A stretch of 35,564 nt of DNA from Candidatus Aminicenantota bacterium (GTDB lineage Bacteria; Acidobacteriota; Aminicenantia; Aminicenantales; CALLJL01), in assembly GCA_026416195.1 (NCBI GenBank), contig JAOAFQ010000195.1, positions 1 through 35,564 on the forward strand. Reading direction: 5' to 3'. A program made the translations under genes and the position numbers. The notes under the pieces were generated by a model. That model did no database searches. It saw only the letters and a list, made by a program, of their open reading frames with translations, and was not told where the DNA came from. Shown one piece after another: positions 1-35,564 of the stretch (position 1 is its first letter; each line of letters opens with the position of its first letter).

Positions 1-79
1 ACAACCTCCACCGATATGATCCAGAAGCAAAGCCTCCGCCATTGGCTTCTCACAATTCTCTATCGCCAGACAATTGACT

Positions 80-373
80 TAAAGAGAAAGCAGTCTCGAT
101 GGAAAAACTGCCTTCATCATTGTCAAAATAGTCGGCTCAAATTTTCTTTGGCCATGGCTGGAGAAAAAAATAATTAAATGTCTCTATAATCTTTACCCTT
201 ATTTAATTGAAGGAAAAAAATCAGCTTTCTTTTTGCCGCCTAAAATTAAATTATGCCTAGATCAGGCCGCAATGGAGGCAGTTAAACAATGGAAATATGA
301 ACCGGCTATCATCGATGGTAAACCCACGCCCATTATTGTTACTGTGACCGTTTCTTTACGGCTGAATCGTTAA
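80..373 (+). pseudogene. Remnant or frameshifted TonB-family C-terminal domain
   Basis: Frame ending with TAA at 371-373 reads ...LDQAAMEAVKQWKYEPAIIDGKPTPIIVTVTVSLRLNR*, a typical TonB C-terminal motif. The same frame has a stop at 80-82, and the sequence before LDQAA does not resemble the expected TonB fold. Confidence 0.45.
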
Positions 374-1892
374 ATTGGCTAAAAAGACAAGCAAAAATTT
401 CAAGGCCATCCCAGAGATTTTTGAGGCGCAAATTCTCATTAGGGCCATGTTGATTATTGTCATGATTAACTATGGGCAAAATTAAGGCAGGCGTGTGGAG
501 TATTTCTGAAAATAAATAAAGGGGGATACTTCCGCCGACGAGAGGCAGTATGATGAGCTTATCGCCCACAACTTTTTCCAAAGTTATGATCATAGCCTTA
601 GCCAAAGGATCATTTAAAGGGAGCCGGGCTGGGGGATAACCTTCTTCCCACTCCAAGCGAATAATTCGAGGGAATTTAAGTCGAGTAGCCTCATCAGGTT
701 CAGCGTAAACAAGATGAAAACCCAATTTTTTTAAATGAGCTTCAACTAAAGCTTTAACTCTTTCTGGTCGCTGATCAGGCACCAAACGAAAATCAAGGGA
801 AGCTTGAGCTTTGGTCGGGATAGCATTTTGAGCCGCTTGACCTACCTGACCAGAGCTCAAACCTCGAATATTTAAAGCTGGTAACATGATTTTTTCATAG
901 ATGCTACCAAAACCTTCGCTCCAAGCTATTTTCAGTTCTTTTTTTAAATCCTCATCAATGGCCGGAGCTTCAGCTATGATTCTCTTTTCTTCCCCTGTAA
1001 GCGGCCGGACATCCCGGTAGAAGCCCTCAATAAGAATATTGCCGTCGGGATCACGCAAGCTAGCCAAAAGATTAGCTAAAAGGGCAGCTGGATTTGGCGC
1101 CCAATGGCCGTAATGTCCACTATGCAAAGGCCGAATTGGTCCATAAACCGTTATCTCAAGGCCAACAATTCCTCTAGCCCCAAAATAGACTATGGGCCGA
1201 CGGCTCTGATGAACCGGCCCATCACAGAGAATCCAAAGATCAGCTTTTAATAAATCCTGATTAGCTTTAATTAACGAAGGCAGATGAGGCGAACCCATTT
1301 CCTCTTCGCCTTCAAAAAGAAACTTTAAATTAACAGCTGGTTTGATCCCTGAAGCTTTTAAAGCATCAAGGGCCGCCAACATAGCCATGATCGGAGCTTT
1401 ATCATCGCTGGCAGAGCGAGCATAAAGTCGAGCCTCAGGATATAAAGAATAATCATATTGATCAATCCGTAGGGGCTGGCCTCCCAATTCCCTCGGCTTA
1501 TCGAAAAGGATAGGTTTCCAAGGGTCTGAGGCCCATTGAGCCACATCCACTGGCTGGCCATCATAATGGGCATAAAAAGCTAAAGTTAATTTGGCCTCCG
1601 AACCTTTTATTTCCCCATAAACGGCTGGCGGCGCCCCGGCGATATGGAGAAGCCTCGTTTCGACCTCTCTTTTGTCGAAAGCTCTGACCAGCCACCGCGC
1701 ATTTCGCCCAATATTTTCCTCATCAGTGGCCACATTGGGAATGGAAAGAAATTCCTGATATTCTTCAATAATCAACTTGCTTTTCTCTTGCCAAAAAATC
1801 CGAACTCTCTCTAACCAGCCAGGCAAATCCCCGCTCAATAAAATTTTGAAATTAAGGAAGAAAAAGGAAAGATAAAAGATAAAAAATCTCAT
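339..1892 (-). CDS. M20-family metallopeptidase (dipeptidase / N-acyl amino acid hydrolase-like) with N-terminal hydrophobic segment
   Basis: 517 aa ORF. Motifs LAFYAHYDGQPVD, SASDDKAPIMAMLAAL, FEGEEEMGSPHL and RGIVGLEITVYGP...HSGHYGHWAPNP are characteristic of M20 metallopeptidases. N-terminus MRFFIFYLSFFFLNFKILLSG is possibly a signal peptide. Confidence 0.88.
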   Translation of the reverse strand: MRFFIFYLSFFFLNFKILLSGDLPGWLERVRIFWQEKSKLIIEEYQEFLSIPNVATDEENIGRNARWLVRAFDKREVETRLLHIAGAPPAVYGEIKGSEAKLTLAFYAHYDGQPVDVAQWASDPWKPILFDKPRELGGQPLRIDQYDYSLYPEARLYARSASDDKAPIMAMLAALDALKASGIKPAVNLKFLFEGEEEMGSPHLPSLIKANQDLLKADLWILCDGPVHQSRRPIVYFGARGIVGLEITVYGPIRPLHSGHYGHWAPNPAALLANLLASLRDPDGNILIEGFYRDVRPLTGEEKRIIAEAPAIDEDLKKELKIAWSEGFGSIYEKIMLPALNIRGLSSGQVGQAAQNAIPTKAQASLDFRLVPDQRPERVKALVEAHLKKLGFHLVYAEPDEATRLKFPRIIRLEWEEGYPPARLPLNDPLAKAMIITLEKVVGDKLIILPLVGGSIPLYLFSEILHTPALILPIVNHDNNQHGPNENLRLKNLWDGLEIFACLFSQFNDSAVKKRSQ

Positions 1893-1962
1893 CTGATCAT
1901 GTCAATTGACTAACTTTTTTTATTTTTTTCATCTCTCATTTCATCTTCAATTTAAGCTATCT

Positions 1963-3081
1963 TCAATAAGACGAAGCTTTGAAAACGGCTTGGCGCAGGG
2001 TTGCTCTTTTAATTCTTTCCTCAACCGGATTAACCCCTATGCCGGGGCCTTCTGGAACCAGAATCGTTCCATCTTTCGTCAATTCAACTGGCGGTTCAAT
2101 GATATCTTCAGCATAATAGCGTCTACTGGCCGATAAATCAGGGGGATAAAGAAAATTGGGCAGAGAAGCCAGATGAAGATTGTGAGCTCGGCCAATCCCA
2201 CTTTCGAGCATGCCGCCACACCAAACTGGCATATCATGAACCTGGGAATAATCGTGGATCTTTCGGGCCTCACAAATCCCACCAACTCGGCCAACTTTGA
2301 TATTAATTATACGGCAAGCGCCCATTTCATAAGCCTGACGAACTGAATCAAGGTTGAGAATACTTTCATCAAGACAAATGGGGGTAGCCATTTCGCTGGC
2401 TAAACGGCTGTGATCCCAGAGGTCATAAGGGGGAAAGGGCTGCTCCAACATTAGCAAACAGAATTCATCTAGCTCCTTTAGTCTTTCTTTATCTTCTATG
2501 CGGTAGGCTCCATTGGCATCAACCTGAAGAGGCAGGTCAGGAAAATGTTTTCGGAGAAGATGACAAGGTTCTCGATCCCAACCAGGCTTAATTTTTATTT
2601 TAACTCTCTTATAACCTTCCTTGACGTAACCTTCGACTTGACGCAGCAATTCCTCTAAAGAATCCTCAATCCCACAGCTCACACCCGGGGTAATTTCTTT
2701 CTGGGTTCCCCCATAAAGCTGATAAAGAGGCAAACCCATCGCTTTGGCTTTTAGATCCCAAAGGGCAAGTTCTAGGCCTGCCTTGGCCATAGGATGGCCT
2801 CGAAATTTCTGAGCAGCTCGATAGAAATGCTCAGGTTCAATTATCTTTTGATTAAACAGAAGAGGAATTAAAAATTCTTCAAGAAGGTACCAAGCCGTCT
2901 GAGTCGTTTCATAACTATAAAATGGGGCTTGGGAAGCAACAACCTCGCCATAACCACATAAGCCATCGGCATAAACCTGAACAATGATAAAAGTTCTTCC
3001 TTCCTCCCGGCCTAAACTCGTTTCAAAGGGATGAACATAAGGCAAATAAAGAAGGGAAAGCTCCACCTGTTCAATTTTCAT
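1963..3081 (-). CDS. Enolase-superfamily o-succinylbenzoate synthase / N-succinylamino acid racemase-like protein
   Basis: 372 aa. KRVKIKIKPGWD catalytic Lys motif, metal ligands QVDANGAY / MLEQPF / CLDESI, second Lys INIKVGRVGG, and MLESGIGRAHNLHLASLP...DLSASRRYYAEDII. Confidence 0.9.
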   Translation of the reverse strand: MKIEQVELSLLYLPYVHPFETSLGREEGRTFIIVQVYADGLCGYGEVVASQAPFYSYETTQTAWYLLEEFLIPLLFNQKIIEPEHFYRAAQKFRGHPMAKAGLELALWDLKAKAMGLPLYQLYGGTQKEITPGVSCGIEDSLEELLRQVEGYVKEGYKRVKIKIKPGWDREPCHLLRKHFPDLPLQVDANGAYRIEDKERLKELDEFCLLMLEQPFPPYDLWDHSRLASEMATPICLDESILNLDSVRQAYEMGACRIINIKVGRVGGICEARKIHDYSQVHDMPVWCGGMLESGIGRAHNLHLASLPNFLYPPDLSASRRYYAEDIIEPPVELTKDGTILVPEGPGIGVNPVEERIKRATLRQAVFKASSY

Positions 3082-3131
3082 TTCTCTCCTCCTTCAGACC
3101 CTGGCCATTAAGGCGTCTTGGTTTTTTATTT

Positions 3132-4025
3132 TCATCTTTTTACCCTTAAGTTGAGACCCTTTATCTTCTCCAATCTCTCCAAAACATAAAAAGAGCGGTC
3201 ACCAAAAATAAAATCGCTCACCGCATAACCCTGTTTAAAATAATGCTTCATCGCCTTTCTGATAGCTTGCTGCCAAGCTGCGATTAGCCATGGTTCCTGG
3301 CTATAACTCCGAATATCATTAGGGAGAGAAATAAAAATAATTTCATCTTTTAATTTAAGCTTAACTTTATCGGGTTTCAATCGACCGGGGTCCAATAGTT
3401 CGCTGTTAACAGCTATCGTCAATTCATCTATTTGATATTTCCTTTGCTGGAACTTCTTTCCTTTGGCTTCTTTAAGCCGCTCAGTCACCCGAGGTGATTT
3501 TATCCACCACTCCATTAAAAAGCGGTCGGTGGGAATATTTGGCCCAAGAAGCAAAGCAGGCGAGTAGCCATAAAAATTATCCCAGTAAATTCGGGTAATG
3601 GCCCCCAAAGTTCGGAGATTAAGATTAGCATTTTTAGCCTGAAGAGGATCAACTGTCCAAGTAATTAAATCAAGGCCCAGCTTTAAGGCCACCTCTCGCT
3701 GAGCCCATTTTAACTTTTTCCCTATCCCTAATCCCTGATACTGAGGTCGGACAGCTAACAAATGAGAATGATGGCTCAATCGCCCTTGAAAGATTGACGG
3801 AAAAGAATAAACAAATCCAACCAGTTGGTTCTGGATAAAGGCGCCAAGAAGGATGTGGCCCATTTGAGTGCCAAGACAAAATTGATGAACTGGGGTTGCC
3901 TCTACGTCTTCAAGTTTCCAGACTTCTTTCTGAATAGCAACGCATTCTTCAAATTCAGGGTAATGACGAAGCGGCCTGATTTTTATCTTGATTCTTTCTT
4001 GTCTTGGTTTATTGTCGACCTTCAT
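3132..4025 (-). CDS. GNAT-superfamily acyltransferase (COG3375-like)
   Basis: 297 aa. Acetyl-CoA-binding-like motif VRPQYQGLGIGKKLKWAQRE, WTVDPLQAKNANLNLRTLGAI, and N-terminal ECVAIQKEVWKLED. Lies immediately upstream of the enolase gene. Confidence 0.82.
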   Translation of the reverse strand: MKVDNKPRQERIKIKIRPLRHYPEFEECVAIQKEVWKLEDVEATPVHQFCLGTQMGHILLGAFIQNQLVGFVYSFPSIFQGRLSHHSHLLAVRPQYQGLGIGKKLKWAQREVALKLGLDLITWTVDPLQAKNANLNLRTLGAITRIYWDNFYGYSPALLLGPNIPTDRFLMEWWIKSPRVTERLKEAKGKKFQQRKYQIDELTIAVNSELLDPGRLKPDKVKLKLKDEIIFISLPNDIRSYSQEPWLIAAWQQAIRKAMKHYFKQGYAVSDFIFGDRSFYVLERLEKIKGLNLRVKR

Positions 4026-5139
4026 AAAGGCTCACCCCTTTCTTTTGGGCTAAATTAAAGTAAAGGTCAACTACTCGATTAGCCATAGCTTCGGCTGAAA
4101 AGTGACGCCGAACAAATTCCCGACCTTTTTCAGCCAAATAATTAGCCAATTTCCGATCATGATAAAGCTCAATAATTGCCTTAGCTAAAGTTTCTGGATC
4201 CTTGGGAGGAACAAGAAGTCCTGTCTCCCCATGACGAACAATTTCAGGAATTCCGCCCGCTCTGGTGGCCACAATTGGCAAACGACTAGCCATAGCATCA
4301 AGAAGAGAACTCCCCAATCCTTCCAAATGGGAGCTAAGGACAAAAAGATCCAGGGAAGCCAAAATTCTCGGAATATCTTCTCTGAAGCCTAAAAAAAATA
4401 CAATGTCTTCAATGCCAAGTTCATGGGCTTGAGATTCGAGTTCGAGCCTTAATGATCCAGTGCCAACGACGATTAACTTAATTTTAGGCGAATGCTGGCG
4501 AACAATTTTAGTAGCTTGGAAAAGATAGGTGTGCCCCTTATGGTCCTCTAATGCGGCCACAATTCCAACCAGAAAATCATCCGGAGCAAAGCTCAGCTCC
4601 CGCCTCAGAAAATCTCTATCCTTGACTTCATCAAAAACTGAAAAATCAATCCCAGAAGGAATAACCGTAATTTTTTCAGGCGGAACCTTTCCTTCAATTA
4701 GAACTTTTTTGACGCCTTCGGAAATAGCAATAATGGCATCAAGCTTTTGACCATATTTTCGTCGCGAAAAAAAATGGCGCCCAACGGGAAAATCAACGCG
4801 ACGATGAGCAACGAGGATTGGGACTTTAGCCCAAGAAGCAGCCCGAAGACCAAGGCTCAAAGAATGGGCCTCATGAAAATGAGCTAGCTGACATTTCTTT
4901 TTTCTCATCAGCCTCGCTAACCGGAAAGAAGCCCATAGATCGGCCTCACTTTTCATCTTTAAAGGAATAACCACTAGATTTTCCTCTCTGGCTTTCCTTT
5001 CTAAAGGGCTATCAGGCTGAACTACTAGATAAACAGGAAAACCCTTTCTTTTTAGCTCTCGGACAAGAAAAAGGACCTGGCGTTGTCCACCTCGCCATTC
5101 CCGACCAGCGTCAACGTGGAAGAGACTCAATTCTTTCAC
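4009..5139 (-). CDS. Glycosyltransferase family 4
   Basis: GT-B/GT4 pattern: HVDAGREWRGGQRQVLFLVRELKRKG, PEKITVIPSGID, FFLGFREDIPRILASLDLFVLSSHLEGLGSSLLDAMASRLPIVATRAGGIPEIVRHGETGLLVPP. The ORF track starts at 5178; a GTG start near 5139 (VKELSLFHVDAG) would reduce the overlap with the upstream gene, but the start is uncertain. Confidence 0.9.
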   Translation of the reverse strand: MKELSLFHVDAGREWRGGQRQVLFLVRELKRKGFPVYLVVQPDSPLERKAREENLVVIPLKMKSEADLWASFRLARLMRKKKCQLAHFHEAHSLSLGLRAASWAKVPILVAHRRVDFPVGRHFFSRRKYGQKLDAIIAISEGVKKVLIEGKVPPEKITVIPSGIDFSVFDEVKDRDFLRRELSFAPDDFLVGIVAALEDHKGHTYLFQATKIVRQHSPKIKLIVVGTGSLRLELESQAHELGIEDIVFFLGFREDIPRILASLDLFVLSSHLEGLGSSLLDAMASRLPIVATRAGGIPEIVRHGETGLLVPPKDPETLAKAIIELYHDRKLANYLAEKGREFVRRHFSAEAMANRVVDLYFNLAQKKGVSLYEGRQ

Positions 5140-5884
5140 TCCGAAGCCAAATTTCTTTGAGTTTAGCGTAACGGGCAAAAAGAGCGTAACTACTTAAAAC
5201 CGCAATGATTAAGCCAGGAAAGCCATCTAGAAAACCACCAAGAAAAAGATAATTTCTTAGGAAACGAAGGGGTGGAAGAAAGGCCAGGTGATACCAACGA
5301 CATTTTTTTCTCTGGGCATAAAGCTTTTTTGCCCCTAGCTCAGAAAAAAGATTTATTCGGCGCATATGATCCGTTATATTCCGATAAGTGAAATGAAGAA
5401 GGTTACCTCGAAGTTTTCTTATTTCTCCCTCAATAACCAGTTTTTCATGAACAAACTCACCTTCCCAATGGGCTTTGTCCCGACGAAAGAGACGCACTCG
5501 ACGATCAGGATACCAACCTCCATGTCGAATCCATCGACCTAAATAAAAGACCTGACGAGGCATGGAAAAACCAACACAATCAGGCTCGGTTGGTAAAAGA
5601 GAAATAATCTCTTCTCTCAGTTCAGGCGATAATCGCTCATCAGCATCAAGGGAAAGAATCCACGGATAATTGGCCTGGCTGTTGCCATAATTTTTCTGAT
5701 CAGCATAATTACTCCATTCTCTTTCGAAGACTCGACAACCGAAACGATGAGCAATTTTAACCGTTCCATCAGTCGAAAAACTATCGACGACAATAATTTC
5801 TGAAACCACTCCTTCTAGGCTTTGCAAAGCAGCAGGCAAGCGCTCCTCTTCGTTATGGGTAATAATGACGGCTGAAATTTTCAC
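5111..5884 (-). CDS. Glycosyltransferase family 2 (LPS core-type)
   Basis: 257 aa. AVIITHNEEERLPAALQSLEGVVSEIIVVDSFSTDGT, ILSLDADERL, C-terminal FLRNYLFLGGFLDGFPGLIIA membrane-associated segment. Confidence 0.9.
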   Translation of the reverse strand: MKISAVIITHNEEERLPAALQSLEGVVSEIIVVDSFSTDGTVKIAHRFGCRVFEREWSNYADQKNYGNSQANYPWILSLDADERLSPELREEIISLLPTEPDCVGFSMPRQVFYLGRWIRHGGWYPDRRVRLFRRDKAHWEGEFVHEKLVIEGEIRKLRGNLLHFTYRNITDHMRRINLFSELGAKKLYAQRKKCRWYHLAFLPPLRFLRNYLFLGGFLDGFPGLIIAVLSSYALFARYAKLKEIWLRSERIESLPR

Positions 5885-5952
5885 AGTTCATCATCTTAAC
5901 ATAGCCTTAAAAAACAAGGCAAGCTAGGGATATTAAAATTAAGCAGCTTAAT

Positions 5953-7545
5953 CTAATTTATTTTTTCCTGGTAGCGAATGAAATTTTGGCCAGTAATTTT
6001 TTCCAGCTTAGCCCAAGCCAGAATATAATCCACGATGGCTCTCAACTCCAAAGACCGAGCGTTGGCCAATTCTGCTTGATATTGAAGAACAAAATAATTG
6101 GTGGTGAGTCCAACCGCCATTTTTTTCTCTTCTGCCTGTAATCTTTTCTCAGCCCTTTCTCGAGCAATTCGCAAAGCCTCCACTCTTTTGGCATTGGTTT
6201 CAATATCGCGAAGGGTATCGCTGACCTCAAGCCGGATTTGCTGTTCTAAGCTTTTTAATCGGGCCTGACTTCTTTCTAATTCCAGACGAGCCGAAGCATA
6301 ATTAGCTCGGCTCGTCAAATTGCTCAAAGGAAAGGATAAATTCAAACCAACAGTCCAGTTCTGGTAAAGAAGCTTTAAGGCATCACGGATAGAATCGGAA
6401 GCACTGCCCTTTTCTCGGCCGACAATAACGCCGAGAAAAGGATTATCATTAAGATAAAGAAGCCGGTCGCCGGAAATGCCAGGACTCCAGTAAGCTAATT
6501 GGAAATCAAGTCTGGGAAGAAGTTCATTTTTAGCCATGGCCAAGTTAAATTCTCTAATTTCTATATTTTTTTTTAATTGCTCTATTTCCGGTCTTTTGGT
6601 CAAAGCCAAATTAAGGGCCTCTTCAGCCGAGGCCTTCCGAGGGATAAATTCAGGCTGATCTTGAGGGATAATAACTGCCCCTGCTTTTTGAGGATCAGCT
6701 TCAAGATTAAGCAAATTGTGAAGAATTTGCTCGGCCCTTTCCACTACCCTTTCAGCTTGAATAAGTTCCGCTTCTCTTGAGGCCACCTCGGCTTCAGCGT
6801 TTAAAAGTTCAATTGGGGCCAATTTGCCTACCTCCACTTCCTTCTGATTTTTCCTTAGCAAATCCCGAGCTAACTGAAGCGAAGCCTGTTTGACTTTAAG
6901 ATTTTCTATGGCAAAAACTAGATTCCAATAAGCTTCTTCAACCGCATAAATGGTCTCGGCAATGGCCGCTTCATATTGTTTCCAAGCAACCTCGGCATTT
7001 TTTGTGGCCAAAATTATCTCGCGGCGGCTCATTTTAGGGCCAAAATCGCGGAGTAAAGGCAAGGTCAGGTCAAAGCGAATCGTACTTCCATAGCGAGGAT
7101 TAATCAACTGGAAGGCCTGATTAGTATCAGAGCGATAGCTCTGAAAAGACAAGCTTAGATAGCCTCCAATAGGCAATTGCTGATTAATAGAAAAACTATA
7201 ATCCTGGTATTTGGTCACAATGGTTGTGGCTCCTTGAATCCACCAATAGGGAGGACTTTCTTGGCGTTGTCGACCATAGTTAAGTTCAAAGCGGGGGAGA
7301 AAGATCTCCTTGGCCCGGCTGGCCGAAGTCTCAGCTATCTCTGGGGCAAACTTTTCCACCGCTAAATTAAGATTATTTTTGAGGGCGAGAACAATGCAGT
7401 CATCAAGGGATAAGGGCAGATTTGGCCGACTCTGGCTTTGCTCTTTCATAGCCAAAAGAGGGAAGGGCCAAAGGCTAAAGGCGAATATTAACCAACCGAT
7501 TAAAACCAATTCTATTTTGTGGCCTAAAAAAACTCTTACCTTCAC
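5953..7545 (-). CDS. TolC-family outer membrane efflux protein
   Basis: SLDDCIVLALKNNLNLAVEKF near the N-terminus, repeated long heptad regions, LALTKRPEIEQLKKNIEIRE and VGLNLSFPLSN. The ORF track extends to 7719, but a GTG at 7545 preceded by AGGAGG (cctcct at 7551-7556 on +) and followed by a signal-peptide-like segment is the better start. Confidence 0.87.
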   Translation of the reverse strand: MKVRVFLGHKIELVLIGWLIFAFSLWPFPLLAMKEQSQSRPNLPLSLDDCIVLALKNNLNLAVEKFAPEIAETSASRAKEIFLPRFELNYGRQRQESPPYWWIQGATTIVTKYQDYSFSINQQLPIGGYLSLSFQSYRSDTNQAFQLINPRYGSTIRFDLTLPLLRDFGPKMSRREIILATKNAEVAWKQYEAAIAETIYAVEEAYWNLVFAIENLKVKQASLQLARDLLRKNQKEVEVGKLAPIELLNAEAEVASREAELIQAERVVERAEQILHNLLNLEADPQKAGAVIIPQDQPEFIPRKASAEEALNLALTKRPEIEQLKKNIEIREFNLAMAKNELLPRLDFQLAYWSPGISGDRLLYLNDNPFLGVIVGREKGSASDSIRDALKLLYQNWTVGLNLSFPLSNLTSRANYASARLELERSQARLKSLEQQIRLEVSDTLRDIETNAKRVEALRIARERAEKRLQAEEKKMAVGLTTNYFVLQYQAELANARSLELRAIVDYILAWAKLEKITGQNFIRYQEKIN

Positions 7546-7688
7546 CTCAACCTCCTCCCAAAAGGTATTGAATTTTAAGAAGATAAAATTTTCACTAACA
7601 AAAAATTTCTTTTTTTCATTATTTCTTGTATCATTTTTTATTACAAAAAGAAAAGCTCTAAGTTTCCTCAGGAGGCCAAAAGGGAAAT

Positions 7689-7716
7689 TTGATAGCTGAA
7701 AAAAGTTTTTTATAAT
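7689..7716 (+). promoter_or_regulatory. Putative sigma70-type promoter (TTGATA-16 nt-TATAAT)
   Basis: TTGATA at 7689-7694, TATAAT at 7711-7716. ATG follows 9 nt after the -10. Confidence 0.45.
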
Positions 7717-7725
7717 CACGCCAGC

Positions 7726-10089
7726 ATGTCCAGTTGGTTAAGACCAACGAGCCTTCTTCTCGCCAGCTCCGTAAGTCTAAGTCTATTTTTATCTTTTTGG
7801 CGTCAAGCTAAACATTTTAATATTGTCCATCATCGCCTTGATTTTAGTTGGGGACTCTGGCTGTCCCTTTTTCTTTTATCGGTGATTATCCTCAGCTGCT
7901 TATGGTTTATCTTTTCGCTCATCATTAGGGGTTTAACTCGCTTCAATCTATGGTCAATCCTTAAAAATAACTACCTGAGCTTTCTTCCCTTTATTTTTCT
8001 AAGCTTAGCGCCTTTAACTCTTCAAAATTATGTCACTAAACAAGATATTTATAGCCGGCTAAAGCTGGGTCTTCTCTTGGTGGTCTTAGCTTTTCTTTTA
8101 ATTGAATTTCTTTTCATTAAAAGTCTCTTGAATTTTCCTTTAGAAAAAAAGGAATTCTTTCGCCTTTTTTTGGCTCTTTCGCCACGGAAAAAATGTTTAC
8201 TTCTTTTTTTTATTGCTTATTTTTCTTTTGGCTTAGGCGCTTACCTCATTAACAGCCGAGGAGCTGATTTTTCTGGCGATGAACCTCATTATTTAATTAT
8301 TGCTCATAGTCTTATTGTGGATCATGACTTTGATTTATCCAATAATTATGAGCAAAGAGATTATTGGCGATTTTTAAAATCGAAGGCCATCCTTCAACCC
8401 CACACTGTCCCTGGAGCTAGACCGACGAATCGCCTTTCCTTTCATTCACCTGGAGTAGCTTTTCTTCTCCTTCCCTTCTATTGGCTCGGCCAAATTCTTG
8501 GGGGATGGGCTCTGGCGCTTCTGCCTCGTTTGGCTATGGCTATCTTTGGTTCTCTTTTTTGTCTTCAACTTTACTGGCTCATTAAAGAAATGGGTTGGGG
8601 GGAGAAAATCGCTTTAAAACTCTGGTCCATTTCCCTATTGACTGCCCCTATTTATTTTTATTCTTTTCATCTATACCCAGAAATAATTGTGGCTTTCCTC
8701 TCTTTGCTTATTTTTCGCTGGTTAATTCAATGGGAAAGGTTAAAAAATTATCATTTCCTTCTTATAGGATTGCTACTTTCTTCCTTTTTTTGGTTTCACG
8801 CCATTAAATATTTCTTCATCCTTTTACCTCTTGGGCTTTATGCCTTGATTAGGATTCATAATTTCCAAAAAAAATTTAAAAACTTTCTTTTCATTGGGCT
8901 TCCTTTCTTGGCCGGTTTCGCTGGCTATTTTTATTTCCAAAAGGTCCTTTATGGTTCGATTAATCCGACTTCAGTCTCTTGGCAAGGGGCGATGGGACCT
9001 CAAGAATCTCTAGCTTTTCTCAAATTCATTTTTTCATCTATTCCATTTCGATTTCGCTGGGAAACTTTAGCTGGCTACTTTTTTGATCAACGAGATGGCC
9101 TGTTTCTCTATGCTCCCATCTATGTTTTAGCTTTTGTTGGGCTTATCGCCATGCTCCGCCAAAAAACAAAATTTGCCTTGAAAATCCTCCTCTTAACTTG
9201 GCCCTACTTTCTTTTTTCTGCTTTTCTAACTCAACGAGCTGGCTATGCTCCCCAAGCCCGACCACTGGTGGCCAGTTTCTGGGGCTTTCTTCTTTTTTTA
9301 GGTTATTTTTTCTGGACTAACCAAAAAAGATGGCTAAATTTTATGGCCCAATTGTTTTTTATTTATAGTTTGATTATAAATGGTCTTCTTCTCTTATCGC
9401 CCCTTAATCTTTATCAAGAGACCACAGCAGGGACAACCGAGAGAGCTGGAGGACTTTTTTGGCAATTAAGCCATCTTCATTTTTCTTTGCCTCAAATTCT
9501 GCCTTCATTTTTGAAAATTGAAAATAGCTTTTGGCTCCCCAACTATGTCTGGCTTAGTCTCTTTTTCGGTTTTCTTGTCTTAAGTCAACTTAAATGGGAT
9601 TGTCATCGGCCCCTCAAATTTCCCTTAAAAATTTCATTTACCCTCTTTAATCTCCTTTTATTTCTTTTATGGTTTACTTATTATCCTCGGCTTATTCTGA
9701 CCAATCCAGTCAAGAAAAAATGGCCAGAAAATCAAGTCATTACTTTTTACTCTCTTTCTCGAGTTGCTCAGCTCGAAAAACCTGGAACTTTCTTTTTACC
9801 TCAAGCTAATCGACCTTATCATTTTTGGTGGAAGACTAATCGTCAGCTTGAATCTATAGAAATCGAAGCGTCTTCGCCGGCCGCGGACATTCCAGTTGAA
9901 ATTTTCATCTTTGATTATCCCTTTTTTAAGGGTAATATAAATCAGTCCAAAAAAAAATTAATCTTAGCCTTCCCGCCAACTTATAAATGGAGAAAAGATT
10001 ATCTTTACTGGCTAAGAATTGACCTCGGCCCTGAGAGTGAAAACCGATTAAGCGCCAAGCCTTTTCAATTCTCCTTTTCTTTACGCTAA
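7726..10089 (+). CDS. Polytopic membrane glycosyltransferase-like protein (GT-C fold, PMT/ArnT-like), paralogue 1
   Basis: 787 aa, many TM segments. First extracytoplasmic loop has FSGDEPHYLIIAHSLI (the Asp-Glu typical of GT-C enzymes). YFFDQRDGLFLYAPIY and GYAPQARPLV are shared with ORF 13766-16144. Confidence 0.75.
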   Translation: MSSWLRPTSLLLASSVSLSLFLSFWRQAKHFNIVHHRLDFSWGLWLSLFLLSVIILSCLWFIFSLIIRGLTRFNLWSILKNNYLSFLPFIFLSLAPLTLQNYVTKQDIYSRLKLGLLLVVLAFLLIEFLFIKSLLNFPLEKKEFFRLFLALSPRKKCLLLFFIAYFSFGLGAYLINSRGADFSGDEPHYLIIAHSLIVDHDFDLSNNYEQRDYWRFLKSKAILQPHTVPGARPTNRLSFHSPGVAFLLLPFYWLGQILGGWALALLPRLAMAIFGSLFCLQLYWLIKEMGWGEKIALKLWSISLLTAPIYFYSFHLYPEIIVAFLSLLIFRWLIQWERLKNYHFLLIGLLLSSFFWFHAIKYFFILLPLGLYALIRIHNFQKKFKNFLFIGLPFLAGFAGYFYFQKVLYGSINPTSVSWQGAMGPQESLAFLKFIFSSIPFRFRWETLAGYFFDQRDGLFLYAPIYVLAFVGLIAMLRQKTKFALKILLLTWPYFLFSAFLTQRAGYAPQARPLVASFWGFLLFLGYFFWTNQKRWLNFMAQLFFIYSLIINGLLLLSPLNLYQETTAGTTERAGGLFWQLSHLHFSLPQILPSFLKIENSFWLPNYVWLSLFFGFLVLSQLKWDCHRPLKFPLKISFTLFNLLLFLLWFTYYPRLILTNPVKKKWPENQVITFYSLSRVAQLEKPGTFFLPQANRPYHFWWKTNRQLESIEIEASSPAADIPVEIFIFDYPFFKGNINQSKKKLILAFPPTYKWRKDYLYWLRIDLGPESENRLSAKPFQFSFSLR

Positions 10090-10206
10090 GATTTTTATTC
10101 CCCTTTTTAAGACTTGACTTTTGGAAATTTTAGAGAGCCATTGATCAAGTTAATTTTGGATTAATTAAAATTAAATAACAAAACTAAGAGAACTATGGAA
10201 ATTATT

Positions 10207-10953
10207 TTAAGTAAATTGTTCCTGTTTCCAGATTCCCCAGACATGGAGTTTGAATTTGATAATCGTTTTAATAATCGACAGACCATAGACCACACTTCGC
10301 CAAAAGCCTATTTGGGAAGCCTCAGGAAAATACCGTGTGCGGATCGGAATTTCTTTAATTTTCAACCCGTGAATGACTCCCTGAGCAATAATTTCTGTAT
10401 CAAAAACAAAATCGTTAGAATTTTTTTCAAATTTTACTTTTTCCAAATAACGACGGCTATAAGCTCGAAAACCAGAATGATACTCAGTCAAATAAATCCA
10501 GAAGGCTGCATTTTCCAAAGCGGTAAGGAATAAATTGGCCAGAAACTTCCAACGGGGCATTCCTCCCTCTAAGGCTCCACCCCCCAACATCCGGGAGCCG
10601 AAAACCGCATCACATTCATCCTTAAGAAGAGGGGCAATTAATTCAGGAATCACCCTCGGATCATATTGATGGTCAGGGTGAACCATAACGACAATGTCTG
10701 CTCCGGCCTTTAAAGCTTCGCGATAACAAGTCTTTTGATTTCCGCCATAACCTAGATTTTTTTCATGAACAAAGACTTTAAGGCCAAGCTGTCGAGCTAC
10801 CTCAACGGTTCTATCTTGGCTAGCATCGTCGGTTAAAATTATTTCATCCACCCAATCACGAGGAATGTCGGCGACTGTTCGAGCTAAGGTTTTTTCGGCA
10901 TTATAGGCGGGCATAATGACCACAACCTTTTTATTTCTCCAAGTTGCTGGCAA
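10207..10953 (-). CDS. Glycosyltransferase family 2 (dolichyl/undecaprenyl-phosphate sugar synthase-like)
   Basis: 248 aa. VVVIMPAYNAEKTLARTVADIP, EIILTDDASQDRTVEVA, VVMVHPDHQYDPRVIPELI. TTG start with upstream AAGGA. Confidence 0.88.
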   Translation of the reverse strand: MPATWRNKKVVVIMPAYNAEKTLARTVADIPRDWVDEIILTDDASQDRTVEVARQLGLKVFVHEKNLGYGGNQKTCYREALKAGADIVVMVHPDHQYDPRVIPELIAPLLKDECDAVFGSRMLGGGALEGGMPRWKFLANLFLTALENAAFWIYLTEYHSGFRAYSRRYLEKVKFEKNSNDFVFDTEIIAQGVIHGLKIKEIPIRTRYFPEASQIGFWRSVVYGLSIIKTIIKFKLHVWGIWKQEQFT

Positions 10954-11112
10954 GTCTTCTTCCTTTCAACAATTCATCATACCATTATAAAATTCATATT
11001 AATTTAATCCCTTGGAGCTAAAAAGGCAATGTCTTTTCCCTTAAGGCCAATTATTTCCAAATCAAGACCTCTGCTCTTTATCCAAAAATCACCTCATCTA
11101 GGAAATATAAAA

Positions 11113-11535
11113 TTAATTCTCTCCAGGTCGAAAAGTTTTAAATTTTACAGGCAGGCAGGCATTCTTGCGCCAAAATTTGAGTTCTGTCACTTTATAAACA
11201 TTTCTCTTTCTTACACTCAAGATGCCTACCACCAGGTCTCTGTCCCAATACTGATAATCGTGGCTCGAAACCGTTGGCGGCGCTTGAGGATGGGAATGGA
11301 TCGAGCCAATATAGCTTAAGCCGCTATTAGATACAATGCGGTCAATTTCCTCATAGTCAGGGATTACATAATCATAGGTCGCTTCTCTTATGGGTGGGAT
11401 GACGATCTTAACAATTTTATAAGTATTATTTTTAAGTTTCTTTCCGAGGAGAACCCCATAAATTTCCCGAGGATAAAAACGGCTAGCTTTTCGCTTGAAC
11501 TTTTTAAGATCGAACTCATTGATGAGGAGTCTCAT
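11113..11535 (-). CDS. JAMM/MPN (M67-like) metallopeptidase-domain protein
   Basis: EIYGVLLG followed by HSHPQAPPTVSSHD, which satisfies HxHx7SxxD, the JAMM zinc motif. The ORF track starts at 11607; Met at 11535 (MRLLINEFDL) matches the domain start better. Confidence 0.75.
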   Translation of the reverse strand: MRLLINEFDLKKFKRKASRFYPREIYGVLLGKKLKNNTYKIVKIVIPPIREATYDYVIPDYEEIDRIVSNSGLSYIGSIHSHPQAPPTVSSHDYQYWDRDLVVGILSVRKRNVYKVTELKFWRKNACLPVKFKTFRPGEN

Positions 11536-11667
11536 TTCTGAACCGCTGGCCAAAGATGGTATGAGTTTATACCATATTCCCCCCGCCGCGTCAATTAAAG
11601 CAAGCATCCCTTGAAACCCTTTCCCTTGACTTAAGCTTTTAATATAATGGTCTAGTCTGAGGAAGAA

Positions 11668-12573
11668 GTGCTATTTGAACCTGAACTAAGACCAAATTGG
11701 TCCTTGAAGTTAGTTATTTTTCTCTTTTCCCTAGTTATTCACGGTTTTATCTTAATTCTTCTGATTCAGGCATTTACCCCTGTCACCATAATCAACTTTC
11801 CAGTAAAAGTCACCGCAGTAACCATTGTCCCCAGAGAAGGGCTGATTCTACCTTCTGGACCTGACCAGGGAACCTCAGCAGGAGCCACCATCAAAAGTAA
11901 AACGGCTGGAATTGGGGAGTCCGGACCATCAACTGCAAGGTTACAAGAAAAGATGGCTCTCCTTGATAGGGAGGCCACAATCCCTTTTTCTAAGCCCAGA
12001 CCGCCTGGTCCTATGCCTTATCCTCCCTTCAATCTCATTCCTCGCCCTAAAGGGGAAACGTCATCTTTTACCCTGAAGCTTCCAGCGCCACCTGAAAAGG
12101 AAAGAATCCAGCCATCTGAGCAGAGGTTAAGACCAGGCTCACCTCATGATTACTGGCGATATGTTTTAGCCATAGAACCAGGCAAAGAAAAAAAAGAAGC
12201 AATTTTTGGGGTCCCCATTATCAGTGGTTCAGGTCCTATTTCGCCTCAGGTCCCTCGAGTCTCGATTGAAGGCCCAGGATATGACCTTTCTCCCTGGGCC
12301 CAAGAAGTCGTGGCCCGCCTCCAAAAGAACTGGCAAATCACTGCCTCGAAAGCGGCACTAGAAAAAGGAACCCTTCATCTTCAGATTGGAGTTGACCGAA
12401 GCGGCGAGATCACCTTTATGCGAATCATCCTCTCTTCTCAGAAAGCAGCTTTCGATCGGGCAGCCTTAGAAGCAATTAATCTGAGCTTACCTCTTCCCCG
12501 TCTCCCCGAAGGATTGCCTACGGATTCTCTTGAATTGACAGTAATTTTCGAATGTGAAGAGAGTCGAAAATGA
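11668..12573 (+). CDS. TonB/TolA-family energy-transducer-like protein
   Basis: 301 aa. N-terminal TM (LVIFLFSLVIHGFILILLIQA), Pro-rich linker, C-terminal domain VARLQKNWQI...GVDRSGEITFMRIILSSQKAAFDRAALEAI..PLPRLPEG. GTG start. Confidence 0.78.
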   Translation: MLFEPELRPNWSLKLVIFLFSLVIHGFILILLIQAFTPVTIINFPVKVTAVTIVPREGLILPSGPDQGTSAGATIKSKTAGIGESGPSTARLQEKMALLDREATIPFSKPRPPGPMPYPPFNLIPRPKGETSSFTLKLPAPPEKERIQPSEQRLRPGSPHDYWRYVLAIEPGKEKKEAIFGVPIISGSGPISPQVPRVSIEGPGYDLSPWAQEVVARLQKNWQITASKAALEKGTLHLQIGVDRSGEITFMRIILSSQKAAFDRAALEAINLSLPLPRLPEGLPTDSLELTVIFECEESRK

Positions 12574-13640
12574 AACCCCTGAGATTAACTCTTTTTATCA
12601 GCATGATCTTCCTTCTTTATTCTTTCGTTACTAGCAGCCCTCAAGAATGGAAAAATGAAGCGGCTACTCTTTTTCTCCAAAAAGTTCCTTTCTCGGAAAT
12701 TGCTTCTTTTCTCGAAGCTAAATTCGACTCCCTTAATGATGAAGATAAAGCGACAGCTACTCTGATCCTTGCCTATTCTTGGCAAAGAACAAATAATCTT
12801 TCCAAAGCTTACACCTGGCTAGCCCGTTTTTTTGAGGATTTTCGAGGCGAAGGGGCCTTTTTCGATTTCCTCCCCCGCTCAACCCAAAATGATCTATGGT
12901 TCTTTCTTCGTTTTTGGCAAGGTCGATATCCCCTGGTTACGGATTTATCTTTCTTAATACCAGCTGAAAAAACGTCGAATCTTTCCCCCCCTGATAATCT
13001 AATCTTAGCGGTCCAAGTGACCAACAGTGCTTTTTTCAAGTTGATTTCTGAAGGCGAAACGATTAAAGCTGGTCTTTTGCAAAAAGGCTTAAATACCCTC
13101 AGCCTTGAATCCAGTCCTTTAATTAGAGAAAGTGGCACCAGAACTTTTTTCCTAGAACTTAAAGCAGAGGATTTAATCATTCGTCGGGAGATAACAATTC
13201 AAGTTAATCTAAGTTCGGAACTTCTTCTTTCAGCTGAACCTCAAGCTGATCTAATTAGAAAATATCGAGTTTCTTTGCTTCTTGGGAATAAACTCCTCGC
13301 TCAAAGTCAAAGCACTTTTAAGCTTACACCACCTATTCAAATCACCTTGCCGCCAGCTGATGGCCGTTTTTCTCCTTATGGACCAGTTCATCCATCTGGC
13401 CAAAATCCTCAAGCGATCGGAGTTTCCATCTTTTCATTACCGGCTGTCATTGCTGATCTAATAAAGGAATTTAAATCAAAAAAGGAAGAAAAAGAGAGAA
13501 TTCCAGCCCCAGCAATCAAAAGGGAAATTCAATTTGTTTACTTAAATCAGACTCAACGTGGCTTGGAAAAAATGACGGCCGATTTAAAGCTAGAGGAAAA
13601 GGGGTATCAGGCGTTAGTTTTTTCACTTTCCTCTTCGTAA
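12570..13640 (+). CDS. Exported protein of unknown function, translationally coupled to the TonB-like gene
   Basis: 356 aa. N-terminal signal peptide MKPLRLTLFISMIFLLYSFVTSS. ATGA overlap (12570-12573) with the preceding stop. Helical, TPR-like N-terminal half. Confidence 0.7.
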   Translation: MKPLRLTLFISMIFLLYSFVTSSPQEWKNEAATLFLQKVPFSEIASFLEAKFDSLNDEDKATATLILAYSWQRTNNLSKAYTWLARFFEDFRGEGAFFDFLPRSTQNDLWFFLRFWQGRYPLVTDLSFLIPAEKTSNLSPPDNLILAVQVTNSAFFKLISEGETIKAGLLQKGLNTLSLESSPLIRESGTRTFFLELKAEDLIIRREITIQVNLSSELLLSAEPQADLIRKYRVSLLLGNKLLAQSQSTFKLTPPIQITLPPADGRFSPYGPVHPSGQNPQAIGVSIFSLPAVIADLIKEFKSKKEEKERIPAPAIKREIQFVYLNQTQRGLEKMTADLKLEEKGYQALVFSLSSS

Positions 13641-13728
13641 GTGGTCTTAGACCAAAAACTCTTTTTTAATTTCAAAAGCTCTTTAATGAGCTTTCCATTT
13701 AATCTTAAAAGGATGAGATCAAGCTGGC

Positions 13729-13757
13729 TTGACTTAGAAAAGAAGGTAAAATATACC
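13729..13757 (+). promoter_or_regulatory. Putative sigma70-type promoter (TTGACT-17 nt-TATACC)
   Basis: TTGACT 13729-13734, TATACC 13752-13757. ATG lies 8 nt after the -10. Confidence 0.4.
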
Positions 13758-13765
13758 AGTGGTTA

Positions 13766-16144
13766 ATGAGATTTAAAGGGAAAGGTTCAACCTATTTTTT
13801 TATCGGACTTCTTGCCCTTGGCCTTGCCCTTTTCCTCCAATTGATTATCGGTAGTTCTACCTTATCGGTTATCCACAAGCGATTTCCTTTTAATCCTTAT
13901 CTTTTTCCCTTTCTTTATGGGCTTTCATTTCTTTTTTTCTTTTCTTTATGGAAATTTCTATTCTATCTTCTTTCATCCATCGGTTCCTCGCCCCATGAAA
14001 TTAAGAGAATATTCATTCCTTTCTTACCCTTGTTTTCCTTCCTATTTTCCCCTCTTCTTCTTTATTTTTATTGGAGTCGCCAAGATTTTCTTAATCGCCT
14101 CTGGCGGTTGGCTCTTCTGGCTATTGTTGTTTCTATTATCTTAGCCTTAATTAGTTTTGAAAAATTGAATAGCCTATTTCGCCAGCGAATTAAAAACCTG
14201 GTGAATAATTTTGGCTCCCTTTCCCGTTGCCAGCGACTCGTCATTTTATTTTTTGTGGCCTTTATTGTTTACCAGCTAACAACCCTTGTTTTAGTCTTGA
14301 AAGGAGTCACTTTTTCTGGTGATGAGCCCAATTATCTCCTCATAACTCACAGTTTAATTTACGATGGCGATATCAATTTAGCCAATAATTATGCCCAGCA
14401 GGATTATTTCGCCTTTTATTCTCGAGAAGAACATCCCCGACTAAAACTCGGTATTTATGGCCGATACGGAAAAAAAGGCAAAGATTATATTTATCCTATT
14501 AATCTGCCGGGAATATCAACTCTCATCATTCCTTTTTATCTTCTAAGTCAACTTTTTAGTGGTAAAGTTTTAACCTTCATCCTCAAAGGGAGCCTTTCAA
14601 TTTGGGGGGCTTTGTTCAGCCTTCAAGTTTATCTTCTTAGTCGAGACCGTTGGGGCCGAGAAGGTTTGGCTTTAAGCCTTTGGCTTCTAGCGGCTTTTAC
14701 CCCGCCTATTCTATTTTATTCGAGCCATCTTTATCCAGAAATAGTTATCGCCTTTTTTTCTGTCCTTATTTTTCGGCGCCTTCTCTTTGGCCAGAATATA
14801 TCTTATCTTGAAGCTTGTAGTTTAGGCTTTCTGCTGGCTACTTTTCCTTGGTTTGGTCTTAAATATAATTTTATTTTTTGGCCCCTCCTTGCCATCGGTT
14901 TTCTCAATTTTTGGCGAACTAGTTTGAGGTTAAAAAAAATAATGGCCTTTTGTCTCTTTCCTGTGATTTCTCAATTTCTTTTTTATTTTTTTATTTACCA
15001 TCTCTATGGGACCTTTTCACCCATTGCAGTTTATGAAGGGACCATGACCGCCGAACAATTTCGAGCTTTTTGGCAAATGGTTCTAGCCATCCCTCTTTCC
15101 CTTCGGCTTGAATCTTTACTTGATTATTTTCTCGATCAGCGGGATGGACTACTTTTATATTCGCCAATCTATTTCTTTGCCTTAGCTGGTTTCATCGATT
15201 TGTGGCGACGCTCAAAGAAAATATTTCTTCTTCTGCTTTTTATTTCTTTTCCTTTTCTTTTCAACTATTCCTTTCTCACTCACCGTCAGGGATACTCACC
15301 TCAAGCCCGCGTGCTAACTCCCCTCATTTGGGTTGGATTAATTGCTTTAGGAGAATTTCTGGCGACTAATCAAAAAAGAGCCTTCCGTCACCTCTTCTTT
15401 TTATCGACAGCTATCACTTTTGTCTTTACCTTAATCCTGCTTTTTAATCCGCCCTTTCTTTATCAACCTACGACCCATGAATTCACCTCAAGACCAGGCG
15501 ATCTTTTTGTTTATTTAAGCCACGCTCATTTCTTTCTTCCCTATTTTCTTCCTTCTTTCATTAAAATTAATAATTTTGGCTATTGGCCAAACTATGGGTG
15601 GCTAACCCTGATAATTCTTTTTTTGATTACCTATGCTTTTTCCCGTAATAGCTTGATTTTGAATTGGAGATTGACTTGGCGTTCTCTCCTAATTATTTTT
15701 CTTATCATTTGTTTTCTGCGGATTGTTTTCCCCAGCCCCCCTCTCTATCCAGTGAAAACTATTTATTATTCACCGACCCGCTCTTTAGGATTTTATCTTT
15801 TTTATTTGAAACGGGGAGTTGTCGTTAAGGAAGAAGGCGATTTTTATTTACATCTTGAAAAGCCTTACCGCTTTATCTTTGGCTCCAAACAGGAATTGAA
15901 GGAAATTGAGATCAGATTGGGTTCAGAAAAAGGTTCTTATGAGATTGATCTCCAAGCTTTTGATTTACCTCTTTTTAAAACCAAAATAGATCGAGAAATT
16001 CAAAAAGTCATATTGACTCTCCCTCCTGCTTATAGAAGGGGTCATCTCTATCTTTACGAAATTAATCTTAAAATGAAGCACTTAACTAAAGAATCGATGC
16101 AACTTGAGCCCTTTATGATTCAATTTCTTCCAAAGTTGCGCTAA
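13766..16144 (+). CDS. Polytopic membrane glycosyltransferase-like protein (GT-C fold), paralogue 2
   Basis: 792 aa. FSGDEPNYLLITHSLI, YFLDQRDGLLLYSPIY, LTHRQGYSPQARVL and LSHAHFFLPYFLPSFIKINNF..WPNYGWL align with ORF 7726-10089. Confidence 0.75.
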   Translation: MRFKGKGSTYFFIGLLALGLALFLQLIIGSSTLSVIHKRFPFNPYLFPFLYGLSFLFFFSLWKFLFYLLSSIGSSPHEIKRIFIPFLPLFSFLFSPLLLYFYWSRQDFLNRLWRLALLAIVVSIILALISFEKLNSLFRQRIKNLVNNFGSLSRCQRLVILFFVAFIVYQLTTLVLVLKGVTFSGDEPNYLLITHSLIYDGDINLANNYAQQDYFAFYSREEHPRLKLGIYGRYGKKGKDYIYPINLPGISTLIIPFYLLSQLFSGKVLTFILKGSLSIWGALFSLQVYLLSRDRWGREGLALSLWLLAAFTPPILFYSSHLYPEIVIAFFSVLIFRRLLFGQNISYLEACSLGFLLATFPWFGLKYNFIFWPLLAIGFLNFWRTSLRLKKIMAFCLFPVISQFLFYFFIYHLYGTFSPIAVYEGTMTAEQFRAFWQMVLAIPLSLRLESLLDYFLDQRDGLLLYSPIYFFALAGFIDLWRRSKKIFLLLLFISFPFLFNYSFLTHRQGYSPQARVLTPLIWVGLIALGEFLATNQKRAFRHLFFLSTAITFVFTLILLFNPPFLYQPTTHEFTSRPGDLFVYLSHAHFFLPYFLPSFIKINNFGYWPNYGWLTLIILFLITYAFSRNSLILNWRLTWRSLLIIFLIICFLRIVFPSPPLYPVKTIYYSPTRSLGFYLFYLKRGVVVKEEGDFYLHLEKPYRFIFGSKQELKEIEIRLGSEKGSYEIDLQAFDLPLFKTKIDREIQKVILTLPPAYRRGHLYLYEINLKMKHLTKESMQLEPFMIQFLPKLR

Positions 16145-17144
16145 ACCGAGCATAGGCCTCAAGATCGAGGGGAGAAGGAAGGGGGGAACCCGATTTTAGG
16201 AATTCCACCGCTAAAGCCCCAACCATCGCCGCATTATCTGTACAATACTCAGGCAAAGGTAAATAAGCTTTAACTCCTCTTTCGTGGCCAAGCTGAAGAA
16301 AATTTGTTCGAAGTCGCTGGTTGCGGGCAACGCCGCCACAGAGAAGAATTGACTCAACTGGATAATAAGTTATGGCTTGGGAAAGATTAACCAAGAGAGC
16401 CTCCACCACCGCTGCTTCAAAGCTGGCAACAAAATCTTTTATTTGGGGGCTGGAGGCAGTAATCTGGTTTTCTTTAATATAGCGGAGGGCTGCGGTTTTT
16501 AAGCCACTAAAACTAAAATCAAGGGAATTATCTTTCATTCGGGGCACAGCAAAGATAAAAGCTTTGGAATTACCTTTTTCAGCCAATTTCTCAATAATTG
16601 GACCGCCTGGATAACCAAGATGAAGAAATTTAGCGATTTTATCGAAAGCTTCGCCAGCTGCATCATCTCTAGTTCGACCAAGAAGCTGGTAAGTCAATCT
16701 TTTTGGTAAATAAAACAACGAAGTATGTCCACCAGAAACAACTAGAGCTAAGGCGGGAAAGGAAATCTCAGAATTGGTCAGAAAAACCGATTCAATGTGA
16801 GCTTGAAGATGATCAATTCCGATAAGAGGTCGGTTATAATAATAGGCCAAAGCCTTGGCCAAACTCACCCCGACCAAAAGGGAACCAATTAAGCCTGGAC
16901 CTTGAGTGACGGCGAAAGCATCAATTTTCTCTAAAGAAACATTAGCCCGATTGAGAGCTTCCTTAATTACAGGAAGAAGGTTACGGAGATGTTGCCTGGA
17001 GGCCAACTCAGGGACAACACCTCCAAAAGGAGCATGAATTACATCCTGACTTAGAACAATGTTACTTTTTACCTCTCGCTCAAAGGTTACCACTGCGGCT
17101 GAAGTTTCATCGCAGCTCGTTTCAATGGCCATTAGGCATTTCAT
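16113..17144 (-). CDS. tsaD: tRNA N6-adenosine threonylcarbamoyltransferase TsaD
   Basis: 343 aa. CLMAIETSCDETSAAVV, PFGGVVPELASRQHL, GPGLIGSLLVGVSLAKALA, GIDHLQAHIESV, DAAGEAFDKIAKFLHLGYPGGP, CGGVARNQRLR. Confidence 0.97.
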   Translation of the reverse strand: MKCLMAIETSCDETSAAVVTFEREVKSNIVLSQDVIHAPFGGVVPELASRQHLRNLLPVIKEALNRANVSLEKIDAFAVTQGPGLIGSLLVGVSLAKALAYYYNRPLIGIDHLQAHIESVFLTNSEISFPALALVVSGGHTSLFYLPKRLTYQLLGRTRDDAAGEAFDKIAKFLHLGYPGGPIIEKLAEKGNSKAFIFAVPRMKDNSLDFSFSGLKTAALRYIKENQITASSPQIKDFVASFEAAVVEALLVNLSQAITYYPVESILLCGGVARNQRLRTNFLQLGHERGVKAYLPLPEYCTDNAAMVGALAVEFLKSGSPLPSPLDLEAYARFSATLEEIES

Positions 17145-17200
17145 TTACTTTATCATTTTATTAAATTTAGGACTGAAAGAGTAAAATTAATCGATTTCAT

Positions 17201-18232
17201 TTAATCTTTAGATAACCTAATAATTGAAGATTCAAAGGGAGGCTCAAGAATTCCTTTTTCGGTAATAATAGAGGTTATCAACGAGGCTGGAGTCACATCA
17301 AAGGCTGGATTTCTCACGGGAATGTCGGGATAGGTTATCCAACTAGACCCTATTTTCCGAACTTCATCAGGAGCTCTCTCTTCAATGACAATTTCTTGAC
17401 CTGATTTAAGCTCCAAATCAATCGTTGAAAAGGGGGCAGCCACATAAAAGGGAATCTTGTTTTCCTTAGCTAGAACCGCTAAGCTGTAAGTGCCGATTTT
17501 ATTAGCGGTATCACCATTTCGGGCAATTCGATCAGCTCCCGTTATGACTAAATTAATTTCGCCGTTCCGCATCAACCAGCCTGCCATATTATCAGTAATT
17601 AAAGTAACGGGAATTCTGGCTCGACGCAACTCCCAACAAGTTAACTTAGCCCCTTGGAGCCAAGGTCTGGTTTCACCAGCGATAACTTTAATCTTTTTCC
17701 CTTGTTCCCAGGCCCATTTTATAACGCCAAGGGCTGTTCCATAGCCAGCCGTAGCTAGCTCCCCCGCATTACAATGAGTTAAAATTGTAGCCTCTTGGGG
17801 AATCAAAGAAGCTCCAAGCTCGCCGATTTTTTTATTCGTCGCCACGTCTTCAACCTCTAACTGTCGTGCTTCTTGGGTTAATCGCTCAATAATTCTTTCT
17901 TTGCCTTCTTTTTTTACTTCTTCATAAACCCTTTTCATTCTCTCCAAAGCCCAGAATAGGTTGCGAGCGGTCGGCCTAGTTCGACTCAATCGGACAATCA
18001 CCATTTCCATAATTTCGTTTAAGGAACAATCATTAGCCTGTTTCTTTAAACCTAAAACAACTCCATAGGCCGCTACCAAACCAATAGCAGGGGCCCCTCG
18101 GATAATCATCTTTTCAATTGCCTGAGCTACCTCTTCGTAATCAGAGCAGACAACGTATTTTTCCTCAAAGGGAAGAAGACGTTGGTCAAGAAGAATTAAT
18201 CGATCTTCCTGAAATTCAAAGGCCGGCCACAT
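17201..18232 (-). CDS. mtnA: S-methyl-5-thioribose-1-phosphate isomerase (aIF-2B-like)
   Basis: 343 aa. MIIRGAPAIGLVAAYG, TRPTARNLFWAL, LTHCNAGELATAGYGTALGVIK, GETRPWLQGAKLTCWEL, ITGADRIARNGDTANKIGTYSLAVLA. Confidence 0.95.
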   Translation of the reverse strand: MWPAFEFQEDRLILLDQRLLPFEEKYVVCSDYEEVAQAIEKMIIRGAPAIGLVAAYGVVLGLKKQANDCSLNEIMEMVIVRLSRTRPTARNLFWALERMKRVYEEVKKEGKERIIERLTQEARQLEVEDVATNKKIGELGASLIPQEATILTHCNAGELATAGYGTALGVIKWAWEQGKKIKVIAGETRPWLQGAKLTCWELRRARIPVTLITDNMAGWLMRNGEINLVITGADRIARNGDTANKIGTYSLAVLAKENKIPFYVAAPFSTIDLELKSGQEIVIEERAPDEVRKIGSSWITYPDIPVRNPAFDVTPASLITSIITEKGILEPPFESSIIRLSKD

Positions 18233-18387
18233 TTACCTTTCTCCCAAATTAAATAAAACCAAAAAAAGAATAATGGCAAAAAAGTCTGAACTCGTCAAAC
18301 CATCAGGTCGTTCCTTGACTTTTCTGTCTGTCTCGCTTAGGCTAATCCTGTTGGATTTTTTGTGGCTTGAGCCAAAAGGAGGTGTCG

Positions 18388-18594
18388 ATGTTTCTTTTCG
18401 GACCAATTGGACCAACGGAACTGCTGCTCATTCTTCTTATTGTTGTTATCATTTTTGGGGCCAAACGGCTACCTGAACTTGGGAAATCTCTCGGCGAAGG
18501 CATCAAGAATTTTCGCCGAGCAGTAAGTGGACGAAGTGACGAAGAGGAAAAAAAACTCGATAAAAATAAAACCAATTCATCTTCCAAAGAATGA
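18388..18594 (+). CDS. tatA: Sec-independent translocase subunit TatA/E
   Basis: [48 protein letters not shown] is a canonical TatA. AAAAGGAGGTGTCG precedes ATG 18388 (the ORF track's 18367 start is too far upstream). Confidence 0.93.
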
Positions 18595-19823
18595 AGCGTC
18601 TTCTCGAAAAGCTAGCCGCTGAGCGCAAAGCGAAGGAAGAGGTGCTTAAGAAGCGGCTAGCTAAGATGGACGAAGACAATCTGGAAAAAATTACCTCCGA
18701 GTCACTTGAAAAAATTAAGTCATGGTTAACCCAACTCGAAGCTTCTTCCGCTGAAAAAAAACCAAAAAAATTCTTGGGTTTAAAGCTATCTGCCTTACCT
18801 GATGGCGAGGTTTTAACTCTATTTCAGAATCTTTTTCGGGCTTTCCAGTTATGTCTCGAACATCAATTTAAATTAATAGAAAAAACTCGCCATGATTTAA
18901 GGGAATTAATCGAGCTTGCCAATGATTTGGGCGAGGCCAGAGATAGAGAATGGGACGCTTTAGGAAGCAACCACGTAGGTATTATCTTTAAGAGCCTAGA
19001 ATGGCGGGTTGATGATTTAAAGGCTCAATGGGAAGAGACTCGAGCTCTCTTGGAAAGAGCTCATTGGCTTCGAGCCAAACTTGAAGAAGTTCTTTTAGCT
19101 TTGGGGGAAAAGCCGAAACCGGCGCTTGGCCCATTGCGAGAGACTTTGAGCAGCTTGCGTGATTGGCGTTATGCCAGCTTTGAAAATAGATTCCGTGGGT
19201 CCCAAGCCAAAGTAAAAGAACAATTAGAAAATTATGCGGCCCTATTTCCAACTAAAGGCAAAGTCCTCGATTTAGGTTGTGGCCGGGGGGAAATGGTCGA
19301 AATTCTTCGAGCCAGAGGAATTGAGGCCATTGGCATTGATTTAAATGAGGAAATGATTGCCCTTTGCCAATCCCGCAATCTTCCCTGTGAGAAAGGGGAT
19401 TTAATTGAAAAATTAGCTGCGTGCGAAGACAATTCTTTGGCGGGCATATTTTCCTCGCAGGTTATTGAGCATCTTAACCCTCCTGTCCTTGAGGTAATGA
19501 TTGATCTCTGCTATCTCAAGCTGGCCCCTTCAGGGGTTTTAATATTGGAAACGGTCAATCCCACCTCTGTTTTTGCCCTAGTTCAGGTTTATTTTCTTGA
19601 CCCATCCCATCAAAGACCAATCCATCCTCAAAGTCTTAAATTTTTGCTTGAAACCGCTGGGTTCAAGAAAATTGAAATTCGCTACTCAGCTCCTCTGGCT
19701 GAGGAAAGACTTAAAGAATTACCTACTTCTGATGAAAAGACCATGATTCTCAATCAGAATCTAGATAGATTGAATGAACTTCTGTTTGCTCCGGTCAATT
19801 ATGCGGCTATTGCCTGGAAATAA
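18591..19823 (+). CDS. Class I SAM-dependent methyltransferase with N-terminal coiled-coil/helical extension (O-antigen/LPS cluster type)
   Basis: 410 aa. [81 protein letters not shown] overlap with tatA. Confidence 0.88.
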
Positions 19824-19904
19824 AAAATAGTCCATCAAATTATTCAAAGCAATTGATTAGCCATAATAAAATAAATTTCCTTTAAATTAAGGAGAAAAAA
19901 GCTA

Positions 19905-20834
19905 ATGGCTTTAGCTGCGGGCTTTGATGTCGGCGGAACCCAAATAAAATTTGGTTTACTTGATCATAAGGGAAAAATAATTTTCCAAGGAAACGAAAAA
20001 ACTCCCCAGGATTTTCAGCTTTTTGGTCAGAAACTTGACCAGATTTGGGAAAAAATGAAGATTCAAGCTGGCCGAAGAAAAATTGTGGCCGTTGGTTTTG
20101 GTTTCCCTGGAATTTTTTGTCCCGAAAGAGAAATAATCATCCAGTCTCCCAATTTTCCGGCCCTTGACGGTTTACCTCTTCGTCCCTTTCTTAAAAAAAT
20201 TTTTAATTTACCTTTTTGGATGGATAATGATGCTAATTTAGCGGCTTATGGAGAATGGTTTTTAGGTGGAAAGAAAAAACCTGAAAGCTTGGTTCTCTTG
20301 ACTTTAGGAACTGGGGTTGGCTCAGGAATCATCCTTTCGGGGGAAATTTGGCATGGCTCATTAGGCTTTGCCGCTGAAATTGGTCATTTAACGGTTAACC
20401 CCGAGGGAGTAAAATGTCATTGTGGTAATCGAGGCTGTTTGGAGACTGAGGTTTCAGCTAAAGCCCTGGTTCGCCACTATCTTAATTTTTCAACAAGAAA
20501 GGAACTTCAAAAAAAGGTTGTTTTAACCGCCAAGGATGTTGCTCTTTTAGCCCGTAAAGGCGATAAAGCGGCCAGGAAAAGTTTTGACCGAGCTGCCTAT
20601 TTTCTTGGAATTGCTCTCGGAGCCATTATTAATTTTCTAAATCCTGAAGTTATTGTCATCGGTGGCGGCGTCGGAGCATCTGGCGACCTTCTTTTAAAAC
20701 CTGCCCGACAAGAAGCAAAAAAACATTGTTTTCAAGCGGCTTTCAAAGCGACCAAAATCCGTCGGGCCATTCTTGGTAATGAAGCTGGTTTTATTGGCGC
20801 CGCTTTAATGGCTTGGTTTAAACGAACGAAATAA
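19905..20834 (+). CDS. ROK-family sugar kinase (glucokinase-like)
   Basis: 309 aa. GFDVGGTQIKFGLLD, WMDNDANLAAYGEW, LLTLGTGVGSGII, AEIGHLTVNPEGVKCHCGNRGCLET (ROK Zn motif), VIVIGGGVG. AAGGAG upstream of ATG. Confidence 0.93.
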   Translation: MALAAGFDVGGTQIKFGLLDHKGKIIFQGNEKTPQDFQLFGQKLDQIWEKMKIQAGRRKIVAVGFGFPGIFCPEREIIIQSPNFPALDGLPLRPFLKKIFNLPFWMDNDANLAAYGEWFLGGKKKPESLVLLTLGTGVGSGIILSGEIWHGSLGFAAEIGHLTVNPEGVKCHCGNRGCLETEVSAKALVRHYLNFSTRKELQKKVVLTAKDVALLARKGDKAARKSFDRAAYFLGIALGAIINFLNPEVIVIGGGVGASGDLLLKPARQEAKKHCFQAAFKATKIRRAILGNEAGFIGAALMAWFKRTK

Positions 20835-20901
20835 ACTTTCCGCATTTAAATAAAAAAATTTTATACTTTATTTTAACTGCAAAATATTTTTCATTGATAA
20901 C

Positions 20902-20931
20902 TTGACAGAAAAAAAGAAGATAAAATAAAAT
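20902..20931 (+). promoter_or_regulatory. Putative sigma70-type promoter (TTGACA-18 nt-TAAAAT) for the first TonB-dependent receptor
   Basis: TTGACA 20902-20907; TAAAAT 20926-20931. Confidence 0.5.
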
Positions 20932-21028
20932 TTTTTTAAGGGGCAAAAAATGGAAAGGAGGTGAAAAATCGGGGAAATGGAAGCAAATAAAAGTGTAGTT
21001 TTTAATTAAAGGAAGGGGAGGTACAAAA

Positions 21029-24000
21029 ATGATAAAAAAGAAAATTATTTTGTTTTGCCTTTTAATTTTTAGTTTTTTCCTTTTGGCTCAAGCCCAGAGA
21101 CAAACCGGTTCGATTCATGGTCGAGTAATTGATAAAGATGGCAATCCTTTGCCTGGGGCGACTGTAACTATTTCCGGGCCAGCCATGATGGGCACAAACT
21201 CCTACGTAACTTCTGAAGTGGGGGTCTTCCGCTTTCCTTCCCTCCTTCCTGGTGAATATGAAATTAAGGTTGAGATGCCGGGTTTTAAAACGCTAATTAG
21301 AAAAGGAGTTATGGTCAGTGTGGGCAAGACCACTGAAATTAATCTTGAACTTGAGGTAGCTAAGGTGGAAGAAGAAGTCACGGTGGTGGCGGCTTCTCCG
21401 GTCGTCGATGTTCAGTCAACTAAAATTAGTATCAATTATGGAACGCAATTCTTGACCAGTATTCCCCTGAACCGAGACCTTTATGATATTCAAAATACTC
21501 TTCCTGGTGCTATTGCCGATGGGGCCGATTATCGCCGAACTTCCTCCATTCTCGGGGGAACAGTCCGAAGCCAACTCTACGCGCTTGACGGAGTTCCTAT
21601 GAATGACCCAGCTACCTGGTATTCTATGGTTAACATCAATGTTGATGTTTATGAGGAAATCGAATTTCAGGTGGCCTCGCTTCCGGCGGAAGTTGGTCAA
21701 GCTGATTCCACCTATGTTAACATTGTGACGAAAAGTGGCGGTAACAAATTTTCTGGCAGTGGCGTCGTTTATTATACAGGGGATAAATTTGCGCAGGACC
21801 TTTTCACTCGAGATCAGATCAAAGCCCTTGGAGTTAATCCACCAGAAAAATACACCGATTCTCGCGACTTCTCACTCAATTTGGGCGGTCCTATCATCAG
21901 AGATCGTATCTGGTTTTTTGTCAATGGGCGCCGATTAACTTGGGATCAGGCTTATGCGGGAACTCCTGAAACGAGAATGTGGCGACTCGGCTTCACCGAC
22001 AGCCCTCACTACGATTTACGCCATGAAGAATGGATGTCCTTTGCCAAGCTGACTTTCCAAATTACGAAAAATCTTCGTTATATGGGCATGCTCCATTATA
22101 ATCATATTTATGAGCCAGTTTATTCTAATAGCGTTGGTGTTGATTATGCCGATTGTGCGACTGAAATCTGAGATCATGAAAATACTTACACCACTTCCCA
22201 TCAATTTAATTGGGTCTTAAACCAGAATACCTTCTTAGATATCCGTGGCTCTTATGTCTGGCGATATTTTCCAATAAGAAGCCGCAACGAAGGACAGTAT
22301 ACCTTCTGGTGTAATACCGTCAGGGTTTGGTGGGGCACAAGCCCTTATAATGATATTTATCATCGAATAAAGATTCCTTTGGTCGCTTCTTTAACCCATT
22401 TCAGGGATGACTTCCTTGGCGCAGCCCACGAATTCAAAGTTGGAGTAGAATTTGAGCAAACCGAATACCACCGTGATTGGTTCCGGGCTAATCCCTACTA
22501 TTCCTATTGGGCTGATTGGAACGCTAAAAACCCCTATTTTTATTCAACAACCAGAAGGCAAGGAAGATTGCGCATTCGTACTTGCCCGCCTGAGGAAGGT
22601 CAGTGGGATGTCCAGGATAACACCCGAAGATTTTCAGCCTATGCTCAAGATAGCCTTGTGGCCGGAAGATTAGCCATTAATTTAGGTCTCCGCTTCGACT
22701 ACTCTTACCAATATGAACCAGAACAAAAACGACCCAAACTTCGTTATAAATACGGTCCTTACGAACTCAACCCAGCTATCACTGATCCTAATGCCCTGCT
22801 TGAGGCCCTAAGAGCCCAATGGTACGCTGATCCGACCCTCCCACCCTATTTCCCCTTTGATGAACTGACCACTCCTTGGAAAAAAGTGGTAGAATTCAAA
22901 ACCTTCTCGCCGCGGATTGGATTCGTTTATGACCTTTTTGGGGATGGAAAAACAGCCTTCAAAATCTCCCTAAGCCGCTATTATGAGCCAGTTTGGTCGG
23001 CTAAATATAATGCCGCTCAAATTTTTGGCGCTTCAACGATTAACTATTATTGGTATGATGATAATGGCAATAAACTGATGGATCTTCCACCTACAGATAG
23101 ATATGTCCTGACTTCTTATCCCAATCAGGACCCCTACTATAATTACTATGTCAAAAATCTGAAGTGTCCCTATATGAACGAATTTGTTACCGCTGTTGAG
23201 CGAGAAATCTATAAAGACTTCAAACTTGGGCTTCAGTTCTTATGGAGAGAAAATAAGAACATCGTAGAGGATACCGATTTGAATAATGGCTACGATCCCA
23301 ATGCCAAGGACGAAAAGGGTCCAATTTGGATTCCTTTCACCTTCACTGATCCAGGCTTTGATGGAAAATGGGGAACTGAAGACGACCAGCAGATGACCGT
23401 TTACGGTCTAAGAAAAGATAGACCAGTACCAACGTGGAAAGGCATGAATCCCCCTGAAGCTAAGAGGAGATACTGGGCCGTCATTCTCACTTTTGATAAA
23501 CGCATGTCAAACCGATGGCAACTCAATGGATCTATTCTTTATAGTTCTTTCAAAGGAAATGCTAGCCCTGATTATAGTGCAACCGAAGGTGAAAGTACGA
23601 TGTTTGATGATCCTAACTCCCTTATAAACGCCTGGGGATCGGTTGTGTTTGATCATCCTTTGCAAATTCGAATTATGGGAACCTATATTCTTCCCTATGA
23701 TTTCATTCTCAGCGCTTATCTTCAATATCGTTCTGGTTCCCCTTGGAATAGAACTATAGCTCGGGTCTACTTCCCTCCGGAGATCGCGGCTCAGGTGCAA
23801 CAAACCTATGTCTCAGTCAATGCTGAGCCACCTGGAACTCGAAGAGGACCCTCCTATACCAATCTTGATATGAGAGTTGAAAAATCATTTCAAATCAACA
23901 ACTTAGGTAAAGTGGGAGTTTATCTTGACATCTTTAATGTCGCTGGCCGAAGTGGCATAAGTGTTAATCAAAATCCAGCTCCTTATCTTCGCTTTGACCG

Positions 24001-24097
24001 AACCCCTCCAGCCTATGAGATTTCAACTGTTTATGGCCAGATAACCAGTTGCTATGGGGTGCGTTCCTTCAGGCTTGGCCTGCGTTTCAATTTCTAA
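21029..24097 (+). pseudogene. TonB-dependent receptor 1 (Oar-like, carboxypeptidase-regulatory + plug + barrel) interrupted by a single in-frame TGA at 22169-22171
   Basis: ORFs 21029-22171 and 22379-24097 are in the same frame with no other stop between 22172 and 22379. The combined length of 1022 sense-position codons (including the TGA) matches the 1021 aa of the two downstream paralogues. C-terminus GVRSFRLGLRFNF. SD GGGGAGG before ATG. Confidence 0.9.
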
Positions 24098-24112
24098 AAA
24101 AGTAAAAAATGA

Positions 24113-24145
24113 GGGGGGAGGAGATTAACCTCCCCCCTTTTTTAT
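24113..24145 (+). terminator. Rho-independent terminator after receptor 1
   Basis: GGGGGGAGG-AGATTAA-CCTCCCCCC perfect 9 bp stem (24113-24137) followed by TTTTTTATTT. Confidence 0.92.
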
Positions 24146-24405
24146 TTGCCCTTTTTAGATTCAAATTCAAGAAAGTGAATTCGAATAATTGAATTAATAT
24201 ATTTTTTTGAATTAGTTTAAAAATTTTTTTATAAACCAATCTTAAATTTTCCCTTAGAAGTTAGTCCGTCCCGAGCCATCTTTTCATTAAAAATTGGGTA
24301 TGAATATTGCATATCTGATATTTTGGCAAAGGAGGTGAGATCGCGAAAACCCCAAGATTTAGGCCGAGTAAGCTTTTATTTAAGGCAAGAAAAAGGAGGT
24401 TAAGG

Positions 24406-27400
24406 ATGAGAAAACAAATCTTTGTATTTACACTTATTTTTTTTCTTATTATAGCGTCACTCCAGGCCCAAGAATTGACTGGCTCCCTAAAAGGGACAGT
24501 CACAGATATAGAGGGTAATCCTTTGCCTGGAGTTGCTGTGACTATTTCCTCCCCCGCCATCATGGGGACTCAGTCCTTCATCACCACCGAGACAGGTTCC
24601 TTCCGCTTTCCTTCCCTTCCACCTGGCACTTATAAGGTGGTAGCTGAATTAAAGGGATTTAAAACCGTAGAAAGAACCGATGTTATTGTCAGAGTCGGGA
24701 TGACAGTGACAGTGGATATTAAGATGGAAGTGGCAGCGGTGGAAGAAGAAATTACGGTGGTAGCGGCTTCCCCTGTGGTCGATGTCCAATCAAGTAAGCT
24801 TGCCGTGACGGTTGATTCCAATATGCTTAAGAATATCCCCATGCGCCGAGACCTCTATGATATCATGACCGCCGCTCCTGGCGTTGTCTCCGAAGGGGCC
24901 ACTTACCGCCGAACTTTCTCGGCCCATGGCGCAACTGTAAGAAGCAATACTACTGCCTTTGACGGCGTCAATATGAATGACCCGGTCGTCATGTACACTA
25001 TAACTAATATCAACTTTGATGTTATGGATGAGGTCGAAATTATTACGGCAGGACACCCTGCCTCTATTGGCTATACTGACGGCGCTTATGTCAATATTGT
25101 TACCAAAAGCGGGGGCAATCGTTTTTCAGGTGGAGCAACCGTTTATCATACCCAAGAAGGTTTAAATCAACATCTTTGGACTGATGAACAGATCACTGCC
25201 ATGAAAATTGCTAAGCCGGAAGTGGATAAGAGCTGGATTGATGGTTCCTTCACCTTAGGCGGGCCAATAATGATTGATAAGATCTGGTTCTTTACCAACG
25301 CCCGTTACATTAAACTGGAGAGAAAAACCAATTACATCGGTCCTTGGACTGACTTTTTTGGTCGGACTCATTATCCCTATAATTGGACTCATGAAGAAAA
25401 GATGGGCTTCATTAAGTTAACCTCTCAGCTTTCTCCCAAGCTCAAATTCATGGGCATGTTCAATATGGTTGATATCTATCGTCCCATGTATGAGGAACCA
25501 GGATCACGAACTAACTTCATCTCTACTCGGACTTGGGACCACGAAAAGGGCTATACTGGTAACGCTATTATCAATTACATCCTCAATCAGAATACTTTTG
25601 TTGATCTTCGTTTCGGTTATGTCCATCGTTACTTTCCTCTACCTCTAAAAAATGAGGTTAAGGATTTACCTTTGATTGACGACTTGGGAGACCTTTACAA
25701 CAGTTTAACCACCGCCCGTTTCAATGAAACTTATTTGCGCAAACGCCTTCAAACTGGTCTTTATTTCACCCGCTTTGCAGATAATTTGCTTGGGGGAAGC
25801 CATGAAATTAAAGCTGGGATAGAATATGAAAATACCTATGGCGATTGGGATTGGTGGCGCAAGGACAATATGATTTGGTATATCGATAGTCGTAACCCCA
25901 ATCCTTATTATCGTTATTCTACTTATGGCTGGGTCGCTTTTTACATTTGCGGTCCAGACCAAGGTTCAACCAAAATTATTGATCGGGGTGGCCGAATTGG
26001 CGCCTACCTTCAAGATGCTTTTACTTTCAAAGATAGATTGACTCTAAATATAGGCCTGCGCTTTGACCGAAGTTGGGGGTGGAAACCAGCCGTAACCAAG
26101 AAGGCCGCCGGCAATCCTCTTTCTGTGTGGTTGGGCGAAAATATTGTCCGTCCTTGGGTGGCAACTAATTACCCCCAGAATTTCCCCAATGGCCTCAATC
26201 CTTGGGGAGATGCCACAGCACCTGAATGGAGCAACATTATTAACTGGAACTCCTTTTCGCCCCGTTTTGGCTTAACCTACGATCTCTTTGGCCATGGACG
26301 AACGGCTCTAAAATTCTCCTTTAACCGCTATACTGAATACCTCATGCTTCAGTATTTCTCCACTCTGCATCCCTTCTATCCTCGTTCTTTTTCTTTCCGT
26401 TGGTGGGATACTAATGGCGACAATTATCCCAATATTGGTGATACTTTCACTATGTATTCGGCCGATTTCCGAGGCATGGATCCTGAGTTTGCCAAGAAGC
26501 GCCTCGATCCTAACACCAAGTCGCCCTATAATGACGAGTTTCTAGTAGGTCTTCAACATGAGCTCTTCCGGAATTTCTCTTTAGGGATAAATTTCATTTA
26601 TAAAAACAAAAGCCATATTCTTGAAGATTCCCTTTATAATGCCGATTCGGGCCAATATTGGTACCATATTGATCAAGCTGAAGCTAAAAAATATTGGATC
26701 CCCTTTACGACGACTATCCCAGCTCAGGATGATTACCCGGCCCGAACAGTAACCTTATATATCCGCTCAAACGCTGCACCTCCTCTTTTCTACCGATTTC
26801 ACAATGTCCCCGAATTATATCGAAAATATTGGGCCATCGAATTTATTTTTAACAAGCGAATGTCTGAAGGTTGGCAAGTAAACGGTTCAATTGTTTATAG
26901 CAAAGCTTACGGCAATATCTACGGCTTCTATGACTACTCCTGGGGCTGGTCAGGCTTTGGCGATAATCCCAATACCTTTATCAATTATGACGGCCGACTA
27001 GATATCGATCGTCCCCTTCAGATTAAACTAATGGGTACGGCCCAGCTCCCATGGAAAATTTATCTTAGCGGCTACTACCAGTTTTATAGTGGCGCACCTT
27101 GGGTAACGAGCGGTTCAGTTTATCCCCCAGCAGCTTGGTGTACCGCCAATAACGCTTATCAAGATTATTATGGTGTCCTCTTTGAATCGCTTTCAAAGCC
27201 TCGTCGCTATCCTTCCTGGAATCAGCTCGATCTGCGAATCGAAAAGGAATTCGCTATTAGTAAATTCGGCCGCCTTGGAATTTATGTCGACGCGATTAAT
27301 GTGCTTGGCTACACCAGCGTTAATCTTGGCCTTAATGACACCCAATATTGGTTCCCTTCGGCCGAAGGCGCTAACCAGCCGGGAACTAAAACTCTTTACA

Positions 27401-27471
27401 GCTCCTATAAAGTAATTAGCTCCGTTACTGGCGTTAGAACCATTAAGGTCAGCGCTAGGTTCAGTTTCTAA
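24406..27471 (+). CDS. TonB-dependent receptor 2 (Oar-like)
   Basis: 1021 aa. Signal peptide; GSLKGTVTDIEGNPLPGVAVTISSP carboxypeptidase-regulatory domain; EEEITVVAASPVVDVQSSK linker; plug with GHPASIGYTDGAYVNIVTKSGGNRFSGG; aromatic C-terminus VKVSARFSF-type. Confidence 0.95.
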   Translation: MRKQIFVFTLIFFLIIASLQAQELTGSLKGTVTDIEGNPLPGVAVTISSPAIMGTQSFITTETGSFRFPSLPPGTYKVVAELKGFKTVERTDVIVRVGMTVTVDIKMEVAAVEEEITVVAASPVVDVQSSKLAVTVDSNMLKNIPMRRDLYDIMTAAPGVVSEGATYRRTFSAHGATVRSNTTAFDGVNMNDPVVMYTITNINFDVMDEVEIITAGHPASIGYTDGAYVNIVTKSGGNRFSGGATVYHTQEGLNQHLWTDEQITAMKIAKPEVDKSWIDGSFTLGGPIMIDKIWFFTNARYIKLERKTNYIGPWTDFFGRTHYPYNWTHEEKMGFIKLTSQLSPKLKFMGMFNMVDIYRPMYEEPGSRTNFISTRTWDHEKGYTGNAIINYILNQNTFVDLRFGYVHRYFPLPLKNEVKDLPLIDDLGDLYNSLTTARFNETYLRKRLQTGLYFTRFADNLLGGSHEIKAGIEYENTYGDWDWWRKDNMIWYIDSRNPNPYYRYSTYGWVAFYICGPDQGSTKIIDRGGRIGAYLQDAFTFKDRLTLNIGLRFDRSWGWKPAVTKKAAGNPLSVWLGENIVRPWVATNYPQNFPNGLNPWGDATAPEWSNIINWNSFSPRFGLTYDLFGHGRTALKFSFNRYTEYLMLQYFSTLHPFYPRSFSFRWWDTNGDNYPNIGDTFTMYSADFRGMDPEFAKKRLDPNTKSPYNDEFLVGLQHELFRNFSLGINFIYKNKSHILEDSLYNADSGQYWYHIDQAEAKKYWIPFTTTIPAQDDYPARTVTLYIRSNAAPPLFYRFHNVPELYRKYWAIEFIFNKRMSEGWQVNGSIVYSKAYGNIYGFYDYSWGWSGFGDNPNTFINYDGRLDIDRPLQIKLMGTAQLPWKIYLSGYYQFYSGAPWVTSGSVYPPAAWCTANNAYQDYYGVLFESLSKPRRYPSWNQLDLRIEKEFAISKFGRLGIYVDAINVLGYTSVNLGLNDTQYWFPSAEGANQPGTKTLYSSYKVISSVTGVRTIKVSARFSF

Positions 27472-27489
27472 AAAAGGCGGAAAAAAAAA

Positions 27490-27520
27490 GGGCCCCTTCA
27501 GGGGCCCTTTTTTTTCTTTT
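27490..27520 (+). terminator. Rho-independent terminator after receptor 2
   Basis: GGGCCCC-TTCA-GGGGCCC (27490-27507) flanked by an A tract and followed by TTTTTTTTCTTTTTT. Confidence 0.93.
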
Positions 27521-27575
27521 TTCGCTTATTTTTGCTAATCAATAGAATTTCCTGAATCATTAATTATTCGATATT

Positions 27576-27617
27576 TTGAATTCAATTAATTGAATCAATC
27601 CAATTATTTGAATTCAA
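27576..27617. promoter_or_regulatory. Pair of perfect TTGAATTCAA palindromes in the receptor 3 upstream region
   Basis: TTGAATTCAA at 27576-27585 and again at 27608-27617 (32 nt apart), with further ATTGAAT-like half sites between. Confidence 0.4.
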
Positions 27618-27831
27618 TATAGGCTGATCCCTTAGAAACTTAATTTCTTCTTCCTAAATTTTTTTAAACCCTATATCAGTTAATTGGCACAAATTTTGCT
27701 TTACAATTTATTGGATTTTATCCAATTAATTATTCACTGAAAGGGGGTGAAAAGAAGGGTTAATTTCAATTAGGTCATAAGGGAAATAAGAAGGGGGAAA
27801 GGATTTAAAAGGAAAAAAGGAGGTCGAGTCA

Positions 27832-30800
27832 ATGAAAATTAGAAAATTGGTTTTTTTGGTGCTATTGGTTTTCTTTGTTTCAAGGCTTCAAGGTCAAGAA
27901 TTAACTGGTTCCCTTAGGGGAACAATCACTGATCCTGAAGGGCACCCTCTACCTGGGGTTTCAGTCACTATCTCCTCGCCCGTTTTAATGGGAACGCGTT
28001 CCTTTGTTACCACTGAAACTGGTACTTTCCGATTCCCATCTCTCCCTCCAGGTGCCTATAAAGTTGTAGCCGAATTAAAAGGTTTTAAAACGGTTGAAAG
28101 AACTGATGTCATCGTTAGAGTTGGGATGACAGTGACAATTGACATTAAAATGGAACCGGCTCCAGTGGCCGAAGAAATAGTGGTTGTTGCACCTACGCCA
28201 GTTGTCGACATTCAATCAAGTAAATTATCAATAACCGTTGACTCAAGTATGATCCAGAATCTTCCCATAAGACGCGACCTGTATGATATTATGACAGCCG
28301 CTCCTGGAGTTGTTTCTGAATACGCTACTTATAGAAGAACTTTCTCGGCTCACGGCTCAACGGTCAGGGGCAATACCACTGCTTTTGATGGGGTCAATAT
28401 GAACGATCCTGTGGTCAGTTACACCATGACCAATATCAATTTCGATGTTATGGAGGAAGTTGAGATTATCACCGCTGGGCATCCTGCTTCTGTTGGATAT
28501 ACTGATGGGGCTTATGTCAATGTGGTCACTAAGAGCGGGGGTAATAGGTTTTCTGGAGGAGCTATTATTTATCACACCCAAGAAGGTTTTAATCAGCATC
28601 TTTGGACTGACGAGCAAATTCGGTCCCTAAATGTTTCTAAGCCTGAAGTCGATAAAAGCTGGTGGGATGGATCCTTTACTTTGGGTGGCCCAATTATGAT
28701 TGATAAGCTTTGGTTCTTCACCAATGGCCGTTACATCAGATTGGAAAGAAAAACTAATTTTGTTGGACCTTGGACTGATTTCTTTGGTCGCACCCATAAT
28801 CCTTATAATTGGACGCATGAAGAAACCATGGGCTTCTTCAAACTAACTTCCCAGCTTTCCCAAAAAATGAAACTTATGGGGATGTTCAATTTAGTGGATA
28901 TTTATCGGCCAATGTATGAAGAACCTGGCCCAAGGCAACCCTTTATTTCAACTCGAATCTGGGATCATGAAAAGGGTTATACTGGCAATGGGATTGTCAA
29001 TTACGTCCTTAGCCAGAACACTTTTCTAGATATCAGAATTGGTTATATTCATCGCTGGTTCCCTATCCCGATGCAAAAGGAAGCTCAAGATCTGCCTTGG
29101 ATTGACGATGCTGGTGACCTCTATGGCGGCCTGACTACAGCTCGGTTCAACGAGACATACTTACGCAAGAGACTTCAGTTAGGCGGCTATTTCACTCATT
29201 TCATAGATAACTGGCTTGGTGGCAACCATGAAATCAAAGGTGGTATTGAATATGAAAACACTTACGGTGATTGGGACTGGTGGCGCAAAGATAATATGAT
29301 TTGGTATATCGACAGCCGTAATGCCAATCCCTACTATTATTTTGGCGATTCTGGTTATGTCCTCTTCTACATCTGTGGGGCCGAAAAAGGTTCAAGCAAA
29401 ATTATCGACCGTGGAGGTCGAATAGGGGCTTATCTTCAAAATTCAGCGACCATCGCCGACAGATTAACCATAAATTTAGGCATTCGCTTTGATCGTTCTT
29501 GGGGGTGGAAGCCAGAAGTGAAAAAATCAGCTTCAGGTAACCCTCTTTCTGTCTATCTTGGTGAAACTATTGTTAAGCCTTATATTGCCTCCCGTTATCC
29601 TGATCGATTCCCGGCTGGCATCAATCCTTGGGGCGAATTGGTAGCCAAGAAGTGGGATGACATCATCAATTGGAATGCCTTTTCACCTCGATTTGGTTTA
29701 ACCTATGACCTGTTTGGAAATGGTCGGACGGCCTTTAAGTTCTCTTTCAACCGTTATACCGAATATTTGATGCTCCAATATTTTTCAACCCTTCATCCTT
29801 TTTATCCCAAGAGCTACGGCTTTTATTGGTGGGATGAGAATCGAAATAATAAACCCGACATTGGCGATAGGTTTTCCATTTACGGCACTCCCGATTTTAG
29901 AGAGATGGATCTAGAATTTGCCAAATTGAAACTCAATCCTGATACCAATTCTGCCTATAGCGATGAAATTATGACCGGTATTTGGCATGAGTTATTTAAG
30001 AACTTCTCTGTCGGTCTTAATTTCATTTACAAAGAAAGAAAAAATACCTTGGAAGATGTTAGATATGCTCCTGATACTAAGGAATATTGGTATCATTTAG
30101 ACCAACCGGCAGCTAAAAAATACTGGATACCTTTTACCACTACCGTTCCTGGAACTGACGCTTATCCTGATCGAACAGTTACTTTTTATGTCCTGTCTAA
30201 TGATGCTCCGCCAACTCTTTACCATTTAACCAACGTCCCCGAGTTAGTAAGGAAATATTGGGCTTTTGAATTAATTTTCAACAAAAGAATGTCAGAAGGC
30301 TGGCAACTAAGTGGCTCTGTCGTGTATTCTAAAGCTTATGGAAATATTGGAGGTTGGTTTGGGGAAAGCTGGGGTTGGTCAGGCGCAGGTGATAGTCCTA
30401 ACTGGTTCGTTAATCGATGGGGAAGACAATCGGTTGATCGGCCTCTCCAAATCAAGCTCATGGGTACGGTTCAATTACCCTACCGAATTTATCTCAGTGG
30501 GTATTATCAATATTTTAGCGGATCTCCCTGGGAAAGAAGTGCCAGCATCCGACCACCAACAGCTTGGTGCACTGCCAATAGGGCTCAAAGATTATGGTAT
30601 AGCGTGTTAATCGAGCAAGCTGGTTCAAGGAGAGGCAGAGCGTGGAATACCATGGATGCGAGAGTTGAAAAAGAATTTTCCCTTGGCAAGGCTGGAAGAA
30701 TCGGCCTTTATGCTGATATCACTAACCTTTTTGGTTGGTCAGATGTTTCAGTCGGTCTTTCTGACGTTTGGCGTTGGGAACCTGTCGCTGAGGGAGCTAA

Positions 30801-30897
30801 TCAGCCCGGAACAAAAACCCTTTATACTTCCTATAAAGTAGTGAGTTCTGTTTCCGGGGTCAGAACTTTGAAACTTTCGATTCGCTATAGTTTTTAA
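27832..30897 (+). CDS. TonB-dependent receptor 3 (Oar-like)
   Basis: 1021 aa, collinear with receptor 2 throughout. GSLRGTITDPEGHPLPGVSVTISSP, TPVVDIQSSKLSITVDSSMIQNLPIRRDLYDIMTAAPGV, C-terminus TLKLSIRYSF. SD AAAGGAGG before ATG. Confidence 0.95.
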   Translation: MKIRKLVFLVLLVFFVSRLQGQELTGSLRGTITDPEGHPLPGVSVTISSPVLMGTRSFVTTETGTFRFPSLPPGAYKVVAELKGFKTVERTDVIVRVGMTVTIDIKMEPAPVAEEIVVVAPTPVVDIQSSKLSITVDSSMIQNLPIRRDLYDIMTAAPGVVSEYATYRRTFSAHGSTVRGNTTAFDGVNMNDPVVSYTMTNINFDVMEEVEIITAGHPASVGYTDGAYVNVVTKSGGNRFSGGAIIYHTQEGFNQHLWTDEQIRSLNVSKPEVDKSWWDGSFTLGGPIMIDKLWFFTNGRYIRLERKTNFVGPWTDFFGRTHNPYNWTHEETMGFFKLTSQLSQKMKLMGMFNLVDIYRPMYEEPGPRQPFISTRIWDHEKGYTGNGIVNYVLSQNTFLDIRIGYIHRWFPIPMQKEAQDLPWIDDAGDLYGGLTTARFNETYLRKRLQLGGYFTHFIDNWLGGNHEIKGGIEYENTYGDWDWWRKDNMIWYIDSRNANPYYYFGDSGYVLFYICGAEKGSSKIIDRGGRIGAYLQNSATIADRLTINLGIRFDRSWGWKPEVKKSASGNPLSVYLGETIVKPYIASRYPDRFPAGINPWGELVAKKWDDIINWNAFSPRFGLTYDLFGNGRTAFKFSFNRYTEYLMLQYFSTLHPFYPKSYGFYWWDENRNNKPDIGDRFSIYGTPDFREMDLEFAKLKLNPDTNSAYSDEIMTGIWHELFKNFSVGLNFIYKERKNTLEDVRYAPDTKEYWYHLDQPAAKKYWIPFTTTVPGTDAYPDRTVTFYVLSNDAPPTLYHLTNVPELVRKYWAFELIFNKRMSEGWQLSGSVVYSKAYGNIGGWFGESWGWSGAGDSPNWFVNRWGRQSVDRPLQIKLMGTVQLPYRIYLSGYYQYFSGSPWERSASIRPPTAWCTANRAQRLWYSVLIEQAGSRRGRAWNTMDARVEKEFSLGKAGRIGLYADITNLFGWSDVSVGLSDVWRWEPVAEGANQPGTKTLYTSYKVVSSVSGVRTLKLSIRYSF

Positions 30898-30905
30898 AAG
30901 TTAAA

Positions 30906-30940
30906 GGGGGGTAGCTTTTGGCTACCCCCCTCCTTTTCTT
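30906..30940 (+). terminator. Rho-independent terminator after receptor 3
   Basis: GGGGGGTAGC-TTTTG-GCTACCCCCC perfect 10 bp stem (30906-30930) followed by a T-rich tract. Confidence 0.9.
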
Positions 30941-30969
30941 AAATAACAAGTTGGTTTCAAAATAAAAAT

Positions 30970-31971
30970 TTATTTTTTAATTTTTTCAACTGCTTCAATA
31001 ATGTTTTTAACGGTGGGAGCTTCTGGATTGTTAGGATCAATTTCCAAAAACTTTCTTAAATTTTCCAAAGCTTTTTCAAAATCGCCTTTATTAAGATAGG
31101 CCAAACCTAATTTATGATAAGGCTTGGACCAATCTTTTTTAATTTTAATTGCCAGTTCATAATAACGAATGGCCTCATCGATATTCTGATGGGAAAATAA
31201 GATCTCAGCCACATTATAAGCAGCTACTTCATCTTCAGGGGACACGTCAAGAGCTTGGGTAAAATATTTTCTGGCCGTCTCTAAATCGTTTCGTTTAAGA
31301 TAAATTTCGCCTAATCCCGCGAAAGCTCTTAAACTGGCGGCTGGGTCTTTTTTATAATCGCCATAAACCTCGATGGTCTTGTCAAGCACAAGTTTAAATG
31401 CAGCTTCAGCCTTGTCAAGGTCATCTTTCTTTAAATAACAAGTGCCAATATTCAGATGAACTTGGTGAATCTGAGGATACTTAGCTAGAAATTCTTCAAA
31501 AACTTTCAGGGCCTCATCATATTGGCCGGCCTCAATCAACTTGTTACCATCATCAAACAGTTTCATGGAAGTCTCATCTGTAGTCAAAGCAGCTAACCCA
31601 GTAATTTTCTTCAATGTAAATGTAATCGGAGGATTGGTTGCTAATTGACGCACATACATATCAGTCGAGGAGCTCACATAGCCAGGCTTGGAAGCAGTAA
31701 TTCGCCACATCCCAGTTCCCATTCCCGCAACGGCAAAATGTCCTTTTTTGTCTGATTTGCCCTCAAGTTTAGTCTTGCTAGTTAAACTTTCTACCGTAAT
31801 AATCGCCCCTTCAACGGGACGGCCATTTTCGTCAATAACTGTCCCGTTTATTCGGCCTTTACCAAGATTTTCTTGAGCTAAAGGAAAAGTCCAGACGAGG
31901 AGAAAAATCAAGAAAAATAAACTAAGGTGAACTCCAGATTTGATAGTGGCTACATTAATTTTATTAATCAT
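30970..31971 (-). CDS. Exported protein with carboxypeptidase-regulatory-like domain and TPR repeats
   Basis: 333 aa. Signal-like N-terminus, GRINGTVIDENGRPVEGAIITVESLTSKTKLEGKSDKKGHFAVAGMGTGMWRITASKPGY, then TPR units (FEEFLAKYPQIHQVHLNIGTCYLKKDDLDKAEAAFKLVL, etc.). Confidence 0.87.
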   Translation of the reverse strand: MINKINVATIKSGVHLSLFFLIFLLVWTFPLAQENLGKGRINGTVIDENGRPVEGAIITVESLTSKTKLEGKSDKKGHFAVAGMGTGMWRITASKPGYVSSSTDMYVRQLATNPPITFTLKKITGLAALTTDETSMKLFDDGNKLIEAGQYDEALKVFEEFLAKYPQIHQVHLNIGTCYLKKDDLDKAEAAFKLVLDKTIEVYGDYKKDPAASLRAFAGLGEIYLKRNDLETARKYFTQALDVSPEDEVAAYNVAEILFSHQNIDEAIRYYELAIKIKKDWSKPYHKLGLAYLNKGDFEKALENLRKFLEIDPNNPEAPTVKNIIEAVEKIKK

Positions 31972-32016
31972 TTTGCCTCCTTCGTTCGGGTCTTCCTTCT
32001 CCTAATAAAATCTTTT

Positions 32017-33072
32017 TCAAATCTTCACCTTGATTAATTTTTCAATTTCCTGATCAGCAATTTCATTGGCCAACCTAAGATAAATAGCATATTCGCCTTT
32101 GTTTAGCCATATATTAACAGGCACATTAATTTCGTAAGAGGCGTCACGGTTGGCTTCCAGAAGACTTTCTCTGATTCTAATGGGATAGACCAATTCGTTA
32201 GACCAAACGACCTCCCCTTGTCTGTTTCTTACCGCGATCTTAAGGTTCAATCTGGCCTCAAGATTTTCCTCAGTAACTTGAAAAACCATTTTTTTATAGG
32301 GAACTTGAAGTCGAAGGGTTAAATTAGAACCGGTCGACCGATCATTCGTCGGAATAGCTTCCCAAAAGAAATTAAAAAGCTCGCCTCGAGCAAAGCGACG
32401 CTGCCGGGCCGCTTCTTCTTTGCTTAATTCATGAACCTGATAGATATTAGGCTGAATCATGGAGTGAATACTGCCTGGCATGGTTTCATCTAAATCGGTA
32501 GTTAAGACATAATCCCCAGTTCCATGGATATCAACAAAAATCAGCCTGACTTCCTGAGGTTTATGAAGATGGGAGAAAAGGTTATAATAGACCCAGATTT
32601 CGGTCGGTTTTTCGCCAGTTGCTTGTCGCTGCGATTGAAGTAAGGATCGAGGATCTTCATAAGCATCCATGGGTCGTCCACCCATTGGATTGACTTGCCT
32701 CTCGTGAGGTGGACCGAAAAGAATATAAATGCGGCCTCTATCTTGAAGCCATCCAGGTTTGGCTCCACGAAAAAGGCGATTTGCCTCTTCAATTCGCTTT
32801 AAATAGAGCTCTTTAAATTCATTCCTTTCTGTTCCTGGAGTCGGGTCTCGACGCTGCCAGAAATCTTCAATAAATTTCCCTCTCGCCTCAGGTGGCAATT
32901 CCATAAATATCCTGTTCTCTTCGGCGGTGATGATATAGCGAACTTTACTTAAAAAATCTTCACTAACAGGATCCAAGGCTAACTTTTTCTCGACCGAGGC
33001 ACAGGAAGCCAAAATAAGAGGGATAGCCAAAAGAAAAAAAGAAATATACATTTTTGTTGAAGGCCTCGACAT
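32017..33072 (-). CDS. GWxTD-domain lipoprotein (variant GWLQD)
   Basis: Lipobox-like LILASC. LSKVRYIITAEENRIFMELPPEARGKFIEDFWQRRDPTPGTERNEFKELYLKRIEEANRLF, PGWLQDRGRIYILFGPP. Start chosen at ATG 33072 because GGAGG lies 8 nt upstream (ORF track starts at 33111). Confidence 0.85.
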   Translation of the reverse strand: MSRPSTKMYISFFLLAIPLILASCASVEKKLALDPVSEDFLSKVRYIITAEENRIFMELPPEARGKFIEDFWQRRDPTPGTERNEFKELYLKRIEEANRLFRGAKPGWLQDRGRIYILFGPPHERQVNPMGGRPMDAYEDPRSLLQSQRQATGEKPTEIWVYYNLFSHLHKPQEVRLIFVDIHGTGDYVLTTDLDETMPGSIHSMIQPNIYQVHELSKEEAARQRRFARGELFNFFWEAIPTNDRSTGSNLTLRLQVPYKKMVFQVTEENLEARLNLKIAVRNRQGEVVWSNELVYPIRIRESLLEANRDASYEINVPVNIWLNKGEYAIYLRLANEIADQEIEKLIKVKI

Positions 33073-33107
33073 GTTCATCTCCTCCTTTTTTCCTGTGCCT
33101 GCCGCCT

Positions 33108-34061
33108 TCATATTTTAAAATCAAATAGTTTTTGAACCTTTTCCCCACCTGTCTGATTATTTAAGCGGACTTCAATTCTTCCTTTCTCCTGGCGAAGAGT
33201 CTCGAGACCTTGACTGACTACAAAGGGAATTTCAATATGATAATCCTTCTTTCTTTTAGCCTTCAATTCCTCTTCCGTCATTTGTAAAGGATAACTTTCT
33301 TTATGTTGCCAAAGCAGCTGACCCGAAGCATTTCTCAATTCAATGGTTACATCTAAGACTGTTTTTAATTGGTCGCCTTCAGAAGAAAACCAGATAGTTT
33401 CATAAGGAATATCAATAGCAAAAACCCCTTCGATACGGTCAGACGTAACGAGATTCTTTTTCATGGCAAATTTGAAATCCAAAAATTCCTTTTCTTTAGG
33501 AAAAGTTTTTTGCATTCTTGACTGGGCCAGATTTAATTCATGTAAATGCTCGAGACTAAGAGTTACTAGAACATAATGACCAGTACAAGATTCGTCTAAG
33601 AAAACTACGGGAAAATTCCCATAATACCAAATTTCCTGACAGCCTCGGCCACCACTCCCAGGGGTGCCCATGGGATAAGTAATCCGATCAGTGGGTGGGC
33701 CAAAGAGAATATATATTCGACCTCGGTCAGTTAGCCAGCCCGGTCGCCCCTCTCCCAAGAAGAGCTCATTGGCCTTCTCGAGACGATTAAAATATTCAAT
33801 TTTAAATTCATTTTCCTCGGTCTCAGGATCTGGATCGCGACGGCGCCAAAATTCTTCAATAAAAGTATCTTTTTCTGAATCAGGTAACTCAAGGAAAATT
33901 TTTCTCTCCTCAGAGGTAATGATATAGCGGACTTTACTTAAAAAATCAGCGTATTCAGGAGCCAACTTTCTTTCCAGGTTATATAGACGGCAGGCACTTA
34001 AAAGAAATAAATAGAAAAGACCAGAACTTAGAACTAAGAAAAACAGTTTTTTATTTTTCAT
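33108..34061 (-). CDS. GWxTD-domain lipoprotein (canonical GWLTD)
   Basis: Lipobox-like FLLSAC. LSKVRYIITSEERKIFLELPDSEKDTFIEEFWRRRDPDPETEENEFKIEYFNRLEKANELF, PGWLTDRGRIYILFGPPTDR. Confidence 0.88.
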   Translation of the reverse strand: MKNKKLFFLVLSSGLFYLFLLSACRLYNLERKLAPEYADFLSKVRYIITSEERKIFLELPDSEKDTFIEEFWRRRDPDPETEENEFKIEYFNRLEKANELFLGEGRPGWLTDRGRIYILFGPPTDRITYPMGTPGSGGRGCQEIWYYGNFPVVFLDESCTGHYVLVTLSLEHLHELNLAQSRMQKTFPKEKEFLDFKFAMKKNLVTSDRIEGVFAIDIPYETIWFSSEGDQLKTVLDVTIELRNASGQLLWQHKESYPLQMTEEELKAKRKKDYHIEIPFVVSQGLETLRQEKGRIEVRLNNQTGGEKVQKLFDFKI

Positions 34062-34065
34062 GGCT

Positions 34066-35564
34066 TTATTTTTTCTCCTTCAACGATTCAACAAGCCGCT
34101 GAATCTCAGGCTGATTAGGCACAAGTTCAAGCGATTTTTGGAAAGCCTGTAAAGCTTCGATCCTCTGACCAAGCTGCAGATGACATTCACCAGCCAAATT
34201 AAGGAGATGAATGTTTACTCCATAATGAGATATAGCTTGATCAATAACCTGGAGAGCTCTTGAAAATTGATTGACTTTTCTATAAGCCGTAGCTAAAGAG
34301 AACATCATTTCATAACGCGGTGGATTTTTAGGATCCATGAAAGGGGCTAATAAATCGATGACCTTAGCAAAATCACCCCTTTGAATATAAACTTGAGCTA
34401 AATTCATGGAAAAATCAGGTGAATCGGGACGGCTGGTATAGGCCTTCGTTAAATATAATTCAGCTTCATCTAATCGACCTAAATTGAAAAGCTGCGAACC
34501 AATGATGAAATCATAGAAGCAATCGGATGTCGGCGGTAAAATCCTCGAATGAACCCAAGGCCGAGGTATAACAGTTTGATGACTTAAATCAAATTCCTCT
34601 TGAGCCGAACTTACTTCTCTATTTTCGAGAATAAGGCTAGCTTTGATTTCGTAGTGAGCAGGCGAGAAATTAGTGAGGGGGAGACTTTCAACAATATTTG
34701 GCCATTCTGGATATTCGATCGCCTTTCTAAGATTTGTCCACACCTCTAGTCCATCCCGCAGTAATGAATAGCGAAGCGCAGCTTTGGCCACATCTTCTTT
34801 CTTTAAATCTCTTACCTGAAAACCAAAGTAGAGGGTCTCAGTTGGACTAAATACTCTTCCCGGCTGGGCATAAAGCTGAAGCTGGCCAAGACGAAAGGCC
34901 TTAAGGTTATTAACTGGCCCTTCCTGCCTGACCAATTTGTAGCCCAAGATCAGCGGTGTCAAATGAGGGCCGGAAGTTTTGGGGACCTCTAAGATCTGTT
35001 CAAAGGATGTAAATTCTTTAGAAACTTCATTTTTGATTAATATTGATAACCGATAACGGCCAGGCACTAAAGGAAAAAGATCATGCAAGTTAAAAGGCTG
35101 GCGACTAGCCGCCGCCAATTGCTCGCGATCAAGATTTAAAGAAATTGATCGATCGTACTGATAAACCAATTTACCATCGAGAGTAGTTACACTAACATTA
35201 ACCTTAAGATGGCTGAAGTATTTGTTGCTGTCAATTTGCTCAACTGACAGGCGCTGGGGTTCGACCGCGACATGAACAAAGGGAAACTCTCTTTCACTCT
35301 CTATTACTTTAATTAAAGCATCACAATCGATATAGTTAGCCGTATATTCAACCTCGACAATGTCTTTATATTGTAAAAATTTTTGGGCATATTTCTCTTC
35401 AACCAATCGCCGCGGGGTTATTTCAATCCTTTGCACTAAAATATCAGAGGAAAGGCTTGGTCGCCCAATGGAAGCTGATTCTTCTCCAGGAATTAAGCTG
35501 AGGGAAACATTAGCTAATTCTGGCTCAATCTCTCTCAATTGTTCATAGGCAGCCTGATAATCAA
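34066..35564 (-). CDS. TPR-containing protein of the GWxTD cluster, 5' end truncated by the window edge
   Basis: The frame stays open past the TTG at 35538 to the window end (upstream codons read DYQAAYEQL). C-terminal TPRs: LFNLGRLDEAELYLTKAYTSRPDSPDFSMNLAQVYIQRGDFAKVIDLL and ALQAFQKSLELVPNQPEIQRLV. Confidence 0.8.
   Translation of the reverse strand, partial: DYQAAYEQLREIEPELANVSLSLIPGEESASIGRPSLSSDILVQRIEITPRRLVEEKYAQKFLQYKDIVEVEYTANYIDCDALIKVIESEREFPFVHVAVEPQRLSVEQIDSNKYFSHLKVNVSVTTLDGKLVYQYDRSISLNLDREQLAAASRQPFNLHDLFPLVPGRYRLSILIKNEVSKEFTSFEQILEVPKTSGPHLTPLILGYKLVRQEGPVNNLKAFRLGQLQLYAQPGRVFSPTETLYFGFQVRDLKKEDVAKAALRYSLLRDGLEVWTNLRKAIEYPEWPNIVESLPLTNFSPAHYEIKASLILENREVSSAQEEFDLSHQTVIPRPWVHSRILPPTSDCFYDFIIGSQLFNLGRLDEAELYLTKAYTSRPDSPDFSMNLAQVYIQRGDFAKVIDLLAPFMDPKNPPRYEMMFSLATAYRKVNQFSRALQVIDQAISHYGVNIHLLNLAGECHLQLGQRIEALQAFQKSLELVPNQPEIQRLVESLKEKK

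Follow-up and report, generated by a model that had tools for sequence, protein, structure and literature searches.

A single in-frame TGA interrupts an outer-membrane receptor gene that is otherwise whole in a bacterial draft genome: probably a very recent nonsense mutation

The window, a stretch of 35,564 nucleotides, corresponds to contig 82 in a draft genome of 2.88 Mb (235 contigs, 94% complete) and encodes three related receptors in tandem. An earlier note on this DNA had reported a single in-frame TGA at 22169-22171 in the first of these, in a gene that otherwise looked intact, and our reading of the frame bore this out: it starts with ATG at 21029, contains this single internal stop, stays open for 641 further codons and ends with TAA at 24095-24097. 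The features of the locus are as follows.

21029..24097, + strand: receptor 1, with CarboxypepD_reg domain, plug and outer-membrane barrel (PF13620, PF25183); 1,022 codons with one TGA read through
21029..22171, + strand: predicted truncated product of 380 aa, holding the signal/CarboxypepD_reg domain, the plug and only the start of the barrel (domain positions from Pfam)
22169..22171, + strand: in-frame TGA, codon 381, aligned with TGG (Trp) of the paralogues and near orthologues
22172..24094, + strand: 641 open codons 3′ of the stop, which cover most of the barrel
24406..27471, + strand: receptor 2, an intact paralogue with ~40% identity to receptor 1 and 86% identity to the second receptor of G001, a genome of the same genus
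27832..30897, + strand: receptor 3, an intact paralogue with ~71% DNA identity to receptor 2

Translated with TGA as Trp to give the read-through frame, receptor 1 matched PF13620 at 71.7 bits (Pfam cut-off 32.3) and PF25183 at 118 bits (cut-off 30). Its homology to intact orthologues of ~1,025 residues spans both sides of the stop, which ruled out a chance open reading frame. The codons quoted earlier for receptor 1 were correct, and those for the two paralogues, ACT CGG ACT TGG GAC CAC GAA AAG in receptor 2 (TGG at 25534) and ACT CGA ATC TGG GAT CAT GAA AAG in receptor 3 (TGG at 28960), were found as given; the mass of the read-through product, put at ~112 kDa in the earlier note, came to about 118 kDa when recomputed. 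We also considered re-initiation 3′ of the stop, which seems unlikely from the sequence: the first in-frame start codon is TTG, at 22379, for which no ribosome-binding site could be recognised, a product begun there would be without signal peptide and plug, and the ATG at 22176 belongs to another frame, which soon runs into a stop. An Rfam search of 21000-24500 returned no match above the gathering score. Receptors 2 and 3 (24406-30897) are tandem copies for which we found one counterpart only at the corresponding place in G001, a difference that would reflect either a gain here or a loss in G001.

We compared receptor 1 with its orthologues, as the earlier note had suggested, and found the G001 orthologue to be intact, with 1,024 codons and 87% amino-acid identity. 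When orthologues and paralogues were aligned, the codon at the site of the stop was TGG in the nearer homologues and CGG, CTG, GTG or TTG in most of the distant ones, so that the aligned residue is Trp in near relatives and mostly Arg, Leu or Val in distant ones. When a 182-residue segment was searched in 94 genomes of the order, the receptor 1 TGA was the only internal stop among the matches listed, and when the full protein was searched in 59 genomes, the sole other internal stop among the matches listed was a TAA, which lay in a receptor from another genome (G010). Among the matches listed, then, the TGA appears to be private to the source genome.

Against G001, the synonymous sites of receptor 1 were saturated (pS 0.80 overall) and dN was 0.08; the part before the stop gave dN 0.075 and pS 0.75, and the part after it gave dN 0.084 and pS 0.83. 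This two-sided dN comparison cannot by itself separate a pseudogene from readthrough, since in a dead receptor selection would be relaxed before and after the stop alike. Branch changes stood at ~55:29 for receptor 1 with three different outgroups, and at ~58:30 for the intact receptor 2 with receptor 3 as outgroup. Since the receptor 2 ratio matches that of receptor 1, the faster rate is not special to the stop-bearing gene, and since the changes on the receptor 1 branch match those of its intact neighbour, neutral decay has not had time to set in. Neither the dN and pS values nor the branch counts gave any detectable sign of relaxed selection on receptor 1, as would be expected of a very recent stop. 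These counts suggest that receptor 1 was under constraint until very recently, and the inactivation, if real, would date roughly to the final few per cent of this lineage, an age bound that comes from one comparison, G001 being the sole close relative compared.

We then asked how frequent mid-gene stops are, comparing ~763 kb of the source genome with 1.56 Mb of G001. Across 295 orthologue-like genes of the source genome (108,133 codons), the receptor 1 TGA was the only mid-gene stop, the remaining stops lying close to where the alignments end, in places with differing start and end calls, and no frameshifts were found in the same set. In the reverse direction, G001 had one comparable stop, a TAA within a conserved gene (G001:C9, L186 14392) whose counterpart in the source genome is open (L161 1004-3206). 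Both genomes thus carry about one isolated nonsense codon per 100,000 codons, with one event each way, and on the strength of one event per direction nothing in the survey marks out UGA. A paralogue of receptor 1 in G001 (~55% identity; G001:C9, about 80-83 kb; L186 1-3100) is split over three frames and looks like a more advanced receptor pseudogene.

That a TGA occupies a Trp position could suggest a change of code in which UGA is read as Trp across the whole genome. The earlier note had judged genome-wide recoding unlikely, citing TGA stops at ATGA junctions at 12570 and 18591, and our results went further and refuted it. Both junctions hold real UGA stops, that at 18591 closing a short frame. 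RF2 is present in the source genome, with its SPF motif, and in both genomes (G000:C86 and G001:C17) its gene still carries the programmed +1 frameshift site GGT TTT CTT TGA C. In this well-established system the classical CTT-TGA-C site serves autoregulation, which implies that termination at UGA by RF2 is under surveillance. TGA terminates 94 of the 283 conserved genes sampled, none of the 44 matches to the tRNA family in this 94% complete assembly had a UCA anticodon, and the 295-gene survey held no second mid-gene TGA, which leaves a change of code with negligible probability. The short frame ending at 18592-18594 presumably encodes a TatA-like protein, and its TGA falls in the ATGA overlap with a methyltransferase-domain gene at 18591.

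Reading of the UGA as selenocysteine was another candidate, given that the machinery for it appears to be encoded in the source genome: we found a tRNA-Sec (G000:C103:2553-2645, 74.5 bits), a fragment of the SelA gene (G000:C137) and, on the tRNA-Sec contig C103, a fragment that we take to be the C-terminus of SelB. SelA was not found in G001, so members of the genus may differ in their use of selenocysteine. Counted from the UGA, however, 42 nt fold with zero energy and 60 nt fold worse than most shuffles, and no aligned sequence has Cys at the site. We rejected selenocysteine at codon 381, which we regard as extremely improbable, on the missing hairpin and the residues of the homologues.

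The explanations left to weigh include three others that the earlier note had proposed beside a recent nonsense mutation, namely phase-variable inactivation, readthrough and error. With three related receptors in tandem, the loss of one could be tolerated, and a reversible inactivation of one of the three would be conceivable on that ground. The change is a plain substitution, though, with no direct or inverted repeat within 100 bases of the site, and of the inverted repeats in the 10-kb region, which are weak, none has an arm at the TGA. Without repeats or an invertible element at the TGA we rejected phase variation, which we consider highly improbable. A better case can be made for leaky readthrough, in which a near-cognate tRNA-Trp allows a certain amount of full-length receptor to be made, at a level reduced by the stop, since UGA is generally the leakiest stop codon and both the frame and the constraint are kept across the stop. 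It is nevertheless very unlikely, as no relative has the stop among the matches listed, no stable structure was found in the 42 or 60 nt 3′ of the TGA, and the G that follows it is unremarkable (21 of the 94 TGA stops in the sampled genes are followed likewise). The tRNA-Trp (anticodon CCA) carries A9 and G24, and its anticodon stem, GCGGT/ACCGC, has all five pairs, whereas reading of UGA by tRNA-Trp is promoted by the Hirsh change G24A, by A9C and by a 4-bp anticodon stem (PMC13092985); judged by its sequence, the tRNA is canonical and lacks the known readthrough-promoting changes. We give correspondingly little credence, marginally less than to leakage as such, to the idea that this normal tRNA-Trp reads the TGA at a useful level, with the stop acting as a dimmer that holds full-length receptor at a low dose.

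That one base of this draft metagenome assembly is wrong, through sequencing or consensus calling, and that the gene is intact in the cell is also unlikely, yet it deserves more serious consideration. The draft is fragmented into 235 contigs, and the lone substitution lies in a gene that is otherwise undamaged and whose same-genus orthologue is open. Such errors are rare, on the other hand, with one mid-gene stop and no frameshift in the 108,133 orthologue-aligned codons, although a few could still occur genome-wide. What we observed is one stop, private to this genome among the matches listed, in a still-constrained gene alongside normal UGA-decoding machinery, and similar isolated stops occur elsewhere, as TAA in the conserved G001 gene and in the G010 receptor. 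Of the four explanations in the earlier note, recent nonsense mutation fits best; phase variation falls for want of a repeat, programmed readthrough finds no positive support, with normal decoding, no structure after the TGA and an unshared stop, and error keeps the lesser standing given above. In our judgement the probable explanation is a plain nonsense change of very recent origin, or an allele that segregates among the cells sampled. Three points weigh against a nonsense allele: a one-base consensus error would look identical, functional readthrough would likewise leave an intact, constrained frame on both sides, and the age bound comes from a single close relative.

If the TGA is a nonsense allele, translation would end at codon 381, the 380-residue piece set free would lack most of the barrel, and receptor 1 would be lost in the cells that carry the allele, where the two adjacent paralogues would remain. 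A genuine base, termination at the TGA and loss of receptor function are what we infer here. The stop in receptor 1 matters little beyond annotation, and the case shows how checks of tRNA-Trp, RF2, stop usage, relatives and the genome-wide rate can tell a striking lone stop in a draft genome from recoding. Were readthrough shown after all, it would offer one natural example of a leaky stop setting receptor dosage.

A published survey argues that bacteria commonly tolerate in-frame stops, which are mostly short-lived and on the scale of population polymorphism (PMC7918605). Receptor 1 shares with recent nonsense alleles and young pseudogenes of bacteria (PMC7918605) a lone in-frame stop within a gene that is otherwise under constraint; it differs in that one genome carries the stop, so that persistence cannot be shown. 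Our literature search for a nonsense-mutated receptor like this one found nothing relevant. Compared with bacterial selenoproteins, the likeness lies in the selenocysteine machinery apparently present in the genome, and the differences are that no hairpin follows the UGA and that near relatives have Trp, not Cys. With readthrough or reassignment of UGA to Trp by an altered tRNA-Trp (PMC13092985), the case has in common a TGA at a Trp position, but here the tRNA-Trp is canonical, RF2 is present and one gene is affected. From the CarboxypepD_reg/OMP_b-brl_4 receptors (PF13620, PF25183), which it matches in domains and in length, receptor 1 differs by its premature stop.
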